Assembly: GCF_011751885.2 (NCBI RefSeq)
Contig: NZ_CP061771.1
Location: forward strand, 2,914,001 to 2,978,000
DNA from: Salinibacterium sp. ZJ450
GTDB lineage: Bacteria; Actinomycetota; Actinomycetes; Actinomycetales; Microbacteriaceae
Direction of reading: 5' to 3'
Length of the DNA stretch: 64,000 bases
The translations under genes and the position numbers were made by a program. Below, piece after piece: positions 1-64,000 of the stretch. How positions within the stretch are numbered: the stretch's first letter is position 1; the number at the start of each line of letters is the position of its first letter. Under the pieces are notes generated by a model, which saw only the letters and a list, made by a program, of their open reading frames with translations, searched no databases and was not told the DNA's origin.

Positions 1-206
1 CCGAGGCCGCCGATCTGATCGCCGATGCCGACCTCAGGCTCGTCGCCGACAGCGGAAGCCGCGACCGGATGGCCGAGACCGTCGTGGTCGGCACGGTGCT
101 TGGCGACGCCCTCATCGCCGGGCTGCGACGGATTGCCCAGGAAAACGCGTCCCACAACCGATTCGGTGCTCCGCCACCGCCAGAACAGAAGGAAACCCGC
201 TCATGA
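1..206 (+). CDS. 3' end of a gene of unknown function (truncated by window start)
   Basis: An open frame enters from the left edge and ends at a TGA at 204-206. About 67 C-terminal residues are visible. They contain an amphipathic helical stretch (roughly DRMAETVVVG..LGDALIAGLRRI) and then a proline-rich tail (APPPPEQ). The TGA overlaps the ATG of the next gene (ATGA at 203-206), so the two are translationally coupled and probably share a job. I do not recognise the family from this fragment; a small regulator paired with a membrane protein is one possibility, but that is a guess. Confidence 0.6.
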   Translation, partial: EAADLIADADLRLVADSGSRDRMAETVVVGTVLGDALIAGLRRIAQENASHNRFGAPPPPEQKETRS

Positions 207-1168
207 CCTCCACCCTCCAGCGCCAGCCTTCGACCCTGGCGCTTCCCCGACCGGATCACTGGCACCGACCGCTCGTCGTCCTCGCCGTGGCGATGGCCGC
301 GCTGACCCTCGTGACCGCCGCTTTGGCGGTCATCGACCCGCACCAGATTCTCGGGCAGAACGCCTGGTTCAAACCGATGAAGTTTGCCATCTCGATCGGC
401 ATCTATGCCATCACGCTCGCCTGGTTGATCGGACAGCTGCGTCGCTTCCGGCGCCTTGGGAACATCGCGGGCACGGTCACCGTGATCGGCCTCGTCATCG
501 AAATCGTTGTCATCGTGGGCGCCGCCGCGGCGCACACCACCAGCCACTTCAACGTCGCGACACCGCTCAACACCACGCTGTGGTCCTTCATGGCGATCTC
601 GATCGTGGTGGTCTGGCTGATGACGGTGCTGGTCGGCATCGCCGTGCTGTTCAACCCAGGAGCGGATGCCGCGCGCGCCGTCGCGATCCGGGCGGGGGTA
701 CTCCTCGGCCTGGTCGGCATGGCGCTCGCCTTCCTGATGACCGGCCCGAGGCCGGAGCAGCTGCAAGACTTCCAGGGCATCGCCGGCGCGCACGCGGTCG
801 GCATCCCGGATGGCGGGCCCGGTCTGCCATTCCTTGGATGGAGCACGGATGCCGGCGACCTGCGCGTCCCGCACTTCGTCGGCATGCACGCGCTGCAGGC
901 AATCCCGCTCGCGCTGCTGCTGCTCGAGATCCTGTCTCGCCGGATCGCCGTGCTGCGCAACCCGCGCGTCAGGCTTCAGCTCATGGTCGTCGGCAGCCTC
1001 GCGTTCGCGGCGATGATCGGCATCCTCACCTGGCAGGCGCTGATCAGCCAGTCAATCGTCGCCCCCGCCGGCGGCGTGCTGTTCGCCGGGATCGGCACGG
1101 CGGTCGGATTCGCCGGTGCCGTGGTCGGGGTGCTGATGATCGGTAGGCGTCGACAACCCGTCGCCTAA
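203..1168 (+). CDS. multi-pass membrane protein of unknown function
   Basis: This encodes 321 residues with about seven to eight hydrophobic segments, so it is an integral membrane protein. Segments lie near residues 28-48, 68-85, 92-115, 130-155, 165-182, 235-252 and 265-312. A conserved-looking polar stretch (GQNAWFKPMKFA, about residues 51-62) sits between the first two helices. Histidines lie at membrane edges (AAHTTSHF, RVPHFVGMHALQ), which could bind metal or haem, but this is only inference. The start is fixed by the ATGA overlap with the upstream gene. No named family is recognised. Confidence 0.85.
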   Translation: MTSTLQRQPSTLALPRPDHWHRPLVVLAVAMAALTLVTAALAVIDPHQILGQNAWFKPMKFAISIGIYAITLAWLIGQLRRFRRLGNIAGTVTVIGLVIEIVVIVGAAAAHTTSHFNVATPLNTTLWSFMAISIVVVWLMTVLVGIAVLFNPGADAARAVAIRAGVLLGLVGMALAFLMTGPRPEQLQDFQGIAGAHAVGIPDGGPGLPFLGWSTDAGDLRVPHFVGMHALQAIPLALLLLEILSRRIAVLRNPRVRLQLMVVGSLAFAAMIGILTWQALISQSIVAPAGGVLFAGIGTAVGFAGAVVGVLMIGRRRQPVA

Positions 1169-1169
1169 C

Positions 1170-1613
1170 TCATCGCTCCGACGGCACTCTCAGGTTGTCG
1201 CTGATCTTCGTCCACTCGTCGTGGTCTGGGGAGAGCGCCGACATCAGCTGCACCTCACCGAAGCCGGGTGCGGCCACGGTGACACCCCCGGCTCCGCAGC
1301 TGATGCTCGGCAGCACGGGATGCGCGACCGCCACACACTCCAGCACGCCCGACGGCGACGTTCCCCTGGTGCGGATTAGGTAATAGTCCAGGCCTTCATG
1401 TGTGGCCTCGAACCGCGACGTTGACAGGTCGTACTGATCGAGGTCGAACTCGTCGGAGAAGACGGCGGGCAGGTCATCCTCAGAGGTCTTCTCGCGGTCG
1501 AAGTCCGGGTAATTCGCGCCAGAGCAGGCGGTGAGAGCGGCCAGCACGCCGGCAGCGGTGGCGAGAGTGCAGAAGCGATTCCTCTTCACACTCCGAACCC
1601 TAGTGCCGGTCAT
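1170..1613 (-). CDS. small secreted lipoprotein, unknown function
   Basis: This is a 147-residue protein (139 if the GTG at 1589 is used). It has a basic N-terminus, a hydrophobic core and a lipobox ending LAALTAC|S, so it should be lipidated and held on the outer face of the membrane. The mature part is acidic at first (DREKTSEDDLP) and has two later cysteines (LECV, SISCG) that could form a disulfide. The frame stays open upstream to 1982, but that part is antisense to the ECF sigma gene; the ATG at 1613 with GGGAG just before it is the better start. It is divergent from the sigma factor. No family is recognised. Confidence 0.75.
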   Translation of the reverse strand: MTGTRVRSVKRNRFCTLATAAGVLAALTACSGANYPDFDREKTSEDDLPAVFSDEFDLDQYDLSTSRFEATHEGLDYYLIRTRGTSPSGVLECVAVAHPVLPSISCGAGGVTVAAPGFGEVQLMSALSPDHDEWTKISDNLRVPSER

Positions 1614-1685
1614 CGCTCCCGTCAGCTGAAAGACTGTAGTTTCAGGCTCCGATCTCACGTTTCGGGTGCCCCGAGCGTCTACCGG

Positions 1686-2195
1686 ATGATGAACACGAAG
1701 CAGCCATTCGAACGGGTCGTGACCGAGCACGCCGCAACGGTGTTGCGCGTGTGCCGTGCCGTGCTCGGGCCGCACACGGATGCCGACGACGCCTGGTCGG
1801 AGACCTTCCTGGCGGCGCTCGGCGCATACCCCAGCCTCCCGGCCGACGCGAACGTTCAGGCCTGGCTCGTCACCATCGCGCACCGCAAGGCAATCGACAT
1901 CACCCGCGCCCGGCAACGACACGCGGTGCCGGTCGAGTCGCTCGCCGAGCTGCCGACCACGCGCGGCAGTCCGGAGGGCCACGACATCGACCTCTGGAAC
2001 GCCGTGAAACAGCTACCAGACCGCCAACGCCATGCCGTTGCCTTGCACCACCTCGGCGGCCTTCCCTATCAAGAGATCGCAGACCTCCTCGGCGGCACCG
2101 CGGACGCCGCCCGCCGCGCCGCCGCCGACGGCATCAAGAATTTGCGAACGCACTATCGCTCAGCGGGCGACCTATCGACAGGAGCATCCCGATGA
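1686..2195 (+). CDS. ECF-type RNA polymerase sigma factor
   Basis: At 169 residues this is a compact sigma-70-family ECF factor. Region 2 covers about residues 5-80 (FERVVTEHAATVLRVCRAVLG.. DADDAWSETFLAAL.. AWLVTIAHRKAIDI) and region 4 about residues 105-158 (LPDRQRHAVALHHLGGLPYQEIADLLGGT). There is no C-terminal SnoaL domain and no adjacent anti-sigma gene. Its TGA overlaps the ATG of ogt (ATGA at 2192-2195), and ogt overlaps tag in the same way, so the sigma factor is the first gene of a DNA-alkylation-repair operon. Control of that operon by the factor itself is inferred from position. ATG codons at 1686 and 1689 are both possible starts. Confidence 0.92.
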   Translation: MMNTKQPFERVVTEHAATVLRVCRAVLGPHTDADDAWSETFLAALGAYPSLPADANVQAWLVTIAHRKAIDITRARQRHAVPVESLAELPTTRGSPEGHDIDLWNAVKQLPDRQRHAVALHHLGGLPYQEIADLLGGTADAARRAAADGIKNLRTHYRSAGDLSTGASR

Positions 2196-2818
2196 CCACC
2201 CTCGACCCCACCACCGACCCAGATGCACGCGATCTGATGACCCTCACCACCCCCGACGCCGCCAAGCTGGCCGACCTGCACCGCACGCTCGAGAAGCGGT
2301 CGGATGCCGCCGGCCTCCTTGACATCGCCTACACCGTGATCGACTCTCCCGTCGGCCCGCTGCTGCTGGCCGCCACCGACAAGGGCCTTGTGCGGGTCGG
2401 CTTCGAGCGGGAGGACTTCGACCGTGTGCTCGACTCGCTTGCGAGCAGGATCAGCCCCCGCATCCTGCGCGCACCGACCAGACTCGACGCGGCCGCCCGG
2501 GAGCTCGACGAGTACTTCGCCGGTCGACGCACCGGCTTCGATCTGCCGTTGGACTATTCGCTCTCCAGCGGGTTCCGTCAGACGGTGCAGCGCCACCTAT
2601 CGGACATCGCTTATGGCACAACCGAAACATACAAGGAGGTCGCCGAGATCGTCGGCAACCCGAAGGCCGTGCGGGCGGTCGGCAGCGCGTGCGCCACGAA
2701 TCCGCTGCCCGTCGTGGTGCCCTGCCATCGGGTGCTGCGCACCGACGGCTCCCTCGGCGGGTATCTTGGCGGACTGGAGGCGAAAACCGCCCTGCTCACC
2801 CTGGAGGCAGCCGCATGA
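2192..2818 (+). CDS. ogt: methylated-DNA--[protein]-cysteine S-methyltransferase
   Basis: This 208-residue suicide enzyme removes methyl or alkyl groups from O6-alkylguanine by transfer to its own cysteine. The acceptor motif PCHRV is intact with Cys at about residue 178. It is preceded by the HTH region with the Arg finger (NPKAVRAVGSACATNPLP) and followed by the usual GGYLGGLEAK segment. The N-terminal 45 residues form an extra acidic stretch before the canonical domain (AYTVIDSPVGPLLLAAT). The gene overlaps the ECF sigma gene upstream and tag downstream by 4 bases each, giving a three-gene coupled unit. Cytoplasmic. Confidence 0.95.
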   Translation: MTTLDPTTDPDARDLMTLTTPDAAKLADLHRTLEKRSDAAGLLDIAYTVIDSPVGPLLLAATDKGLVRVGFEREDFDRVLDSLASRISPRILRAPTRLDAAARELDEYFAGRRTGFDLPLDYSLSSGFRQTVQRHLSDIAYGTTETYKEVAEIVGNPKAVRAVGSACATNPLPVVVPCHRVLRTDGSLGGYLGGLEAKTALLTLEAAA

Positions 2819-3408
2819 CCGGCCCCGTGCCCGGCGACGACGGACTAGTGCGCCCATCCTGGGCCTCCGTCGACCCGCTGCTGCGTGAGTACTACGACAC
2901 CGAATGGGGCATGCCGGTGCGCGACGAGCAAGGACTCTACGAGCGGATCAGCCTCGAGGCATTCCAGGCTGGCCTGTCTTGGGTGACCATCCTGCGCAAG
3001 CGCCCGGCGTTCCGCGCCGCATTCGCGGATTTTGATCCAGACACCGTCGCCAATTTCACCGAACAGGATGTCGAGCGACTCCTCGGTGACGCCGGAATCG
3101 TGCGCAATCGGGCGAAGATCCGCGCCACGATCACCAACGCGAACGCCACCGTCGCCCTCCGCGCCGAGGGCGGTCTCGTCGACTTCGTCTGGTCGTTCCA
3201 ACCCGACAGCACCCCCGAACCCCGGTCCCTCGACGAGATCCCCACCAGCTCTGCCGAGTCGATCGCGCTCTCGAAAGCGCTGCGCAAGAAGGGCTTCGCG
3301 TTCGTCGGCCCGACCACGATGCACGCGCTGATGGAGGCCATCGGCATGATCGACACTCACCTCGTCGACAGCCACCGCCGCGGCAGTTCAGGGGTCTGGC
3401 CGCGCTGA
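2815..3408 (+). CDS. tag: DNA-3-methyladenine glycosylase I
   Basis: This 197-residue protein has the Tag signature, including EYYDTEWGMPVRDEQGLYE near the N-terminus and FQAGLSWVTILRKR. These are the DNA-binding and base-recognition parts of the HhH-superfamily glycosylase that excises 3-methyladenine. It also has the C-terminal GFAFVGPTTMHALMEAIGMIDTH block. The C-terminal zinc-site HRR region is present (SHRRG). It starts at the ATG overlapping the ogt stop. Together with ogt, the cell can remove both O6-alkylguanine by direct reversal and N3-alkyladenine by base excision from one transcript. Confidence 0.95.
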   Translation: MTGPVPGDDGLVRPSWASVDPLLREYYDTEWGMPVRDEQGLYERISLEAFQAGLSWVTILRKRPAFRAAFADFDPDTVANFTEQDVERLLGDAGIVRNRAKIRATITNANATVALRAEGGLVDFVWSFQPDSTPEPRSLDEIPTSSAESIALSKALRKKGFAFVGPTTMHALMEAIGMIDTHLVDSHRRGSSGVWPR

Positions 3409-3467
3409 CTTACCCTGCTGGTCGCCATTAACGACATGCGGGTACTCCGTCATGCCAGAATCGCGGC

Positions 3468-4097
3468 ATGACAACCGCCGCGTTCCTCGCCTTTTGCGGA
3501 CTCGGCCTGGTGCTCGCCCTGACGCCCGGGCCGGACAGTTTCCTCACCCTGCGTTACAGCCTGCGCGGCCTCCGGCCGGGCATCGCCGCCGGAGTCGGCG
3601 CCGCGATCGGCCAACTCGGCTGGGCCCTGCTCGTCGGCGTCGGCCTCGCGGCGATCATCGAGCAGTCCGCGGAGGTGTACCAAGTCATCAAGGTCATCGG
3701 CGGTTTGTACCTGATCTTCCTCGGCATCCAGGCCTTCCGCAGCCACCGTGCGAAGGGCGGGGCGGATGCCGCGGCTCCCGTCCCGGCGGCGTCGGCCTGG
3801 CGGGCCTTCGCAGCCGGACTGCTCTCCAACCTGACCAATCCGAAGGTGGGACTGTTCTTTCTCGCCGTCGTGCCGCAGTTCCTGCCGCAGGGGGCATCCG
3901 CATTCTGGATGACGATGCTGCTCGGCGCTACCCTGACCGTAATCGGCGGCCTCTACCTGGTGCTGCTCGCTCTCGTCGCGGCGAAGGCGAACGCGTGGCT
4001 GAACCGGCCGCGGGTCAGTCTGACGCTTGAGCGCACCTCCGGCGGAATCCTCGCCGCCCTCGGCGTGGGCACGATCGCGTCGGCCGCCCAGGCCTGA
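3468..4097 (+). CDS. LysE/RhtB family amino-acid exporter
   Basis: The 209-residue membrane protein has the LysE/RhtB hallmarks: an N-terminal helix followed by ALTPGPDSFLTLRYSLRG, a second helix with GAAIGQLGW, and the NLTNPKVGLFFLAVVPQF block in the middle. About six transmembrane segments are predicted, and the length is typical. The family exports amino acids such as lysine, threonine or homoserine by proton antiport; the substrate cannot be read from sequence. A CAGAAT hexamer lies exactly six bases before the ATG (3456-3461), so the mRNA is probably leaderless. It stands alone, downstream of tag. Confidence 0.9.
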   Translation: MTTAAFLAFCGLGLVLALTPGPDSFLTLRYSLRGLRPGIAAGVGAAIGQLGWALLVGVGLAAIIEQSAEVYQVIKVIGGLYLIFLGIQAFRSHRAKGGADAAAPVPAASAWRAFAAGLLSNLTNPKVGLFFLAVVPQFLPQGASAFWMTMLLGATLTVIGGLYLVLLALVAAKANAWLNRPRVSLTLERTSGGILAALGVGTIASAAQA

Positions 4098-4133
4098 GAG
4101 GTCTCGGCCCAGAGCCCGGTGGGGTCGGGGTCC

Positions 4134-5006
4134 TTATGGGATGACCTGGTCCCCTACGCTCGGATCGCCCGATTCGATCCGCGAGTCGACGATGGCGAGC
4201 GATCTCACGAGCGTCTCCGCGACCTCGTCCGGATCGTCGCTCATCAGGCTTATCTGCACGTGGATCGTCAGGTCCCCGCCGAGCGGGAGGGCATACAGCT
4301 CGATGAGGCGCATGCCCTGGTTGGCGGCACAATCGTTCCAGACCGTGCCGCGCACAACCCAGCCGTCGCGGTCGGGTACGGGATCGTTGGTCGGCACGCA
4401 TCCGTCGACGGTCCAATCGAACCGTTCCAATTCGGACTGCGCCCACCGGGCCAGCTCCGTCTCGGTGGCCCCGACGAGACCGAGCTGCTCCGCCGCGTGC
4501 GTGGACGCCCCGATATACGCCCCAGCGGTGTCGTACGAGAGGGCGCGGTCGATATCGATGCCGACGAACATCGCGGCGCCGACATTCAACGAATCGTCGG
4601 CGAACACATCGAAAGGAGCGTTCCGAACCGACCAGCGCTCGGGGATGTCGACGGTGAAGACCCTGTCAGCGCTGGTCACCGTCTTGGTCGCGACCGATTC
4701 GGCGTCACTCGACACCGCTGCGGGAGCGAACAAGTTGCCGACCCAACTGAACAGGCTGTCGACCCGATCCGACGTGATGACAGCGGTTGCGATGGCGCCA
4801 ACGACGGCGGCTCCTGCCACTCCCCCGAGCGCGGCGCGCGTTCGGCGCCCGGTCGGCGCAGGTTCGGCGTGCGGCGTCTGGGTGGGCTCCGCGCTGTCGT
4901 CAGCGAGCTGCGACGCACGGGTTCTGCCGGTCGATCGGGGTTTCGGTTTCGGTTTGCGCAGAAATGCCACCGCACTCTCCAACTCGTCAGCGGGTCCGTG
5001 AGTCAC
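4134..5006 (-). CDS. single-pass membrane protein with extracellular domain, unknown function
   Basis: The 290-residue protein starts at the GTG at 5006, two bases after the stop of the upstream gene; the longer open frame would run into that gene. Residues 1-57 are cytoplasmic and rich in Lys/Pro/Arg (FLRKPKPKPRSTGR). Residues 58-78 form one membrane helix. The rest (about 210 residues) should lie outside and reads as a PsbP/LpqN-like globular domain (RVFTVDIPERWSV ... ALPLGGDLTIHVQIS). Three cysteines are absent from the helix and could not anchor lipid. I assign no function. It probably forms an operon with the glycolipid-binding-family gene. Confidence 0.8.
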   Translation of the reverse strand: MTHGPADELESAVAFLRKPKPKPRSTGRTRASQLADDSAEPTQTPHAEPAPTGRRTRAALGGVAGAAVVGAIATAVITSDRVDSLFSWVGNLFAPAAVSSDAESVATKTVTSADRVFTVDIPERWSVRNAPFDVFADDSLNVGAAMFVGIDIDRALSYDTAGAYIGASTHAAEQLGLVGATETELARWAQSELERFDWTVDGCVPTNDPVPDRDGWVVRGTVWNDCAANQGMRLIELYALPLGGDLTIHVQISLMSDDPDEVAETLVRSLAIVDSRIESGDPSVGDQVIP

Positions 5007-5008
5007 CC

Positions 5009-5617
5009 TCAGCCAACGCGTCGCGCCAGCCCTGGGTAGGTCAGTACGAAGCCGTCCGAGTCGAATTCGAGCTCCGCCGAGAAGCGATGACTTGAGTAGC
5101 GCACGACCGATGGTCCCGCGACATCCGCCCGCACGGTCTGGTACTTCTGCCGGTCCGACACCACCGCCAGCGAGGGCACCGCGATCCACGCCATCCGCAG
5201 CTCGGCGGTACCAGGCTCGGTATGCAGCCGATGCCGCAGCACCGGCATCGTGTTGGTGAGCGGCGACAGGCCGAGGTCGCAGTCGAGCACGTCGTGCAGC
5301 GCGGACATGTCGCCACCGGGCGGCGCCAGGTCGACGTCATCCGGACCCGCCCCGTCCTGCTGCACCGTGCACGACCACAGACCGCTCTCGTCCCGGCCAA
5401 GGATCAGCCGTCGCTGCCAGCCGGTACCGACGGCGGTGACATCCAGCAGTTCCGTGACGAAGTCGTCGCGGGTGCGCAGTGTGTAGTCCAGCCGGTATGG
5501 CAGCGGATCCACCCCGATCTGGGTTCCGGATGCCGTCAACCCTGACGATCCCAGCTGGACACTGGCCGCCTCGGCCCGCCAGCCATCGGTTCCCTCCCAG
5601 ACGAACAGTGCGGCCAT
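5009..5617 (-). CDS. putative glycolipid-binding family protein (COG3554/PF06475-like)
   Basis: The 202-residue protein matches my recollection of the Glycolipid_bind family. It has an N-terminal W-E segment, a central CTVQ.. DCDLGLSPLTNTMPVLRHRL motif, LRMAWIAVPSL, a Q-x-Y segment, and the C-terminal DSDGFVLTYPGLARRV. Such proteins are soluble beta-barrel-like domains; the glycolipid role was proposed from structure, and the cellular function is unknown. It has no signal peptide. AAGGGA upstream supports the ATG at 5617. It is followed after two bases by the membrane protein gene. Confidence 0.85.
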   Translation of the reverse strand: MAALFVWEGTDGWRAEAASVQLGSSGLTASGTQIGVDPLPYRLDYTLRTRDDFVTELLDVTAVGTGWQRRLILGRDESGLWSCTVQQDGAGPDDVDLAPPGGDMSALHDVLDCDLGLSPLTNTMPVLRHRLHTEPGTAELRMAWIAVPSLAVVSDRQKYQTVRADVAGPSVVRYSSHRFSAELEFDSDGFVLTYPGLARRVG

Positions 5618-5632
5618 CGCGGCATCCCTTCG

Positions 5633-5977
5633 TTACAGAAAACTCTCGGGCAAGATCACGTTCTGTGGCACGTCGGTGAACAGCGGGCCGATCTGGGCGG
5701 GCGTGTAGCCAGCGATGCCGCAGCCGATTTCGGTGACCAGGAACCGGAGTTCCGGATGCTGTCGGGCGAAGTCGAGGAACGTGGCGACCTCGCGGCCGAT
5801 CTCATTGAGCCCGCTCATCGTGTCGATGGCGTAGGACTGCCCGTGCAGCCCGTGACCCTCGCCCCAGACCGCGCCGAACTTCTGGTGGGCGGTGCGCGCC
5901 GCGCCACCGGCGTGCATGCCGGCCGCGTTGGAGCCGAACACGAACACCTCGTTCGGCTCGAGCCGGTCGATGCGCAT
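5633..5977 (-). CDS. A1S_2505-like / macro-domain-like small protein
   Basis: This is a 114-residue cytoplasmic protein. VFVFGSNAAGMHAGGAARTA near the N-terminus, then GEGHGLHGQSYAIDT, and FLVTEIGCGIAGYTPAQIGPLF toward the end are the signature of the A1S_2505 family, which resembles macrodomains (ADP-ribose binders). Homologues occur in phages and bacteria as poly-ADP-ribose/NAD-related or unassigned proteins. The glycine-rich loop and the GCGIAGY loop correspond to the ligand-binding loops. The activity is inferred from fold resemblance only. TAGCGT stands seven bases before the ATG, so transcription may begin at or near the start codon. Confidence 0.8.
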   Translation of the reverse strand: MRIDRLEPNEVFVFGSNAAGMHAGGAARTAHQKFGAVWGEGHGLHGQSYAIDTMSGLNEIGREVATFLDFARQHPELRFLVTEIGCGIAGYTPAQIGPLFTDVPQNVILPESFL

Positions 5978-6014
5978 GCCGCCGACGCTACCGGGCGCCA
6001 GCGGCGAGGGGAAG

Positions 6015-6920
6015 CTATTCGGCGTACCGGATGCCCCACACGGCGGTCCAGGTCTCCCCCGGTGCCAGCCAGCGCAGCCCGTCGCCGGAGTTGAACGCGT
6101 TGCCGGGCGCCGTCATCGGCTCCACCGCCACGGCCAGGCCCGCGCCGGACGGCAGCGGGTATTCGCGCGGCGTGAACACCTGAACGTACGGGAAGCTGTC
6201 GTCCATCAGCAGCGACACCGTGCGGCCGTCGGGCGCGGCCAGCGTGGCGGCGACACCGTCTCGGGTGGTTACGTCACCGAAGGTGGCGTCCAGGTTCAGC
6301 TCGCCGACCAGCCGGCCGGAGCGCAGGTCATAGTCGTCGTCCACCGGCACCTGGCCGGTGGGGATCTTGCGCTCGTCCACCTCGTAGCGGGACGCGGCGT
6401 GCACGGTCAGCGTCAGCTGCTCGCTGGGCACATCGCCGATCTGCAGGAACGGGTGGGTGCCGAGCGCCACCGGAGCCGCGACATCCGTCTGATTGGTGAT
6501 CTGATGCGTCACCTGCAGGCCGTCGTCGACCAGCTCGTACCGCACGCTGGTGTCGAGCAGGAACGGATAGCCATGCTGCGGATGCACCGCCGCGGTCAGA
6601 GTGACGGATGCCGCGTCCTGCGCGGCTACCTGGTAGGCGGTGTTGCGCAGCAGTCCGTGACTGGCGTTGCCGTAACGCACCTCGGTGATGTCGAGCTGCT
6701 GGGGTGCGCCGTTCAGCTGCCACACGCCGTCGCGCACCCGGTTGGGCCAGGGCACCAGCACGATGCCGGCGCCGAGCGGTGCGATGGTCGTCTCGGGGTA
6801 GGAGGGCGTGAGCTCGACGCCGTCCACCGACAGACTGCGCAGACCTGCCGCCAGTTGGGTGATCACCGCCCGCCAGGGGCCGCGGGCGAGGGGGAACTGG
6901 TCTCCGGTGAGTGGTCGCAC
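6015..6920 (-). CDS. aldose 1-epimerase family protein
   Basis: The protein (301 residues from the GTG at 6920) has the galactose-mutarotase fold. Catalytic residues are visible: His in YGNASHGLLRN, His in LGTHPFLQIG and the base Glu in AVEPMTAPGNAFN. It interconverts the alpha and beta anomers of aldoses; this branch is often annotated simply as aldose epimerase family, so the sugar is uncertain. The open frame continues upstream to 6998 without support. TACCCT lies exactly six bases before the GTG (6927-6932), indicating a leaderless start there. It is divergent from the VOC gene. Confidence 0.9.
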   Translation of the reverse strand: MRPLTGDQFPLARGPWRAVITQLAAGLRSLSVDGVELTPSYPETTIAPLGAGIVLVPWPNRVRDGVWQLNGAPQQLDITEVRYGNASHGLLRNTAYQVAAQDAASVTLTAAVHPQHGYPFLLDTSVRYELVDDGLQVTHQITNQTDVAAPVALGTHPFLQIGDVPSEQLTLTVHAASRYEVDERKIPTGQVPVDDDYDLRSGRLVGELNLDATFGDVTTRDGVAATLAAPDGRTVSLLMDDSFPYVQVFTPREYPLPSGAGLAVAVEPMTAPGNAFNSGDGLRWLAPGETWTAVWGIRYAE

Positions 6921-7010
6921 CCGCACAGGGTATCGCGGGTCGGTAAATCGGGGGTTGCCCGCCCTCGGTCGCCGCCCTAGCGTGGGAACGCCCATCAACG
7001 AGGAGGCGCC

Positions 7011-7376
7011 ATGGCCGGAGAGCTGTCATTCATCGAACTCGGATCGGACGATCCCGGCAAGTCCAGGCAGTTCTACGAGGCGCTGTTCGGCTGGACATTC
7101 TCGCCCGGCGCCTCCGGCGAGGGCGCCGGCTACGACATCGCCGGGCTCGGCACGGCGGCCGGGATCCACGGCGGCGACCCCGCGGCATCCCCCTACGTCT
7201 TCTTCAAGGTCGACGACCTGGATGCCGCGGCCGCCCAGGTGCTCGACCTTGGCGGCACCGTGCTGGAACTCGACATGGACGGCACCGACGAGCAGGCGGC
7301 GAAATACGGTCGGTTCACGATGTGCACCGACAGCCAGGGCTCGCCGTTCGGGCTGCACCAGCCGCCGAGCGCGTAG
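7011..7376 (+). CDS. VOC family (glyoxalase/bleomycin-resistance fold) protein
   Basis: The 121-residue protein is one VOC unit: FIELGSDDPGKSRQFYEALFGW at the start, YVFFKVDDLDAAAAQVLDLGG in the middle and MCTDSQGSPFGLHQP at the end. It resembles the CFP32/Rv0577-like group. Metal ligands are incomplete in a single copy, so dimerisation would be needed for a full site. Function is not predictable. AGGAGG at about 7000-7005 is a clear ribosome-binding site before the ATG. It converges with folD. Confidence 0.88.
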   Translation: MAGELSFIELGSDDPGKSRQFYEALFGWTFSPGASGEGAGYDIAGLGTAAGIHGGDPAASPYVFFKVDDLDAAAAQVLDLGGTVLELDMDGTDEQAAKYGRFTMCTDSQGSPFGLHQPPSA

Positions 7377-7395
7377 TCCGGCGGATGCCGCGTGC

Positions 7396-8274
7396 CTACA
7401 GCGTGCGCTCGGCCGCGTCGACCACGTTCTTCAGCAGCAGGGCTCGGGTCATCGGGCCGACCCCACCGGGGTTCGGTGAAATCCAGGCGGCGACGTCCGC
7501 GACATCCGCCGCCACGTCTCCGGCGATCTTGCTCTTGCCGGTTTCGGGTTCGACGATGCGGCTGACTCCGACGTCGAGCACGACTGCGCCCGGCTTCACG
7601 TCGGAGGCCTTGACGATGCCGGGCACGCCCGCAGCGGCGATAATGACGTCGGCCTCGCGCAGGTGGTCGCCGAGGTTGGTCGTACCGGTGTGGGTGAGGG
7701 TGACGGTGGCGTTGTACTCGCGGCGGGTGAGCAGCGGGCCGATCGCGCGGCCGACGGTGACGCCGCGACCGACGACGACCACGTTCTTGCCCGCCCAGGA
7801 GATGCCGTGCCGCTCGACCAGTTCAATCACGCCGCGCGGGGTGCACGGAAGCGCCGTGTCGATCGGCCGGTTGACGTTCAGCACCAGGCGGCCGAGGTTG
7901 GTCGGGTGCAGTCCGTCGGCGTCCTTCTCGGGGTCGATGCGCTCGAGGATGGCGTCGGTGTCGATGTGCTTTGGCAGCGGCAGTTGCACGATGTAGCCGG
8001 TGATCTCGGGGTCGACGTTCAGCTCGTCGAGCACCGCCTCGAGTTCCTCCTGGGTGACCGTGGCGGGCAGGTCGCGGCGGATGGACGCGATGCCCACCTC
8101 GGCGCAGTCCCGGTGTTTGCCGGCGACGTACCACTGTGAGCCCGGGTCTTCGCCGACGAGCACGGTGGCAAGGCCCGGGACGATGCCGCGCTCGCCCAGG
8201 GCGGTGACCCGTTCGGTGAGTTCGCGTTTGATGGCGGCGGCGGTGGCCTTGCCGTCGAGGATCTGTGCGGTCAT
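7396..8274 (-). CDS. folD: bifunctional methylenetetrahydrofolate dehydrogenase / methenyltetrahydrofolate cyclohydrolase
   Basis: The 292-residue protein catalyses NADP-dependent oxidation of 5,10-methylene-THF and hydrolysis of 5,10-methenyl-THF to 10-formyl-THF. Family blocks are intact: [20 protein letters not shown] with catalytic Lys and Tyr, [25 protein letters not shown], the Rossmann [14 protein letters not shown], and the C-terminal [15 protein letters not shown]. It lies 169 bases downstream of glyA on the same strand, so serine-derived methylene-THF is passed to the next enzyme. The intervening DNA holds a large hairpin. purU, purH and purN elsewhere in the window use the same folate pool. 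Confidence 0.96.
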
Positions 8275-8314
8275 GGTGTTCCCTGTGGTTCAGTGTTTGC
8301 CGACTGGCAGCGCT

Positions 8315-8406
8315 GGAAATTCAGAAATCTGCGTCGGATGTCGCGACCTCTGCCGCGCGAACACGGGGTTGCGCGGCATCCCGTCGACGCAGATTCCTGA
8401 ATTTCC
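8315..8406. repeat. long nested inverted repeat between glyA and folD
   Basis: The arms 8315-8336 (GGAAATTCAGAAATCTGCGT..) and 8385-8406 match at 21 of 22 positions in inverted orientation. Inside them, GGATGTCGC (8336-8344) pairs with GCGGCATCC (about 8372-8380), and further inside GCCGCGC pairs with GCGCGGC. The whole region could fold as one long hairpin or cruciform. There is no T-run, so it is not a classical terminator. It may be a mobile palindromic element or an mRNA processing signal between glyA and folD. Confidence 0.75.
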
Positions 8407-8443
8407 GTGTGGAGTTGGAGCGGTGGTGGGTGCGCGCGGCTGC

Positions 8444-9721
8444 CTACAGGCCCGGGTAAAGCGGGAACGCGTCGGCCAGGGTCTTCACCTGGGCACGGAG
8501 GTTCGCGACATCCGGATTCGGCTTCAGCGCGCTGGCGATGATCTCGGCGACCTGGGCGAACTCCTCGTCGGCGAAGCCGCGGGTGGCGAGCGCCGGGGTG
8601 CCGATGCGCACGCCGGAGGTGACCATCGGCGGGCGCGGGTCGAACGGCACCGAGTTGCGGTTCACGGTGATGCCGACCGAGTGCAGCACGTCTTCGGCCT
8701 GCTTGCCGTCGATCGCGGAGTTGCGCAGGTCGGCGAGCACGAGGTGCACGTCGGTGCCTCCGGTGAGCACGTCGATGCCGGCCTCACGGGAGGAGTCGGT
8801 GGTGAGCGCCTCGGCGAGCAGCTGGGCGCCGCGGATGGTGCGCTCCTGGCGGTCCTTGAACTCTTCCTCGGCGGCGAGCTTGAATGCCACGGCCTTTGCC
8901 GCGATCACGTGCATCAGCGGGCCACCCTGCTGGCCAGGGAATACCGCGGAGTTCAGCTTCTTCGCGACATCCGCATCATTGCTGAGAATGAAGCCGGAGC
9001 GGGGTCCGCCGATGGTCTTGTGCACAGTGGAGGAGACCACGTCGGCGTAGGGCACCGGCGACGGGTGCAGGCCGGCGGCGACCAGTCCGGCGAAGTGCGC
9101 CATGTCCACCCAGAGCTTGGCGCCGACCTCGTCGGCGATGGCGCGGAACGCCTCGAAGTCGAGCTGGCGCGGGTACGCCGACCAGCCGGCGATAATCACC
9201 GACGGCTTGGCCTCGAGGGCCTTCTCGCGCACGGTGTCCATGTCGATGCGCATGGTCTCGGGGTTCACACCGTAGGCGTGCGCCTCGTACAGCTTGCCCG
9301 AGAAGTTGAGCCTCATCCCGTGGGTGAGGTGGCCGCCGTGGGAGAGTTCGAGGCCGAGGATGCGGTCGCCGGGGGTGGCGATGGCGTGCAGCACGGCAGC
9401 GTTGGCCTGCGCACCGGAGTGCGGCTGCACGTTGGCGAAGTTCGCGCCGAACAGGCTCTTCGCCCGCTCGATGGCGAGGTTTTCCGCGACATCCACGAAT
9501 TCGCAGCCGCCGTAGTAGCGGCGTCCCGGGTAGCCCTCCGCGTACTTGTTGGTGAGCACGGAACCCTGCGCCTCGAGCACGGCGACGGGAACGAAGTTCT
9601 CGCTGGCGATCATCTCGAGGGTGTCGCGCTGGCGGCCGAGCTCGTGCTCGAGAACCGCGGCGATTTCGGGGTCAACGGTCGCGAGCGAATCGTTGAAGGT
9701 GGAGGGAAGACGGTCGGACAC
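8444..9721 (-). CDS. glyA: serine hydroxymethyltransferase
   Basis: The 425-residue PLP enzyme converts serine and THF to glycine and 5,10-methylene-THF. It carries [18 protein letters not shown] near the N-terminus, [43 protein letters not shown], and the PLP-lysine block [17 protein letters not shown]. The last differs from the common TTTHKTLRGPRGG but keeps the Lys. The GTG at 9721 is chosen because AAGGAG ends six bases upstream; a TTG six bases further upstream would leave the ribosome-binding site without spacing. It is followed by folD. Confidence 0.96.
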
Positions 9722-10078
9722 TGGCAACTCCTTGGATCAGACACAGGGCACTACCAAACTACCGGGCAGGCTAGTCGAGTGCGGGCCCAGGCGCGCGGCC
9801 ACTGAAGTGTCTATCGCTCCCCGATGGTTGCCCATCTGAACGCCAGTCGCGACCGGGTCAGTTTAGCAGGAGGCCTCCGGCCCGACGTGTCGGACGGAGT
9901 TCGGCGGCTCGGGAGGACGTTATCCGCGAAAACGTCCTCCCGAGCCGCCGTTTGCCGTCCGAGCGGCGCTGCGCACGCGGGCTGGTGCGGCTGCTGCACC
10001 ACCCCTCAACACCCAGCGGGATTCCCCACCCGCCAGCGCCTTCACTGGACAGCGGATGCCGCGGACAACACTCTCCCC
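9722..10078. other. 357-bp intergenic region upstream of glyA and of the AbiEi/DUF559 gene
   Basis: No convincing gene lies here. It contains the leader of glyA (leftward), the palindromic element at 9890-9963, and a GC-rich stretch leading to the AACACT hexamer six bases before the ATG at 10079. I looked for a folate riboswitch before glyA and saw no match to the THF-I or THF-II consensus. Confidence 0.6.
9890..9963. repeat. palindromic repeat element, copy 1
   Basis: The left arm 9890-9921 (TCGGACGG, then CGGCGGCTCGGGAGGACGTT) pairs with the right arm 9931-9963 around the loop ATCCGCGAA. Only a 4-base internal bulge (AGTT against TTTG) breaks the pairing. A second, diverged copy lies at 10913-10990, on the other side of the AbiEi/DUF559 gene. 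Confidence 0.85.
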
Positions 10079-10912
10079 ATGGATCTCACAACCTGGCTCA
10101 ACACCCGGGGCGGAATCGCTCACGTGCACGAGGCGCTGCGGGCCGGTTTCACCCGGTACGACATCAAGAAAGCAGTCGATGGCAACGCGTTGCGACGCAT
10201 CCGGAGATACTGGCTGGCGACGCCGCACGCGCAGCCTGACCTCGCGGCGGCAGCGAAGATCGGCGGCCGAGTGGCGTGCCTGAGCGTTGCGAAGCGCCTT
10301 GATCTGTGGCATTTCGACGATGGCCGGTTGCACGTGGCTGTGTCGCCGAACGCTGCGCACGTGGCATCCGGCAGTCAGGTCGTGCATTGGAGCCGGGGGC
10401 CGATCGAGGTCAGCCCGTACCGGTTGATGGAGCCGCTCGAGAACGCGATGGTGCACCTCGCCGACTGCCAGCCCTTCGAGAATGCCCTCGTTGTGTGGGA
10501 GTCCGCGATTCGCAAGCAGCTGGTCGCTCCGGCGTACCTCGAACGACTGCCGCTGCGCACCGAAAGCGCTCGGCGAGTGCGGCTGGGGGCGTCGCTGCTC
10601 TTCGACTCGGGCATCGAGAGCATCCCGGTGGCGCGCCTGAGACTGCTCGGGCTCGCCGTGCGGCAGCAGGTTGTGATCGACGGCCACCCCGTTGACGGGC
10701 TGATCGGGGAACGCCTCGTCTACCAGATCGACGGCTACGAGTTTCATTCGGATGCCGCGACCCGTCGCCGCGACATTGCGGCGGATGGCCGGTTGACACT
10801 GATGGGCTACAGCGTGCTGCGGTTCGACTACAAGCAGATCCTGTTCGACTGGGACTACGTGGAGCGGACGATTCTCGGCGCCATCGCGCAGGGTCTGCAC
10901 CTCGCGGCCTGA
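10079..10912 (+). CDS. AbiEi-like N-terminal domain / DUF559 (PD-(D/E)XK-fold) protein
   Basis: The protein has 277 residues. The N-terminal 60 residues (WLNTRGGIAHVHEALRAGFTRYDIKKAV ... LRRIRRYWLA) form the winged-helix antitoxin-like domain annotated as type IV AbiEi. The C-terminus (HPVDGLIGERLVYQIDGYEFHSDAATR.. DGRLTLMGYSVLRFDYKQIL) is a DUF559/Vsr-like nuclease fold. The usual ExD of the fold reads QID here, so catalysis is doubtful. No AbiEii toxin partner is next to it. Such solitary genes are frequent in Microbacteriaceae and their role is unknown. The gene sits exactly between two copies of a palindromic element, the second beginning one base after the stop codon. Confidence 0.8.
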   Translation: MDLTTWLNTRGGIAHVHEALRAGFTRYDIKKAVDGNALRRIRRYWLATPHAQPDLAAAAKIGGRVACLSVAKRLDLWHFDDGRLHVAVSPNAAHVASGSQVVHWSRGPIEVSPYRLMEPLENAMVHLADCQPFENALVVWESAIRKQLVAPAYLERLPLRTESARRVRLGASLLFDSGIESIPVARLRLLGLAVRQQVVIDGHPVDGLIGERLVYQIDGYEFHSDAATRRRDIAADGRLTLMGYSVLRFDYKQILFDWDYVERTILGAIAQGLHLAA

Positions 10913-10990
10913 TCTCGGACGGAGTTCGGCGGCTCGGAAGGACGGTATCCGGGAAAATCATCCTACGGAGCCGCCGATCTCCGTCCGAGC
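10913..10990. repeat. palindromic repeat element, copy 2
   Basis: This is a diverged copy of the element at 9890-9963. Shared parts are CTCGGACGGAGTTCGGCGGC at the left, the GTATCC/TTATCC loop region, and GAGCCGCCG ... CCGTCCGAGC at the right. It starts right after the TGA of the preceding gene and could act as its 3' hairpin. The following 90 bases contain a direct repeat of GCGCCGGCACCCAGA (near 11017 and 11047). Confidence 0.8.
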
Positions 10991-11080
10991 GATGCGGAGC
11001 GGAACCCTGGCAGGCGCGCCGGCACCCAGAACGCCCGTTGCCCAGAGCGCCGGCACCCAGAGACCCCGCCCCACCCCGCC

Positions 11081-11917
11081 TCAGGCCTCCAGAAACGGCT
11101 CGTGCCGATAGCCTTCCCGGTCAAGGACCGCGACCGTGGACTCTGGCACCTCAAGGAACACACCCGGCAGATCGCTGAGAGGCTCCGATACGACGACCTG
11201 CGCGTGCTCGCCGAAGGCCGAAAGCCGCTCCGCGTCGGGGTACATCCCCCTGAGCGTCGGGATGTCGGCGGAGTGGAACAGGCTCCGCGACCTCCCCTGC
11301 GACGAGTAGCGGAATGCCCAGAGGGTCTCGCCGTCAGATACCGCGATGGTCCCCTGCATCGGGAACTGGTTGCCGGCTTTATTCCCCGCAGACTCGACCA
11401 TCCGGATCGCGTCTCGCATCGCCTTGATCGGGTCGTCGGCCAGTCCGAGCGTGAGCGCGAGGTGGAAGAGCACCTCCGAGTCGGTCGTGCCATGGATGTG
11501 GGCATACAGCGACGGGTCGACCGCGTAGGTCAGATCGCGCTTGATAAGGCCGAACTCCGAGATGTAGCCGTTGTGCATGAACAGCCAGTTCTCGTATCGG
11601 AACGGATGGCAGTTCGTCTGTTGGATCGGCGGACCGGCGGCAGCGCGCACGTGCGTGAAGAACAGCGGGCTCCGAACGGCATGACTGATCTCGCGCAGGT
11701 TCTGGTCGTTCCAAGCAGGCTCGATGCTGCGGAAGGTCGCGGGCATCGATCCCGGGCCCGCATCCTCGGGGTACCAGCCGAACCCGAAACCGTCCCCGTT
11801 GACGGTCTCCGCCCCGAGCGGGGAGTTCAACGACATCGCGACGACCGAATGCTGGGTGTCGAGGATGAGGATGGAGGGCCGCAGCGGCTCTCCGGTGTAA
11901 GCCAGCCAACGGCACAT
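11081..11917 (-). CDS. class II glutamine amidotransferase (YafJ/EgtC-like)
   Basis: The protein has 278 residues from the ATG at 11917, which puts the nucleophilic Cys at position 2 (MCRWLAY). GGGAGG lies just upstream, so the longer open frame is rejected. Typical Ntn-hydrolase GATase II motifs follow: NGDGFGFGWY, SPLFFTHVRAA, QQTNCHPFRYENWLFMHNGYI, GTTDSEVLF. The enzyme should cleave a gamma-glutamyl amide; it has no synthase domain. It resembles YafJ and the ergothioneine-pathway EgtC, but no egt genes are next to it, so the substrate is open. Confidence 0.9.
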   Translation of the reverse strand: MCRWLAYTGEPLRPSILILDTQHSVVAMSLNSPLGAETVNGDGFGFGWYPEDAGPGSMPATFRSIEPAWNDQNLREISHAVRSPLFFTHVRAAAGPPIQQTNCHPFRYENWLFMHNGYISEFGLIKRDLTYAVDPSLYAHIHGTTDSEVLFHLALTLGLADDPIKAMRDAIRMVESAGNKAGNQFPMQGTIAVSDGETLWAFRYSSQGRSRSLFHSADIPTLRGMYPDAERLSAFGEHAQVVVSEPLSDLPGVFLEVPESTVAVLDREGYRHEPFLEA

Positions 11918-12049
11918 CGTGCGCCTCCCGAACCTCGTCGCCACGGAGCGCCCGCGCCGAGCGGGCGCACTGAGGTCAGCGTAAGGCTCCGGACAGGGCG
12001 TTGCTACCCCCCTGCATCCGCCATCCGGCCCCTGCAGGGCTGACCGCTC

Positions 12050-13249
12050 CTACCCCGGCAGCCCCGCGCGCGACCGACGCCACCACACCGTGCCGCCGAG
12101 CACCGCGAGCGCCAGCAGCAGCGTGCCGATGTACAGCCAGGGCAGCTGGGCGACGCCCACCGAGTCGAACAGCACGGCGCCGAGCAGAGCGCCGCCGCCG
12201 ATCCCGAGGTTGAAGGCGGAGTTGTAGAACGCGGATGCCACGTCCCTGGCCCGCGCGGACGCCACCTGCAGCAGCCGGGTGTTCAGCAGCGACGGCAGTG
12301 CCCCGAAGGCGATGCCCCACACAGCGAACGCGGTGATCGCGATCGGCAGCGACTCGGTACTGACCGCAAGCACGGCCACGGCGATGCCCACCGACACCAG
12401 CAGCCCGATCACGGCACCCGTCGGGCGTCGGCCCAACACGGTGCCCACCAGCACGATGCCGATGGCGCCGCCGGCGCCGAACACTCCGAGCATGACGCCG
12501 ATCATCGACTCCGGCAGCGCCAGCACGTCGGTGATGAACGGGGCGATGTACGTGTAGAACGCGTAGTGCCCGGTCATGATGAGACCGGTCACCAGACACA
12601 CGATCACCACGGCGGGCAGGGTCGCGTCCCGGCGGAGCGGCACCCTCGTTGCGTGCGTCTCGGTCTCCCGCGCAACCGGCGGCAGGAACTTCAGCACCAG
12701 CACCGCGGCGAGCGCGGTCAGTACCGCCAGGGTCACCCAGGTGAGCCGCCAGCCCAGCCACTGGCCGAGCATGGTGCCGAGCGGCACCCCGAAGATGTAG
12801 GCCAGCGTCCCACCGGAGGCCGTGATCGCGACCGCCCGGCCCAACTGGTGGCGCGGCACGAGGTGTCCGGCATAGGCGGCGACGATGATCCAGAACATCG
12901 CGTGCGTGAGACCGCCGAACACCCGCGCGGCCACGAGCAGCTCATAGGTCGGCGCCACCGCCGAGAGCAGGTTGCTGGCGGCGAGGGCGATCAGCACCGT
13001 GACGAGCAGCCCGTGCCGCGGCAGCCGCCTGGTGAGTCCGGCCAGCGGGATCGAGCTGAGCACGACGGTGCCCGCGAAGACGCTGAGCAGCAGGCCGATC
13101 TGCGGTTCGCTGACCCCGAGCTCGCGGCTCATCGGCTGTAACAGCCCGGTCGGCAGCATCTCGTTGGTCACCGACATGAACACGGCGGCGGCGAGCACGA
13201 TCAGCCCGAACCAGGGAAAGGCGCGGGACTCGGACGGTTGGTCAGGCAT
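12050..13249 (-). CDS. MFS transporter, DHA1 (AraJ/YdhP-like) exporter
   Basis: The 399-residue protein has twelve hydrophobic segments and the DHA1 drug-efflux arrangement: TNEMLPTGLLQPMSRELGVSE in helix 1, GLTRRLPRHGLL as the motif-A loop, ARVFGGLTHAMFW in helix 4 and a motif-C-like ASGGTLAYIFGVPLG in helix 5. This branch includes AraJ and YdhP, proposed sugar or purine-analogue exporters. The substrate is unknown. It is monocistronic, with a GC-rich hairpin 3' of it (GCGCCCGC...GCGGGCGC, about 11949-11969). Confidence 0.9.
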   Translation of the reverse strand: MPDQPSESRAFPWFGLIVLAAAVFMSVTNEMLPTGLLQPMSRELGVSEPQIGLLLSVFAGTVVLSSIPLAGLTRRLPRHGLLVTVLIALAASNLLSAVAPTYELLVAARVFGGLTHAMFWIIVAAYAGHLVPRHQLGRAVAITASGGTLAYIFGVPLGTMLGQWLGWRLTWVTLAVLTALAAVLVLKFLPPVARETETHATRVPLRRDATLPAVVIVCLVTGLIMTGHYAFYTYIAPFITDVLALPESMIGVMLGVFGAGGAIGIVLVGTVLGRRPTGAVIGLLVSVGIAVAVLAVSTESLPIAITAFAVWGIAFGALPSLLNTRLLQVASARARDVASAFYNSAFNLGIGGGALLGAVLFDSVGVAQLPWLYIGTLLLALAVLGGTVWWRRSRAGLPG

Positions 13250-13290
13250 GCGGTTGCCTTCAGCGATCAGGATGGAGCGTCACGCCGCCC

Positions 13291-13322
13291 GACGGGATGC
13301 CGTCGTGGTGCGACATCCCGTC
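13291..13322 (-). terminator. hairpin between phoX and the MFS gene
   Basis: On the minus strand GACGGGATGTCG pairs with CGGCATCCCGTC around an eight-base loop (12-bp stem, one G-U). It lies 35 bases after the phoX stop and 42 bases before the MFS start. There is no T-run, so factor-independent termination is uncertain, but it is the only strong structure in the gap. Confidence 0.5.
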
Positions 13323-13356
13323 AAGGATACAGGGGTGGCGGGCCGAAGCCCGCGGA

Positions 13357-15414
13357 TCAGCCCTGCCAGACCTGCACGACCGACGGACGCGGGGCGGCCA
13401 CCAGGCCGTTGCCGTTCACCGCGGTGTAGTCGGGGAAGTAGGAGTGCTGGTTGGCGAAGCTGCCGTCCTCGCCCGGGTGCTGCACGGCCACGTAGACCAT
13501 GTTCTCGTCGTCGCGGATGATCGGGCCGCAGGTCTCCGCCTCACGCGGCACGGCGAGGAACTGGTCGACCCGGCCGCGGTTGGCGCCCTCGAGGCCGACC
13601 CGGAACAGGCCGTCGTTGTAGCCGATCGTGCCGGGCTGGCCGTCGGTGGAGATCCACAGGTTGCCGGCCTTGTCGAAGGCGACGTTGTCCGGGCAGGAGA
13701 TCGGCGACACCTGGTCGACCGGGAAGCCGGCGAAGTATGCCGAGCTGGAGACGGCGGGGTCGCCGCAGACCAGCAGGATGCTCCAACCGAAGCTCGTCGC
13801 GGTGGCGTCGTTCCGGGCCTCGGTGATCTCGATCACGTGGCCGTCGCGGTTGACCGTCTTCGGGTTGACCTCGTCGACGCCGGCCTTGCCGAGGGTGCCG
13901 CGCTGCGTGTTGTTGGTGCAGGCGACGTACACCTTGCCGCTGGTGGGGTGCGGCTCGACGTCTTCCGGGCGGTCCATCTTGGTGGCGCCGACGGCGTCGG
14001 CGGCGAGGCGGGTGTGCACGAGCACTTCCTCGACGGTGAAGCCGGGGACAGCGCTGGCCCCGTTGAGCGTGAGCGGGATCCACTGGCCGCCGCCGTCGAA
14101 GGCACCGTCGGTGGGCAGTGCGCCGTTGCCGGTGATCTCCGCGGCGGGCGAGTTGCCGCTGAATCGGGCAACGAACAGGTCACCGGTTTCGAGGATCGTC
14201 TTGTTGTGCGCGCGGGCCTTCTCGCTGTTGCCCTTGCGGAAGCTCTTGTGCGAGACGAACTTGTACAGGTAGTCGAAGCGTTCGTCGTCGCCCATGTACG
14301 CCACGACGCGGCCGTCGGGGGCGACGGTGACGTTGGCGCCCTCGTGCTTCATCCGACCCATGGCGGTGTGCTTGACCGGGGTCGAGGTGGGGTCGAGCGG
14401 GTCGATCTCCACGATGTAGCCGAACCGGTTCGGCTCGTTGACGTAGCCGGGGTTGGCCACCGCGTCAAAGCGCGGCTCGAGGGCCTCCCAGCCGTAGGTG
14501 GATGCCGAGGTCGACAGGCCGTAGCGCTTCTGGCCCGCCGTGGTGCCGGGCGAGCGGAAGTAGTTGTTGAAGTTCTCCTCGCCGGAGAGCACGGTGCCCC
14601 ACGGGGTGGTGCCGCCGGCGCAGTTGCCGAAGGTGCCGAGCGCGGTCAGACCGGTGGGGTCATCCTGCGTCTTCATCAGGTCGTGGCCCGCGGCCGGTCC
14701 GGTGAGACGGAACGGAGTGGACGCCGTGACGCGACGGTTGTAGTCGGAGGAACGCAGGTAAGTCCACGGCCGCCCCTTCTTCTCACGCTCCAGCTCGACG
14801 ATGGCCATGCCGTGCGCGGCCATCGTGATGCGCAGCTGCTGCAGCCGCTCGGCCTCGTTCGCGGCCGGCGGGAACATGATGCCGGGGTTGGTGTACTCGT
14901 GGTTGGTGATCAGCAGACCGTGGCGTCCGCCGCGGCCCTGCAGCTCGATGATGTCGAGGTAGTCGTTGTTGTAGCCGTACTGCAGCGCCTGCGCCTCAGG
15001 CGTCTGGTTGTTGATGTCGAACTCGGGGGCGCCGGGCAGGATCGGGTCGCCCCAGCGGATGATCGCACCCCACTGGTAGCCGGCGGGCACCACGAAGTCG
15101 TCGACGGAGGCGTCGATCGGCGGGATCGGAGCGAACTGCAGACCGCGCATGGCGGCCTGGGCGGCGGTTGCGCCGCCGAGTGGAGTCGCGGATGTCGCGA
15201 ACGTCAGAGCCAGCGCGCCGGCGCCCGCGCCGAGCAGCACCGACCGGCGGGACAGGGCAGCTCCGACAATGTCCTTGAAGTAGTCGTTATCGCTCTGGTT
15301 GCAGACACCCATCGCACAGGCGTTGCCGCACTTCAGCGCGCACGTCACCGCGCTGCGCTTGCCCTTGGTGTGGCCCGCCATGGGAAGAAGCATTCGAGTT
15401 TCGTGCTGCGGCAT
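13357..15414 (-). CDS. phoX: PhoX-family alkaline phosphatase, Tat-exported
   Basis: The 685-residue protein has a Tat signal (LSRRSVLLGAGAGALALTFA, about residues 54-73). It is preceded by the cysteine-rich cytoplasmic leader CALKCGNACAMGVCNQSDNDYF that is usual in actinobacterial PhoX. Family blocks include LLITNHEYTNPGIMF, GNCAGGTTPWGTVLSGEENF, HTAMGRMKHEGANV, YMGDDERFDYLYKF and DRPEDVEPHPTSGKVYVACTNN. The family releases phosphate from phosphoesters outside the cell using Ca/Fe cofactors. It is the last gene of a leftward group with a RskA-like anti-sigma and SigK-like sigma factor. I saw no clear Pho box. Confidence 0.9.
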   Translation of the reverse strand: MPQHETRMLLPMAGHTKGKRSAVTCALKCGNACAMGVCNQSDNDYFKDIVGAALSRRSVLLGAGAGALALTFATSATPLGGATAAQAAMRGLQFAPIPPIDASVDDFVVPAGYQWGAIIRWGDPILPGAPEFDINNQTPEAQALQYGYNNDYLDIIELQGRGGRHGLLITNHEYTNPGIMFPPAANEAERLQQLRITMAAHGMAIVELEREKKGRPWTYLRSSDYNRRVTASTPFRLTGPAAGHDLMKTQDDPTGLTALGTFGNCAGGTTPWGTVLSGEENFNNYFRSPGTTAGQKRYGLSTSASTYGWEALEPRFDAVANPGYVNEPNRFGYIVEIDPLDPTSTPVKHTAMGRMKHEGANVTVAPDGRVVAYMGDDERFDYLYKFVSHKSFRKGNSEKARAHNKTILETGDLFVARFSGNSPAAEITGNGALPTDGAFDGGGQWIPLTLNGASAVPGFTVEEVLVHTRLAADAVGATKMDRPEDVEPHPTSGKVYVACTNNTQRGTLGKAGVDEVNPKTVNRDGHVIEITEARNDATATSFGWSILLVCGDPAVSSSAYFAGFPVDQVSPISCPDNVAFDKAGNLWISTDGQPGTIGYNDGLFRVGLEGANRGRVDQFLAVPREAETCGPIIRDDENMVYVAVQHPGEDGSFANQHSYFPDYTAVNGNGLVAAPRPSVVQVWQG

Positions 15415-15570
15415 TGTTGTGGTCCCCTCCGACGCCTGATGTAGACAGAGTCAAGGCAACGGGATGCCGGTGGCCATCCGGTGGCGCCCGGGTGAACGCC
15501 CGGGAACCGGGACATGTCCCTCAGACGGGTGCCACCCTCCCGGGGCGCAAGTTCATACCCGGGGCGCAGC

Positions 15571-16323
15571 TCAGCTGGCGCGCAGCTCGCCGCGCACGAT
15601 GGAATCGCCGGAGTGCGCCGGGTCACCGTTGTCGGGTTCGGCGGAGACATCGACCAGCGGGTACTGGGTGAGGTCGATACCGGCGGGGATCACGAAACTG
15701 CCGGATGCGCCGTCGAGGAATCCGATGCTCACCAGCCCCGAGGCATCCGGTTTGATCAGCCATACCTCACGCAGCCCGGTCGTATCGGTGGGGGTCTCCA
15801 GATCGACAACGACGACGCGGCTGCCGTCGGGCCGTTCCTCCACCCGGGCGATGCCGGAGGCGTCCCAGCCGGGGAACGGGTCGAGTTGCGCCTCCGCCAC
15901 CACGGCCGCGGTGTCCTGCTGCCCGGACTGCCACCAGATTCCGACGCCCACTCCCCCGATCAGTCCGACGACGGCGGCCGCGGCGGCGATCGGCCACCAG
16001 GCGAACGCTCGGCGACCGGGGCGATCCGTGATCGGGGTGACCGGCGCGAGAGTGGAGGTTTTCGAAGCGAAGTCAGCCGCCCGCGGCACCGCGGCCACCT
16101 GCGGCGACAGGCCGAGGTCGGCGTGAATATTCGCCCAGACCGCGTCGGCCGGTTCGATCAGCTCAACGGTTCGTGCGGCGCGTCCGAGCACGGCGGTCTG
16201 CCGAAGTTCGGCGAGCGTCTCGGAGCAGGTCGGACACGCGGCCAGGTGCTCCCGCTCGTGGTCGGCGGGTTCGAGTTCTGCCATGGCGATCAGCGCAAGC
16301 GTGTCGTCGTCAAGATGCTCCAT
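15571..16323 (-). CDS. anti-sigma factor, RskA-like, zinc-finger type
   Basis: The 250-residue protein has an N-terminal anti-sigma domain with a zinc-binding motif ([16 protein letters not shown], residues about 22-37), one membrane helix (about residues 108-131, ending GVGVGIWW) and an extracellular RskA-like domain ([12 protein letters not shown].. [10 protein letters not shown].. [20 protein letters not shown]). It should hold the adjacent sigma factor at the membrane until regulated proteolysis. It overlaps the 3' end of the sigma gene by 14 bases, the usual arrangement for a cognate pair. Confidence 0.92.
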
Positions 16324-16936
16324 CGTTCACCTCCAATCGGCTGCGCAACCGGAACAGGCTCCGGCGGATGTGGCTCTTCACGGTGCCGAGCGGCAGTCCG
16401 AGGGTATCGGCGATCTGAGCGTGGGTGAGGTCGTCGAAGAACGCCAGCTGCATCACTCGCTGGGGCACCGGCTCCAGCTGTTCCAGCTCGGCCGCGATCA
16501 TCACCCGGTCGGCGATCTGCACGGTGTCATCGTCCTGGGCGCTGGGCACCTCGACGGCGTACGCCTCGTCCAGCCGGCGCTGCCTGCTGCGGGCCTCATG
16601 CGTGTCGGCCACCGTGTGTCGGGTGATGCCGACGAGCCAGCCGGGCAGCCTGGACCGGGACGGGTCGAAGCCAGACCGGCCACGCCAGGCGGCGATGAAC
16701 ACCTTCTGGGTGACGTCCTCGGCGTCGGTCGCGTCGCCAAGCGAGCGCAGTGCCAGCGTATAGACGAGGGCCGACCACCGGGCGTAGGCCTCGGCGAGCG
16801 CGCGTTCATCCCCCGCGCGGAACGCCGCAACGAGACGGGCGTCGTCATCGTCGTCCGTGGGTCCGCTCGCGTCGCCGGATCGGGTCACGTCGCTGTGGTG
16901 CCTTTCGGCCTCGGCCATCACCGCTGTCGTTTCCAT
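16310..16936 (-). CDS. ECF sigma factor, SigK-like
   Basis: The 208-residue factor has region 2 at about residues 33-100 ([34 protein letters not shown].. [16 protein letters not shown]) and region 4 at about 145-200 ([41 protein letters not shown]). The first 30 residues are acidic ([10 protein letters not shown]). Coupling to a RskA-like anti-sigma points to the SigK group. In Mycobacterium SigK controls secreted antigens; here the neighbours are a secreted DUF4397 protein and PhoX, so a cell-envelope regulon is inferred. Confidence 0.93.
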
Positions 16937-16988
16937 CAGACTACTGATTTCTTCCGTTTTCCGAACCGGGGTCGAGGCACGGCCAGGA

Positions 16989-17020
16989 CCGCAGCGGGGC
17001 GACGGTCCACCCCGCTGCGG
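16989..17020 (-). terminator. hairpin after the DUF4397 gene
   Basis: CCGCAGCGGGG (16989-16999) pairs with CCCCGCTGCGG (17010-17020), an 11-bp perfect stem with a ten-base loop, 31 bases beyond the DUF4397 stop. No T-run follows on the minus strand. It probably limits read-through into the sigma gene. Confidence 0.5.
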
Positions 17021-17050
17021 CCGGCCGAGGCATCGGCTGGTAACCGATGG

Positions 17051-17740
17051 CTATCCCTTGTCTCCCTTGATTCCCACGTCGATGGTCTGCACCGCGAGCG
17101 CGAGCGTGCCGTCGTCGAGGCTGCCCCAGGCGTACACGATGCTGTTCACGCCCTCGGAAACCGTGACGTCGGCCGGTCCGATCACCGGCTGGGTGGTGCC
17201 GGCTGCCGCGACGGCCGCCGAGATGGTGCCGGCGGGCACGGTCAGTTTCGCCTGGTCGGGGTTGGCCAGGTCACTGATGACGGCGTCCCCTCCGGCCAGC
17301 ACGTCAACGGCGGGGGCGGCCGCCACATGACGGACCGTGAGCCGGCCATTGTCGGCCTTGACCGGGTTGGTGTTGTTCCGGAACAGGGTCGCGGTCGGGT
17401 CACCGGATTCCGTGAGGTGGGCGACCGCCGTGTAGTTCTTGCCTCCCTTCAGCTTCAGGTCGAAGGCGGGGATGATCGGGGAGCTGTCGTCCGCGGCATC
17501 CGCAGCGGTAATGGCGACGGTGTAGCTGCCGCGCTCCAGGTCGAGGGGTCCGGCGAGGGTGCCGGGCTCGAAGTTGTCGAGCGTGAGCGCACCGTCGACG
17601 TAGACGTCGACGGTGACGCCGGGGATTCCGTGCAGCACGGACAGCTGCGCGTCATCCTTGTGGGACGCGAATGCGGGCGACGTGCCTGCGAGTGCTACCA
17701 GTGCGCCGGCTGCGATGCCGAACGCGAGGGTCTTGCGCAT
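17051..17740 (-). CDS. secreted DUF4397-domain protein
   Basis: The 229-residue protein starts at the ATG at 17740 after a GGAGGTAATC ribosome-binding site; the open frame further upstream is antisense and unsupported. Residues 1-26 are a Sec signal peptide (MRKTLAFGIAAGALVALAGT..AFAS). The mature protein begins with the DUF4397 block AQLSVLHGIPGVTVDVYVDG and has a second related segment (GRLTVRHVAAAPAVDVLAGGD), so it has two beta-rich repeats. The function is unknown; it is extracellular. It lies directly upstream of the SigK/RskA pair on the same strand, like known SigK-target secreted proteins. Confidence 0.9.
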   Translation of the reverse strand: MRKTLAFGIAAGALVALAGTSPAFASHKDDAQLSVLHGIPGVTVDVYVDGALTLDNFEPGTLAGPLDLERGSYTVAITAADAADDSSPIIPAFDLKLKGGKNYTAVAHLTESGDPTATLFRNNTNPVKADNGRLTVRHVAAAPAVDVLAGGDAVISDLANPDQAKLTVPAGTISAAVAAAGTTQPVIGPADVTVSEGVNSIVYAWGSLDDGTLALAVQTIDVGIKGDKG

Positions 17741-17867
17741 GATTACCTCCTGAGAGTGCCCGGGATCGGGCGGAATTTGCTTACACAACCTCTTCCCGCC
17801 TGACCTGCGATTCGGATGCACCGACCGGCAAAAATTTCGGAGATCGCCGGTACGGAATACTGGACCG

Positions 17868-19202
17868 GTGACTGCCGCGCCCTCCGGATCGCCCGATACG
17901 GATTCGATCCCCCTTCCGCTCGAGTCACAGCAGACCTCATTCCGCGCCCGCCTGTCGGTCGCGACATCCGACCCGGTGCTGCGGGCGCTGCTGGCGTCGA
18001 CGTTCATCTCCAAGCTCGGCCGGGGCGTGTTCCTCGCCGTCACCGTGCTGTTCTTCACCCTGATCCTGGGGCTGTCCGCGGTGCAGATCGCGCTGGTGCT
18101 CACCATCTCCGGCGGCGTCGGGGTCGCGACATCCGCTCTCGGCGGTCATCTCGCCGACCGGATGAGCGCCCGCCGACTGACCCTCGCCTTCGGCATCGTG
18201 GAGGGGCTCGCCCTCGGCGCGTACGCGTTCACCTCCGACTTCGTCTCGGTGCTGCTGGTGGCGTGCCTGGTCACCGCGGCCAGCCAGGCCGGCTCCGCCA
18301 CCCGCTCGGCGGTCATCGCCCGCGGCCTGGTCGGTAGGGCCAGGGTCGGCGGCCGGGCCGCGATGCACACCGCCACGAACATCTCCATCGCGGTCGGCTC
18401 GGCTATCGCCGCGGTGCCGCTGCTGATCGGCACGGATGCCGCGTTCCGGATCACCCTCGCGCTCGCCGGGCTGACCGCGGCGCTCGGGTCGCTGCCGTTG
18501 CTGCGGCTGCCGGAGCGGGTGGACGCGCCGAAAATCGAGCCATCCAGTGAGCGAGCGGATGCCGCATCCACCGGCGTCTCGCCATACCGAGACCGCCGCT
18601 ACCTGGCGCTCACCGCGCTGTCGGCGCTGTTCGGCCTGCAGTTCGGCCTGGCCGACATCGGCCTGCCGCTCTGGATCGTCGGCAGCACCGACGCGCCGGC
18701 CGCGCTGGTGGCCGCGCTGCTGATACTGAACACGGTGATCGTGATCGCGTTCCAGATTCCGCTCAGTCGTGGCACGCACGACGTGCGCAAGGCCGGCCGC
18801 GCGATGGCCATCGCCGGCGCGCTGATGGTCGCCGCCTGCGGCGCCTACGCGCTCTCCGGCGCGGGACCGGTCGCGTTCGCCATCGCGCTGCTGGTGGTCG
18901 CGATGATCGGGCACTCCTTCGCCGAGGTGCTGTCGACCGCGGGCAGCTGGGGGCTCAGCTTTGAGCTGGCGGATGTCCGCCGGGCCGGCGCGTACCAGGG
19001 CGTGTTCACGATGGCGTTCTCGGTCAGCTCGCTGATCGCGCCATTCGCGCTCATCGTCGCGGTCAGCAACGGGCCGTGGGGCTGGGCCGTGCTGGCCGCG
19101 GTGTTCGCGGCATCCGCGTTCGGCGTCTGGCTGATCGCCCGCCGCGCCGCCGCCCACCCGCGGCACGGCGACCCGTCGGCTGCCAATACGCTTGAGCCGT
19201 GA
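17868..19202 (+). CDS. MFS transporter
   Basis: The 444-residue protein has about twelve hydrophobic segments. Motif A is visible as GGHLADRMSARRLTL after helix 2. A cytoplasmic loop (about residues 205-235, PERVDAPKIEPSSERADAAST) splits the two six-helix halves. It resembles drug or metabolite exporters, but the substrate cannot be named. GTG at 17868 is the start; AATACT sits exactly six bases before it, suggesting leaderless transcription. Its stop overlaps the GTG of purU, so it may help purU's pathway or simply share its promoter. Confidence 0.88.
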   Translation: MTAAPSGSPDTDSIPLPLESQQTSFRARLSVATSDPVLRALLASTFISKLGRGVFLAVTVLFFTLILGLSAVQIALVLTISGGVGVATSALGGHLADRMSARRLTLAFGIVEGLALGAYAFTSDFVSVLLVACLVTAASQAGSATRSAVIARGLVGRARVGGRAAMHTATNISIAVGSAIAAVPLLIGTDAAFRITLALAGLTAALGSLPLLRLPERVDAPKIEPSSERADAASTGVSPYRDRRYLALTALSALFGLQFGLADIGLPLWIVGSTDAPAALVAALLILNTVIVIAFQIPLSRGTHDVRKAGRAMAIAGALMVAACGAYALSGAGPVAFAIALLVVAMIGHSFAEVLSTAGSWGLSFELADVRRAGAYQGVFTMAFSVSSLIAPFALIVAVSNGPWGWAVLAAVFAASAFGVWLIARRAAAHPRHGDPSAANTLEP

Positions 19203-20059
19203 CCGACGCTTCCCACTCCCACTGGATCCTCACTCTCGTCTGCGATGACCGGCCCGGAATCGTGCATGCCATCAGTGGCGCCGTCGTTGAGGCCCGCGGC
19301 AACATCACCGAGTCGCAGCAGTTCTCGAGCGACGACACCGGCCGCTTCTTCATGCGACTGCAGGTCGAGTCGGCGGCGAGCCGTGGCGAGTTCGAGGCGG
19401 CGCTCGTGCCGGTGACCGAACGCTACGACATGACCTGGAAGCTCGACGTGGTGGGCCGCCCGCTGCGCACCCTGGTTTTGGTGTCGACCGCCGGGCACTG
19501 CCTGAACGACCTGCTGTTCCGGCAGCGCGCCGGGCAGCTGGCCGTCGACATCCCGCTGGTGATGAGCAACCACCCCGATCTGCAGGAGCTGGCCTCCTTC
19601 TACGGGGTGCCGTTCGAGTCGGCGCCGGTGAAGGGTACGGAGCAGAAGGCCGCCTTCGAGCAGAGGGTGCTCGAAGTGGTGACCGAGAACGACATCGAAC
19701 TGGTGGTGCTGGCCCGGTACATGCAGATCCTCTCCCCCGAACTGTGCGCGGCCCTCGAGGGCAAGGCGATCAACATCCACCACTCCTTCCTGCCAGGGTT
19801 CAAGGGGGCGAGCCCGTACCGGCAGGCGCACGCCCGTGGGGTGAAGCTCATCGGGGCCACCGCGCACTTCGTGACCAGCGACCTCGACGAGGGGCCGATC
19901 ATCGAGCAGAACGTGGTGCGGGTCGACCACTCGCGCACCCCGTCGCAGCTGATGGCGATCGGCCAGGACGAGGAGTCGCGCACCCTCACCCAGGCGGTCA
20001 AGTGGTTCGCCGAAGACCGGGTGCTGCTGGATGGCGCCCGCACCATCATTTTCAAGTAG
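19199..20059 (+). CDS. purU: formyltetrahydrofolate deformylase
   Basis: The 286-residue enzyme hydrolyses 10-formyl-THF to formate and THF. It has an N-terminal ACT domain (WILTLVCDDRPGIVHAISGAVVEARGNI) and a C-terminal formyltransferase-type domain with VVLARYMQILS, INIHHSFLPGFKGASPYRQAHARGVKLIGATAHF and TSDLDEGPIIEQ, which hold the catalytic Asn, His and Asp. It starts at a GTG inside the stop of the MFS gene (GTGA). It balances the formyl-folate used by purH and purN, both also in this window. Confidence 0.95.
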   Translation: MTDASHSHWILTLVCDDRPGIVHAISGAVVEARGNITESQQFSSDDTGRFFMRLQVESAASRGEFEAALVPVTERYDMTWKLDVVGRPLRTLVLVSTAGHCLNDLLFRQRAGQLAVDIPLVMSNHPDLQELASFYGVPFESAPVKGTEQKAAFEQRVLEVVTENDIELVVLARYMQILSPELCAALEGKAINIHHSFLPGFKGASPYRQAHARGVKLIGATAHFVTSDLDEGPIIEQNVVRVDHSRTPSQLMAIGQDEESRTLTQAVKWFAEDRVLLDGARTIIFK

Positions 20060-20114
20060 CGGCGCGGCGGCCGGGCGCTCCAGTGGCGCGCGGGAGCGGG
20101 CTTAAGCTGACGCC

Positions 20115-21254
20115 ATGAGCACCCTGATCAGCGGAGCCCGCAAACTCGATGCCGAGGGCGAGGCCGAGGACTTCTGGCTTCTCTTCGACGGTGACACGAT
20201 CGCCGCCACCGGTCAGGGCACCCCACCACCCGCGACCGAACGCATCGACGCCGCCGGGCTGTGGCTGGTACCGGGGTTCATCGACCTGCATGGGCACGGC
20301 GGCGGAGGGCATGGCTTCGACAACGGCCCGGACGAGATCCGCGCCGCCCTGGCCGCCCACCGCATCCGCGGCACCACCCGCTCGCTGATCAGCCTGGTCG
20401 CCAACCCGCTGCCCGCGGTGGAGACCAGCCTCCGCACCATCACCGAGATCGCCGCCGCCGACCCCCTGGTGCTCGGCGCGCATCTGGAGGGTCCGTTCCT
20501 CACCCCGTCGCGGCGCGGCGCGCACAACCCGCACTTCCTGCTGAGCCCCAGCGTGGAGGTGACCCGGGAGTTGATCGCCGCCGGCGACGGCAGCATCCGG
20601 CAAACCACCGTCGCCCCGGAACTTCCCGGCGCACTCGACGTGATCGACCTGTTCGTCGAGGCGGGCATCACGGTCGCGATCGGGCACACCGAAGCCACCG
20701 CGGCCGAGGCCCGCGCGGCGTTCGATCATGGCGCCCGCATGCTCACCCACGCCTTCAACGCCATGCCCGGCATCCACCACCGGTCGCCGGGGCCGGTGGT
20801 CGCCGCGTTCGAGGACGACCGGGTGATCATCGAGCTGATCCTCGATGGACTGCATGTGCATCCGGATGTCGCGTCCCTGGCGTTCCTGTCGGCGGCGGGC
20901 CGGGTGGCCCTGGTCACCGACGCGATGGCCGCCGCCGGCGCTGAAGACGGGCACTACCGGCTGGGATCGCTCAACGTGACGGTTCGCGACGGCCTCGCCG
21001 TGCTCTCCGGCACCGACACCATGGCGGGCTCGACCCTCACCCAGGACGCCGCGCTGCGCACCGCCGTCAACCGGGTGGGCGTCGACCCCCGCGCCGCGGT
21101 CGAGGCGCTCACCCGCACACCAGCCCGCGCGATCGGGGTCGACGACCGGTTCGGCATCCTCGCCCCCGGCTACGCCGCCGACGCGGTGCTGCTGGATGCG
21201 AGCTGGCAGGTGCAGCAGGTCTGGGCGAACGGCGTACTGCTCTCCCCCGCATAG
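20115..21254 (+). CDS. nagA: N-acetylglucosamine-6-phosphate deacetylase
   Basis: The 379-residue amidohydrolase converts GlcNAc-6-P to GlcN-6-P. The metal and substrate motifs are all seen: GFIDLHGHGGGGHGFD, LGAHLEGPFLTPSRRGAH, IGHTEATAAEARAAFDHGA, HAFNAMPGIHHRSPG, ALVTDAMAAAG and the C-terminal LSGTDTMAGSTLT. TAAGCT lies exactly six bases before the ATG, so the transcript is probably leaderless. No nagB or PTS gene is adjacent. It serves recycling of cell-wall amino sugars or chitin use. Confidence 0.95.
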   Translation: MSTLISGARKLDAEGEAEDFWLLFDGDTIAATGQGTPPPATERIDAAGLWLVPGFIDLHGHGGGGHGFDNGPDEIRAALAAHRIRGTTRSLISLVANPLPAVETSLRTITEIAAADPLVLGAHLEGPFLTPSRRGAHNPHFLLSPSVEVTRELIAAGDGSIRQTTVAPELPGALDVIDLFVEAGITVAIGHTEATAAEARAAFDHGARMLTHAFNAMPGIHHRSPGPVVAAFEDDRVIIELILDGLHVHPDVASLAFLSAAGRVALVTDAMAAAGAEDGHYRLGSLNVTVRDGLAVLSGTDTMAGSTLTQDAALRTAVNRVGVDPRAAVEALTRTPARAIGVDDRFGILAPGYAADAVLLDASWQVQQVWANGVLLSPA

Positions 21255-21314
21255 GGTTCTCCAAGGAAGCGCTGTGAAGCTTTACTCACGGAACCCCGTC
21301 GGAAGGAACCCTGC

Positions 21315-21725
21315 ATGCGACCCTCGCGTACCCTGATCACCGCTCTCGCCGGAGTCGGCCTCGTCGGCGCCCTCACGGGATGCGCAGCAGACGGCAGCGC
21401 GATGGCCGAAGATCCGGCCCCCCAGAACGACTACGCCGACGGCGAGTATTCGGCCACCGGCTCGTACGTGTCACCGAACGGCACCGAGACGATCGATGTG
21501 TCGGTGACCCTCGAGGGCGGCGTCGTTGCCGACGTGGCGGTGACCTCGCACCCGACGAACCCGAACACCGAGCAGTTCCAGGGCCGGTTCGTGCAGGGCA
21601 TCGCCGATCACGTGGTCGGCAAGAACCTCGATGAGCTGTCGGTGACCAAGGTGTCCGGTTCGAGCCTCACCAGTGGCGGCTTCAACGACGCCATCGAGCA
21701 GATCAAGGCCGATGCCCGCGGGTAG
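21315..21725 (+). CDS. FMN-binding domain lipoprotein
   Basis: The 136-residue protein has a lipoprotein signal (VGALTGC|A, Cys at about residue 23) and then one FMN-binding domain (YADGEYSATGSYVSPNG.. ETIDVSVTLEGGVVADVAVTSH.. NPNTEQFQGRF). The flavinylation site expected by ApbE appears as VSGSSLTSGG near the C-terminus, with Ser in the position of the usual Thr of SGAT. It would carry covalent FMN on the outer membrane face. Its 3' end overlaps apbE by 14 bases, and the membrane reductase follows, so the three make one electron-transfer unit. Confidence 0.9.
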   Translation: MRPSRTLITALAGVGLVGALTGCAADGSAMAEDPAPQNDYADGEYSATGSYVSPNGTETIDVSVTLEGGVVADVAVTSHPTNPNTEQFQGRFVQGIADHVVGKNLDELSVTKVSGSSLTSGGFNDAIEQIKADARG

Positions 21726-22572
21726 CCTCAGCTTCGAGGCCATCGGCACCCGGTGGCAGATCGACACCCCCGATCCGCTGCCGCCGGCCGTCATCACCGC
21801 GCTGCACGATCGCATCGACCGCTTCGACCGCGACTGGTCCCGGTTCCGCACCGACTCCCTGGTGGCCCGGATGGCCCAGACGCCCGGGCGCTGGCAGTTG
21901 CCGGATGACGCCACGCCGCTGCTCGAGCTCTACCGCGATCTGTACGAGGCGACGGATGGCGCGGTGTCGCCGCTGATCGGTCGTTCCCTGGAGACCCTCG
22001 GCTACGACCGCGACTACAGCCTCCGCCCGTCGGGGCCGCCGGTGCCCGCCCCGCGCTGGGAAGACGCCATCGCCTGGGACGGCACGCACCTCACTACGGT
22101 GCGCCCGGTCAGCGTGGACATCGGCGCCGCCGGGAAGGGCTACCTGGTCGACATCGTCGGGCGGCTGCTCACGGCGGCCGGGATACCCGAACATCTGGTC
22201 GACGCGGGCGGCGACATCCGGCACACCGGTTCAGACTCGATTCGCGTCGCGCTCGAGCATCCGCTGGATCCGAGCAAGGCGATCGGCGTGGTGACGCTCA
22301 GCGGCCGGGCGATCTGCGCGTCGGCCAGCAACCGGCGTGCCTGGGGCGATGGGCTGCACCACGTGCTGGATGCCACCACCGGGTTGCCGACCCGGCGGGT
22401 GATCGCCACCTGGGCCATTGCCGACAGCGCGTTGGTCGCCGACGGCGTGGCCACGGCGTTATTCTTCCGAGACGCCGACCGGTTGCGCTCGTTCGAGTTC
22501 GAGCACGTTCGGATGTTCTCTGACGGGCATGTGGAGTGGTCGCAGAACCTGACAGGAGAGGTGTTCGCGTGA
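21712..22572 (+). CDS. apbE: FAD:protein FMN transferase
   Basis: The 286-residue enzyme transfers FMN from FAD to Ser/Thr of target proteins. Family marks are FEAIGTRWQIDTP at the start, the VSVDIGAAGKGYLVDIVG block, HLVDAGGDIRHTGSDS and the metal/FAD loop DATTGLPTRRVIATWAI. No signal peptide is evident, so it may act in the cytoplasm or be exported by another route; many homologues are exported. The ATG at 21712 lies inside the FMN-lipoprotein gene, and the stop overlaps the GTG of the next gene. The neighbouring lipoprotein is the obvious substrate. Confidence 0.93.
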   Translation: MPAGSLSFEAIGTRWQIDTPDPLPPAVITALHDRIDRFDRDWSRFRTDSLVARMAQTPGRWQLPDDATPLLELYRDLYEATDGAVSPLIGRSLETLGYDRDYSLRPSGPPVPAPRWEDAIAWDGTHLTTVRPVSVDIGAAGKGYLVDIVGRLLTAAGIPEHLVDAGGDIRHTGSDSIRVALEHPLDPSKAIGVVTLSGRAICASASNRRAWGDGLHHVLDATTGLPTRRVIATWAIADSALVADGVATALFFRDADRLRSFEFEHVRMFSDGHVEWSQNLTGEVFA

Positions 22573-24071
22573 ACGGTACCGGGCTGGTGGCGTGGCTTGA
22601 CCGGCAGCTGGGCCGGGTGAGCATGTACGTGCTGATTACCGCGGCGCTCACGGTGCTGGTGCTCGCGGCGATGCTGCTGGCGCTGACCGGCCAGCTCGGC
22701 TTCGAGCCCGTCTCGCTGCTCACCAGTGTCGTCGTGTCGCTCGCCGCGACGGTGGCATCCGGCTGGCTGTTCGCCCGGCTGTTCCGCGCCCGCGCGCACC
22801 TGCTGTCCTCGGCGATCACCGCCCTGCTGTTGTTCTTCCTGTTCTTCCCGTCCACCTCGCCCGACCAGCTGGGCTCCCTCGCCCTCGCCGGCGTGATCGC
22901 CAGCGCCTCGAAGTTCGTGCTGGCCTGGCGTGGACGGCACATCGTGAATCCGGCTGCGATCGGCGCCCTGGTGGTAACGCTGACCGAGCTGAACGCGAGC
23001 GTCTGGTGGGTGGCGACGCCGTGGCTGCTGCCGGTGACGGCGATCGGCGCGTTCCTCATTCTGTGGCGTACTCGCAAGGTCACGGTCGGCGTCGTCTTCG
23101 TGGTGGTGGCCGTGGCGGTCATCGTCATCCGGTTGGTGGCCTTCGGTCTCGACCCTGTCAGCGCGATCGGCAGCGCGTTCACCTCGTTCCCGGTGGTGTT
23201 CCTCGCCGGGTTCATGCTGAGCGAGCCGCTCACCCTGCCGCCGCGCCGCTGGCAGCAACTGCTGGTGGCGGTGGTCACCGCCCTGCTGTTCAGCATTCCG
23301 TTCCAGATCGGGTCGATGTATTCCACCCCGGAGCTCGCCCTCGTGATCGGCAACCTGATCGCCTTCGGGTTCGGGCAGCGCCGCGGGCTGCCGCTGGAAT
23401 ACCTCGGCCGCCAGCAGCTCACCCCCACCGCGTGGGAGTTCTCGTTCGCACCCGGTCGGCCCGCGCGGTTCCTGCCCGGGCAGTACGTCGAGCTCACCCT
23501 GCCGCACCGTGCCGATCTGCGCGGCTCCCGGCGCCCGTTCAGCATCACCTCGGCGACGCCGGATCGGCTGACCATTGGGGTTCGCTTCTCGCAGCCGTCG
23601 AGCAGCTTCAAGCTGGCGCTGCTCGATCTGGTGCCGGGCCAGACGGTGCGGGCCACCTCGATCGGCGGCGACTTCGTACTGCCGCACGACCCGTCGACGA
23701 AGCTGCTGCTACTGGCCGGCGGCATCGGCATCACCCCGTTCGTCGGCCAGCTGGCCGGCAGCAGCGGGCGCGACGCGGTGCTGGTCTACTCGGTGTCCTC
23801 GCCCGATGAGTTGGCTTTCGCGCCAAGGCTGGCGGCATCCGGTGCCCGCGTGCTGGTGGTCGCGCCCGAGACGTTCCCGGCGCTGCCGGACGGCTGGGAA
23901 TACCTCGATTCCGGTCATCTCACCGCCGAGCGCTTGCTGGCGGCGGTTCCGGATGCCGCGGAGCGGACCGCCTACGTCTCCGGGTCTCCGAACTTCGTCA
24001 ACGGCGTGCGTGCCACACTCCGGGCGGCCCGGGTGCAGCGCATCCGCACCGACCTGTTTTCCGGGTACTGA
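22569..24071 (+). CDS. membrane oxidoreductase: NqrB/RnfD-like membrane domain fused to FNR-type FAD/NAD domain
   Basis: The 500-residue protein begins with about 270 residues of membrane helices (around nine to ten) that resemble NqrB/RnfD (GRHIVNPAAIGALVVTL, FMLSEPLTLPPRRW). It continues into a soluble ferredoxin-reductase module: FAD-binding RRPFSITSATPDR, the pyridine-nucleotide site LLLLAGGIGITPFVGQLA and a C-terminal YVSGSPNFVNGV. It would take electrons from NAD(P)H in the cytoplasm and pass them across the membrane to the FMN lipoprotein encoded two genes upstream. The GTG at 22569 overlaps the apbE stop. Iron-sulfur cysteines are not seen. Confidence 0.88.
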   Translation: MNGTGLVAWLDRQLGRVSMYVLITAALTVLVLAAMLLALTGQLGFEPVSLLTSVVVSLAATVASGWLFARLFRARAHLLSSAITALLLFFLFFPSTSPDQLGSLALAGVIASASKFVLAWRGRHIVNPAAIGALVVTLTELNASVWWVATPWLLPVTAIGAFLILWRTRKVTVGVVFVVVAVAVIVIRLVAFGLDPVSAIGSAFTSFPVVFLAGFMLSEPLTLPPRRWQQLLVAVVTALLFSIPFQIGSMYSTPELALVIGNLIAFGFGQRRGLPLEYLGRQQLTPTAWEFSFAPGRPARFLPGQYVELTLPHRADLRGSRRPFSITSATPDRLTIGVRFSQPSSSFKLALLDLVPGQTVRATSIGGDFVLPHDPSTKLLLLAGGIGITPFVGQLAGSSGRDAVLVYSVSSPDELAFAPRLAASGARVLVVAPETFPALPDGWEYLDSGHLTAERLLAAVPDAAERTAYVSGSPNFVNGVRATLRAARVQRIRTDLFSGY

Positions 24072-24108
24072 GCGGCCCAAATTTCAGCAAATTCTGAGCT
24101 TCTGCGAC

Positions 24109-24135
24109 TTAGCAGTCACCTGACCCGAGTGCTAA
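24109..24135 (+). promoter_or_regulatory. CIRCE element (HrcA operator) upstream of hsp20
   Basis: TTAGCAGTC, nine spacer bases, then GAGTGCTAA. The CIRCE consensus is TTAGCACTC-N9-GAGTGCTAA, so only one base differs. It lies 60 bases before the hsp20 ATG and overlaps the likely promoter. Confidence 0.88.
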
Positions 24136-24138
24136 TAT
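24109..24138 (+). promoter_or_regulatory. predicted sigma-A promoter of hsp20
   Basis: A -35-like TTAGCA (24109-24114) and a -10-like TAATAT (24133-24138) are 18 bases apart. Both fall on the arms of the CIRCE element, so HrcA binding would block RNA polymerase. Transcription would begin just before the HAIR repeat. Confidence 0.6.
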
Positions 24139-24146
24139 TCGAATTA

Positions 24147-24167
24147 GTTGAGTCGAAGGGACTCAAC
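24147..24167 (+). promoter_or_regulatory. HAIR inverted repeat (HspR operator) upstream of hsp20
   Basis: GTTGAGT, seven bases, ACTCAAC: a perfect inverted repeat matching the HAIR core (CTTGAGT-N7-ACTCAAG) except at the outermost bases. It lies just downstream of the predicted transcription start, where bound HspR would block elongation or initiation. Confidence 0.88.
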
Positions 24168-24194
24168 TCTGGCGTACAGAAGGAGTTGTGAACA

Positions 24195-24632
24195 ATGGCC
24201 ATGTACTTTGACCCATTCCGCGACCTGGACCGCGTCACCAGCACGCTGCTCGACCGCAGTCCGCGTGTGATGCCGATGGACCTCTACCGCGAAGGCGACC
24301 ACTACGTGCTCACCGCTGATCTGCCGGGCATCGACCCGGGCTCGGTTGATGTGGACGTCGATGGCCAGCTGCTGACGATCCGCGCCGAGCGCACCGTCCG
24401 CGGCCAGGAGGGCGTCAAGTGGATCACCCGCGAGCGCATGGGCGGATCGTTCCTGCGCCAGCTCACCCTGGGTGACGGCATCGACCGAGATAAGATCAGC
24501 GCGCACTACGACAACGGCGTGCTGAGCGTGATGATTCCGGTCAGCGAGAAGGCCAAGCCGCGCAAGATCGAGGTAACGGCACCGAACATGTCCGAACAGC
24601 AGAAGGAGATCACGGTCGAGGCTTCCGAGTAG
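24195..24632 (+). CDS. hsp20: small heat-shock protein, Hsp20/alpha-crystallin family
   Basis: The 145-residue chaperone holds unfolded proteins in a refoldable state. The alpha-crystallin domain spans about residues 28-130 (PMDLYREGDHYVLTADLPGIDPGSVDVDVDGQLLTIRAER .. HYDNGVLSVMIPVSEKAKPRKI), with the conserved GVL motif. A short N-terminal arm (MYFDPFRDLDR) and an acidic tail (ITVEASE) flank it. AAGGAG precedes the ATG. Both CIRCE and HAIR sites lie in the promoter. The gene ends with a strong terminator and overlaps the 3' end of the convergent ATPase gene by 23 bases. Confidence 0.96.
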   Translation: MAMYFDPFRDLDRVTSTLLDRSPRVMPMDLYREGDHYVLTADLPGIDPGSVDVDVDGQLLTIRAERTVRGQEGVKWITRERMGGSFLRQLTLGDGIDRDKISAHYDNGVLSVMIPVSEKAKPRKIEVTAPNMSEQQKEITVEASE

Positions 24633-26556
24633 CCGGCCGATCGTTGATCACCGAAACGGCCGAAGCCTGCGGGCTTCGGCCGTTTTGCGTTCCGCGCGGA
24701 GCGATCCCACCGAGCACGGTCCGCGACTTGCGGCCCGGCGTCAGCGCCCGCAGCGCGTTCAGGATGGTCACCAGGTCGACGACCTCCTGCAGCGACGCCC
24801 CGACAATGGCCGGCAGCAGCCCGAACGCGGCGATCACCATCAGCACCACGCTCAGCGCGATGCCGATCCAGATGCTCTGCAGGGCGATCAATACGGTGCG
24901 CTGGCCGATGTCCACCGCCCGCGCCGCCCGCGACAGGTCGTCGAGCAGGATCACCACGTCGGCCGACTCGCTCGCCGCCGTCGACCCCTTCGCCCCCATT
25001 GCGATGCCGACATCGGCCACCGCGAGCACCGGCGCATCGTTCACCCCGTCGCCGACCATGATCACCGGCCGCGGCTGGGCGGCCTTCACGATCCGCACCT
25101 TGTCTTCGGGTAGGCATTCCGCCTGAACATCGGTGATGCCGATCTCATCGGCGATGTGCTGGGCGGTCGACGCGACATCCCCGGTCAGCATCATGGTCTT
25201 GCGCACGCCCTGTGTGGCGAGCGCGGCGAGGGTGGGTCCGGCCTCGGCGCGCAGGATGTCGCGCAGCACGATCGAGCCGGCGTACCGGTCGCCGATTCCG
25301 ACGTAGACGGCCATCTCGCCGGCGCCGAGCGCGACCCGCGCGAACGGAACGGTGCGGGCGGCGACGAAGGCAGGCTTGCCCACCACCACATCGGTGCCGT
25401 CGATGACGGCGTCGACGCCGTTGGTCGCGACTTCGCGGGCGGATGTCGCGGACCTCAGTACCAGCCCGCGTTGCACCGCCGCCTCGGTGAGCGACGCCGC
25501 GACCACGTGCGACGAATACTGCTCGGCGGATGCCACCAGGGTGAGCAGTTCGTCGACGTTGTACCCGTTTGCCGGGGTCACCCGCAGCACGGTGGGGGTG
25601 CCGTGCGTGAGGGTTCCGGTCTTGTCGAAGGCCACGGTACGGGCGCGCGCCAGCTTCTCGAGCGTTCCGGCGTTCTTCACCACGATGCCGGCCTTCGCCG
25701 ATCGGCTCATGCCGGCCATGAACGCCACCGGCGCCGCGATCAGCAGCGGGCACGGGGTGGCCACCACTAAGACCTCGGCGAATCGATGAGGGTCACCGGA
25801 CACCCACCAGGCCACCCCGGCGAGCGCGTATGCCAGCAGGGTGAACGGAAGCGCGTAGCGGTCGGCGAGGCGCACGATCGGCGCCTTGCTCGACGACGCC
25901 TCCTGCACGAGCGCGACGATGCGCTGGTACTGGCTGTCTGCGGCGCGGGCGGTGGCGCGAATCCGCACGGCGGAGGGCCCGTTCACCGACCCGCTGAGCA
26001 GCAGGTCGCCGCGGTGCCGGTCGACGGGAAGGCTCTCCCCGGTCAGCGACGACTCGTCGACCGTCGCGGCCGCGCTCTCCAGTTGCCCGTCGACCGGCAC
26101 GATCTCGGCCGGCCGGATGAGCAGCAGATCGCCTGGTTCCACCTCCTCGGCCGGGATGTCCTCGGTCTGGGTGTCGCCAAGCATGCGGTGTGCCTGCTGC
26201 GGCACTCGCGACAGCAGCGCGTTCAGCTCGCGTTTGGCGCGGCCGGCGGCGTAATCCTCGAGCGCCTCGCCACCGGAGAGCATCAGCACGATCACCAGGC
26301 TGGCCCAGTACTCGCCGACCGCGACCGTGGCCAGGATCGCGGTGACCGCCAGGATGTCGAGCCCGATCTCGCCGCGGGCCAGGGAGCGCAGCATCCGGAC
26401 GGCCTGCTGGGCGGCGACGGCGAGCGCGAACAGGCTGATCATCCACGGCACGAAGGCCGCGGCATCCGTCATCGACAGCACCAGCCCGACGACGCCCACG
26501 ACGACGGTCAGTGCCACGATCGGGTAGCGACGCAGCACTGTGCGGGCGGTGGCCAT
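24610..26556 (-). CDS. heavy-metal-transporting P1B-type ATPase
   Basis: The 648-residue pump has the full P-type core: TGES actuator loop (DESSLTGESLPVDR), the membrane metal site TPCPL, the phosphorylation site DKTGTLTHG, GDGVNDAPVLAVADVGIAMG in the hinge, and two final helices. There is no N-terminal metal-binding domain. The P1B nucleotide-site dipeptide HP reads HV (SSHVVA). A TPC motif in place of CPC or SPC makes the metal uncertain. The last ~40 residues lie beyond the conserved end and are encoded across the hsp20 terminator hairpin. Confidence 0.92.
   Translation of the reverse strand: MATARTVLRRYPIVALTVVVGVVGLVLSMTDAAAFVPWMISLFALAVAAQQAVRMLRSLARGEIGLDILAVTAILATVAVGEYWASLVIVLMLSGGEALEDYAAGRAKRELNALLSRVPQQAHRMLGDTQTEDIPAEEVEPGDLLLIRPAEIVPVDGQLESAAATVDESSLTGESLPVDRHRGDLLLSGSVNGPSAVRIRATARAADSQYQRIVALVQEASSSKAPIVRLADRYALPFTLLAYALAGVAWWVSGDPHRFAEVLVVATPCPLLIAAPVAFMAGMSRSAKAGIVVKNAGTLEKLARARTVAFDKTGTLTHGTPTVLRVTPANGYNVDELLTLVASAEQYSSHVVAASLTEAAVQRGLVLRSATSAREVATNGVDAVIDGTDVVVGKPAFVAARTVPFARVALGAGEMAVYVGIGDRYAGSIVLRDILRAEAGPTLAALATQGVRKTMMLTGDVASTAQHIADEIGITDVQAECLPEDKVRIVKAAQPRPVIMVGDGVNDAPVLAVADVGIAMGAKGSTAASESADVVILLDDLSRAARAVDIGQRTVLIALQSIWIGIALSVVLMVIAAFGLLPAIVGASLQEVVDLVTILNALRALTPGRKSRTVLGGIAPRGTQNGRSPQASAVSVINDRPATRKPRP
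24656..24686 (+). terminator. Rho-independent terminator of hsp20
   Basis: ACGGCCGAAGCC and GGCTTCGGCCGT form a perfect 12-bp stem with loop TGCG, followed by TTTT. A-tracts on the other side (AAAC) would let it act on the opposite strand too, but there it lies inside the ATPase reading frame. Confidence 0.9.
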
Positions 26557-26645
26557 GCTTCATTCTCACGCCTCGGCGCACGCCGGTTCCAGTGAGGCCG
26601 GGCTTACGGCCCGGCCGCTGGTCGCCCGCGCCCTGACGGAAACGA

Positions 26646-26677
26646 CGAAGGGCCGGAGCATCCGCTCCAGCCCTTCG
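26646..26677 (-). terminator. terminator of icd
   Basis: CGAAGGGC(C/T)GGAGC pairs with its complement around GGAT (14-bp stem, one G-U). On the minus strand it is followed by TCGTTT. It lies 15 bases after the icd stop. Confidence 0.8.
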
Positions 26678-26691
26678 TTGCGGTGCGTGGC

Positions 26692-27906
26692 TTACGCCAG
26701 GCGCGCCTTGAGGTTCTCGTCCAGCGTGTTGAGGAACTCTTCGGTGGTCTGGTACGCCTGGTCGGGTCCAACCAGCAGCGCCAGGTCCTTCGTCATCGCG
26801 CCGGATTCCACCGTCTTGATGACGACGTCCTCGAGCGTCGACGCGAAGTCGATGAGCTCCTGGTTGCCGTCGAGCTTGCCGCGGTGGTTGAGGCCACGGG
26901 TCCACGCGAAGATCGACGCGATCGGGTTCGTCGAGGTGGGCTTGCCCTGCTGGTGCTGACGGTAGTGACGCGTCACCGTGCCGTGAGCCGCCTCGGCCTC
27001 AACGACCTTGCCGTCTGGCGTGGCCAGAACGCTGGTCATGAGCCCGAGCGAGCCGAAGCCCTGCGCCACAGTGTCCGACTGCACGTCGCCGTCGTAGTTC
27101 TTGCAGGCCCAGACGTAGCCGCCCTCCCACTTCATCGCCGATGCGACCATGTCGTCGATCAGGCGGTGCTCGTAGGTGAGGCCGGCGGCGTCGAACTGCT
27201 CCTTGAACTCTGCGTCGAAGATCTCCTGGAAGATGTCCTTGAAGCGACCGTCGTAGGCCTTCAGGATGGTGTTCTTCGTCGACAGGTACACCGGGTAGTT
27301 GCGGGTCAGGCCGTAGTTCAGCGAGGCGCGTGCGAAGTCGCGGATCGAGGAATCCAGGTTGTACTGAACCTGCGCGATGCCGTCGCCCGGGGCCTGGTAG
27401 ACCTCGAACTTCATCGGCTCCGAGCCGTCCTCGGGCGTGAACTCCACCGTGAGCGTGCCCTTGCCCTTGAACGCGAAGTCCGTGGCGCGGTACTGGTCAC
27501 CGAACGCGTGGCGACCGATGATGATCGGCTTGTTCCAGCCGGGAACCAGGCGCGGAATGTTCGAGATGATGATCGGCTCGCGGAAGATCACGCCGCCGAG
27601 AATGTTGCGGATCGTGCCGTTGGGCGACTTCCACATCTTCTTCAGGCCGAACTCCTCGACGCGAGCCTCGTCGGGGGTGATGGTGGCGCACTTGACGCCG
27701 ACGCCGTGCTTCTGAATCGCGTGAGCGGCATCGATCGTGATCTGGTCGTTCGTCTCATCACGCTTCTGGATGCCGAGGTCGTAGTACTCGAGGTTGATGT
27801 CGAGGTACGGGTGAATCAGGCTGTCCTTGATCTTCTGCCAGATGATGCGAGTCATCTCGTCGCCGTCGAGTTCGACGACGGTGCCTTCGACCTTGATCTT
27901 TGCCAC
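26692..27906 (-). CDS. icd: isocitrate dehydrogenase (NADP+), homodimeric type II
   Basis: The 404-residue enzyme oxidatively decarboxylates isocitrate to 2-oxoglutarate. It begins with [20 protein letters not shown] and carries the substrate block [21 protein letters not shown], the loop [14 protein letters not shown], the metal/catalytic segment [24 protein letters not shown] and the cofactor region [11 protein letters not shown]. Length and blocks fit the eukaryote-like dimeric class found in many Micrococcales, not the large monomeric form. A palindromic operator shared with sucCD lies upstream at 27956-27973, with a -10-like TAAGAT at 27935-27940. Confidence 0.97.
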
Positions 27907-27955
27907 TGGTGCTTCCTCTCGTTGAGCCGCACCAATCTTACAAGGCTTCGCAAAC

Positions 27956-27973
27956 TATCTCGACGTAGAGATA
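27956..27973 (-). promoter_or_regulatory. palindromic operator in the icd promoter, shared with sucCD
   Basis: TATCTCGAC|GTAGAGATA is an 18-base inverted repeat with one mismatch. It sits 16 bases upstream of a -10-like TAAGAT of icd. Two close relatives (16/18 and 15/18 matches to the perfect palindrome) lie upstream of sucC. Confidence 0.7.
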
Positions 27974-28031
27974 TATTCGGCGTCGCGAATCCGCACTATC
28001 CGCTCCCCCGGCCGACGGCTAGCCTGTTGCC

Positions 28032-28484
28032 ATGGGCGAGCTGAGACTGGAAGAACTGTCGGCGAGGACAATCGTGGCGGCCAACAGCCTCACGTTGCGA
28101 CCGGGCCAGGAGCAGTTTGTCGCGCCTCCGTCGTACGCGATTGCCGACGCCTGGATCGACCCCACCACGTCGTGGCCGCGGGTCGTGCTCGATGGCGACG
28201 AGGTCGTGGGCTTCATCCGTGGCAATTTCGATCCGGATGCCGAGCACGATTACTTCCGCAGTTGTGTGTGGCGCGTGCATGTCGCTGCCGAGTCGCAGGG
28301 AGCCGGCATCGGCAAGTTCGCGGTGCTCGCGCTGGCCGACGAGGCCAGGAAACGCGGCTTCACACAACTGACCGCGATTTGGGAGCCCGGAGAGTACGGT
28401 CCAGAGGAATTCTTTAAGAACGTCGGGTTCCAAGTTATCGGCGAAACGGCGTATGGCGAGAAAATTGGGGCGCTGGCCCTCTAG
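28032..28484 (+). CDS. GNAT family N-acetyltransferase
   Basis: The 150-residue enzyme has the acetyl-CoA binding signature (VWRVHVAAESQGAGIGKFAVLALADEARKRGF, with the Q-x-x-G-x-G core, residues about 80-110) and a C-terminal EFFKNVGFQVIGE strand-helix. The N-terminus (LSARTIVAANSLTLRPGQEQFVAPPSYAIADAW) resembles the spermidine/spermine acetyltransferase BltD/PaiA branch. Substrate unproven; a polyamine is plausible. TAGCCT lies exactly six bases before the ATG, suggesting a leaderless mRNA. Confidence 0.9.
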   Translation: MGELRLEELSARTIVAANSLTLRPGQEQFVAPPSYAIADAWIDPTTSWPRVVLDGDEVVGFIRGNFDPDAEHDYFRSCVWRVHVAAESQGAGIGKFAVLALADEARKRGFTQLTAIWEPGEYGPEEFFKNVGFQVIGETAYGEKIGALAL

Positions 28485-28493
28485 TCTGGGCTA

Positions 28494-29054
28494 ATGACTG
28501 AATCAACAGGCTTCACGATTCGGGTGATCGAAATCACCGTGTCTATCCCGGCCGGGCGAGCACTGAACATTTCCAAGGTCGCCGAGCTCGTCGAAAGCGA
28601 CCGTAAGGCAGTGAGCGCAGTACTGCGTGAGTACAAGGACTCGGGTGTGCCGTGGTGGCGCATCATCGACGATGAGGGCACCCCGATCTTCGGCAACGAG
28701 TTCGGTGCTCGGGCGCTCGAGCAGTACCTCACCGAGGGAACTCCGCTTCGCCCGTCGCCATCAGACCTCGGTTACGCGATCGCGCTCGACACCGCGGCCC
28801 CGGACGACGCGGCGGTTGTCGAACTCGAGCAGGCGCTCGCCGACCCCGCAGCAGACGTTCCCGCCGAAGCCGTGTCCGCGTTTGACGTGACCGCGCAGCC
28901 GGGCCAGCAGGTTCAGCCGGCCCAGCCGCGTCCCGCTGACGGCAACGAGAACCGCTCCGGCAACCGTGCAGCGGGCAGCAGCCCGTTCGACGAGCTGCTG
29001 CGCGGCAACGACGCTGGCAACGACACCGAGGCCACGCCCCACCGTCAGGGATGA
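28494..29054 (+). CDS. diverged alkyltransferase-like (ATL) paralogue with disordered tail
   Basis: In this 186-residue protein, residues 9-88 align by eye along the full length of the next gene's product: VIEITVSIPAGR with VLEVVDSIPSGR, GVPWWRII with QVPWWRVV, and GARALEQYLTEGTP with EDRALEHFRAEGTP. The PWWR motif is kept, but the Tyr (MTYGDVA becomes LNISKVA) and the Arg finger (AARTVG becomes RKAVSA) that flip the damaged base in this family are lost. The C-terminal 90 residues are Ala/Pro/Gln/Asp-rich and look disordered. The gene starts with TAGTCT six bases before the ATG and overlaps the ATL gene. Role unknown; a partner of ATL is my inference. Confidence 0.82.
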   Translation: MTESTGFTIRVIEITVSIPAGRALNISKVAELVESDRKAVSAVLREYKDSGVPWWRIIDDEGTPIFGNEFGARALEQYLTEGTPLRPSPSDLGYAIALDTAAPDDAAVVELEQALADPAADVPAEAVSAFDVTAQPGQQVQPAQPRPADGNENRSGNRAAGSSPFDELLRGNDAGNDTEATPHRQG

Positions 29055-29359
29055 CCCAGCCGCGCGCCGACTTCGCCACCCAGGTGTTGGAAGTCGTCGA
29101 CAGCATCCCTTCCGGCCGCGTCATGACCTACGGTGATGTCGCGGCCGTGCTCGGTTCACGGGCGGCCCGTACCGTCGGCCAGGTGATGGCCTATCACGGG
29201 CACCAGGTGCCGTGGTGGCGGGTGGTGCGCGCCTCCGGGCACGTCGCCCCCGGGCACGAAGACCGTGCCCTCGAGCACTTCCGAGCCGAGGGCACCCCGA
29301 TCATGGAGACATCCGCCGGCTACCGGGTGAACCTGCGGATGGCGCGCTACCTGCCGTAG
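29051..29359 (+). CDS. alkyltransferase-like protein (MGMT family, no acceptor Cys)
   Basis: The 102-residue protein is an MGMT C-terminal domain. TYGDVAAVLGSRAARTVGQVMAY is the DNA-binding helix-turn-helix with Tyr and Arg finger, and VPWWRVVRASGHVAP replaces PCHRV, so no alkyl transfer is possible. ATL proteins bind O6-alkylguanine and hand it to nucleotide excision repair. The ATG overlaps the stop of the upstream paralogue (ATGA). It complements the ogt/tag pair near the left end of the window. Confidence 0.93.
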   Translation: MTQPRADFATQVLEVVDSIPSGRVMTYGDVAAVLGSRAARTVGQVMAYHGHQVPWWRVVRASGHVAPGHEDRALEHFRAEGTPIMETSAGYRVNLRMARYLP

Positions 29360-29464
29360 CCCCCGCCTCGCGCCGCCACCCTCGCGCCGCCACCCCGGGC
29401 GGCGGTACCTGCGTCGCCCGCACCCACCCCCGCGTCGTGCCGTGGTCTCCGCGCGGCATTGTAT

Positions 29465-29526
29465 TTGAGCCATGTTGTCGCGCTTGAGCCACCGCGCGGT
29501 GGCTCAACCACGACAAGCTGGCTCAA
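29465..29526. repeat. 62-base imperfect palindrome
   Basis: The centre TTGAGCCACCGC|GCGGTGGCTCAA is a perfect 24-base palindrome. The outer arms TTGAGCCATGTTGTCG and CGACAAGCTGGCTCAA also pair, at 14 of 16 positions. The motif TTGAGCCA thus occurs twice per arm. Confidence 0.8.
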
Positions 29527-29762
29527 GCGCCTCCACCGACACCGTCGGGACGGCTGCTTTCGAGCTCACGGGGCTCGCAAGCTCGCACCACACCACACCA
29601 CACCGCGCCCGCGCCGCGCGGCCCCACGCCACGTGGGCGCCGCAACCAGCGAAGTTGCTCAGCCGAGGTGGCTCCCGCAACAGGAGATCGCGAGCTCCGA
29701 AGGCCACAATCCCACCATCACGGCCTTCCGTCGGCGCTTTTACCTTCCCTGGGGCCGAGCAC

Positions 29763-29852
29763 ACGGCGCAGGCGCGAGCCCGAGACGCTGCGGCCGTGCC
29801 CACGGCGCACGCCCGAGCCCGAGACCTTGCGGTCGAACTCAGGGCGCAGACC
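29763..29852. repeat. 39-base degenerate tandem repeat
   Basis: Units begin at 29763, 29802 and 29841 (partial). Each starts A(C/G)GGCGCA and the first two share CCCGAGAC, CTGCGG/TTGCGG and spacing. The period is 39 bases. Confidence 0.65.
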
Positions 29853-29971
29853 CACGGATCCCCGCGATTGCCCCCGACCGCCGCGCACGAGCACATGCCC
29901 AAGGCGCCGCACTGCATCACCGCACCACTGCGCAGGTCGCCGCACCCCTTCGCAGCTCCCCGCACCCGTTA

Positions 29972-30057
29972 TTGCTGGTGCGGCGAGCTTGTTTGTGGTG
30001 CGTCGAGCGTGCTTCTGGTGCACCTGCGCCCGCACCCGCACCCGCACCCGCACCCGC
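29972..30057. repeat. 20-base tandem repeat followed by (CGCACC)n
   Basis: Units TTGCTGGTGCGGCGAGCTTG (29972), TTTGTGGTGCGTCGAGCGTG (29992) and a partial CTTCTGGTGCACCTG (30012) recur every 20 bases. They are followed by about four and a half copies of CGCACC. Confidence 0.7.
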
Positions 30058-30074
30058 GCTCGCTGCCGACCCAG

Positions 30075-31880
30075 CTACACCAGCGACTCCCGCCACGCCG
30101 CATGCAGCTGCGCAAACTTGCCGTCGCCGGCGATCAGCTCCTCTGGCGTGCCGTCCTCGATGATCCGGCCGTGCTCCATCACAAGTACTCGGTCGGCGAT
30201 AGACACGGTCGACAAGCGGTGCGCGATGATCACCGCCGTGCGATCCGCCAGCAGCGTCTGCAGACCCTCCTGCACCAGCCGTTCGCTCGGGATGTCGAGG
30301 GACGCCGTCGCCTCGTCGAGGATCAGCACGCTCGGGTCGGCGAGGAATGCCCGCGCGAAGGAGAGCAACTGCCGCTGCCCGGCCGAGACCCGACCACCGC
30401 GCTTGTTCACGTCGGTGTCATACCCGTCGGGCATCGCCTCGATGAACTCATGCGCGCCCACGGCGCGCGCGGCATCCTGAATCTGCTCGAATGTGGCATC
30501 CGGCTTGCCGAGCGCGATGTTGTCGGCCACCGATCCGCTGAACAGGTAGGCCTCCTGGGTGACCATCACGATCGCCCGGCGCAGGTCTTTCGGATGCAGC
30601 TGGCGCAGGTCCACCCCGTCGAGGCGCACGGCGCCCTCGGTCGGGTCGTAGAACCGCGAGATCAGCTTGGCGAGGGTCGACTTGCCGGCTCCGGTGGTCC
30701 CGACCAGCGCGATGGTCTGCCCGGCGGGGATCTCCAGGTCGAACGATGGCAGCACCGGGCGGTCCGCGGTGTAGGCGAAGGCCACGGTGTCGAACGAGAC
30801 GGCACCCTTCGCCTGCCACAGGTCGACCGGCTTCACCGGATCGGGCACGCCGGGCAGCTCCTCGAGCACGCCGGAGATCTTCTCCAGCGCCGCCGCGGCC
30901 GACTGGTACGAGTTGTAGAACATCGCCATGTCCTCGGCGGGGGCGAAGAAGTTGCGGGTGTATAGAAGCACCGCGAGCAGCACGCCGATGGCCAGGCTGC
31001 CGTCGGCCACCCGCAGGCCGCCGACGAGCAGCACCACGGCGAGGGTGACGTTGCCGATCAGGATCAGGCCGGGATCGTAGATTCCGAACAGTTGGATGAC
31101 GCGGGCGTTGACATCCCGGTTGTCCTCAACCAGCTCGCCGAACTCCCGCTCGTTGCGCGTCTCCTTGCGGAACGCCTTCACCGCCCGGATGCCGGTCATC
31201 GTCTCCACGAATTGCACAATCATTCGCGCCGACGCGACCCGGGTGCGGCGGAACAGCTTCTGCGAGCGCACCTGGAACCAGCGCGTGAGGATCAGCAGCG
31301 GCACGAGCGCGCCGACCAGCACCAGCCCTGACACCCAGTCGACGATGAACATCGCGATGGCGACGAACACCATGTACAGGCCGCCCTGCACCAACTGGTT
31401 GATGCCGTTCGCCAGCAGCTCCTTGATCGACTCCAGGTCGCTGGTCTGACGGGAGATGATCCGCCCCGACGTGTAGCTCTCGTGGAATTCGAGGCTCAAC
31501 CGTTGGGTGTGCAGGAACACCCGCTTGCGCAGGTCGATCAGCATCGCCTGGCTGATGCGGGCGGTCAGCACGGTGTACCAGGCGATCAGCACCGCGCCGA
31601 TCAGCCCGGTGAGCAGGTAGGCGGCGACCGTGGCGGTCAGCGGGAACCAGTCCTGTTCGAGGAGCGCGGGCAGGCCGCGGTCGATGCCGATCGCGACGAG
31701 CGCAGGTCCAGCGACCTGGGCGATGGTGCTGATCAGGATGACGCCAGCGGTGAGCGCCACGGTGCCGCGCAACGGATGCAACAGTGACCCGAGCAGCCGC
31801 AGCGAGCGCTGACGCACCTGGTTGCTCTCGGCCGCGGTGAAGTCGTCCCGCTCTTCTCCTTCTACGCCGGTGACGCTCAT
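30075..31880 (-). CDS. ABC exporter half-transporter, second subunit of heterodimer
   Basis: The 601-residue protein has six membrane helices (about residues 35-320) and an ATPase domain. Walker A is GTTGAGKST, the Q-loop [10 protein letters not shown], the signature is altered to VSAGQ, Walker B is [10 protein letters not shown] with the catalytic Glu, and the H-loop is IIAHRLST. It is a type IV (MsbA/TM287-288-like) drug or lipid exporter. The start ATG overlaps the stop of the partner gene. With the partner it forms one normal ATP site (this Walker A/B with the partner's LSGGQ) and one degenerate site. Confidence 0.93.
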
Positions 31881-33658
31881 GCGGTGACCTCCAGTTTCGG
31901 CGCATCCTGTTCGTCGTCCAGCGACGAGATGACGAAGCGGTAGTGCTCGCTGGTGGCGAGCAGTTCGGAGTGGGTACCGACCAGGGAGACCCGGCCGTCC
32001 TGCATGAGCGCCACCCGGTCGGCGAGCTGCACGGTCGACGGGCGATGCGCCACGATCAGCGCGGTGGTGGAGGCGAGCACTGTGCGAAGCGCCGCCTCGA
32101 CCAGCGCTTCGGTGTCGACGTCGAGCGCCGACAAAGGGTCGTCGAGCACGAGCACCGAGGGTTTCGCGGCGACCGCCCGCGCCAGCGCGAGGCGCTGCCG
32201 CTGCCCGCCGGACAGGCTGAGGCCTTCCTCGCCGATGGTGGTGTCGAGCCCGTTCGGCAGGTCGTAGACAAAGTGCGCCTGCGCGATCTCGAGCGCCTCG
32301 GCCAGCTCCTGCTCAGTGCCGTGCGGACGCCCCATCATCACGTTGTCGCGCACCGACGCCGAGAACAGGGTGGCGTCTTCGAACGCCATCGCGATGTGCG
32401 TGCGCAGCTCCTGCCTGCTGAGGTCACGGATGTCGACCCCGTCGAGCAGGATGCGGCCGCCGGTCACGTCATACAGGCGGGTGGCCAGCGCGGTGAGGGT
32501 GGTCTTGCCCGACCCGGTCAATCCGACCAGAGCCATGGTCTCGCCCGGCTCCAGCGTGAGGTCGACGCCATCGATCAGGTCGGGCACCCGCGCCGGCGAA
32601 TCCTGATAGCGGAAGTGCACGGCGTCGAAGGTCAGCCGCCCCTGCGGGCGCTCAACAGTCGACGGCGTCTGCGGATCGGTGATGGTGTTCTCCTCGTCCA
32701 TCACGTCGAAGAACCGGTCGGCGGCGGTGCGCGTGTCGAAGGTCATCGACAGCAGGAACCCGATCGACTCCACCGGCCAGCGCAGCACGGTCGCGGTGGC
32801 GAAGAACGCCACCAGGTCGCCGACCGACAGCACACCGTTCGCGGCCAGCACCACCCCACCGAACAGCGACAGCGCGAAGGTGATGTCTGGCACCAGCAGC
32901 AGCCAGAGCCAGATGCCGGCGATCGCCTTGGCCTTCTCGATCTCGGTGCCGCGCAGCTGCTCGGCCTGCTTGGTGAAGTTCTCGAGGGCGTGCTTGCCGC
33001 GACCGAATGCCTTGAGCACCCGGATGCCGTGCACCGACTCCTCCACCGTCGTGGCCAGGTCGCCGGCCTGATCCTGGCTGCGCCGCGCCACCGTGGAGTA
33101 CTTGCTCTCGAACACGAATCCGTAGATCCACAGCGGAATCGAGCACACCATGAACAGAACGCCGAGCATCCAGCTGATGTTCACCAGGAACACGAATCCC
33201 ACACCGATGGTGACGATGTTGACGACGAGCAGCACGATGCCGAACGCCAGCCACCGTCGGATGAGGCCGAGGTCGGCCGTCATCCTCGACAGCAGCTGCC
33301 CGCTCGGCCAGCGGTCGTGGAACGCGACCGGCAGGTCCTGCAGCTTGGCGTAGAAGTCGTTGCGCATCCGGGCTTCGACGTGAGTTCCGGGGGTGAGCAC
33401 CAGCCAGCGGCGGAGCGCCACCATCACCGCCTCCAGCACGCCGAGGGCGAGCACCAGCACGACGGCCGGACCGATCGCCGTGACGTCACCCGCGCTGAGC
33501 GACCCGTCCACCAGCGCGCGCAGCACCTGCGGGATGACCAGCGAGACCAGGGCGCCGGCGAGCGCGGCGATCATTCCGAGCACGATGCGGGGCATCGCCG
33601 GACGCGCGTACGTGTAGATCCGCGCGATGGCGCGCGCGGTGGAAGGTTTCTTCGGCAT
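31877..33658 (-). CDS. ABC exporter half-transporter, first subunit of heterodimer
   Basis: The 593-residue protein begins at the ATG at 33658 after AAGGAAACG; a longer frame exists but lacks support. It has six helices (about residues 20-300) and an ATPase domain with Walker [10 protein letters not shown], signature LSGGQRQR and Walker [12 protein letters not shown]. In Walker B the catalytic Glu is replaced by Asp. That loss, matched with the partner's VSAGQ, is the usual asymmetry of heterodimeric exporters. The gene follows a long leader containing a 27-codon ORF and two hairpins. Confidence 0.93.
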
Positions 33659-33690
33659 GGGTCGTTTCCTTGCTTGCAGAGCTCGGCGTC

Positions 33691-33733
33691 GTGGCGCGGG
33701 TGATAGCGCGCCACCGGACGCGGTGACGTCCGG
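33691..33733 (-). promoter_or_regulatory. two adjacent hairpins between the leader ORF and the ABC genes
   Basis: CCGGACG/CGTCCGG (33714-33733) and GTGGCGCG/CGCGCCAC (33691-33714) form two stems of 7 and 8 bp. They lie 20 bases after the leader ORF stop and 33 bases before the ABC start codon, where attenuation structures would be expected. Confidence 0.5.
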
Positions 33734-33752
33734 GGTTCGGAGGCGGGAGGGG

Positions 33753-33836
33753 TTAGACCTGCGCCCAGAGGCCGCGCCGGGCGGAGCGAACGGCACCCGC
33801 AAAGACCGAGTATCCGGTTGCGATTGTCTTCGTCAT
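33753..33836 (-). CDS. 27-residue putative leader peptide upstream of the ABC exporter
   Basis: A short ORF reads [14 protein letters not shown] and ends [10 protein letters not shown], with a GGAGGG ribosome-binding site four bases before the ATG. It lies within the apparent leader of the ABC operon, upstream of two hairpins. A basic, Trp-containing C-terminus fits a ribosome-stalling regulatory peptide, but translation and function are inferred. The alternative is a chance ORF. Confidence 0.5.
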
Positions 33837-33894
33837 GTCGCCCTCCAGGCCGTCGTCATCATGCCCCCGGCAAAACGGCGCCGAGCAGCCTTTC

Positions 33895-33924
33895 AGCTTA
33901 GGGCCAGCCTCGCTCAGTCTGCAA
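33895..33924 (-). promoter_or_regulatory. predicted promoter of leader peptide and ABC operon
   Basis: On the minus strand TTGCAG (33919-33924) and TAAGCT (33895-33900) are 18 bases apart. The predicted transcript has about 230 bases before the first ABC gene. Confidence 0.45.
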
Positions 33925-33945
33925 GGAAAATCTCGCGCAACAAGA

Positions 33946-33986
33946 AACCGCCACGAACCACACCTGAGGCATGATTCGTGGCGGTT
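33946..33986 (-). terminator. terminator of mmsB-mmsA
   Basis: AACCGCCACGAA and TTCGTGGCGGTT form a perfect 12-bp stem (17-base loop), followed on the minus strand by TCTTGTTG. It lies 14 bases after the mmsA stop. Confidence 0.8.
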
Positions 33987-34000
33987 CGGATGTCGCGGAA

Positions 34001-35518
34001 CTAGTGCGTGGGGAAGCCCAGGCTGATCTGGCTTTCATTCGGTTCCGGCCAGCGGGTGGTCACGACCTTGCGGCGCGTGTAGAAGTTGAACGACTCCGGC
34101 CCGTACATGTGGGTGTCGCCGAACAGCGAGTCCTTCCAGCCGCCGAACGAGAACGCGCCGATCGGCACCGGGATCGGCACGTTGACGCCGACCATGCCGA
34201 CCTCGATGTCGAACTCGAACTGCCGGGCGGTCTTGCCGTCCCTGGTGAACACGGCGGTGCCGTTCGCGAACCGGTTGGAGTTGATCAGGTCAACCGCCTC
34301 CAGGTAGCTGTTGACCCGCACCACGGAGAGCACCGGGCCGAAGATCTCGTCGTCGTAGACCTTCATGCCGGGCTTCACGTTGTCGACCAAGGAGACGCCG
34401 ATGAAGTATCCGTCGGAGTCGAAGGCCTGCTCGCGGCCGTCGACGACGACGGTTGCGCCGTCGGTCACGGCGCTGTCCACGTAGCTGGCAACCCGGTCAC
34501 GGGCGTCCGCGGTGATCAGCGGACCCATCTCCGACGCGGGGTCGGTGCCATCGCCGATCACCAGGCCGGTGGTGCGCTGCTTGATCCGGTCGACGAGGTC
34601 GTCGGCGATCGGGCCGACCGCCACCACGACAGACACGGCCATGCAGCGCTCCCCCGCCGATCCGTACGCGGCCGAGATCGCGGCATCCGCTGCCGAGTCC
34701 AGGTCGGCATCCGGCATGACGACCATGTGATTCTTGGCGCCACCGAGGGCCTGCACGCGCTTGCCCGCCTGCGCCGCCGACGTGTACACGTACTTGGCGA
34801 TCGGGGTGGAGCCGACGAAGGACACCGCCTTGATGGTCGGGTTCACCAAAATCTCGTCGACCGCTTCCTTGTCGCCGTGCACGACGTTCAGGATGCCGTC
34901 AGGCAGCCCGGCATCCCGGAATACCTGCGCCAGCCACACGGCCGCGGACGGGTCACGCTCACTCGGCTTCAGGATGACGGCGTTGCCGGCCGCGATCGCG
35001 GTGGTGACCATCCAGAGCGGCACCATCGCGGGGAAGTTGAACGGGGTGATGCAGGCGACCACGCCGAGCGGCTGGCGCGTCTGGTGCACGTCGATGCCGG
35101 TGGCGACCTGCTCGGAGTAATCCCCCTTGAGGTGGTGCAGCAGGCCGGTGCAGAAGTCCACGTTCTCCAGGCCTCGGGCGATCTCGCCGCTGGCGTCGGA
35201 GAGCACCTTGCCGTGTTCGGCGGTGATGATCGCCGCCAGGTCGTTCTGGCGTTCCTCGATCAGCTGACGCACCCGGAACAGCACCTGCGAGCGCTTGGCC
35301 AGTCCGGTCTTGCGCCAGCCGGGCTGCGCGGCGGCCGCCACCTCGACGGCGTGGCGCACGGTGTCAGCTGACGCGAGCGCCACCTGCCCGGTCTGCTGAC
35401 CGGTTGCCGGGTTGAACACGCGGCCGTAACGGGCGGAGTCTGTCACCGATTCGGCGCCGATCAGGTGGCCGATGGTCTGAACGTCGGCGGTGGTGGTGGG
35501 GACGAGAGTGTCGGTCAT
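34001..35518 (-). CDS. mmsA: CoA-acylating methylmalonate-semialdehyde dehydrogenase
   Basis: The 505-residue aldehyde dehydrogenase converts methylmalonate or malonate semialdehyde to propionyl- or acetyl-CoA. It shows CITPFNFPAMVPLWM, LKPSERDPSAA, FVGSTPIAKYVY, LGGAKNHMVVMPDAD and the nucleophile in GSAGERCMAVS. The C-terminal GGWKDSLFGDTHMYGPESFNFYTRRK block separates MmsA from ordinary aldehyde dehydrogenases. It lies three bases after mmsB. An inositol-pathway role (IolA) is possible since the enzymes are homologous, but mmsB points to valine degradation. Confidence 0.95.
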   Translation of the reverse strand: MTDTLVPTTTADVQTIGHLIGAESVTDSARYGRVFNPATGQQTGQVALASADTVRHAVEVAAAAQPGWRKTGLAKRSQVLFRVRQLIEERQNDLAAIITAEHGKVLSDASGEIARGLENVDFCTGLLHHLKGDYSEQVATGIDVHQTRQPLGVVACITPFNFPAMVPLWMVTTAIAAGNAVILKPSERDPSAAVWLAQVFRDAGLPDGILNVVHGDKEAVDEILVNPTIKAVSFVGSTPIAKYVYTSAAQAGKRVQALGGAKNHMVVMPDADLDSAADAAISAAYGSAGERCMAVSVVVAVGPIADDLVDRIKQRTTGLVIGDGTDPASEMGPLITADARDRVASYVDSAVTDGATVVVDGREQAFDSDGYFIGVSLVDNVKPGMKVYDDEIFGPVLSVVRVNSYLEAVDLINSNRFANGTAVFTRDGKTARQFEFDIEVGMVGVNVPIPVPIGAFSFGGWKDSLFGDTHMYGPESFNFYTRRKVVTTRWPEPNESQISLGFPTH

Positions 35519-35521
35519 GGC

Positions 35522-36436
35522 TTATGCCTCCTGGTAGCCGCGGACGGAGCCGTCCGGCGAAATCTGCTTGACGATGAGGGAACAGTCCTTGTCGGCGAGG
35601 CCGTCGGCGATCAGCGCGTCGAAGTGGTCGCGGGCGAGGCTGGCGGCGGGGAGCTTGACCCCGGTGAGCGCGCCGGCGTCGAGCGCCAGCCCGACGTCCT
35701 TGCGGGCCAGGTCGACGCGGAAGGTGGCGTCGAAGTTGCGGTTCGCGGCGGCGCTGTCGACGATGCCGGGCACCGGATACCAGGTCTGCTGGGCCCAGGA
35801 GCGGCCGGATGACACCGACGCGATCTCCCAGAACACCTTCGGATCCAGGCCGAGGTTCTCGGCCAGTTGGGAGCCCTCGGCGGCCGCCATCAGGTCGATG
35901 AACAGCATCATGTTGTTGCAGATCTTGGCCGCGATGCCCATGGTCGCCGCCCCGGCGACGATGGTCTTACCCGACATCGGCGTGATGAAGGCGACCGCGT
36001 CGTCGACGGCCTCGGGTTCGCCACCCACCATGAATGCCAGGGTGGCGGCGGAGGCGCCGCTGATGCCGCCGGAGACCGGGGCGTCGACAAACCGGAAGCC
36101 GCGCCTGGCCGACTCCTCGTGGCAGAAGCGCGAGGTTTCCACGTCGACCGTGGAGCTGTCGGCGAGCAGCGTTTCGGTGCTGGCCGTGGCCCAGATGCCG
36201 TCCGGTGCCTCGAAGACGCTGCGCACATGCTCGCCCTTGGGCAGCATGGTGAATACGACATCCGCACCCGTTACAGCCTCGGCAATGCTGCCGACGATCT
36301 CGACGCCGTTCTCGGCGGCGGCGGCATTCGCGTCCGGGTTCAGGTCAAAGCCTCGCACCGTGTGCCCGGCCTTCACCAGGTTCGCTGTCATCGGGCCACC
36401 CATGTTGCCCAGGCCGATCCATCCGTATTGAGCCAA
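35522..36436 (-). CDS. mmsB: 3-hydroxyisobutyrate dehydrogenase
   Basis: The 304-residue NAD-dependent enzyme oxidises 3-hydroxyisobutyrate to methylmalonate semialdehyde, the substrate of MmsA. It has the N-terminal Rossmann GWIGLGNMGGPMTANLVKAGH, FTMLPKGEHV, the substrate motif FVDAPVSGGISGA and the catalytic Lys in KICNNMMLF. I place the start at a TTG (36436) because AAGGAGGT ends six bases before it and the Rossmann motif follows at once; no ATG or GTG fits. The regulator gene is divergent. Confidence 0.93.
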   Translation of the reverse strand: MAQYGWIGLGNMGGPMTANLVKAGHTVRGFDLNPDANAAAAENGVEIVGSIAEAVTGADVVFTMLPKGEHVRSVFEAPDGIWATASTETLLADSSTVDVETSRFCHEESARRGFRFVDAPVSGGISGASAATLAFMVGGEPEAVDDAVAFITPMSGKTIVAGAATMGIAAKICNNMMLFIDLMAAAEGSQLAENLGLDPKVFWEIASVSSGRSWAQQTWYPVPGIVDSAAANRNFDATFRVDLARKDVGLALDAGALTGVKLPAASLARDHFDALIADGLADKDCSLIVKQISPDGSVRGYQEA

Positions 36437-36520
36437 CGGGACCTCCTTGTCCACTTGTCGCTTTACCGCGCGGCTTCGAGCGGTGATGCCCACCGTATGC
36501 GGCATCCGTCTGCTTATCAA

Positions 36521-36568
36521 TGCACAGCGCGCCACGACAATTGCACTTCGGATGCGCATTCATGCACA
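36521..36568. promoter_or_regulatory. three phased TGCAC direct repeats between mmsB and lysR
   Basis: TGCAC begins at 36521, 36542 and 36563, exactly 21 bases (two helical turns) apart, each preceded by an A/T-rich triplet. They lie between the divergent mmsB and lysR starts, where a LysR tetramer would bind. Confidence 0.7.
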
Positions 36569-36576
36569 CTGACTGC

Positions 36577-37482
36577 ATGCGAGCCGCCGCCGACTACCAC
36601 CATCACCTCGAAAGCCTGATGACATTCCTGGCCGTCGCGCGGCTCGGGCGTTACACGGCGGCCGGTGAGTCGCTGGGCGTGAACCACTCCACGGTGTCGC
36701 GCCGCATCCGGGGCCTCGAGGCTGTGATGGGCGGGCGGGTGCTGGCGCGCACACCGGCGGGCTGGGAAGTCACCGAACTCGGGCAGCGGGCACTGGCCAG
36801 CGCCGAGGAGGTGGAGCGCGCCCTGGCCGGCCTCAGCCAGCACGCCGACGGCGGCGAGATCTCGGGCATGGTGCGCCTCGCCGCGCCGGACGCCTTCTCG
36901 ACATATATGGCCACTCCGGCACTCGCCGCGCTGCAGCGGGAACACCCGGGGCTGGTCGTCGAGGTGATCAGCGCCACCCAGCGCGTGCGGCAGAACCGGT
37001 CGGGAGTCGATCTGGAGATCGTGATCGGCAAACCCTTCGTGCACAAGGCGGTCGCCGCGCACGTGCTCGACTACGCGTTGGGGCTGTACGCGAGCCCGGA
37101 GTACTTGGAACGGGTCGGGCATCCGCGCACGCTCGACGACCTCGCGGATCATCGACTCAACTACTACATCGAGTCCGCATTGCGTGTGGATGACCTTGAC
37201 CGGGCGACCGACAGCCTGCCGCCGATGCGCCGCGGAATCTTCTCGACCAGCGTGTTCGCGCAGGTGGCGGCAACCGTGGCCGGTGCCGGGATCGGTCTGC
37301 TGCCGACCTTCCTCGTCGAGGGCCGCGACGACCTCGTGCGGGTGCTCCCTGACGGCTACAACCATGAGCTGTCCTACTGGGCGGTGGTGCGCGAGGAGGC
37401 GATGCGCAGCCCGGTGGTGACCGCCGTGTTTGCGGCGCTGCGCGAGGCCGGGGCGAACGCGGCACCCGTCGTGCGCGGCTGA
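36577..37482 (+). CDS. LysR family transcriptional regulator
   Basis: The 301-residue protein has the LysR winged helix at the N-terminus (LESLMTFLAVARLGRYTAAGESLGVNHSTVSRRIRGLEAVMGGRVLART) and an effector domain (GMVRLAAPDAFSTYMATPALAALQREHPGLVVEV). It is divergent from mmsB-mmsA, so it probably controls valine/3-hydroxyisobutyrate breakdown. I use the ATG at 36577 because the three TGCAC repeats then lie in the promoter; ATGs at 36562 and 36520 are in frame. Confidence 0.9.
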   Translation: MRAAADYHHHLESLMTFLAVARLGRYTAAGESLGVNHSTVSRRIRGLEAVMGGRVLARTPAGWEVTELGQRALASAEEVERALAGLSQHADGGEISGMVRLAAPDAFSTYMATPALAALQREHPGLVVEVISATQRVRQNRSGVDLEIVIGKPFVHKAVAAHVLDYALGLYASPEYLERVGHPRTLDDLADHRLNYYIESALRVDDLDRATDSLPPMRRGIFSTSVFAQVAATVAGAGIGLLPTFLVEGRDDLVRVLPDGYNHELSYWAVVREEAMRSPVVTAVFAALREAGANAAPVVRG

Positions 37483-37507
37483 GCCCGCGGTGGTCTGCCA
37501 CAACGGA

Positions 37508-37537
37508 AAGGGAGGCCCGCTCGCGCAGGCCTCCCTT
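37508..37537. terminator. bidirectional terminator between lysR and the MHS transporter gene
   Basis: AAGGGAGGCC and GGCCTCCCTT form a perfect 10-bp stem with loop CGCTCGCGCA, between two converging genes. The T-richness is weak (TTCGTCGT). Confidence 0.7.
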
Positions 37538-37551
37538 CGTCGTGCTGTCGG

Positions 37552-38937
37552 TTACTTGCGACCGGCGGCGTTCAGTTCCGCGGTGCGGGCGCGATCCATG
37601 TCGTCGAGGTCGTGCAGCGACGAGCCGCGGGTCTCGCGCAGCGCAGCCACAGCGATCAGGGTGACCACGGCGGCGATCACGATGTAGATCGCGACCGGGA
37701 TCCACGACTCGAACTCCCTCAGCAGCGCCGCGGCGATGATCGGAGCCATCGAGCCGGCCACGATCGACGTCACCTGGTAGCCGAGCGAGACGCCGGAGTA
37801 GCGCATCCGAGTCGGGAACATCTCGGCCATGATCGACGGCTGACCCGCGTACATCAGGGCGTGCACCATCAGGCCGAGGATCACTGCGGCCAGGATGATC
37901 GGCGCCTGGCCGGTGTCGAACATCGGGAATGCCGCGAACGGCCACACGATCATCAGCGTCGCACCGGTCGCGTAGACCGGGCGTCGTCCGAAGCGGTCGG
38001 TGAGACCGCCCACCAGCGGCACCACGATCAAGTGCGCAACGTGCGCGAGCAGCATCAGGCCAAGGATCTCCGTGGTCTCAATGCCCACCTGGGTGGCGAG
38101 GTAGGTGATCGAGAAGGTGACCACCATGTAGTACAGGATGTTCTCGCCGAAGCGCAGTCCCATCGCGGTGAAGACGCCACGCGGGTAGCGCTTGAACACC
38201 TCGACCACGCCGTAGCCGGCCGCCGCGTTCTGCTCGAGTTCTGCCTTGGCCTCGATGAAGATCGGCGCATCGCTGATCTTGGTGCGAATGTAGTAGCCGA
38301 TGGCCACGATCACGACCGACAGCCAGAAGCCCACACGCCAACCCCAGGCGAGGAAGGCTTCATCGCTCAACAGGGCCGACAACGTCAGCAGCACGACGGT
38401 GGCCAGCAGGTTACCGGCCGGAACCGCGGCCTGTGGCCAGCTCGCCCAGAAACCGCGTTCCTTGTCCGGCGCGTGCTCGGCGACCAGCAGCACGGCGCCG
38501 CCCCACTCACCACCGACGGCGAAGCCCTGGAAGAAACGCAGCACGATCAGCAGGATCGGAGCGGCGTAACCGATCTGGTCAAAGGTCGGCAGGCAGCCCA
38601 TCAGGAAGGTGGTGACACCGACCAGGATGATCGCGACCTGCAGCAGGCCCTTTCGGCCGTACTTGTCACCGAAGTGTCCGAAGACGATGCCACCGATCGG
38701 ACGGGCAATGAAGCCCACCGCGTAGGTCAGGAACGCCTTGATGATGTTGTCAAGTGGATCCGCACTCTCGGGGAAGAAGATCTTGTTGAACACCAGCGTC
38801 GCGGCCGTGGCGTACAAGAAGAACTCGTACCATTCCACGACGGTTCCGGCCATTGATGCGGTGACGACGCGGCGCAAGCCTCGCCTTGCCGCTGGGGTAT
38901 CTCCACCTCGGGGTGACGATTTTACGGACGAACTCAC
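37552..38937 (-). CDS. MFS transporter, metabolite:H+ symporter (MHS/ProP-like) family
   Basis: The 461-residue protein has twelve helices and MHS features: GTVVEWYEFFLYATAATLVF in helix 1, RPIGGIVFGHFGDKYGRKGLL as motif A, RFFQGFAVGGEWGGAVLLVAEHAP in helix 4-5 and PTRMRYSGVSLGYQ later. Known members import proline/betaine, shikimate, citrate or other organic acids. Its location near mmsAB and lysR makes a branched-chain-derived or other carboxylate a reasonable guess. The GTG start follows AAGGAGG. Confidence 0.92.
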   Translation of the reverse strand: MSSSVKSSPRGGDTPAARRGLRRVVTASMAGTVVEWYEFFLYATAATLVFNKIFFPESADPLDNIIKAFLTYAVGFIARPIGGIVFGHFGDKYGRKGLLQVAIILVGVTTFLMGCLPTFDQIGYAAPILLIVLRFFQGFAVGGEWGGAVLLVAEHAPDKERGFWASWPQAAVPAGNLLATVVLLTLSALLSDEAFLAWGWRVGFWLSVVIVAIGYYIRTKISDAPIFIEAKAELEQNAAAGYGVVEVFKRYPRGVFTAMGLRFGENILYYMVVTFSITYLATQVGIETTEILGLMLLAHVAHLIVVPLVGGLTDRFGRRPVYATGATLMIVWPFAAFPMFDTGQAPIILAAVILGLMVHALMYAGQPSIMAEMFPTRMRYSGVSLGYQVTSIVAGSMAPIIAAALLREFESWIPVAIYIVIAAVVTLIAVAALRETRGSSLHDLDDMDRARTAELNAAGRK

Positions 38938-39079
38938 GGACTACCTCCTTGTAGTGTGCGCTTCCCTGTCGGGTTGCGCGGGGCGCCTCTGCCCCTTCTG
39001 TGCGTCGTGACCTACAACCTGAATCGGCTGTCACGTCTGACATCCTTACACATCAGCAGCGCGTCATGGCGTCCTTTAC

Positions 39080-39105
39080 AAAACTCGACCGACTGGTCTA
39101 GTTTT
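39080..39105 (+). promoter_or_regulatory. palindromic operator at the tetR promoter
   Basis: AAAACTCGACC, four bases, GGTCTAGTTTT: inverted arms matching at 10 of 11 positions. The right arm contains the -10-like TAGTTT, six bases before the TetR ATG, so the repressor would cover its own promoter. The core GACC-N4-GGTC is like operators of LmrA/YxaF-type TetR proteins. Confidence 0.8.
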
Positions 39106-39110
39106 GCGTC

Positions 39111-39722
39111 ATGACCATTCAGGCGGATCGAAAAGTGGGCCCCAAGGGCCTAGCCGCGAGAGAGGCGTTAGCGCGAGCAACGCTTCGCTTGATCCAGGCG
39201 CAGGGATATCACGGAACCGGAGTCGCCGAGGTTGCGGCATCCTCGGGCGTGTCGAAGGGCTCCTTGTTCTTCCACTACCCCGACGGCAAGGACCAGCTGG
39301 CGGTCGCCGCGATCGACCTTGCCGAGGCAGACATCAGTCACCTGCTCCGGTCGGCCGCGGCATCTGCGACCACGCTGGTGGATGCCATCGCGACCGTTCT
39401 GGAGGCCTTGGCCGCCGACCTGATCGCGAGTGATTTCACGACCGGCTGCCCTGTGGCGGTGGTGACCATCGAGTCCGGCGGCTCGAACGAGCGGCTTCGC
39501 GACGCGTGCGTCCGCGCCTACGATTCCTGGGTTGAGCCGGTGCGCGAGATGCTTGCGAGCCACGGCTTTCCCGCCGAGACGGCAGCACCGCTGGCCTCGA
39601 CCATCGTGAGCCTGGTCGAGGGGGCGATGGTCACCAGCCGCGCCCGTCGAGACACGGCCCCGCTGCGGGACGCCCAGCTCATGTTGGGGATGCTGCTCGC
39701 CGCAAATGGCGAAGCCTCATGA
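39111..39722 (+). CDS. TetR/AcrR family regulator (LmrA/YxaF-like)
   Basis: The 203-residue repressor has the HTH at residues 17-62 (EALARATLRLIQAQGYHGTGVAEVAASSGVSKGSLFFHYPDGKDQLAVAAI). Its C-terminal domain (GCPVAVVTIESGGSNERLRDACVRAY .. STIVSLVEGAMVTSRA) resembles the LmrA/YxaF group. It is translated from an apparently leaderless message whose -10 region lies in the operator, so autorepression is likely. The stop overlaps the start of the oxidoreductase gene (ATGA), which is its probable target. Confidence 0.93.
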   Translation: MTIQADRKVGPKGLAAREALARATLRLIQAQGYHGTGVAEVAASSGVSKGSLFFHYPDGKDQLAVAAIDLAEADISHLLRSAAASATTLVDAIATVLEALAADLIASDFTTGCPVAVVTIESGGSNERLRDACVRAYDSWVEPVREMLASHGFPAETAAPLASTIVSLVEGAMVTSRARRDTAPLRDAQLMLGMLLAANGEAS

Positions 39723-40753
39723 CAGCGCAGGCCGCTACCGAGTCACTCGTATTCGGGGCAACCGGATTCATCGGAAGATGGCTCGTGCGGCAACTTCTCC
39801 TCGAGGGAGAAGCCGTCGTAGCGGCAACGCGCACGGCATCCGGAGCCACTGCCCTGCGGCACTGGCTTCACGAACACGACACCGAGACCTCGCGCTTGCG
39901 CACCGTCATCGTCGACTTCCAGACGCCGCAGTCCGTCGCGACATCCGGCCTCCACGCGGTTCGTGACGTCTTCAACGTCGCAGGCGGCTTTGCCTTCGGG
40001 ATGTCGCATTCCGAGGCGTTCGCCGCGAATGTCGAGGTTTCCCGAGCGGTGGTGGCAACTGCCTCGCAGGTGCCGCACCTTCGACGCCTGGTGCACCTGT
40101 CTGGCTATCGCGTCGGCGGCCAAGACCCGAGTGCTGTCCCGTGGAGCGACACCAAGCGAGCCCGAGAGTACCGGCGATTGGGGGCGTACGAGGGCTCGAA
40201 GGTCGAGAGCGACGCCGTCGTCCAGGCCGAAGCCCGCCGCCTCGGTGTGCCGCTGACCATCGTCAATCCGGCCACGGTGATCGGCGACAGCGTTCGAGGA
40301 GAGAGCGAGCAGCTCATCGGTCTCGCCGACACGGTTCTCTCGCTCTCCCGCCGCACCCTGCCGGCGGTGCCGGGGAACTCGACCACATTCGTGCCGGTCG
40401 TCACCGTCGATTACCTGGCGCAGTTCATGACGATCCTGCCGCGGATACCGGAAACCTCCGGGTGTTCTTACTGGGTTCTGGATGACGCGACCCCACCCTT
40501 GCCCGCCCTGCTTGCCTCGATCGGGCGCCATTTGGGTGTTCCTGCGCCCCGATGGCGCGTACCGGTGTGGCTGATTCGTGCGCTCCCGCGGAGCATCACA
40601 CAGGCAGACCCCGAGACGCTGTCCTTCCTCTCGTCGGATCGGTATCCGACGGGTCCGGCTGCGGCACTCGCCGCCCGCCACGGGCTCCACTTCCCCGACG
40701 TGCGCACCTCGCTCCATCTGTGGGCTGACTACCTGGTGGGCCGCTCGGCGTAA
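39719..40753 (+). CDS. NAD-dependent epimerase/dehydratase-type (extended SDR) oxidoreductase
   Basis: The 344-residue protein has the NAD(P) motif LVFGATGFIGRWLVRQLL, the active Ser/Tyr/Lys pattern (VHLSGYRVGG .. YEGSKVESDAVV) and the IVNPATVIGDS segment of the extended short-chain dehydrogenases. The substrate is unknown. It is cotranscribed and translationally coupled with the TetR regulator, so a small-molecule inducer that the enzyme converts is plausible. It ends with an AT-rich spacer. Confidence 0.9.
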   Translation: MTAQAATESLVFGATGFIGRWLVRQLLLEGEAVVAATRTASGATALRHWLHEHDTETSRLRTVIVDFQTPQSVATSGLHAVRDVFNVAGGFAFGMSHSEAFAANVEVSRAVVATASQVPHLRRLVHLSGYRVGGQDPSAVPWSDTKRAREYRRLGAYEGSKVESDAVVQAEARRLGVPLTIVNPATVIGDSVRGESEQLIGLADTVLSLSRRTLPAVPGNSTTFVPVVTVDYLAQFMTILPRIPETSGCSYWVLDDATPPLPALLASIGRHLGVPAPRWRVPVWLIRALPRSITQADPETLSFLSSDRYPTGPAAALAARHGLHFPDVRTSLHLWADYLVGRSA

Positions 40754-40769
40754 GTTTTTTCGGACATGT

Positions 40770-40823
40770 TGTAAAAAAAGCTTTACATGGTGACTAGCTT
40801 TCTATACATTCGGGGATGTAAAG
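40770..40823 (+). promoter_or_regulatory. TGTAAA inverted repeats upstream of the membrane protein/XRE operon
   Basis: TGTAAA (40770-40775) and TTTACA (40782-40787) form an inverted repeat with six spacer bases. A third half-site TGTAAA lies at 40817-40822, pairing with the second over a long spacing. The stretch is strikingly AT-rich for this genome. It probably holds the promoter and a regulator's binding site; the XRE protein of the operon is the candidate. Confidence 0.55.
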
Positions 40824-40860
40824 AAAACCAGACAATTCACCCGTCGAGCGAAGGAACTAC

Positions 40861-41280
40861 ATGTCGTACGAAGAGAAACGCACGTGGATCTATGCGGTGG
40901 TGGCAATTGCCGCCCCTGCCGTCTACGTCACCTACATTCTGGGGAAGGTCGCCAGCACCCCGGTCACCGATATCGACTACGTCGGTGCCATGCTCATTGC
41001 CATCGGCGGCGCCATTCTGGCGTCGATCGTCGCGGGCATGTTCATCGGCATCTCCTCCTCGAAGGAGGCGGGACGAAAGGACGAGCGGGACCAGGAGATC
41101 GGCCACCGCGGTTTCATCCTCGGCTTCTTCGTCTTCAGCATCCTGATGGTGGCGCCGCTGGTGATGGCCATGGCCGAAGTACCCCACTTCTGGATCGCGA
41201 ACACCATCTACCTCGCGTTCGCGCTCACCGCCTTCTTGTACTCCGTGCTCAAGATCGTCGCCTACCGCCGGGGGTTCTAG
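40861..41280 (+). CDS. four-helix membrane protein paired with an XRE regulator
   Basis: The 139-residue protein has four hydrophobic segments (about residues 9-28, 40-64, 84-104, 110-130). A charged cytoplasmic loop after helix 2 ([20 protein letters not shown]) is typical of small DUF2178-like proteins that are encoded beside YozG-type XRE regulators. The stop codon shares one base with the start of the regulator. The pair probably senses a membrane state, but the function is unknown. Confidence 0.85.
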
Positions 41281-41501
41281 TGGGCAAGCCAACCCGAGTG
41301 ACCAACGACATTCGTCGGTTGCGGTTCGCGAACGGGGAAATGACCCAAGCCGAGCTCGCGCAGCGCCTAGATGTCACCCGTCAGACCGTGATCGCCATCG
41401 AACAAGGTCGGTACTCCCCGTCACTGGAGGTCGCGTTCCAGATCGCGAAAGTGTTCAACGTTCCGCTGGACGCCGTCTTCCAATATCCAAGCGACAGCTA
41501 G
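41280..41501 (+). CDS. small XRE family (Cro/CI-type) transcriptional regulator, YozG-like
   Basis: The 73-residue protein is nearly all helix-turn-helix: [60 protein letters not shown]. The start is the GTG at 41280, whose G is the last base of the upstream TAG. It binds DNA as a dimer; the TGTAAA repeats before the operon are the obvious site. Downstream, 15 bases away, begins the alcohol dehydrogenase gene. Confidence 0.93.
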
Positions 41502-41516
41502 CACAAGGAAAACGTC

Positions 41517-42500
41517 ATGAGAGCAATTGTCAGTCGCACCTACGGTTCGCCGGATGTCGTGCGCATCGAAGAAGTTGCCGTCCCTGTCCTGAAAGACCAT
41601 GAGATCCTGATCCGCAATCACGCCACCGTGGTGTCGGCAGCCGAATGCACCGCGCGCGGAGGCAAAGACCCCTCCGCCCGCCTCTACTTCGGCCTGTTTC
41701 GGCCGCGCTTCCCGGTGCTCGGTACGAGCTTCGCCGGCGAAGTGCACTCGGTGGGCAGCGCGGTGACCAGATACCGAGTCGGCGACCAGCTCATGGGGTC
41801 GGTTGGACCGACCCTGGGCGCGCACGCGGAACTCGTCCGCACATCGGATGACGGCATCATCACCGCCAAGCCGGCGGGCCTGCCGTGGGCGGACGCGGTC
41901 GCCATCTTCGATGGCGCATTGACCGCGCTGCCCTTTCTGAGGGACGCCGCCCGATTGCAGAGCGGGCAGTCCATTCTCATCAACGGCGCCTCGGGCGCTG
42001 TCGGATCGGCGGCCGTTCAGCTCGCCAAGCACTTCGGCGCAGTGGTGACCGCGGTCACCAGCACGCCGAATCTGGAACTCGTGAAGTCGCTCGGCGCCGA
42101 CCACGTGATCGACTACACGGCCGGAGATTTCACGCGAAACGGCCAGACCTACGATGTGGTCTTTGATGCGGTGGGCAAGAGCTCCTACCGGCGCAGCCGC
42201 GCGCTACTGAAGCCAGGAGGGATCTACCTCACCACCGTTCCGTCGCTGCCCATCCTGGTTCAGATGCTGTGGACCTCGAAGATGGGCAAGACGAGGGCGG
42301 CCATCGCGTTCACGGGACTGCGGAAAGCGCCCGCGATGGCGAAAGACGTGGCGTTCATGGGCGAGCTCACGACCACAGGGAAATATGTGCCGGTCATCGA
42401 CAAGCACTACACCCTGACGCAAGCGGCGGCCGCGCACGCTCACGTGGAAACCGGACGGAAAAAGGGAAGCGTCGTAATCTCCCTGGCGGATGCAGCATGA
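41517..42500 (+). CDS. NAD(P)-dependent alcohol dehydrogenase / quinone oxidoreductase-type MDR protein
   Basis: The 327-residue medium-chain dehydrogenase has GTSFAGEVHSVGSAVTRYRVGDQLMG and the Rossmann ILINGASGAVGSAAVQLAKHFGAVVTAV. The catalytic and structural zinc cysteines are absent, so it is a zinc-less quinone-reductase-like enzyme (close to the NAD(P)-dependent alcohol dehydrogenases found next to regulators). It reduces quinones or enones in related cases. Its stop overlaps the ABC ATPase start (ATGA), coupling redox enzyme and exporter in one operon. Confidence 0.9.
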   Translation: MRAIVSRTYGSPDVVRIEEVAVPVLKDHEILIRNHATVVSAAECTARGGKDPSARLYFGLFRPRFPVLGTSFAGEVHSVGSAVTRYRVGDQLMGSVGPTLGAHAELVRTSDDGIITAKPAGLPWADAVAIFDGALTALPFLRDAARLQSGQSILINGASGAVGSAAVQLAKHFGAVVTAVTSTPNLELVKSLGADHVIDYTAGDFTRNGQTYDVVFDAVGKSSYRRSRALLKPGGIYLTTVPSLPILVQMLWTSKMGKTRAAIAFTGLRKAPAMAKDVAFMGELTTTGKYVPVIDKHYTLTQAAAAHAHVETGRKKGSVVISLADAA

Positions 42501-43201
42501 ATACCGCGCTGCTCGAGGCACGCGACATCCGCAAGTCCTATGGAACCGGCACCGCGCGCTTCGATGCTCTCACGGGCGTCTCGATTCAGGTTCAGGCCGG
42601 AGAGTCGATCGCCATTGTGGGCAAGAGCGGGTCGGGAAAGTCGACGCTGATGCACTTGCTTGCCCTGCTCGACAGCCCCGACTCCGGCGAGCTTGCGATC
42701 AACGGCGCGGACTCATCCCAGCTCAGCGTGAAGCAGCTCAACCGGCTGCGCAACGAGGACTTCGGCTTCGTGTTCCAGCAGTTCTTCCTCACGCCGAATG
42801 CCTCGGTGCTCGAAAACGTCGTTCTGCCGTTGAAGATCGCCGGAGTCGGCGCGCGAGAGCGCACCACCAGGGGCATGGCCGTGCTCGAGCAGCTGGAACT
42901 CGCCGATAAGGCAAAGAACAAGGCGATCAACCTCTCCGGAGGGCAGAAGCAACGCGCGGTCATCGCTCGCGCGCTCGTCAACAACCCGAGAGTGATCTTC
43001 GCCGACGAGCCGACCGGCAACCTCGACACCGTGACCGGCCGTCTGGTCGAAGACATCCTGTTCTCGCTCAACAAGCACCACGGGATCACCCTCGTGATCG
43101 TTACCCACGATGAGGATCTGGCGGCCAGCTGCGACCGGCAAATGTTCGTTCGCGATGGACGCGAAGTCCACGCAATAGCACTGGAACAGGACGCGGCATG
43201 A
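42497..43201 (+). CDS. ABC transporter ATPase, MacB/LolD family
   Basis: The 234-residue ATPase has Walker A GKSGSGKST, Q-loop FVFQQFFLTPNASVLENVVLPL, signature LSGGQKQR, Walker B VIFADEPTGNLD and H-loop VIVTHD. The ADEPTGNLD form marks the LolD/MacB/FtsE group, which drives mechanotransmission-type permeases with no substrate channel through the membrane. It overlaps the upstream dehydrogenase and the downstream permease by four bases each. Confidence 0.95.
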   Translation: MNTALLEARDIRKSYGTGTARFDALTGVSIQVQAGESIAIVGKSGSGKSTLMHLLALLDSPDSGELAINGADSSQLSVKQLNRLRNEDFGFVFQQFFLTPNASVLENVVLPLKIAGVGARERTTRGMAVLEQLELADKAKNKAINLSGGQKQRAVIARALVNNPRVIFADEPTGNLDTVTGRLVEDILFSLNKHHGITLVIVTHDEDLAASCDRQMFVRDGREVHAIALEQDAA

Positions 43202-44508
43202 ACGGCATGAACGGCATGAGCAGCTTCGACATCGTCAAGACCGCCGTCGGCAACAGTTTTCGCAACAAGCTCCGCACGACAATGACGGTCGTCGCCATCT
43301 TCATCGGAGCGTTCACCCTCACGCTCACCAGCGCGATCGGCACCGGCGTCTCCAGCTACCTCGATGTGCAACTCGCGTCGGTCGGTGCCGCGGACGTGCT
43401 CACGGTGTCCAAGACGGCGGAGAACGCCGCTGCCCTTGGCGATGGTCCGGCACCATACGATCCAGCCCAGGCAACCGCGGCCGGCATGGCGAGTCCCGAG
43501 GTGAGCGTGCTCACCCGCGACGACCTTGATGCGATCGCCGCCACCGACGGGCTGCGCTCGGTGAGCGCGGTGGTCACCGTCCAGCCGCGATACATCGAGT
43601 ACGACAACAACGGGAAATACCAGCTGGTCGTGAGCGAGGGCACCGCCACCGCGATGACGCGCGCAGACCTCGCCGCCGGAGAACAGCTGAGCGACACGAA
43701 CGACGAAAACCAGATTCTCCTTCCCGCGGCGTATCTGGACAACCTCGGATTCGAGGACGCGGCGAGCGCGATCGGCGAATCGGTCATGATCGGCATCACC
43801 GACCATGACGGGACGATGCATGAGGTGGTAGCCACGGTCGTCGGGGTGCAGAACCTGACGCTGCTCGGCGTCGGTGGCCGGTTCAACCAGGCGTTGACCT
43901 ATGGGTTAGACCTCGTGCAGAACAGCGGCATGCCCGCCGGTTCCGACCGGGGGTACCTGCTCGCCACTGCCCATTTTGACGAGAGCGCGAGCCAGGAGCA
44001 GATCAGCGCGATCAAGGCCGACCTGGCAGATCAGGGCTACACCGCGCAGACCGTGGCCGATCTCATCGGCGTCTATCAGAGCATCCTGACCGGCATTGTC
44101 GGTGTGTTGAACGGGTTTGCCGTTATCGCGCTCATTGCCGCCGGTTTCGGCATCATCAATACGCTTGTCATGAGCGTGCAGGAGCGAACCCGCGAAATCG
44201 GACTCATGAAGGCAATGGGGATGAGCGGCGGCAAGGTCTACGCGCTGTTCAGCGTGGAGGCGATCTTTATCGGGATGCTCGGCAGCGCAATCGGGGCGCT
44301 CGTTGCCATCGTGACCGGGGTCCTCATCAGCAACGCGCTTTCCAGCACGGTGCTTGCCGATCTGGAAGGACTGCAGGTGATGCAGTTCACGCCGGCATCC
44401 GTTGGAGGCATCATCGCCGTGGTCATGCTCATTGCGTTCCTCGCCGGCACGCTCCCGGCCAGGCGGGCTGCGCGACAGAACTCGATCGACGCCCTCCGGT
44501 ACGAGTGA
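43198..44508 (+). CDS. MacB/FtsX-type ABC permease
   Basis: The 436-residue permease has one N-terminal helix (TTMTVVAIFIGAFTLTLTSAI), a large extracellular MacB-PCD domain (about residues 50-285) and three C-terminal helices (LNGFAVIALIAAGFGIINTLVMSVQERTREIGLMKAMG ... GMLGSAIGALVAIVTG ... AVVMLIAFLAGTLPARRAAR). The repeated MNGMNGM start offers two ATGs. With the ATPase it forms a type VII ABC exporter or signalling complex; the substrate may be a peptide or antibiotic. Such pairs often answer to envelope stress. Confidence 0.93.
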   Translation: MNGMNGMSSFDIVKTAVGNSFRNKLRTTMTVVAIFIGAFTLTLTSAIGTGVSSYLDVQLASVGAADVLTVSKTAENAAALGDGPAPYDPAQATAAGMASPEVSVLTRDDLDAIAATDGLRSVSAVVTVQPRYIEYDNNGKYQLVVSEGTATAMTRADLAAGEQLSDTNDENQILLPAAYLDNLGFEDAASAIGESVMIGITDHDGTMHEVVATVVGVQNLTLLGVGGRFNQALTYGLDLVQNSGMPAGSDRGYLLATAHFDESASQEQISAIKADLADQGYTAQTVADLIGVYQSILTGIVGVLNGFAVIALIAAGFGIINTLVMSVQERTREIGLMKAMGMSGGKVYALFSVEAIFIGMLGSAIGALVAIVTGVLISNALSSTVLADLEGLQVMQFTPASVGGIIAVVMLIAFLAGTLPARRAARQNSIDALRYE

Positions 44509-44522
44509 CCGCGGTAGCCTAG

Positions 44523-44535
44523 TATCTAGCAGATA
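44523..44535 (+). promoter_or_regulatory. PadR operator site A (padR promoter)
   Basis: TATCT-AGC-AGATA, a perfect 5-3-5 inverted repeat, overlaps a -10-like TAGTAT (44520-44525) and ends three bases before the AGGAGG of the PadR gene. Two identical-arm copies lie upstream of the next gene. Confidence 0.78.
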
Positions 44536-44547
44536 TTAGGAGGGCAC

Positions 44548-45096
44548 GTGCCGCGTTCTGATCAGTCCCAAACTGCCATTCTGGGAGCCCTCAGCATCAT
44601 GCCGATGACGGGGTATGCCCTGCGGGAGCAGATACGCGACACTCTGGGCCACTTCTGGAACGAGAGCTTCGGACAGATCTACCCGACGCTTGCGCAACTG
44701 GAACAGCAGAACCTGGTGGAGCGTCAACCATCCGATGGGTCCCGCTCGACCACGTTCGGCATTACAGCCGCCGGCATCACTCGCCTCCGTGAACTCCTTG
44801 CTGAGCCCCCGCAAGAGCCCAAACCTCGGAACGGTCTCATGCTTCGACTCTTCTTTGGCGCTCAGCTTGGCCCTGACGCGTGCAGGGATCTTGTGCTCGA
44901 CGCCCTCGAGCAGGCGGAGGCACAACTTGCCGAGCTGGAAGCCACGCGTCAGGACCTGATCACAGATGCCGCGCTCGCGGAGGCCGCTCCGTACATCGCC
45001 CTCACCATCTCGGCCGGCGAGCACTCCGCTCGCGCCACCATCGCCTGGGCGAATGAGGCGCTGGCAGAGTTGGCCGAATTGGGCTCCACGGCCTGA
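44548..45096 (+). CDS. PadR family transcriptional regulator
   Basis: The 182-residue protein has the PadR winged helix (QTAILGALSIMPMTGYALREQIRDTLGHFWNESFGQIYPTLAQLEQQNLVERQ .. TFGITAAGITRLRELL) and a C-terminal helical dimerisation domain (ALEQAEAQLAELEATRQDL). GTG at 44548 follows AGGAGGGCAC. Operators of one type (TATCT-N3-AGATA) lie in its own promoter and twice before the next gene, so it likely represses both. PadR proteins respond to phenolics, drugs or envelope signals. Confidence 0.93.
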   Translation: MPRSDQSQTAILGALSIMPMTGYALREQIRDTLGHFWNESFGQIYPTLAQLEQQNLVERQPSDGSRSTTFGITAAGITRLRELLAEPPQEPKPRNGLMLRLFFGAQLGPDACRDLVLDALEQAEAQLAELEATRQDLITDAALAEAAPYIALTISAGEHSARATIAWANEALAELAELGSTA

Positions 45097-45142
45097 CCCT
45101 CCCAGCGGATTTCCGTTGGCCCCGCACTTGCATTGCGTTCCA

Positions 45143-45155
45143 TATCTAGTAGATA
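45143..45155 (+). promoter_or_regulatory. PadR operator site B
   Basis: TATCT-AGT-AGATA, extended by A and T to a 6-3-6 repeat. It lies 59 bases before the start codon of the membrane protein gene at 45214. Confidence 0.78.
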
Positions 45156-45177
45156 TATTGTCGCGATTCCCGTAGCA

Positions 45178-45190
45178 TATCTGTTAGATA
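45178..45190 (+). promoter_or_regulatory. PadR operator site C
   Basis: TATCT-GTT-AGATA, with its centre 35 bases from that of site B. It lies 24 bases before the ATG of the membrane protein gene. Confidence 0.78.
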
Positions 45191-45213
45191 CACACGAACA
45201 ACGAAGGAGCACA

Positions 45214-45660
45214 ATGACCAGGCAATCGCGCACCCATCGAACCTCCCCGAGCGCCGCCGGAAAGGTCGCGGCCGCGCTCCTGTTGGCTGTGACACTGTTC
45301 CAAGGCGCACTGGCTTTGGGCGCGCCCTGGGGCGAGGCAGCCTTCGGCGGAGCAAACCCCGGAGTCCTTCCTGACTCGCTCCGGGTCAGCAGTGCGGTGG
45401 CACTGGTTGTGTACCTCCTTCTTGCCGCTGTCGCTGGCACGAGCTGGACCGGCGCGAATTTTCGTCGGCGCGTGCTCTACGGAACCGCCGTCCTCATGGT
45501 GGCTGGATCGCTGGCGAACATCGCGTCCCCGTCGTTCATCGAGCGAATTATCTGGGCACCCGTCACCGTGGCGCTCGTGGTTGCGCTGTGGCATGCTGCG
45601 CGCCACGAGTCGCTGGCGCCCGCTTCACGGCTGAGTAGGGCTGCCGCGCAGGGCGCGTAG
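45214..45660 (+). CDS. small four-helix membrane protein, predicted PadR target
   Basis: The 148-residue protein has four hydrophobic segments (about residues 17-37, 58-77, 84-102 and 108-127) with a basic N-terminus (TRQSRTHRT). The first loop carries GAPWGEAAFGGANPGVLP. Such compact proteins are found beside PadR or TetR genes in actinobacteria, but no function is known. GAAGGAG precedes the ATG. Two PadR operators lie in its promoter, and it is transcribed in the same direction as padR, with its own promoter. Confidence 0.85.
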   Translation: MTRQSRTHRTSPSAAGKVAAALLLAVTLFQGALALGAPWGEAAFGGANPGVLPDSLRVSSAVALVVYLLLAAVAGTSWTGANFRRRVLYGTAVLMVAGSLANIASPSFIERIIWAPVTVALVVALWHAARHESLAPASRLSRAAAQGA

Positions 45661-45807
45661 CGATCACGCTGGCGTTTGCAGGGAACTCGCCTGGGATAGC
45701 TCCCGATGGCCGCTCATCGTCATAAATCTCTGCGGTCCAGTCCTCCACAGGCTCAACGGTGGACACTCATCCACAGGACAATTCCCGGTTTGATCAGGGA
45801 AAACAGA

Positions 45808-47226
45808 ATGTCGGTGGTGACTGGCAATGTGTTGAGTATGGACGGAACGACGGAGGTTCTCGAAGCGGCACGGACGTCGCTGGCCTCCGTCGCGGCGCGG
45901 CCGCTGTCGCTCCTGTCCGACGCCGAACTGGTCGATACCGCCCGGTTGGTCGAAGACGCCGGCCGGCTGATTGACGGGCTGCGGGTGGGCGCGGCGGCCG
46001 AGATTGACCACCGCTCCCGTTACGAGCTCGGCGCGGAGGGCCTGGCGAAACGGTTCGGGCACCTGCGCACGGCGCACCTACTCGAGCAGGTCACCCGGGC
46101 ATCCGGCAAGGAGGTGAACGCCCGGCTGCGGCTCGGCGGGCAGCTCACCCCGCAGTACGCCCTCGACGGTTCGGAACTGCCGGCCGCCTTTCCGATTGTC
46201 GGCGCTGCCCTGACGGCAGGGGCAATCGGGGTCGAGGCAGCTGACCTCATCTGCCGAATCCTCACGCAGGCCGCCGACCGCTGCCCGCCCGACCACCTGG
46301 CGAAGGCCGAGGCGGCGCTGGTGCAGAACGCCGGCGAGTATTCGGTCGACCTGGTCGCGGTGCAGGCCCGACTCTGGCGCGACGCCCTCGATCCCGACGG
46401 GGTGCCACCCAGGGATGCTGAGATCCGCGCGAAACGCGGTTTCCGGATCGGCCGGGAGATCGACGGCATCGCCCGGTTCTCCGGCGCCTGCGGCGGCATC
46501 GAACTGGCCGAGCTGCGCGCCATCCTCGCTCGATACACCAACCCACGCACCCTGCCCGCGTTCCTCGACGAGCGCGCCGCCAGCGGATGCGACGGTGAGG
46601 GTGATGGTGGCAGCGACGACGCGGGAACAGCCGAACCGCTGGCCGATGACCGAACCCGCGACCAATGCAACTTCGACATCCTGCTCGGCCTGCTTCGCGC
46701 CGGCGCCACCGCCGACCAGCAACGCCCCGGCCCAGGCGGCACCGTGGTGATCACCGTCAAGGCCGAAGACTTGCACAGCGGAATCGGCACAGGCTGGCTC
46801 GACGACGTACTGGAACCGGCCTCCATCCCCACCGTGACCGCCGAACTCTGCACCGGCAGCACCCGCCTACTCGTCGAGGGCAGCGACGGAGAAGCGCTGT
46901 GGCTCGGCCGCTCGAAACGCAAGTTCACCCCGGCGCAGAAGACGGCGCTGGCTGCCCGGGACGGCGGCTGCATCTGGTGGGGCTGTCCCGCCCCACCCAG
47001 CTGGACCGAAGCTCACCACGCCCTCGAACACGACCGCGACGGCCCCACCGACATCGACAACGGCTGTCTGCTCTGTCGAGCGCACCACGTGCTCCTGCAC
47101 CAGCTCGGCTTCGAAGTGAAGATGGTCGACGGCCTCCCGTACCTGCGGGCACCCGCCGAGATCGACCCTCAACGCCGGTGGCGCCGAGCCGGCGGCAACC
47201 GCAATCAGATCAACCCGGCCGCATAA
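45808..47226 (+). CDS. HNH endonuclease signature / DUF222 protein
   Basis: The 472-residue protein has an N-terminal DUF222 domain (about residues 15-370) and a C-terminal HNH nuclease domain (RDGGCIWWGCPAPPSWTEAHH .. TDIDNGCLLCRAHHVLLHQ). The order Cys-x4-Cys, His-His, Asn, Cys-x2-Cys-x2-His is intact. Members of this 13E12-like family are numerous in actinobacteria, often in many copies per genome, and may be remnants or parts of mobile elements. The ATG at 45808 is used; the frame is open from 45706. A strong hairpin follows. Confidence 0.88.
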   Translation: MSVVTGNVLSMDGTTEVLEAARTSLASVAARPLSLLSDAELVDTARLVEDAGRLIDGLRVGAAAEIDHRSRYELGAEGLAKRFGHLRTAHLLEQVTRASGKEVNARLRLGGQLTPQYALDGSELPAAFPIVGAALTAGAIGVEAADLICRILTQAADRCPPDHLAKAEAALVQNAGEYSVDLVAVQARLWRDALDPDGVPPRDAEIRAKRGFRIGREIDGIARFSGACGGIELAELRAILARYTNPRTLPAFLDERAASGCDGEGDGGSDDAGTAEPLADDRTRDQCNFDILLGLLRAGATADQQRPGPGGTVVITVKAEDLHSGIGTGWLDDVLEPASIPTVTAELCTGSTRLLVEGSDGEALWLGRSKRKFTPAQKTALAARDGGCIWWGCPAPPSWTEAHHALEHDRDGPTDIDNGCLLCRAHHVLLHQLGFEVKMVDGLPYLRAPAEIDPQRRWRRAGGNRNQINPAA

Positions 47227-47228
47227 AA

Positions 47229-47268
47229 CGGTAGGGGTGGAAGCGAGTCCTCGCTTCCACCCCTACCG
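47229..47268. terminator. bidirectional terminator between the HNH gene and purH
   Basis: CGGTAGGGGTGGAAGCGA pairs perfectly with its complement around loop GTCC: an 18-bp stem. It has AAAA on the left side, which reads as TTTT on the minus strand, so it best serves purH. Confidence 0.85.
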
Positions 47269-47287
47269 GCCACGCGGGCCACCGCTC

Positions 47288-48931
47288 CTAGTGGAAGAAG
47301 TGGCGCTCGCCCGTGAAGTACATGGTCACGCCGGCCGCTTCCGCCGCGGCGATGACCTCGGGGTCACGCACCGAGCCGCCGGGCTGCACGACCGCCGCCA
47401 CTCCGGCGTCGAGCAGGACCTGCAGGCCGTCGGCGAAGGGGAAGAAGGCGTCGGATGCCGCGACGCTTCCGGCCGCGCGCTCACCGGCGCGGTTCACCGC
47501 GAGGTGGCAGGAGTCCACCCGGTTCACCTGACCCATTCCGACGCCCACCGACGCACCGCCGGAGGCGAGCAGGATGGCGTTGGACTTCACGGCGCGCACC
47601 GCGCGCCAGGCGAATTCGAGGTCGGCGAGCGTTGCGTCATCCGCTGGCTTCCCGGCGGCAAGCGTCCACTCGCTGGCGGGCGCGAACTGGGTGTCCGGGT
47701 TCTGCACCAGCAGTCCGCCGGAGATCTGCTTCAGCTCGAGGTCTTCGCGTTCGTACCCCTCGGGCAGCTGCAGCAGTCGCACGTTCTTCTTCTGAGTGAG
47801 CAGCTCGAGCGCCTCCGGCTCGAATCCGGGGGCGACGATCACCTCGGTGAAGATGTCCTTGATCGCCTCGGCGGCCTCCGCCGTGATGGTGCGGTTCGCG
47901 GCGATCACTCCGCCGAATGCCGACACAGGGTCGCAGGCGTGCGCCAGGCGGTGCGCCGCGGCGATGGTGTCGGCGGTCGCGATGCCACAAGGGTTCGCGT
48001 GCTTGATGATGGCGACCGTCGGCGCGGTGTGGTCGTAGGCGGCGCGCAGCGCGGCATCCGCGTCGACGTAGTTGTTGTACGACATTTCCTTGCCGTGCAG
48101 CTGGGTGGCCTGGGCGATTCCGGCGGCACCCTCCCCCACGTACAGGGCAGCGCTCTGGTGCGAGTTCTCGCCGTAGCGGAGCACAGTCTGCAGCTCGGCG
48201 TCCAGAAGGATGCCCTCGCCCCATTCACTCTCGGCCGCGTCCTCATCGAGCTCGTCCTCCAGCTCGTCGAGCTCGTCGTCGGCGTCCTCCCACGGGTCGT
48301 AGAGGTTCTCGGCGAACCACAGTGCCACGTTCATGTCGTACCCGGCGGTGTGCTCGAACGCGAGCGACGCGAACTTCTGGCGGGTCTCGAGCACGGTGCC
48401 GCCGCCCACTACGGCGGCAGCGAGCTCGGCGTAGTTCTCCGGGTTCACCACGATGGCGACGTTCGCGTGGTTCTTCGCGGCCGCGCGCACCAGAGCTGGG
48501 CCACCGATGTCGATGTTCTCGATCACGTCCGCGGCATCCGCCCCGCTCTCAACGGTCTGGGTGAACGGGTACAGGTTGACGACCACGACCTCAAACGGCG
48601 CGATGCCGAGTTCGGCGAGCTGCTTCTCGTGGTCTTCAAGCCGCAGGTCGGCGAGGATGCCGGCGTGCACTCCCGGGTGCAGGGTCTTCACCCGGCCGTC
48701 GAGCGACTCGGGGAATCCGGTGACGCTCGACACCTCGGTGACGTCGAGGCCAGCGTCGCGCAACGTGGAAGCGGTGGAGCCGGTGGAGACCAGCTCGACG
48801 CCGGCGCCCGCGAGCGTGGTGGCCAGCTCTACCAGGCCGGTCTTGTCGCTGACTGAGATGAGTGCGCGTTTGACGGGCACGACATCCCGTTCACGGTAAA
48901 GGCTCGGGTCGTGACTGCTGGGACCGCTCAT
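47288..48931 (-). CDS. purH: bifunctional AICAR transformylase / IMP cyclohydrolase
   Basis: The 547-residue enzyme completes IMP synthesis. The N-terminal cyclohydrolase part has [44 protein letters not shown] and [16 protein letters not shown]. The C-terminal transformylase has [22 protein letters not shown] and the closing [13 protein letters not shown]. Residues about 210-240 form an acidic insert ([20 protein letters not shown]) just before RYGENSHQ. The start overlaps the purN stop (ATGA at 48928-48931); the longer frame is antisense to purN and is rejected. Confidence 0.96.
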
Positions 48932-49521
48932 GCGCTCGCAAGCTCCTTCAGGTTGATGTGTCCATTGGCGATATCGAGCACGGTCTGCACCAGCAGTTCG
49001 CGTTCGACAATCTTGATGCGCTCGTGCAGCGCAGGTTCGGTGTCGCCAGGCAGAACGGGAACGCGCTGCTGGGCGATGATCGGTCCGCTGTCGACGCCGT
49101 CGTCGACGAGGATGACGCTGGCCCCGGTCTCGCTGACGCCGGCGGCGAGCGCGTCGCGTACCCCGTGCGCTCCGGGGAACTCCGGCAGGTAGGCAGGGTG
49201 CGTGTTGATGATGTTCGGGCTGAGCGCCGCGACCACGCGGGAGGGCAGCAGCCGCATGAAACCGCTCAGGATGACGAGGTCGGGCTCCCACTGCTGGATC
49301 TGGGCCAGCAGCTCGTCACCCCAGCTGTCGCGGTCGGCGAAGTTGGAGCGGACGACGGCGAAGGTGGGGATGCCGAAAGCCTCGGCGTGATCGAATCCGT
49401 CGGCCGGCCGGTCGGCGCCGATCGCGACGACACGGGCAGGGAATTCGGCGTCTTCAGACGCTTCGAGCAGGGCCCGGAGGTTGGACCCGCCCCCGGAAAT
49501 CAGAACGACGAGTCTCAGCAC
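48928..49521 (-). CDS. purN: phosphoribosylglycinamide formyltransferase
   Basis: The 197-residue enzyme formylates GAR using 10-formyl-THF. It has the [18 protein letters not shown] phosphate loop, the catalytic block [27 protein letters not shown] (Asn, His) and [16 protein letters not shown] (Asp). The GTG at 49521 has TAGGCT exactly six bases upstream, so the purN-purH message is probably leaderless. It shares its formyl donor with purH and is opposed by purU. Confidence 0.96.
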
Positions 49522-49525
49522 CCGA

Positions 49526-50749
49526 CTAGCCTACAGCGGCCTTGTCGCGCAGTTTCGAGAAGTCGACAGATGCGGAGAGCGCTCCCAGTGTTGCGGCGAC
49601 CGCGATCTCCACACCGAACCACACGGCGACGGCCCACGGGTCGGAGCCGACCGTCACCAGACGGCCGGGTCCGGCGGATCCGGCGGCGGCCCAGGCGACC
49701 AGTCCGAGCAGCGTGCCGGCGACGACGCCGGTGCCGACCCCGGCCGCGATCCGCCACGGCCAGTCGAGTTCGGCGGTGCTGCGTCGAAGCAGCAGCCCGG
49801 CGAGGAACCCGATGAGCACCGGGATGATCAGCACGAGCATCCCCCACGGCAGGTCACCCGTGGGCATCGCGCCGAACGCCGGCACTGCCGGGAGCGGCCC
49901 GAGGCTGGTGCCGAGCGGGCCGACGCTGGATCCGGTGCCGATGGCGAAGCCGGGGCCAACCAGCCACGACGCCGTCCAGGCCACGAAGTTCGGCAGGAAC
50001 GCCAGCTGGCCGAGTGTGAGCACGGCGCCGCCGAGCGCGCCGGCCTGCACCGACTCATAGAGCCGGATGATCTCCGCGTAGTTCAGCACCAGCGACGCCG
50101 CGGTGGCGAGCCCGGCGACCGCGAGTATGGCCGCGACCGCTGCGGTGCTGGCGCGGAATACCGCGGCGACGGTGGCGCGCACATCCGACGGCCAATCGTT
50201 GATCCAGTCCCGCAGCGAACTGCCGTGGTTCTCGGCTGGGTTGTCCAGGCGTTCCCTCGTCGATCCGATCAGCAGCCCAAGGGCGAACACCACCGTCGGG
50301 AGCAGGGTTCCCTGCCAGAGCGATGGGCTGGCGTATGGGTATTCAACGCTGAGCGTGACCGCCCAGGCCAGTGCGGCGAAGGTGGCGAGGGCGACAACCT
50401 CACCCAGCATCCGATTCGAGGTCTGCGCCACTCGGCGTCCGGTGCGAAGGGCGAGCAGCACGGTGAGGAGCGCGAAACCGAGCGCTGCAATGCCGAGCAC
50501 GAACGGCGTGCCCGCCTCGGGCAGCGCCAGTACGGCGGCCAGGGCCGGGTCCAGCTGCATGGTGATATCGACGCCGTGGCCGAGCAGCCAGATGTCGACG
50601 GCGGCCCGCCAGAACACCACCCAGTCGAGGCCGAGCTGGAAGTGGAACCCCCAGAGCACGGTCAATGGCACCAACGGGATCGCGATGCCGATGGCGACAA
50701 CGAGCGCCGATTCGAAGGCGGCGAGGAGGGCGGTGACACGACGATTCAT
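49526..50749 (-). CDS. DUF6350 family multi-pass membrane protein
   Basis: The 407-residue protein has about ten hydrophobic segments, with [24 protein letters not shown] near the start. This stretch and its place directly upstream of purN and purH match the DUF6350 proteins that accompany these genes across actinobacteria. The function is unknown. Five bases separate its stop from the purN start. TAACCT lies nine bases before the ATG, a possible -10. A possible operon DUF6350-purN-purH runs leftward. Confidence 0.85.
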
Positions 50750-50932
50750 ACGGCTTTGAGGTTACCTTCCGCGGACGCTGCGCACGGGGCGCATCGCCGG
50801 GCTCCCTCGTGTCTCTGCGCTCGCATGAGGTCTGCCCTTCGGCCCTTCGAGGCGGTCGCGAACGACCGTTTCCCAGACCTCACCAACTCTGCGCTGATGA
50901 CAGCGGGCGGCGCATGCTGCTTTACTGCACGC

Positions 50933-51712
50933 ATGAAGATGCCTCGCGGTGTCCGCGCCCGCGCCGCCCTCGCCACCAGCGTGCTGGCCGTTGCCGCGCT
51001 CGCCGCCTGCGTGCCGTCACCGAAGACAACGTATGAGACGGATGCCGGCGAAACCATCACCGTCGACTGGGCCGGCTACCCCGGCCATGCACGCATCGAC
51101 GCAGAGACGGTGCTGGCTGCGCCGTCGGCAGAGGAGGTGAAGTCGTACGCGGCTGAGTTCCTCGGCAGCATCGAGGAGAAGTTGACTGCCGAGTTCGGCC
51201 TGCGGTGGGAGGACGATCCCTCCTGGCCCCAGCTGGTCACTCCCTGGGACGAGAACGGCTACGGGGGTGGCTCGCTCTATGTGGGGGTCGAATCCGGGAT
51301 GCGGCAGAGCACGAGCGTGCCGGACCGTGCGGAGGACTGGTACCGCGTGATCGACATGATCTCCGCGGTAGCCAAGGAGTACGGCCTGGGCGAGGTCGAG
51401 ATCGACAACTTCGATCCGTCGTCGCCGGAGGAGTTCGCGGAGTCCTTCGGCACCGCGGATCCCGATGAGCAATGGCAGTGGCAGGGTGGCGCCGAGGGCG
51501 AGCACGACGGGCTGTACGTGGCGATCACCGATGTGCGCCGGGATCCGACGGGCGACGCCGCGAAGATGAGTCGCAGAGGCGTCATGAAGCCGCAGTTCAT
51601 CGCGATCTCGTACCGTGCCACCGCCCTGCCCGACGCCGAGCGCCAGGCGTTCATCGAACGCCTGCGCCCGTTCAAAGGCCTCGAGCACCCCGACGCCACC
51701 CACTCCGACTGA
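50933..51712 (+). CDS. secreted lipoprotein, unknown function
   Basis: The 259-residue protein has a lipobox (LAVAALAAC|V, Cys at about residue 26) and a mature domain rich in Asp/Glu. The segment EDDPSWPQLVTPWDENGYGGGSLYVGVESG and the regular alternation of strand and helix suggest a single alpha/beta domain outside the cell. No family is recognised. The frame is open much further upstream but is antisense to purN and DUF6350; TTTACT six bases before the ATG at 50933 supports this start. It is followed by a terminator. Confidence 0.8.
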   Translation: MKMPRGVRARAALATSVLAVAALAACVPSPKTTYETDAGETITVDWAGYPGHARIDAETVLAAPSAEEVKSYAAEFLGSIEEKLTAEFGLRWEDDPSWPQLVTPWDENGYGGGSLYVGVESGMRQSTSVPDRAEDWYRVIDMISAVAKEYGLGEVEIDNFDPSSPEEFAESFGTADPDEQWQWQGGAEGEHDGLYVAITDVRRDPTGDAAKMSRRGVMKPQFIAISYRATALPDAERQAFIERLRPFKGLEHPDATHSD

Positions 51713-51722
51713 GAGCTGCGAA

Positions 51723-51764
51723 AACGGCCGAGCGCTCCCGCCGCGGCCAGGGCGCTCGGCCGTT
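51723..51764 (+). terminator. terminator of the lipoprotein gene
   Basis: AACGGCCGAGCGC and GCGCTCGGCCGTT form a perfect 13-bp stem, ending in TTCTAG. It lies 10 bases after the stop. Confidence 0.8.
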
Positions 51765-51819
51765 CTAGCCGCGCTCGCGCAAACGCGGTGGTGGTCCCGG
51801 CCGCAAGTTCGGAAACGAC

Positions 51820-51848
51820 GGAAGGCCCGCCACCAGGGCAGGCCTTCC
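51820..51848 (-). terminator. terminator of sucCD
   Basis: GGAAGGCC and GGCCTTCC, with an inner CCTG/CGGG pairing, form a stem on the minus strand. TCGTTTCC follows. It lies 45 bases after the sucD stop. Confidence 0.7.
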
Positions 51849-51893
51849 GGGGAGTAGATGCCAGCGACATCCGCGGCATCCGTTCGACGACTC

Positions 51894-52781
51894 TTAGAGC
51901 GCCGCGAGTACCTCACGCATCAGCGTGGCGGTCTCGGACGGCGTCTTGCCGACCTTGACGCCTGCCGCCTCAAGGGCTTCCTTCTTCGCCTGGGCGGTGC
52001 CAGCCGAACCGGAGACGATGGCGCCGGCGTGGCCCATGGTCTTGCCCTCGGGGGCGGTGAAGCCCGCGACGTAGCCGACGACCGGCTTGGTGACGTTGGC
52101 CTTGATGAACTCAGCGGCGCGCTCTTCAGCGTCGCCACCGATCTCACCGATCATGACGATGGCCTTGGTCTCCGGGTCCGCCTCGAACGCGGCGAGCGCG
52201 TCGATGTGGGTGGTGCCGATGACCGGGTCGCCGCCGATGCCGATGGCGGTGGAGAAGCCCAGATCGCGCAGTTCGTACATCATCTGGTAGGTCAGGGTGC
52301 CCGACTTCGACACGAGGCCGATCGGTCCCTTGCCGGTGATGTTCGCCGGGGTGATGCCGACCAGTGCCTCACCGGGGGTGATGATGCCGGGGCAGTTCGG
52401 CCCGATGATGCGGGTCTTGTTGCCCTGCTTCTGGGCGTAGGCCCAGGCCTCGGCGGTGTCGCCGACGGGAACACCCTCGGTGATCACGACCAGCAGCGGG
52501 ATCTCGGCGTCGATGGCCTCGACCATGGCGTCCTTGGTGAATGCCGGGGGCACGAAGGCGATCGACACGTCGGCGCCGGTCTTCTCCATGGCTTCCTTGA
52601 CGGTGCCGAAGACGGGCAGTTCGACGTCGCCGTGCAGCACCGTGGTGCCGGCCTTGCGAGCGTTGACGCCACCGACGACCTGGGTGCCGGCCTTCAGCAT
52701 GAGGGCGGTGTGCTTGGTGCCCTCACCGCCGGTGATGCCCTGCACGATGACCTTGGAGTCCTTGTTCAGAAAGATAGACAT
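51894..52781 (-). CDS. sucD: succinyl-CoA synthetase, alpha subunit
   Basis: The 295-residue subunit binds CoA and carries the phosphorylated His. It begins [21 protein letters not shown], has [25 protein letters not shown] and the active-site block [21 protein letters not shown] (His). With SucC it interconverts succinyl-CoA and succinate with ADP/GDP phosphorylation in the TCA cycle. It lies 25 bases after sucC on the same strand. Confidence 0.97.
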
Positions 52782-52806
52782 GCTGTTCTTATTCCTCGAT
52801 CGTGTC

Positions 52807-53976
52807 TCAGGCGGCGGCGTGAGCCAGCTCGGCGGCCTTGTCGGCGCCCTCGTCCATGGTGGCGGCGAGGGTGACGAGCGGGTGGTTGGCCTCGTTCAGG
52901 ATGGCGCGGCCTTCTTCGACCTTGTTGCCGTCGAGGCGCACGACCAGTGGCTTGTTGGCGGCGTGGCCGAGCTCGGCGAGCGCGCCGACAATGCCCTTGG
53001 CCACGGCGTCACACGCGGTGATGCCACCGAAGACGTTGACGAACACGGCCTTCACCTGCGGGTCGTTGAGGATCACGTCGAGGCCGGCTGCCATCACCTC
53101 TGCGGATGCTCCGCCGCCGATGTCGAGGAAGTTGGCGGGCTTCACGCCGCCGTGGTTCTCTCCTGCGTAGGCGACGACGTCCAGCGTCGACATGACGAGC
53201 CCGGCACCGTTACCGATGATGCCGACCTGGCCGTCGAGCTTGACGTAGTTGAGGTCGTTCTCCTTGGCCTTGGCCTCGAGCGGGTCGGCCGCGGCCTTGT
53301 CCTCGAGCAGCTCGTGCTTAGGGTGACGGAACGACGCGTTCTCGTCGAGGGTGACCTTGCCATCCAGGGCGATGACCTCGCCGTCCTCGGTAAGTACCAG
53401 CGGGTTCACCTCAACCAGGGTGGCGTCCTCGCCCTTGTAGACGTCCCACAGCTTGACGAAGACGTCGGCCACCTTCGGGGCGATGTCGTCGGCGAAGCCA
53501 GCGGCCTTGGCGATCTCGGCAGCCTTCGCGGGGGTGATGCCCTCCAGCGGGTTCACCTCGATGCGGGCGAGTGCCTCCGGGCGCTCGACGGCGAGCTCTT
53601 CGATCTCCATGCCGCCCTCGACACTGGCCATCGAGAGGTAGGAGCGGTTGGCGCGGTCGAGCAGCAGGGAGAAGTAGTACTCCTTGTCGATGCGCGCACC
53701 GGCGGCGATCATGACGCGCTTGACGACGTGACCCTTGATGTCGAGGCCGAGAATCTGCTCGGCTGCGGTGAAGGCGTCGTCCGGGTTGTGGACGACCTTG
53801 ACGCCGCCAGCCTTGCCGCGGCCGCCGGTCTTCACCTGCGCCTTGACGACGACGGTGCCACCGAGCTTCTCAGCGGCCGCCTTCGCTTCTTCGGGGGTGT
53901 CGGCCACGAGGCCCTGAAGCACAGGCACTCCGTAGGACTCGAAAAGGTCCCTGGCCTGGTACTCGAAAAGATCCAC
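52807..53976 (-). CDS. sucC: succinyl-CoA synthetase, beta subunit
   Basis: The 389-residue ATP-grasp subunit starts [18 protein letters not shown] and has [17 protein letters not shown], the nucleotide-binding [24 protein letters not shown] and [17 protein letters not shown] near the C-terminus. The GTG at 53976 gives the standard N-terminus; GGAAGAA precedes it. The promoter about 60-90 bases upstream carries two overlapping copies of the palindrome also seen at icd. Confidence 0.97.
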
Positions 53977-54033
53977 TATGTTCTTCCAATGCGTCGCTGT
54001 GCTGATCGAACAGCACCCGGTGATGTCCGCCAC

Positions 54034-54067
54034 TCTCTTGACGCCGAGATAGTTCGACGTCGAGATA
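54034..54067 (-). promoter_or_regulatory. two overlapping palindromic operators in the sucCD promoter
   Basis: Site 1 (54034-54051, TCTCTTGACGCCGAGATA) and site 2 (54050-54067, TAGTTCGACGTCGAGATA) match the perfect palindrome TATCTCGACGTCGAGATA at 15 and 16 of 18 bases. They are 16 bases apart. A near-perfect copy lies before icd. Confidence 0.68.
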
Positions 54068-54213
54068 AATGGGCCATGGGAAACTTTACCCCTCCGTATG
54101 AAATGGCAGGCGACCAGGGGCGCTCTTAGCGCGTTAAGTTCGGGCATTGTTTCCCTGGTTAGGCAAGTCTTGCCATGCTTGCCGCCCCCCGCCCGGACGC
54201 GGACAATCGCAGT

Positions 54214-54930
54214 GTGAGTGAGAGCCAGTCGGTCCGTGTCGAACCCCATGCCCCAGGCCTTGCGTCGCGCCTGAACTGGCTGCGCGCCGGTGTTCTCGGC
54301 GCCAACGACGGAATCGTCTCCACTGCCGCGCTGATCGTCGGTGTTGCGGCAGCCACGTCGGCGATCGCGCCGATTCTGACCGCGGGCGTCGCCGGCCTGA
54401 TCGCCGGCGCGGTGTCGATGGCGCTCGGTGAGTACGTGTCGGTGAGCGCGCAGCGCGACACCGAACGCGCCGCCATCGCGCTGGAGCGACAAGAGCTCGT
54501 GGATGACCCGGACGGTGAGCTCGACGAGCTCACCGAGATCTACCGGTCCAAGGGCCTCAGCCATGGCACCGCCCGCTCCGTCGCCGAGGAGCTGACCGCG
54601 CACGATGCGCTCGCCGCGCACCTCGAGGCCGAGCTACACATCAGCGAGCACGAGGTGTCCAGCCCCTGGCATGCCGCGCTCGCCTCCGCGGTGTCGTTCA
54701 CGATCGGATCGGTGCTGCCGTTGCTCGCGGTGCTGCTGGCCCCGCTCGAGTGGCGGATCCCGGCGATCGCCGTATCCACTCTGCTGGCATTGGCAATTAC
54801 CGGCGCGCTCGGCGCATACCTCGGCAACAGCCCGATGGCGCGGCCCACCATCCGGGTCATCATCGGCGGGGTGCTGGCGCTGGCGCTCACCTACGGCATC
54901 GGCTCGCTGCTCGGCACCACCGTCGGCTGA
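54214..54930 (+). CDS. VIT1/CCC1 family (DUF125) transporter
   Basis: The 238-residue protein belongs to the vacuolar iron/manganese transporter family. It has [28 protein letters not shown] in helix 1, [23 protein letters not shown] after helix 2, a long cytoplasmic helical loop ([26 protein letters not shown]) and three C-terminal helices. It should export Fe2+ or Mn2+ from the cytoplasm. The GTG at 54214 is chosen because GACAAT lies exactly six bases before it; the frame is open from 54175. Confidence 0.9.
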
Positions 54931-54999
54931 GCCGCCGCTCTTCCCTGCCGCGCACCGCAGCCCTAGCATGGGGCCACGCGACTCGCGCTGCCTGAGGGG

Positions 55000-57510
55000 G
55001 TGGTCAGGACGTCGAATCAGACGGATGCCGCGGCGCCCGCTGTGCTGGAACTGCGCGTTCACGGCATCAACAACACCAAACCTCACGACCTGCTCGACCT
55101 GCCAGCGGACGAAGTCGAGTTCGCCGCCGGTGACAAGCTCGGCTTCTTCTTCCGCCCCACCGCAGCCGCGCTGAAGCGACGGGTCACCGAACCGGACGCC
55201 GTGACCGATCGCGGTGACATCCCGCGGGGGGTTCGCCGGGAGGCATATTCCTGGGGCGGCATGGTTCGGGGTACCCCCACCGTCGGCGGTCTGGGCGGCG
55301 TGGTGTTGGCCGGCCTCGCCCGCGCCGGATGGGCGCTGCTGCTGCCGTTCTCGCTCGCAAACGCGGCGATCTGGACCTGGCAGCTGCCGAACGGCGGGGC
55401 CCCCGCCCGGCTGAGCGGCCGAGCCGCGGTCATTCGCGCCTTCGGCGTGCTGCTGACGTTGCTGTTGGTTGGGGCGGTCGGCACTCTGGCGCTGGATGTC
55501 GTGGCGCTGCAGTGCTACCGCGACGGGGTGCTCGTCTGCACGGTGCTCTCGGACGGGCTGGCCCCGTTCGGCACCTGGCTGCCCGGCCGGCGGCTTGCTC
55601 TGTTCTCGCTGGTTCCGCTCGTCACGGTCGGCGCCCTGTGGGCGCTGTCGGCGGCCTCACGGCTGCGGTACGACGTCGCGGAGCAGTTCATCGACCCCGA
55701 CGCACTGGCGGTGCGGCACGACGACACACCGCTGCTCGGCCGCCCGGGTTTCTGGCAGCGCAGCGGCGACACCAACAAACTGGCGCTCGCCCACCTCGCC
55801 GCGGGGATCAGCGCCACCTCGCTCGCCCTGTTCACCGCGATCTGGGCGGGCGGCTCGGTTTTCGGGCTGGTCGGGTTCGCGGCATCCGTGACTCTTCTGC
55901 TCCTCGCCATCGGCACCGCGGCCGTCACGAAGACCATGCCGTTCGAGCACGGCCCGGCCAGCCGGAACGCGGCCGCGACCCGTCGCCCGCGGTGGTCGGT
56001 GGCGCTGACGGTGGCGTGCGGCATCCTGTGGCTGGTGGCGCTGGTTGCCCTGGCGGTCGGCGTCCCGGCGGCGCGCCCGCAGCCGTTGCGGATTGCCGGT
56101 GTCAATCTGTGGGCGGCGGATGTCGCGCAGCTCACGGTCGTCGGGGCGGCGATGCTGCTGGTGGTGGCCGCGGCGTTCTTTCCACTGCGCGGTGCCCGTC
56201 GGTATCGCGCCTGGCACGGGTTCGCGCCGGTGATCTTTCTCGGTTTCTCGCTGACGGCGGGGCTGATCTGGTCGGCCCTGGTCACGGTCGGCATCGGCGA
56301 CTGGCTGAACGGTGGAGCCGGCGCGAGCACGCTCGCTCCCGGCATCCGTCCCCCGGTGCCGCAGGCCTCTCCCGGCGACGGCAGTGCGCTCGCCGACCCC
56401 GACCTCGACGTGCCGGCGTTCCATTCGGCGTTCGGCCTGCTGTCCTTTGCGCTGCTGCTGGTGGTGGCAGCCCTGCTCACCGTGGTGCTCGCGCGCCGCC
56501 GCAGCCTCGATGCGCGGTTGGCGCAGTGGTTGCGTCGCACGCTTCTCGGCCCGCTCGGGCGGCCCGGCACTCCCGGCGACGCACCGATGCGCCCGGGCAC
56601 CCCGGAGGAGCTTGCGGTGTTGCTGCAACCGGCGATCCTCGGCAAGCGTGATCGCGCGGCACGGCTGCACCTTGCCGAACCGGTGACCGGAATCCTCGCC
56701 GGCTCTGGACTGATCGCCGCCACGCTCGCGCTGACACTCCCCTGGCTGCTGCCGGCGCCGGCCGCTCGGTTCCTCACCCCGTTCCTCGACGTGACCATGA
56801 CCGGCTGGGCGCTGATTGCCGCGCTGACGGTCGCCGGGCTGGTGCTCGGCTCCGGCACGCAGCGACCGCTCGCTACGGTCTGGGATCTGGCCTGCTTCCT
56901 GCCGAGGTCCGGGCATCCGCTCGGCCCGCCCTGTTACACCGAACGCGCGGCTCCCGAGGTGGCACGCCGCGTGCTGTGGTGGCTGCAGGCCGAGCGCGCC
57001 GGCTCGCGACCGGAGCAGCGCCGCGTGGTGCTGGCCGCGCACAGCATGGGCGCGGTCGTCTGCACGGCGGCGCTGTTCCTGCTCTCCTCGCACGAAGACC
57101 GAGAGATCACGCGGCAACGGGTCTCGCTGCTGACCTTCGGCGTGCAGCTGCGGCCATACTTCGGCCGGTTCTTCCCCGAACTACTGGGGCCGGATGTGCT
57201 GGGCACCACGCCGTGCGAGCGCCCACGTCTGCTCGCGCGTGATCCGTGGGCTGCGGATGCCGCGAAATCCGTAGCTCCCGGGACTGGCGCGATGCCGGTG
57301 GACCGCTGGATCAGCCTCTGGCGCGCCACCGATTACCTCGGCTTCCCGGCGCACTCGAACCGGGCCGAGCAGAACCCGATCGACCGCTATACCGAGGAGT
57401 TCGACGGCAGCGGCTACACGGCGTCGGTGGGCACGCATGGCGAGTATTACCGGGCGCGGGATTACAACCCGGCGTTGTGCGACCTGGCCGGCATTCCGGT
57501 TCGGCGCTGA
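55000..57510 (+). CDS. large membrane protein with a putative split alpha/beta-hydrolase domain
   Basis: The 836-residue protein opens with LELRVHGINNT (about residues 16-27), which resembles the first strand and oxyanion loop of serine hydrolases. It then has a membrane region of about twelve helices (residues ~95-620), and only afterwards the nucleophile-elbow-like VVLAAHSMGAVVCTAAL (Ser near residue 682) and a late THGEYYRARDY that could supply His. The hydrolase fold thus appears interrupted by the membrane domain. Enzymatic activity is inferred. It is divergent from nothing and converges with pcrA, three bases away. Confidence 0.75.
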   Translation: MVRTSNQTDAAAPAVLELRVHGINNTKPHDLLDLPADEVEFAAGDKLGFFFRPTAAALKRRVTEPDAVTDRGDIPRGVRREAYSWGGMVRGTPTVGGLGGVVLAGLARAGWALLLPFSLANAAIWTWQLPNGGAPARLSGRAAVIRAFGVLLTLLLVGAVGTLALDVVALQCYRDGVLVCTVLSDGLAPFGTWLPGRRLALFSLVPLVTVGALWALSAASRLRYDVAEQFIDPDALAVRHDDTPLLGRPGFWQRSGDTNKLALAHLAAGISATSLALFTAIWAGGSVFGLVGFAASVTLLLLAIGTAAVTKTMPFEHGPASRNAAATRRPRWSVALTVACGILWLVALVALAVGVPAARPQPLRIAGVNLWAADVAQLTVVGAAMLLVVAAAFFPLRGARRYRAWHGFAPVIFLGFSLTAGLIWSALVTVGIGDWLNGGAGASTLAPGIRPPVPQASPGDGSALADPDLDVPAFHSAFGLLSFALLLVVAALLTVVLARRRSLDARLAQWLRRTLLGPLGRPGTPGDAPMRPGTPEELAVLLQPAILGKRDRAARLHLAEPVTGILAGSGLIAATLALTLPWLLPAPAARFLTPFLDVTMTGWALIAALTVAGLVLGSGTQRPLATVWDLACFLPRSGHPLGPPCYTERAAPEVARRVLWWLQAERAGSRPEQRRVVLAAHSMGAVVCTAALFLLSSHEDREITRQRVSLLTFGVQLRPYFGRFFPELLGPDVLGTTPCERPRLLARDPWAADAAKSVAPGTGAMPVDRWISLWRATDYLGFPAHSNRAEQNPIDRYTEEFDGSGYTASVGTHGEYYRARDYNPALCDLAGIPVRR

Positions 57511-57513
57511 GCC

Positions 57514-59880
57514 TTACAGCTTCTCGATCGGCGCGATCTTGATCAGCAGCCGCTTGCGGCCGGCGGTGTCGAACTGCACCTCGGCGATGCTCTTGGAGCC
57601 GACGCCGGTAACCGCGGTGACGCGTCCCTCACCGAAGTCGGTGTGTTTGATCCGGTCGCCCGCGACGAGGGTGAGGTCGCCGTTGTCGCGCACCTTGCCG
57701 GTGACGGTGTTCGCCCACTCCGTCTTCTTCTTGGGGGCCGGCGGCAGCGCGTTCTGCCCGAACGAGCGGTCATCGTGGAAGCCGGGCCGGTGGGCGTTCA
57801 GCGCCCGCGGCTGCGTGCCACCGCGGGAGTTCGCCATGCCAGGTGACTGCTTCCAGTCGATCAGGTCGGCGGGGATCTCCTGCAGGTAGCGGCTCGGCAT
57901 GGCCACGTTCACCTCGCCGAACTGGGCGCGGGTCATCGCCAGCGAGAGGAACAATTTCTTGCGGGCCCGGGTGATGCCCACGTAGAACAGGCGGCGCTCC
58001 TCGGCGGGTCCGCCGGGCTCCCCCGCGCTCATCCGGTGCGGCAGCAGGTCTTCCTCGACGCCGGTGAGGAACACGGCGTCGAACTCGAGGCCCTTCGCGG
58101 TGTGCAGGGTCATCAGCGACACGGTTCCGCTGGAGTCATCCAGTTCGTCGGCCGCCGCGACCAGCGCGGTCTCGGTGAGGAAGTCGATCAGCGTGCCCTC
58201 GGGGTTGTTCCGCTGGAACTCGCGGGTGACCGCGAGCAGCTCCTCCACGTTCTCGGCCCTGGCCTCGTCTTGCGGGTCGCGCGAGGAGCGCAGCGCCTCG
58301 ACCAGTCCGGTCTTGTCGAGGATGAACTTGAGCACCTCGGCGACCGGCGCGGTGACGGCCATCATGGTGGCCTCGTCGAGGATCGCACCCAGCCCGAGCA
58401 GGGCGCCGGTGACCTTGGGGCCGAGCCCGAACTGGTCGGCCTCGCGCAAGGATTCGCGCAGGCTGATGTCCTTGGTGTCGGCGTGCAGTTGCACCGCGGC
58501 CTCGGTGGCCGGGCCGATGCCGCGCTTCGGCACGTTCATGATGCGCCGCAGCGCCATCGGGTCGAGCGGGTTGGCGACGGTGGTGAGGTACGCCATCACG
58601 TCTTTGATCTCGGCGCGCTCGTAGAACTTGGTGCCGCCGAGCACCCGGTAAGGCAGCGCGGAGCGGATGAAGATCTCTTCCAGCGCACGGGTCTGCGAGT
58701 TGGTGCGGTAGAACACCGCCATGTCCTTGTAGTCCATGCCCGCTTCGTGCATGGCGATGATCTCGTCGGCCACGAACTGGGCCTCGTCATGCCCGGAGTA
58801 CCCGGTGAACCCGACGATCTTGTCGCCGGAGCCGATGGTGGTGAACAGCCGCTTGTCTTTGCGGTCGAAGTTGTTCGAGATCACGGCGTTCGCCGCGTCA
58901 AGGATGTTCTGCGTCGACCGGTAGTTCTGCTCGAGCAGGATCACCCTGGCGCCGGGGAAATCGCGTTCGAACTCCACAATGTTGCGGATGTCGGCGCCCC
59001 GGAACGCGTAAATCGACTGGTCTGAGTCGCCGACCACGGTGAGCGCTGCCGCCCCGAGCGGCGCCGCCGAAGCGCGCAGCGGCATCCCATCGAAGCCGAC
59101 GGCGCCTTCCAGATCTTCGGATGCCGGTGGCCTGGTCAGTTCGCGGATCAGCGAGTACTGGGCGTGGTTGGTGTCCTGGTACTCGTCAACCAGGATGTGC
59201 CGGAATCGTCGCTGGTAGAGCGCCGCCACCTTCGGGAATGCCCGGAACAGGTACACCGTCTGCGCGATCAGGTCATCGAAGTCGAAGGCGTTCGCGCGGC
59301 TGAGCTGCTGGGTGTAGCGGCGGAAGATCTCGACGAACATCGCCTCGGCCGGATCGTTGAAGTTCACCCCGCGGGCGTAACTCTCGACATCCGCGAGCTC
59401 GTTCTTCAGCTTCGAGATCTGCCCGGCGGCCTTGCTGACCGTGATGCCGAAGGTGTCGGCATCCAGCTCCTTGATGATGCGTTTCAGCAGGGCGCGCGAG
59501 TCGGCAGAGTCGTAGATGGTGAAGCTCTTGGAGTAGCCGAACACCTCGGCCTCGCGACGCAGGATGCGCACGCACGCGGAGTGGAAGGTGGAGATCCACA
59601 TGCCACGGGCGGAGTCGCCGACGATTGCCTCGACCCGCTCCCGCATCTCGGCGGCGGCCTTGTTGGTGAAGGTGATGGCGAGGATCTGGCTCGGCCAGGC
59701 TTCGCGGGCCTGCAGCAGGCTCGCGATGCGACGGGTGAGCACGCTCGTCTTACCTGAGCCGGCGCCAGCCAGAATGAGGAGCGCGGATCCGCGATATTCG
59801 ACGGCTTCGCGCTGCTGCGGGTTGAGCCCCGCGAGCAGCCGGTCATCGGGGGCGGTGGTTCCGTCGAGAACGTACGTCAT
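57514..59880 (-). CDS. pcrA: ATP-dependent DNA helicase, UvrD/PcrA family
   Basis: The 788-residue SF1A helicase unwinds DNA 3' to 5' in repair and replication-fork processing. Motifs are complete: Q-motif GLNPQQREAVEY, Walker A LAGAGSGKTSVL, TFTNKAAAEMRER, DEYQDTN, GDSDQSIYAFRGAD, LEQNYRST, TLHTAKGLEFDAVFL and GITRARKKL. The C-terminal 70 residues (VAGDRIKHTDFGEGRVTAVTG) form the Tudor-like RNA-polymerase-binding domain. TAGAAT lies nine bases before the ATG. Confidence 0.96.
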   Translation of the reverse strand: MTYVLDGTTAPDDRLLAGLNPQQREAVEYRGSALLILAGAGSGKTSVLTRRIASLLQAREAWPSQILAITFTNKAAAEMRERVEAIVGDSARGMWISTFHSACVRILRREAEVFGYSKSFTIYDSADSRALLKRIIKELDADTFGITVSKAAGQISKLKNELADVESYARGVNFNDPAEAMFVEIFRRYTQQLSRANAFDFDDLIAQTVYLFRAFPKVAALYQRRFRHILVDEYQDTNHAQYSLIRELTRPPASEDLEGAVGFDGMPLRASAAPLGAAALTVVGDSDQSIYAFRGADIRNIVEFERDFPGARVILLEQNYRSTQNILDAANAVISNNFDRKDKRLFTTIGSGDKIVGFTGYSGHDEAQFVADEIIAMHEAGMDYKDMAVFYRTNSQTRALEEIFIRSALPYRVLGGTKFYERAEIKDVMAYLTTVANPLDPMALRRIMNVPKRGIGPATEAAVQLHADTKDISLRESLREADQFGLGPKVTGALLGLGAILDEATMMAVTAPVAEVLKFILDKTGLVEALRSSRDPQDEARAENVEELLAVTREFQRNNPEGTLIDFLTETALVAAADELDDSSGTVSLMTLHTAKGLEFDAVFLTGVEEDLLPHRMSAGEPGGPAEERRLFYVGITRARKKLFLSLAMTRAQFGEVNVAMPSRYLQEIPADLIDWKQSPGMANSRGGTQPRALNAHRPGFHDDRSFGQNALPPAPKKKTEWANTVTGKVRDNGDLTLVAGDRIKHTDFGEGRVTAVTGVGSKSIAEVQFDTAGRKRLLIKIAPIEKL

Positions 59881-59946
59881 GTCCCAACAATTCTAGGCGT
59901 CGCCGCTGACAACGGTCTCGACGAGCTCGACCAGCGGGAGAAGCGG

Positions 59947-60948
59947 TCAGAGCGTTTCGCGCGCCTCGATGGCCAGGTCGGGCTGGTCGGCGAAGACGCC
60001 GTCGATCCCGGTGCGCATGATCAGCTGGAACTCGCTCAACCAGTCGCCGAACTCGGCACCGCGCGAGCCGCGGCGGAATGACTTGGCGAGGAACCGGTTC
60101 TCGGCGCGCAGCGTCCAGGTGTAGACCGCCAGCCCGGCGGCGTGGGCGCGCGCCACCAGATCGGTTGTCTCGGTGCCCACCGCGGTTTCGGTGAGGATCA
60201 TCGACTTGTTCACACTCACCCCGTCCACCTCGCGGGCAAGCCCCACGAGGCCGGCCAAGGTGACGTGCGCGGCGTACGACAGCGCCGCCTTGCCGTGCTG
60301 CGCCACGAGGTCGGCCGGCGAGCCGGTCGCCTCGACCAGGTAGACGTAGTGGCCAGGGATGCCGCGGGCCTTCAGCTGGCCGAGCAACGTCTGCTCGAAC
60401 GACTCGAGGATCAGCGACTCGGGGGTAGCCCAACCCGCGAGCTCGGCGGCCACCAGCTCGTCCAGCGGCAACCCGATCGATTCGAAGTACGTGGCGTGCT
60501 TGATCTCGGCCACCATCGCCAACTGCCGGCCCGCGGCATCCGATGCGTCGTCGATGATCGGCAGCAGGTCGCGCAGCCGAATAATCCCGTGCATGCCGTT
60601 GAACGTGGTGTTGGCCTGCCGCACCGCGGGGATCCGCTCGGTGGCGCGCAGGGTGGCGAGCTCTGGCCAGGTGAAGTCCTCGGTGAACCAGCCGGTGAGC
60701 TTCACGCCGTCGATCACCTTTGTGGTGCGCCGGTCGGCGAATTCCGGATGCGCCGCGACATCCGTCGTTCCCGAAATTTCGTTCTCGTGCCTCAGCACCA
60801 GCACGCCGTCTCTGGTGGCGACGATGTCGGGTTCCACGGCGTCAGCGCCGAGGGCGAGCGCGAGCCGGTACGACGACGCGGTGTGCTCCGGGCGATAGCC
60901 GGGTGCGCCGCGATGGCCGATGACAAGGGGGCGGAGCGAATCGGTCAC
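59947..60948 (-). CDS. glycerophosphodiester phosphodiesterase
   Basis: The 333-residue TIM-barrel enzyme has the GDPD residues: His-Arg in VIGHRGAPGYRPEHT, Glu/Asp in AVEPDIVATRDG and His in LVLRHENEIS. It hydrolyses deacylated phospholipids to glycerol-3-phosphate and an alcohol. The length and the inserted segment (KVIDGVKLTGWFTEDFTWPELATL) resemble the GlpQ form, but no signal peptide is present, so it should act inside the cell. The GTG has TAGGGT exactly six bases upstream. Confidence 0.94.
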   Translation of the reverse strand: MTDSLRPLVIGHRGAPGYRPEHTASSYRLALALGADAVEPDIVATRDGVLVLRHENEISGTTDVAAHPEFADRRTTKVIDGVKLTGWFTEDFTWPELATLRATERIPAVRQANTTFNGMHGIIRLRDLLPIIDDASDAAGRQLAMVAEIKHATYFESIGLPLDELVAAELAGWATPESLILESFEQTLLGQLKARGIPGHYVYLVEATGSPADLVAQHGKAALSYAAHVTLAGLVGLAREVDGVSVNKSMILTETAVGTETTDLVARAHAAGLAVYTWTLRAENRFLAKSFRRGSRGAEFGDWLSEFQLIMRTGIDGVFADQPDLAIEARETL

Positions 60949-60974
60949 CCGTAAACCCTAAACTGAGTCGCACC

Positions 60975-61217
60975 ATGGAGACCTGCGCGAACTGCACTGC
61001 GAGCCTCGCCTCCGAGTGGAAATTCTGCATCCGCTGCGGCACTCGGGTGCTCGCGCATCCGGCATCCGTGATCCCTGGCGCGATCCGGCCGAGCGGGCCA
61101 CGGCCGGCGCGACGTCGGCTCACCGCCCTCGGGATCTCCGGGATCGTCGCCGGCGGGGTGCTGCTGCTCGCCGCGCTGGTGGTGTTGGCCGTCGTCATCA
61201 TCAACAATGCCGGCTGA
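60975..61217 (+). CDS. small zinc-ribbon membrane protein
   Basis: The 80-residue protein has an N-terminal zinc ribbon (CANC at residues 4-7 and CIRC at about 18-21), a basic linker (RPSGPRPARRR) and one C-terminal membrane helix (about residues 54-76). The ribbon should face the cytoplasm. Its stop overlaps the next gene by 11 bases, suggesting one operon with the membrane protein. Function unknown. It is divergent from the phosphodiesterase gene. Confidence 0.8.
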   Translation: METCANCTASLASEWKFCIRCGTRVLAHPASVIPGAIRPSGPRPARRRLTALGISGIVAGGVLLLAALVVLAVVIINNAG

Positions 61218-61722
61218 TTCGTCGCCGGAGCCCACGGCGCTGCTGCCGCTGCGCTGGGGCAGCTATCGGGGGCGGTACCTGGCCGGGATTCTGTTCATCC
61301 TGGGCGGGATGATCGGCCTGCAGGCGGCGAGCACCCAGTTCCTGGTTCCCCTGATCACCGGCACCGCGCTGCACACCATCGGCTGGTGGATCATGCCGGC
61401 CGCGGGCTGGCGGCGCCACCTGGTGGTGTTCCCCTGCGGGGTGCAGATCTGGCTGCTGCTGACCGGCCCGCAATCGGTGTGGACCCTGGCGATCCCGTAC
61501 CTGGCGTGGCTGCTGATTCGGCACCGTCCGCTGAAGAGTTACGGCACCGTGCTGTTCGTGATCGCGGGCGGGGTCGTGGTGGCCACCGTCTCCAGCGAAT
61601 ACTCCGGGATGCTGCCGGCGTTGGTGTTCGCGCTCGCAATCTGCGCCCTGTCGGCGTGGATTGCTCGGTTAATCGCCGGAATAGGGCGGATCCCCAGCAA
61701 AATAAGGGAAGAATCCCGATAG
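61207..61722 (+). CDS. multi-pass membrane protein of unknown function
   Basis: The 171-residue protein has about five hydrophobic segments: YLAGILFILGGMIGLQA near residue 25, LITGTALHTIGWWIMPAAG, HLVVFPCGVQIWLLLTG, VLFVIAGGVVVATVSS and LVFALAICALSAWIARLIAG. It has a basic C-terminus (RIPSKIREESR). Actinobacterial relatives are annotated only as membrane proteins. It starts inside the end of the zinc-ribbon gene, so the two are coupled. Confidence 0.8.
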   Translation: MPADSSPEPTALLPLRWGSYRGRYLAGILFILGGMIGLQAASTQFLVPLITGTALHTIGWWIMPAAGWRRHLVVFPCGVQIWLLLTGPQSVWTLAIPYLAWLLIRHRPLKSYGTVLFVIAGGVVVATVSSEYSGMLPALVFALAICALSAWIARLIAGIGRIPSKIREESR

Positions 61723-61775
61723 ATTGGCTGTTATACCCAGCAACTTGAGCAGGTATCGAAGGAGAAGACCACAGC

Positions 61776-62588
61776 ATGGCCAACCCCGCTTTCAATAACT
61801 CCCCGGCATTCAAGGGCTCCGCTCCCACGATGACCGCGGCGCAGCTCGACGAACTCTACGGCCGTCCCGCAGCGACCGAGGGTGACCGTCCGGCCGCTCA
61901 GCCGGTGTTGCTGCCTGTCGAAGAGCGGATGACGTACGAAGACACCATCGTGAAGACCCTCGTGGCCTTCGCTGTGCTGGTCGTCGGCGCCGTGGTCGGC
62001 TGGATGATCCCCGCCCTCGCCATCGTCGGCGCCCTGGTGGGCCTCGTGCTCGCCCTGGTCAACATCTTCAAGAAGATGCCGTCGAAGGCGCTCATCCTGA
62101 CCTACGCCCTGTTCGAGGGTCTGTTCGTCGGTGGCATCTCCGCCATCTTCAACAGCATGTGGGATGGCATCGTCGCCCAGGCGGTCTTCGGCACCCTGGG
62201 TGTCGTCGGAGTCACCCTCGCGCTGTTCCTCAGCGGCAAGGTGCGCGCCACTCCGAAGATGACCAAGATCTTCCTGGTCGCCATGGTCGGTTACGCCGCG
62301 TTCTCGCTGGTGAACTTCGGCCTGATGATGTTCGGCGCAACCGACAGCATGTTCGGCCTGCGCGACGTCGAGATCATGGGCATCCCGCTCGGTGTCATCA
62401 TCGGCCTCTTCGTTGTGCTGCTCGCCGCCTACTCGCTGGTGATGGACTTCGAGAACGTGAAGACCGGCGTCGAGCGTGGCGTACCGCGCATCTTCGGCTG
62501 GCAGGCTGCCTTCGGCATCATGGTCACCGTGGTGTGGCTGTACACCGAGATCCTGCGTATCCTGGCGATCTTCAACAGCAACAACTAA
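61776..62588 (+). CDS. Bax inhibitor-1 / YccA family membrane protein
   Basis: The 270-residue protein has an N-terminal disordered stretch (residues 1-50, NPAFNNSPAFKGSAPTMTAAQLDELYG) and seven helices. Family segments are KALILTYALFEGLFVGGISAIF, LFLSGKVRATPKMTKIF, LGVIIGLFVVLLAAYSLVMDFENVKTGVERGVPR and the end WLYTEILRILAIFNSN. Members are pH-dependent calcium-leak-like channels or interact with proteases. The ribosome-binding site GAAGGAG precedes the ATG. It ends in a strong terminator. Confidence 0.93.
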   Translation: MANPAFNNSPAFKGSAPTMTAAQLDELYGRPAATEGDRPAAQPVLLPVEERMTYEDTIVKTLVAFAVLVVGAVVGWMIPALAIVGALVGLVLALVNIFKKMPSKALILTYALFEGLFVGGISAIFNSMWDGIVAQAVFGTLGVVGVTLALFLSGKVRATPKMTKIFLVAMVGYAAFSLVNFGLMMFGATDSMFGLRDVEIMGIPLGVIIGLFVVLLAAYSLVMDFENVKTGVERGVPRIFGWQAAFGIMVTVVWLYTEILRILAIFNSNN

Positions 62589-62605
62589 ACCTCCTCGCGT
62601 AAGAG

Positions 62606-62640
62606 AAGAAGAGGCCGCCCGAACCGGGCGGCCTCTTCTT
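62606..62640 (+). terminator. terminator of the Bax-inhibitor-1 gene
   Basis: AAGAAGAGGCCGCCC and GGGCGGCCTCTTCTT form a perfect 15-bp stem with loop GAACC, followed by GTTGTCC. It lies 17 bases after the stop and may also serve guaA. Confidence 0.9.
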
Positions 62641-62666
62641 GTTGTCCTGTCAGTGGAGCAGGACAA

Positions 62667-64000
62667 CTACTCCCACTCGATGGTTCCCGGCGGCTTAGAC
62701 GTGACGTCGAGAACCACGCGGTTCACATCCTTCACCTCATTGGTGATGCGGTTCGAGATCCGCGCCAGCACGTCGTACGGCACACGGGTCCAGTCGGCGG
62801 TCATCGCGTCTTCAGAGGACACCGGGCGCAGCACGATCGGGTGCCCGTAGGTGCGGCCGTCGCCCTGCACGCCCACCGAGCGCACGTCGGCCAGCAGCAC
62901 CACCGGGCACTGCCAGATGTCGCCATCGAGGCCGGCCATGGTCAGCTCGGCGCGCACGATGGCATCCGCCTCGCGCAGCAGGTCGAGGCGGTCCTTGGTG
63001 ACCTCGCCGACGATCCGGATGCCGAGCCCGGGGCCGGGGAACGGCTGGCGGCCGACGATGACCTCGGGCAGCCCCAGCTGACGGCCGATCGCGCGTACCT
63101 CGTCCTTGAACAGGGTGCGCAGCGGCTCGACCAGCTCGAACTGCAGATCTTCCGGCAGGCCGCCCACGTTGTGGTGGCTCTTGATGTTCGCCGTGCCGGT
63201 TCCGCCACCGGACTCCACGACATCCGGATACAGCGTGCCCTGCACGAGGAACCGGATCGGGTCGCCGTCGGCTGCGGACTCCGCCACGAGCTCGGCCTGC
63301 GCCTGCTCGAAGGTGCGGATGAACTCGCGTCCGATGATCTTGCGCTTCTGCTCCGGGTCGCTGACGCCCTCGAGCGCGTCGAGGAACTGCTGCTCGGCGT
63401 CGATGGTGATCAACCGGATGCCGGTGGCCGTGACGTAATCCTCTTCGACCTGGCGGCGCTCGTCCTTGCGCAGCAGGCCGTGATCGACGAACACGCAGGT
63501 GAGCTGATCGCCCACGGCGGCGTGCACGAGTGCGGCGGCGACGGCGGAATCCACCCCGCCGGACAGGCCGCAGATCACCTTGCCGGTGCCGATCTGGGCG
63601 CGAATCCGCTCCACCTGCTCGGCGATGACGTTGCCGGGGTTCCAGTCGCCGGGGATTCCCGCCGCGGTGTGCAAGAAGTTCTCCAGCACACGCTGGCCGA
63701 ACTCGGAGTGCTTGACCTCGGGGTGCCACTGCACGCCGTAGAGCTTGCGCTCGTCGTTGGCGAACGCGGCAACCGGGGTCGACTCGCTCGACGCCAGCAC
63801 CTCGAACCCGTCCGGTGCCTTCGAGACGGCGTCGCCGTGGCTCATCCAGGTGGTCTGCGCGATCGGCTGGCCGGCGAGCAGCGTGCCGCCGTTCCCCTTC
63901 AGCGTCACCGGCGTTGCGCCGTATTCGCGCTGGCCGGTCTGCGAGACCTCGCCGCCGAGCTGAGTGGCCATCACCTGGAATCCGTAGCAGATGCCGAGCA
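62667..64000 (-). CDS. guaA: GMP synthase (glutamine-hydrolysing), 5' end missing
   Basis: The 3' part, 444 codons, is present; the start lies beyond the right edge. The visible N-terminal edge holds the GATase nucleophile ([15 protein letters not shown], Cys near the edge) and the His/Glu pair [10 protein letters not shown]. Then comes the ATP pyrophosphatase loop [15 protein letters not shown], and the dimerisation domain ending [16 protein letters not shown]. It aminates XMP to GMP, the branch after IMP made by PurH. The missing part should be about 80 residues. Confidence 0.97.

Follow-up and report, generated by a model that had tools for sequence, protein, structure and literature searches.

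The window considered here, a stretch of 64,000 nucleotides of the Salinibacterium sp. ZJ450 genome (NZ_CP061771.1, positions 2,914,001 to 2,978,000), contains a nuclease-like gene of the DUF559 type which is bracketed by two copies of one palindrome. The features at this locus are the following.

9778-9860, minus strand: ZMP/ZTP riboswitch (RF01750, 52.6 bits), preceding glyA; distance to palindrome copy 1 a few tens of bases
9888-9964, plus strand: palindrome copy 1 (upstream), 77 bp, 30 of 38 opposed positions complementary, fold z -9.1
10079-10912, plus strand: nuclease-like gene, 277 aa, with a DUF559 (EDxHD/Vsr-like) nuclease domain at the C-terminus and an AbiEi-like region at the N-terminus
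10913-10990, plus strand: palindrome copy 2 (downstream), 78 bp, 30 of 39 opposed positions complementary, fold z -6.5
One neighbour of the DUF559 gene, minus strand: glyA (serine hydroxymethyltransferase, SHMT)
Other neighbour of the DUF559 gene, minus strand: class II glutamine amidotransferase gene

The two palindromes are in direct orientation and 87% identical, the match being closer in the first 43 nt (93%) than in the last 46 nt (76%). Both fold far better than shuffled sequence, as seen from the z values above, and their palindrome scores of 25 and 23 compare with a maximum of 14 when the 5 kb region was simulated 40 times with a Markov-2 model. Copy 1 is located approximately 115 bp 5' of the start codon of the DUF559 gene and adjoins the riboswitch of the divergent glyA, besides which the Rfam search returned nothing over threshold. 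Copy 2 begins no more than 1-2 bases after the stop codon. A first-pass annotation, made from the sequence alone, had described two palindromes with shared arms around a single gene, and the pair is indeed present at the location given; the details were adjusted, as the gene itself occupies 10079-10912 and the second palindrome starts no further than 1-2 bases from its stop. Two other strong palindromes of different sequence are found in the window at 29465-29526 (TTGAGCCATGTTGTCGCG...) and 47229-47268 (CGGTAGGGGTGGAAGCGAG...).

The DUF559 domain (PF04480) of the window protein scores 28.8 bits against a Pfam cut-off of 20.6, whereas the AbiEi-like N-terminus gives only a weak PADLOC match (E 0.009). 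It is clear in some homologs, four out of 15 having an AbiEi_4 match (best E 7.5e-8). Thus, of the AbiEi/DUF559 label given in the first pass, the second half is solid and the first is weak for this protein. The E-D-x-H-D residues E180, D206, H223 and D232 are present, and the x position, which is E in most homologs, is Q216; almost every homolog retains the E, D, H and D. A profile of 15 homologs matches the PDB entries 3hrl and 3r3p ('Mobile intron protein'; E 5.6e-4 for 3r3p), and the latter we take to be I-Bth0305I. The AlphaFold model of the single window protein (pLDDT 38) was unusable for a fold search.

Dispersed copies and gene position

A DNA search located the window palindrome at approximately 19 intergenic sites of its own genome. 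The two palindromes at the DUF559 gene are copies of one dispersed repeat, and the earlier comparison to REP elements was apt. All of the further sites or clusters that were examined (16/16) are intergenic, nine being situated between convergent, six between tandem and one between divergent genes. These are lone palindromes with no cargo genes between them. At L054, two copies (genome positions 1533371 and 1533650) are separated by 280 bp of gene-free sequence. Where the arms vary between copies, pairing is kept somewhat better than with shuffled partners (299 vs. 276, sd 5.8). The other two DUF559 genes of this genome are without a strong palindrome pair.

Among 59 genomes, G002, a member of the same genus, has the palindrome family, whereas G001 and the other genera lack it except for two matches of 23-24 bases. 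G002 also has an ortholog of the gene (81% amino acid identity). It occupies the corresponding locus, its neighbours again being glyA and that glutamine amidotransferase gene, and a palindrome stands at each of the two positions, the downstream one being diverged in sequence. As for the dispersed copies, one palindrome of the window genome is common to G002 and three resolved copies are missing there, two of these places having unrelated palindromes. Orthologs of other bracketed DUF559 genes are likewise syntenic. At the glyA locus of G001 both the gene and the palindromes are absent, and neither a scar nor a remnant palindrome was found when that locus was inspected.

The first-pass annotation had interpreted the gene as a mobile defence cassette, that is, cargo inserted or excised by recombination of the flanking repeats. 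A lone antitoxin-like nuclease gene enclosed by direct repeats, and the absence of this gene in G001, would be in line with such a scenario. However, the orthologs retain their position and both palindromes, no locus with a single remaining palindrome was found, and elsewhere in the window genome the repeat flanks no cargo genes. Beside the window gene there is no toxin partner or defence neighbour, as the adjacent genes are glyA and the class II glutamine amidotransferase gene; a toxin-antitoxin pair or defence cargo was rejected for lack of a partner gene. Mobility of the gene as a cassette is therefore very improbable.

Palindrome pairs at related DUF559 loci

The sample of related loci comprised 40 DUF559 loci of relatives in the same family, taken from a family search, with 19 kb each (760 kb of sequence). 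Strong palindromes are rare in it (38 in 760 kb) and many of them lie directly beside the DUF559 gene. A matched pair was defined by palindrome similarity of at least 28 and spacing of 500-2500 bp. All 15 strongly matched pairs in the 760 kb bracket a DUF559 gene, including a pair at L135 which brackets a second DUF559 gene (G005:C2:1051667). Palindromes flanking unrelated genes everywhere, the outcome that the first pass had named as refuting its reading, were thus not observed, and the association of gene and palindromes pointed out in the first pass is meaningful. The control sequence (307 kb) contained no matched pairs other than the window's own and that of the G002 ortholog, the latter seen in three overlapping loci.

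At the thresholds used, a matched pair is found at approximately 40% of the 40 DUF559 genes, and many DUF559 genes are without a strong pair. A palindrome is present upstream of seven of 29 DUF559 genes vs. nine of 426 other genes (Fisher p 1.6e-5); after the stop codon, palindromes are found at 49 of the 426 other genes too. Bracketing also appears to be present in G044 (L082) and G042 (L086), which are related more distantly, at the level of the order. The recurrence of the same kind of gene with its own palindrome in many relatives suggests an undescribed partnership of enzyme and repeat. In Microterricola pindariensis (L031, 1-240), a DUF559 relative at the contig start has an unrelated 67-bp palindrome 16 nt past its stop.

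Co-divergence of gene and palindrome, and turnover of sites

The palindrome stems are wholly different between DUF559 lineages, each lineage having its own type. Dispersal of the bracketing palindromes was seen in three of the four genomes tested, in roughly 20-45 copies: approximately 45 sites in G008 and 20 each in G017 and G022, all approximate counts among the matches listed. One palindrome type of G005 is represented by just its two bracketing copies.

In the genus g7 (12 genomes, 12 species), the G008 palindrome is found only in G008, G060, G061 and G065. In these four, the closest homolog of the G008 nuclease has 71-100% identity, whereas in the other eight, which have no palindrome copy, the identity is at most 62%; such a coincidence has a chance of about 1 in 495 if shared ancestry is ignored. 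Protein identity and palindrome similarity are correlated across 54 genes (Mantel r 0.40, 0/5000 permutations), the palindrome similarity being mostly gone below 50-60% protein identity, and shared ancestry contributes to this correlation. The comparison of orthologs in place is more telling, since here the palindrome type switches with the gene. The syntenic orthologs of G008/G060/G061, G064 and G068 have different palindrome types at the same locus, and the gene has 71-77% nucleotide identity vs. approximately 78-91% for most of the flanking DNA. The homolog of the G008 nuclease in G059 (L214, G059:C30:92581-93264) appears broken, its middle missing and its ends matching as separate pieces.

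The DUF559 gene stays in place and changes together with its palindrome, and the dispersed copies turn over. Site L179 has the palindrome in G008, G061 and G065 but not in six sister species. At one orthologous convergent site (L182/L227/L228/L231/L233), several species have palindromes of different families, as if this spot were a preferred landing place for them; the types found there in G059 and G066 resemble those beside DUF559 genes of the genus. Variants shared between copies within one genome (TTTGGGCCC in G008; TTCGGGCCC in G060, G061 and G065) suggest homogenisation or recent spread. No clean target-site duplication was readable at the dispersed sites, where the intergenic flanks are too diverged. 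In the draft assembly of G065, palindromes are found 30-140 bases from the ends of contigs C112, C133 and C142, which suggests that the palindromes break assemblies.

Could the palindromes be simply terminators or insulators, that is, functional RNA hairpins at gene ends, kept alike by gene conversion in which the DUF559 protein has no part? The hairpins are very stable, the convergent sites make up 9/16 of the dispersed sites in the window genome, the orthologous convergent site just described carries different palindromes in different species, and other genes too may be followed by a palindrome, as noted above. Nevertheless, a general terminator is not expected to confine its matched flanking copies to DUF559 genes, the specificity to DUF559 lineages and the position upstream of the gene do not fit, and there is no T-run 3' of the window hairpins. 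We consider this explanation unlikely.

Another possibility is that the protein is an autoregulator with a regulon. The AbiEi-like region would bind the palindromes as operators, the upstream copy controlling the gene itself and the dispersed copies controlling other genes, and the nuclease would be secondary. Pairs of 23-bp inverted repeats in the promoters are the binding sites of AbiEi antitoxins; AbiEi and Rv2827c, the two members tested, each bind the inverted repeats of their own promoter and did not cross-bind (PMC7319586). The palindromes upstream of many DUF559 genes, and the way in which palindrome sequence follows the protein, would be consistent with such regulation. It leaves unexplained, however, the matched copy after the stop and the copies between convergent genes; the copies are mostly unshared by sister species, unlike those of a maintained regulon, and the nuclease residues E, D, H and D are conserved. 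A purely regulatory role is in our opinion just as improbable as that of terminators.

Known systems and a proposed mechanism

In REPtrons, a single-copy, non-mobile enzyme gene is bracketed by palindromes of a kind that also occupies intergenic sites elsewhere in the genome, and the enzyme and the repeat co-evolve (PMC8266576, PMC3733652). The DUF559 gene, bracketed by the same palindromes that occupy the intergenic sites described above, resembles this arrangement. The enzyme, however, is an EDxHD/Vsr-like nuclease and not an HUH Y1 tyrosine transposase (TnpA_REP/RAYT), the palindromes are 55-90 bp long vs. 20-50 bp in REPtrons, and a GTAG tag common to copies or lineages was not found by inspection of the palindromes. 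Because enzyme class and tag differ, the system is not a REPtron by membership, though it is the closest one in its working. RAYT-driven REPs were rejected as an explanation for the repeats, since the Y1 transposase domain (PF01797) was absent in ten of these genomes and was detected in five positive control genomes.

We find it probable that the DUF559 gene and the palindromes constitute a nuclease-repeat pair working like a REPtron. The single-copy gene would give a protein that joins the AbiEi-like DNA-binding region to the DUF559 nuclease domain and recognises the lineage-specific palindrome of 55-90 bp, probably as a dimer with one monomer per arm. Such a dimer is plausible, because AbiEi binds inverted repeats and the EDxHD enzyme I-Bth0305I is reported to act as a dimer on a target of nearly 60 bp (PMC3943268), a length near those of the palindromes found here. 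Cutting or nicking at palindromes could then lead to their copying or conversion into new intergenic sites, and the same activity may keep copies within a genome similar to each other. The gene would remain fixed between its two palindromes as dispersed copies come and go, and the specificity of protein and palindrome would shift jointly. TnpA_REP is thought to drive the copying of REPs between sites in a similar manner. Alongside such spreading, the upstream palindrome may well serve autoregulation and the downstream one termination; taken alone, these two are the chief rivals of the proposed mechanism.

The protein also resembles two other kinds of systems. With EDxHD homing endonucleases such as I-Bth0305I it shares the homologous Vsr-like nuclease domain with E, D, H and D retained and, possibly, the long dimer target. 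However, the surroundings of the window gene show no sign of an intron or intein, the presumed target is intact on both sides and not interrupted by the gene, and it is the target that appears to spread and the gene that is fixed. To AbiE type IV toxin-antitoxin systems the likeness lies in the N-terminus, where the AbiEi match is weak for the window protein and clear for some homologs; AbiEi binds paired inverted repeats in its own promoter (PMC7319586). Here, in contrast, no AbiEii nucleotidyltransferase toxin gene is adjacent, a nuclease domain takes the place of the antitoxin C-terminal domain, and palindromes are found also after the gene and genome-wide. The system is neither a toxin-antitoxin pair nor a conventional homing element. 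No published link between DUF559 and palindromes was found in the open-access library searched, most subscription papers and all preprints being outside the search, and the novelty of the partnership is therefore provisional. DUF559 is named in 14 papers of that library, of which two also mention palindromes, with nothing in title or abstract to connect the two.

If the proposed mechanism is true, an unrelated nuclease family has the same relation to palindromes as the RAYTs, and the arrangement arose more than once. DUF559 would also gain a testable substrate, as the flanks of each bracketed gene name the predicted DNA target, and the many gene-specific pairs make a ready panel for studying the joint change of a nuclease and its DNA target. 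More tentatively, a separate kind of palindrome-spreading system may exist in Microbacteriaceae, perhaps order-wide, in which an AbiEi-type region joined to a Vsr/EDxHD nuclease would mobilise and homogenise long palindromes without a transposase, and rapid change of specificity would repeatedly replace the palindrome families of a genome; we hold this possible, though with less conviction than the pairing itself.

The RAYTs are the one enzyme family to which the spread of REP-like palindromes has been attributed, and for some abundant REP families no enzyme is known (PMC3733652). The CGTC-tagged REPs similarly are dispersed intergenic palindromes with no known dedicated enzyme (PMC3733652), but the CGTC tag is not common to the palindrome families described here. 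A DUF559-type enzyme might be the missing one for other REP families without a RAYT. Several of the present palindrome families have TTCC-N-GCGAA-like centres (47 of 88 vs. 36 expected, sd 4), an excess that is suggestive only.

Follow-up and report, generated by a model that had tools for sequence, protein, structure and literature searches.

The question raised by this locus of Salinibacterium sp. ZJ450 is how three genes could take electrons from NAD(P)H to a flavin on the cell surface, and where an ApbE devoid of a leader would modify an exported protein. Within the window (the whole stretch of 64,000 nucleotides that was analysed), positions 21315-24071 of the forward strand encode a lipoprotein, an ApbE and a membrane/FAD fusion, in that order (Table 1). 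The first two genes overlap by 14 nt, and the ApbE and fusion genes by 4 nt (GTGA, at the ApbE stop). A preliminary description of this DNA had listed three overlapping genes, all of which were found in the order given there; likewise, the domain set assigned to them, i.e., an FMN_bind lipoprotein, ApbE and an NqrB/RnfD-like/FAD fusion, was borne out by Pfam, fold and profile comparisons. ATG 21712 is favoured as the start of ApbE, with GTG 21673 as an alternative candidate; the fusion gene starts at GTG 22569 and ends at 24071, and an upstream GTG at 22536 would also be available as a start.

Table 1. Coordinates of the trio and of its features, numbered from the first letter of the window.
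Feature	Position	Strand	Remarks
FMN_bind lipoprotein P0001	21315..21725	+	ATG start, 136 aa
Lipobox Cys23 of P0001	21381-21383	+	
Predicted flavin acceptor Ser117 (SGSSLTS) of P0001	21663-21665	+	
ApbE, FAD:protein FMN transferase, P0002	21712..22572	+	286 aa, without signal peptide
Fusion P0003, RnfD/NqrB-like membrane domain	22569..23384	+	residues about 1-272
Fusion P0003, cytosolic FNR-type FAD/NAD(P) module	23385..24071	+	residues about 273-500

The fusion scores under the Pfam cut-offs of both NQR2_RnfD_RnfE (PF03116, 16 bits versus 27.7) and NAD_binding_1 (PF00175, 12 bits versus 22). Judged by the fold of its model (pLDDT 87.6), these matches are real homologies: residues 18-273 align with RnfD (8ahx_D; Z 22.9, rmsd 3.1, 238 residues), residues 268-499 with the FAD domain of NqrF (7qu5; Z 22.4, rmsd 2.7, 225 residues), and the FNR-type module also aligns with 4eh1_A (Z 25.3). 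The RnfD match came from a second structural comparison; no RnfD was among the 50 matches listed by Foldseek. The HMM-HMM comparison of the membrane domain with RnfD gave a probability of 87% and an E value of 3.7e-6, and a profile search with the fusion reached NqrF (7qty, E 1.6e-10); the FNR module also matched the NCBIfam flavohemoprotein model at 6.3e-12, under its curated cut-off. No match to Ferric_reduct (PF01794) was detected at E up to 1. At E 2.5e-6, PF03116 matches seven of 60 relatives and PF00175 matches 29, and a relative from Mesorhizobium passes both Pfam cut-offs with 39.1 and 58.5 bits, respectively.

The window fusion contains no cysteine residue, and therefore no cysteine-ligated iron-sulfur cluster is possible; since its membrane domain also has a single conserved His and no conserved His pair, no obvious route through a metal is left, and an iron-sulfur or heme route was rejected. 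This agrees with the earlier statement that iron-sulfur and separate NqrF/RnfC subunits are absent. The alignment to RnfD revealed that the loop that carries the covalent flavin is missing from the membrane domain of the fusion. A covalent flavin on this domain was discarded as a feature of the class, given that the residue aligned to the RnfD flavin site varies among 60 relatives (Thr in 38, Asn in 12, Ser in seven, Ala in two and Asp in one).

The lipoprotein is barely above the cut-off of Pfam FMN_bind (22.1 bits versus 22), and its model (pLDDT 80.4) aligns best with the flavinylated domain 2 of SaFMN3 (8p2a; Z 11.2, rmsd 1.9, 87 residues). With this model Foldseek found no match at E 0.001 or better, and phmmer with the lipoprotein retrieved no FMN protein of known structure. 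The predicted acceptor position in the C-terminal motif is Ser in all 78 related lipoproteins; a Thr acceptor considered for two of them was due to chance motif matches elsewhere in the protein. A lipobox signal peptide is present in 77 of the 78 lipoproteins of the family loci. P0002 matches Pfam ApbE (E=4.2e-38) and the PDB entry 1vrm (7.1e-16), from which FMN transferase activity is predicted; at the thresholds applied, it is the sole ApbE match in its genome and P0001 the sole FMN_bind protein.

Gene order, domain homologies, lipobox, acceptor motif and the leaderless ApbE can all be read directly from sequence or fold, and together they make it probable that the trio forms a transmembrane flavin conduit of the NQR/RNF-like kind, in which the occupancy by flavins, the direction of electron flow and the order of flavinylation and export are inferred. 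The FAD of the fusion's cytosolic FNR module would accept a hydride from NAD(P)H. Another flavin, non-covalently bound within the RnfD-like domain, would then carry the electrons over the membrane to the FMN that is attached covalently to Ser117 in the lipoprotein, and this surface protein would in turn reduce an acceptor outside the cell. The ApbE encoded in the same coupled operon would attach this FMN. A route from NAD(P)H to a surface flavin had been proposed before, and the parts of the trio, as predicted from their sequences, fit it. The result would be a very compact transmembrane electron route, with a predicted function that needs one cysteine-free protein of 500 residues and one flavin lipoprotein.

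As the preliminary description had suggested, the trio was looked for in relatives: of 81 loci, 80 have ApbE and 78 have the lipoprotein as an adjacent gene; with the gene order kept in 78-80 of the 81, the arrangement is not due to chance. The 4-nt overlap between ApbE and fusion is retained in 68 of 80 loci. Of the 299 sampled family genomes, 118 carry the fusion (hand count), and all of these are among the 206 genomes that have an ApbE. In five distant PF03116 loci (L235-L239) the match to the family profile was confined to the membrane domain, and no ApbE was matched. Extra neighbours were sought in the relatives as well: when genes called in this analysis were clustered within eight genes of the window locus and 80 named loci, no neighbour cluster occurred in more than 26 of the 81, so that a fourth partner or acceptor gene was rejected, and nothing names the acceptor. 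By eye, flanking genes track lineage: Arthrobacter has argS and threonine genes there, Microbacterium has glmU-type genes, and the nearer relatives of the window have amidohydrolase and hsp20 genes. According to the accessible part of the survey of Meheust (PMC8238504), six clusters include VIT1. A VIT1 gene is present in the window at 54214; because it lies 30 kb from the trio, a link to iron through this gene was set aside. In the Mesorhizobium relative a VIT gene is close to the cluster.

Another aspect of this locus is the absence of a leader in ApbE. The canonical feature of extracytosolic ApbEs, an N-terminal signal peptide or lipobox, is absent from the window ApbE and its relatives. 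A hydrophobicity scan, used in place of SignalP, detected no hydrophobic leader on the window protein; the mark for a leader was reached by one of 80 ApbEs, compared with 74 of the 78 lipoproteins and with 21 of the 27 ApbEs in a control set, which consists of the best-scoring ApbEs of the phylum instead of a random draw, after three of 30 loci (L142, L156 and L170) were dropped for broken frames. The sole ApbE that reached the mark owes this to an extended N-terminus that runs over the neighbouring gene, and looks like an artefact. An in-frame stop is located within 15 codons ahead of the conserved domain in 24 of 78 loci, and within 25 codons in 34. In six of the 80 ApbEs the sequence preceding the domain offers no start codon (ATG, GTG or TTG); a contig end truncates two of these. 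ApbE is likewise leaderless in the Mesorhizobium cluster, which exceeds both cut-offs (PF03116 and PF00175) linked with the class. No leaderless ApbE with an exported substrate was found in the literature searched, outside of which most subscription papers fall, and the cytosolic ApbEs in it had cytosolic substrates.

In the accessible parts of the literature, ApbE and its supply of FAD are placed outside the membrane for exported substrates. Because ApbE bears no export signal, its site of action would be the cytosol, with the complete precursor as substrate and cytosolic FAD as donor, and the short lipoprotein would then be exported with its FMN attached, most likely by Sec. Flavinylation in the cytosol ahead of export, at this locus and as a trait of the whole class, is proposed tentatively, with somewhat less than an even chance. 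Part of a review relates that an ApbE which is normally periplasmic, when made in a cytosolic form, did not rescue the growth of its knockout; besides, the modification may require an acceptor domain that is already folded. Both points count against a cytosolic step. The characterised ApbEs that act on exported substrates are, in the sources as far as accessible, extracytosolic, and on this ground the enzyme could instead reach the outside without a classical signal peptide and use exported FAD, as in Listeria. This is rather unlikely, given that no leader was found across 80 loci apart from the artefact-like case, and that the exporter searched for, EetB (a subunit for FAD export in Listeria), was found in none of the 299 family genomes, while the same search gave signals in two of 14 controls.

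The Tat pathway transports folded cofactor proteins. The lipoprotein, with FMN attached in the cytosol, might then leave by it as a folded holoprotein, and twin arginines do occur in 11 (nearest start) to 17 (farthest start) of 76 signal peptides; nevertheless, in at least 59 of the 76, among them that of the window, no possible start is followed by a twin arginine, which makes a Tat exit distinctly unlikely. Very unlikely is a different, cytosolic target for ApbE, with the lipoprotein not being a substrate. Cytosolic ApbEs known from the accessible literature modify cytosolic fumarate reductases, and among 20 further ApbEs taken from the family 19 score as leaderless, although one of these, L213, is masked with N and cannot be judged (L215 scores 2.07); against this stand the adjacency of the two genes in all 78 assessable pairs, the acceptor motif kept in 78 of 78 lipoproteins, and a window genome with this ApbE and this FMN_bind protein only, at the thresholds used. 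The 14-nt overlap in the window would allow ribosomal frameshifting to join lipoprotein and ApbE into one exported protein. This is hardly credible, and as a family-wide mechanism it was rejected because, counted over 78 loci, ApbE takes each possible frame with respect to the lipoprotein gene (in 31, 25 and 22 of them). If flavinylation in the cytosol before export is true, FAD export would not be needed to flavinylate an exported carrier, which would account for no FAD transporter recurring beside these operons, and the Sec channel (Tat in some species) would pass a flavin-bearing protein; with a leaderless ApbE acting inside, the extracytosolic picture of flavinylation would need a second branch.

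The type of conduit was already known; the unexpected point of this locus is an ApbE that seems to act inside the cell, before its target leaves. The preliminary description mentioned neither the missing leader of ApbE, opposite a leader-bearing substrate, nor the named class to which the architecture had been assigned. The NQR/RNF-like flavinylation class, to which the trio belongs, has been published, and the main reading is therefore not new. As described in the accessible parts of PMC8238504 (Meheust et al. 2021) and PMC10979944 (Huang et al. 2024), each cluster of this class combines a fusion of an NqrB/RnfD-like membrane domain and an NAD module with an FMN-binding protein and ApbE, an arrangement shared by the window. 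The membrane domain is NqrB/RnfD-like by fold (8ahx_D) and by HMM-HMM comparison, the C-terminal FAD/NAD domain is homologous to NqrF (7qu5, 7qty), and ApbE accompanies a leader- and lipobox-bearing FMN-binding protein within the cluster; as in the class, so far as those sources go, the membrane domain lacks a conserved site for covalent flavin. The window differs in that its fusion falls below the curated cut-offs of PF03116 and PF00175, the assignment having been made by homology instead of these thresholds and the score limits of the published survey possibly being others, and in that its FMN carrier is a lipoprotein with a Ser acceptor. The published class size of 127 clusters is probably an undercount, because the window protein and many relatives score under the cut-offs of both defining Pfam models. 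A leaderless ApbE goes unmentioned in the accessible parts of both papers. Huang et al. proposed that electrons are handed over directly between membrane domain and FMN carrier.

The RnfD/NqrB-type membrane, NqrF-type FAD and RnfG/NqrC-type FMN domains are also shared with the RNF and NQR complexes, from which the window differs by its cysteine-free fusion and the missing RnfD flavin loop; a separate NqrB/RnfD subunit was not found in the genome with PF03116 at E 0.001, which argues against a complete RNF/NQR complex. MsrQ-like systems also combine a membrane protein bearing an FNR module with an exported FMN_bind protein and a leaderless ApbE, as in the one congener (G001, L211) where such a set stands in place of the trio; however, the membrane domain of that set is Ferric_reduct (PF01794), whereas that of the window has an RnfD fold. 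The extracellular electron transfer system of Listeria (FmnB, PplA, EetB-FmnA) also uses an ApbE-type enzyme and a surface flavin lipoprotein that passes electrons outward, as is predicted for the window; in contrast, FmnB is, in the part of the literature accessible, extracytosolic and reliant on FAD export, while the window ApbE is leaderless and EetB was not found.

The three overlapping genes of the trio encode a lipoprotein of 136 residues, an ApbE of 286 and a fusion protein of 500; the overlaps, of 14 nt between the lipoprotein and ApbE genes and 4 nt between the ApbE and fusion genes, confirm the arrangement reported in the preliminary description. The genome, a single contig of 3.83 Mb whose closest named relatives belong to Microbacteriaceae, Herbiconiux among them, contains one fusion match, one ApbE and one FMN_bind protein at the search thresholds used. 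The identity of ApbE was clear from its sequence (Pfam, 4.2e-38; PDB 1vrm, 7.1e-16), the lipoprotein was barely above the Pfam FMN_bind cut-off (22.1 versus 22 bits), and both domains of the fusion fell under theirs. Comparison of the predicted folds settles the domain identities that Pfam left weak. The fusion model (mean pLDDT 87.6) resembles RnfD (8ahx_D) over residues 18–273 (Z 22.9, rmsd 3.1, 238 residues aligned) and the FAD domain of NqrF (7qu5) over residues 268–499 (Z 22.4, rmsd 2.7, 225 residues aligned), which supports the initial reading of a membrane domain joined to an FAD/NAD module; when the membrane part was compared with 17 sequences of the RnfD family at the HMM-HMM level, the probability was 87% (E 3.7e-6). 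The lipoprotein model (pLDDT 80.4) fits best domain 2 of flavinylated SaFMN3 (8p2a; Z 11.2, rmsd 1.9, 87 residues), followed by NqrC and RnfG with Z values of 8–9, a level that unrelated folds also reach (9.2 and 9.0); Foldseek alone returned no match for this model at E 0.001.

Location of the trio and of other features in the window and in the congener
Feature	Location	Strand	Remarks
Trio, three overlapping genes	window 21315-24071		gene calls
PhoX alkaline phosphatase, RskA-type anti-sigma factor and DUF4397 protein, grouped	window 13357-17740	-	PhoX, 1.2e-154
VIT family protein	window 54214-54930	+	PF01988, 1e-68; separated from the trio by ~30 kb
MsrQ-like set: Ferric_reduct/FAD/NAD protein, exported FMN_bind protein, leaderless ApbE	L211 4380-7343	-	congener without the trio

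A fusion homologue (E 3.4e-73 or better) was present in 118 of the 299 sampled genomes of the family (rows counted by hand), and ApbE in 206, including all 118. The preliminary description had proposed looking in relatives for the same trio and its extra neighbours; across 81 loci, made up of the window plus 80 named contigs, an adjacent ApbE was seen in 80 cases and an adjacent FMN protein in 78, and the flanking genes vary by lineage. An adjacent partner is missing from L098, L104 and L129, the first two of which have truncated ApbE frames. The 4-nt overlap between ApbE and fusion genes recurs at 68/80 junctions, and a possible ApbE start lies -20 to +50 nt from the stop of the FMN gene in 73 of 78 pairs. 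Residues His217, Asp220, Asp244 and Thr248 of ApbE, presumably those of the active site, are invariant in 27 aligned sequences. All 78 lipoproteins have Ser as the predicted flavin acceptor, a position at which the textbook motif admits Ser or Thr (PMC8238504). Actinobacterial-looking trios were also seen in L075 (WNZI01000018.1), titled Vibrio cholerae and with an Arthrobacter-like gene order, and, as ORFs, in L234 (NZ_CP081947.1), a plasmid titled Pseudomonas sp. DR48; both are probably mislabelled or contaminating DNA. In a distant trio (L240, G593:C16) an in-frame stop interrupts the fusion gene, reflecting either a decaying gene or a sequencing error.

The topology of the trio is puzzling. 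A signal peptide with a lipobox is present in the window lipoprotein and in 77/78 of the set, and 74/78 reach the hydrophobicity mark of 1.8; with all upstream starts allowed, only 1 of 80 ApbEs does so (L107, through a 147-residue extension running through the neighbouring gene), the median N-terminal extension being 10 residues. The same scan flagged as leader-bearing 21 of 27 high-scoring ApbEs from the wider phylum, and it is therefore able to see leaders. A start-independent test on 78 loci, the two truncated ones being excluded, showed that the conserved ApbE domain is preceded by an in-frame stop at a distance of at most 15 codons in 24 loci, and of at most 25 in 34. The leaderless pattern extends to an actinobacterial cluster of ~33% identity (L185), to the cluster with the interrupted fusion (L240), and to the alphaproteobacterial plasmid Mesorhizobium pB2-1-1, where the stop lies 14 codons ahead of the domain and the fusion clears both Pfam cut-offs. 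Other ApbEs of the family are mostly leaderless-looking (1 of 20 sampled above the mark, one of the 20 unreadable); in the MsrQ-like sets, ApbE has no leader by eye and the FMN_bind partners are anchored, with PF01794 present in all three sets scanned (L172, L173 and L211). From these other loci, a leaderless ApbE may therefore be a general trait of flavinylation in these bacteria. Many family genomes carry further leaderless-looking ApbE genes (L213–L232), with no SGAT-type motif in the 2.3–2.6 kb around them. In the literature searched, no description of a leaderless ApbE with an exported substrate was found.

If FMN were attached in the cytosol before export, a cytosolic ApbE would require no FAD exporter, the component for which Rivera-Lugo et al. 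(PMC9973259) is cited. A search for the FAD-export subunit EetB (PF07456) was negative in all 299 family genomes and positive in 2/14 control genomes. Against cytosolic flavinylation stands a report, given in a review, that when an ApbE which is normally periplasmic was made in the cytosol, it did not restore growth of its own knockout (PMC12052999). Twin arginines are uncommon in the lipoprotein signal peptides (11/76 with the nearest start, 17/76 with the farthest), and therefore Sec would be the likelier route for a lipoprotein flavinylated in this way.

Regarding electron transfer, the absence of iron-sulfur subunits noted initially fits the window fusion, which has no cysteines, like 20 of 60 relatives; its membrane domain has one conserved His among these relatives, and the protein would lack a metal route for electrons. 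The covalent-flavin loop of RnfD is also absent from the fusion family: the NPAA and SEPLT motifs are 89 residues apart in 35/60 relatives versus 123–138 in RnfD (measured in 15 of 17 sequences), and the position aligned to the RnfD acceptor is occupied in the 60 relatives by Thr (38), Asn (12), Ser (7), Ala (2) or Asp (1). The account of Huang et al. (PMC10979944) agrees with the loss of this site on the membrane domain.

Concerning the output of the system, the congener (G001) has no fusion but carries an MsrQ-like trio; this single case suggests that both trios share an output. On a plasmid of Mesorhizobium sp. B2-1-1 (NZ_CP083955.1, 183564-194778), a same-class trio has VIT, cytochrome b, PepSY and two-component genes nearby. 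The VIT, cytochrome b domain and PepSY proteins are a hint of iron in this lineage, and the trio is an alphaproteobacterial, possibly iron-linked version.

By homology, the window trio is a member of the NQR/RNF-like class, defined by Meheust et al. (2021; PMC8238504) as an NqrB/RnfD membrane domain fused to an NAD module within a flavinylation gene cluster. The class comprised 127 clusters in 127 genomes, mostly from Actinobacteria and the candidate phyla radiation, with VIT1 in six clusters; a Ktedonobacter pair was later modelled by Huang et al. (2024), and both papers propose that electrons pass from NAD(P)H to FMN on the extracytosolic side. The window fusion falls under the Pfam cut-offs of both models that the definition names. 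Among 60 relatives, PF03116 matches 7 and PF00175 matches 29 at E 2.5e-6, therefore the survey probably undercounts the class. Overall, the initial observation is confirmed and its interpretation supported; the architecture of the class is already published, and what merits further attention is the leaderless ApbE.
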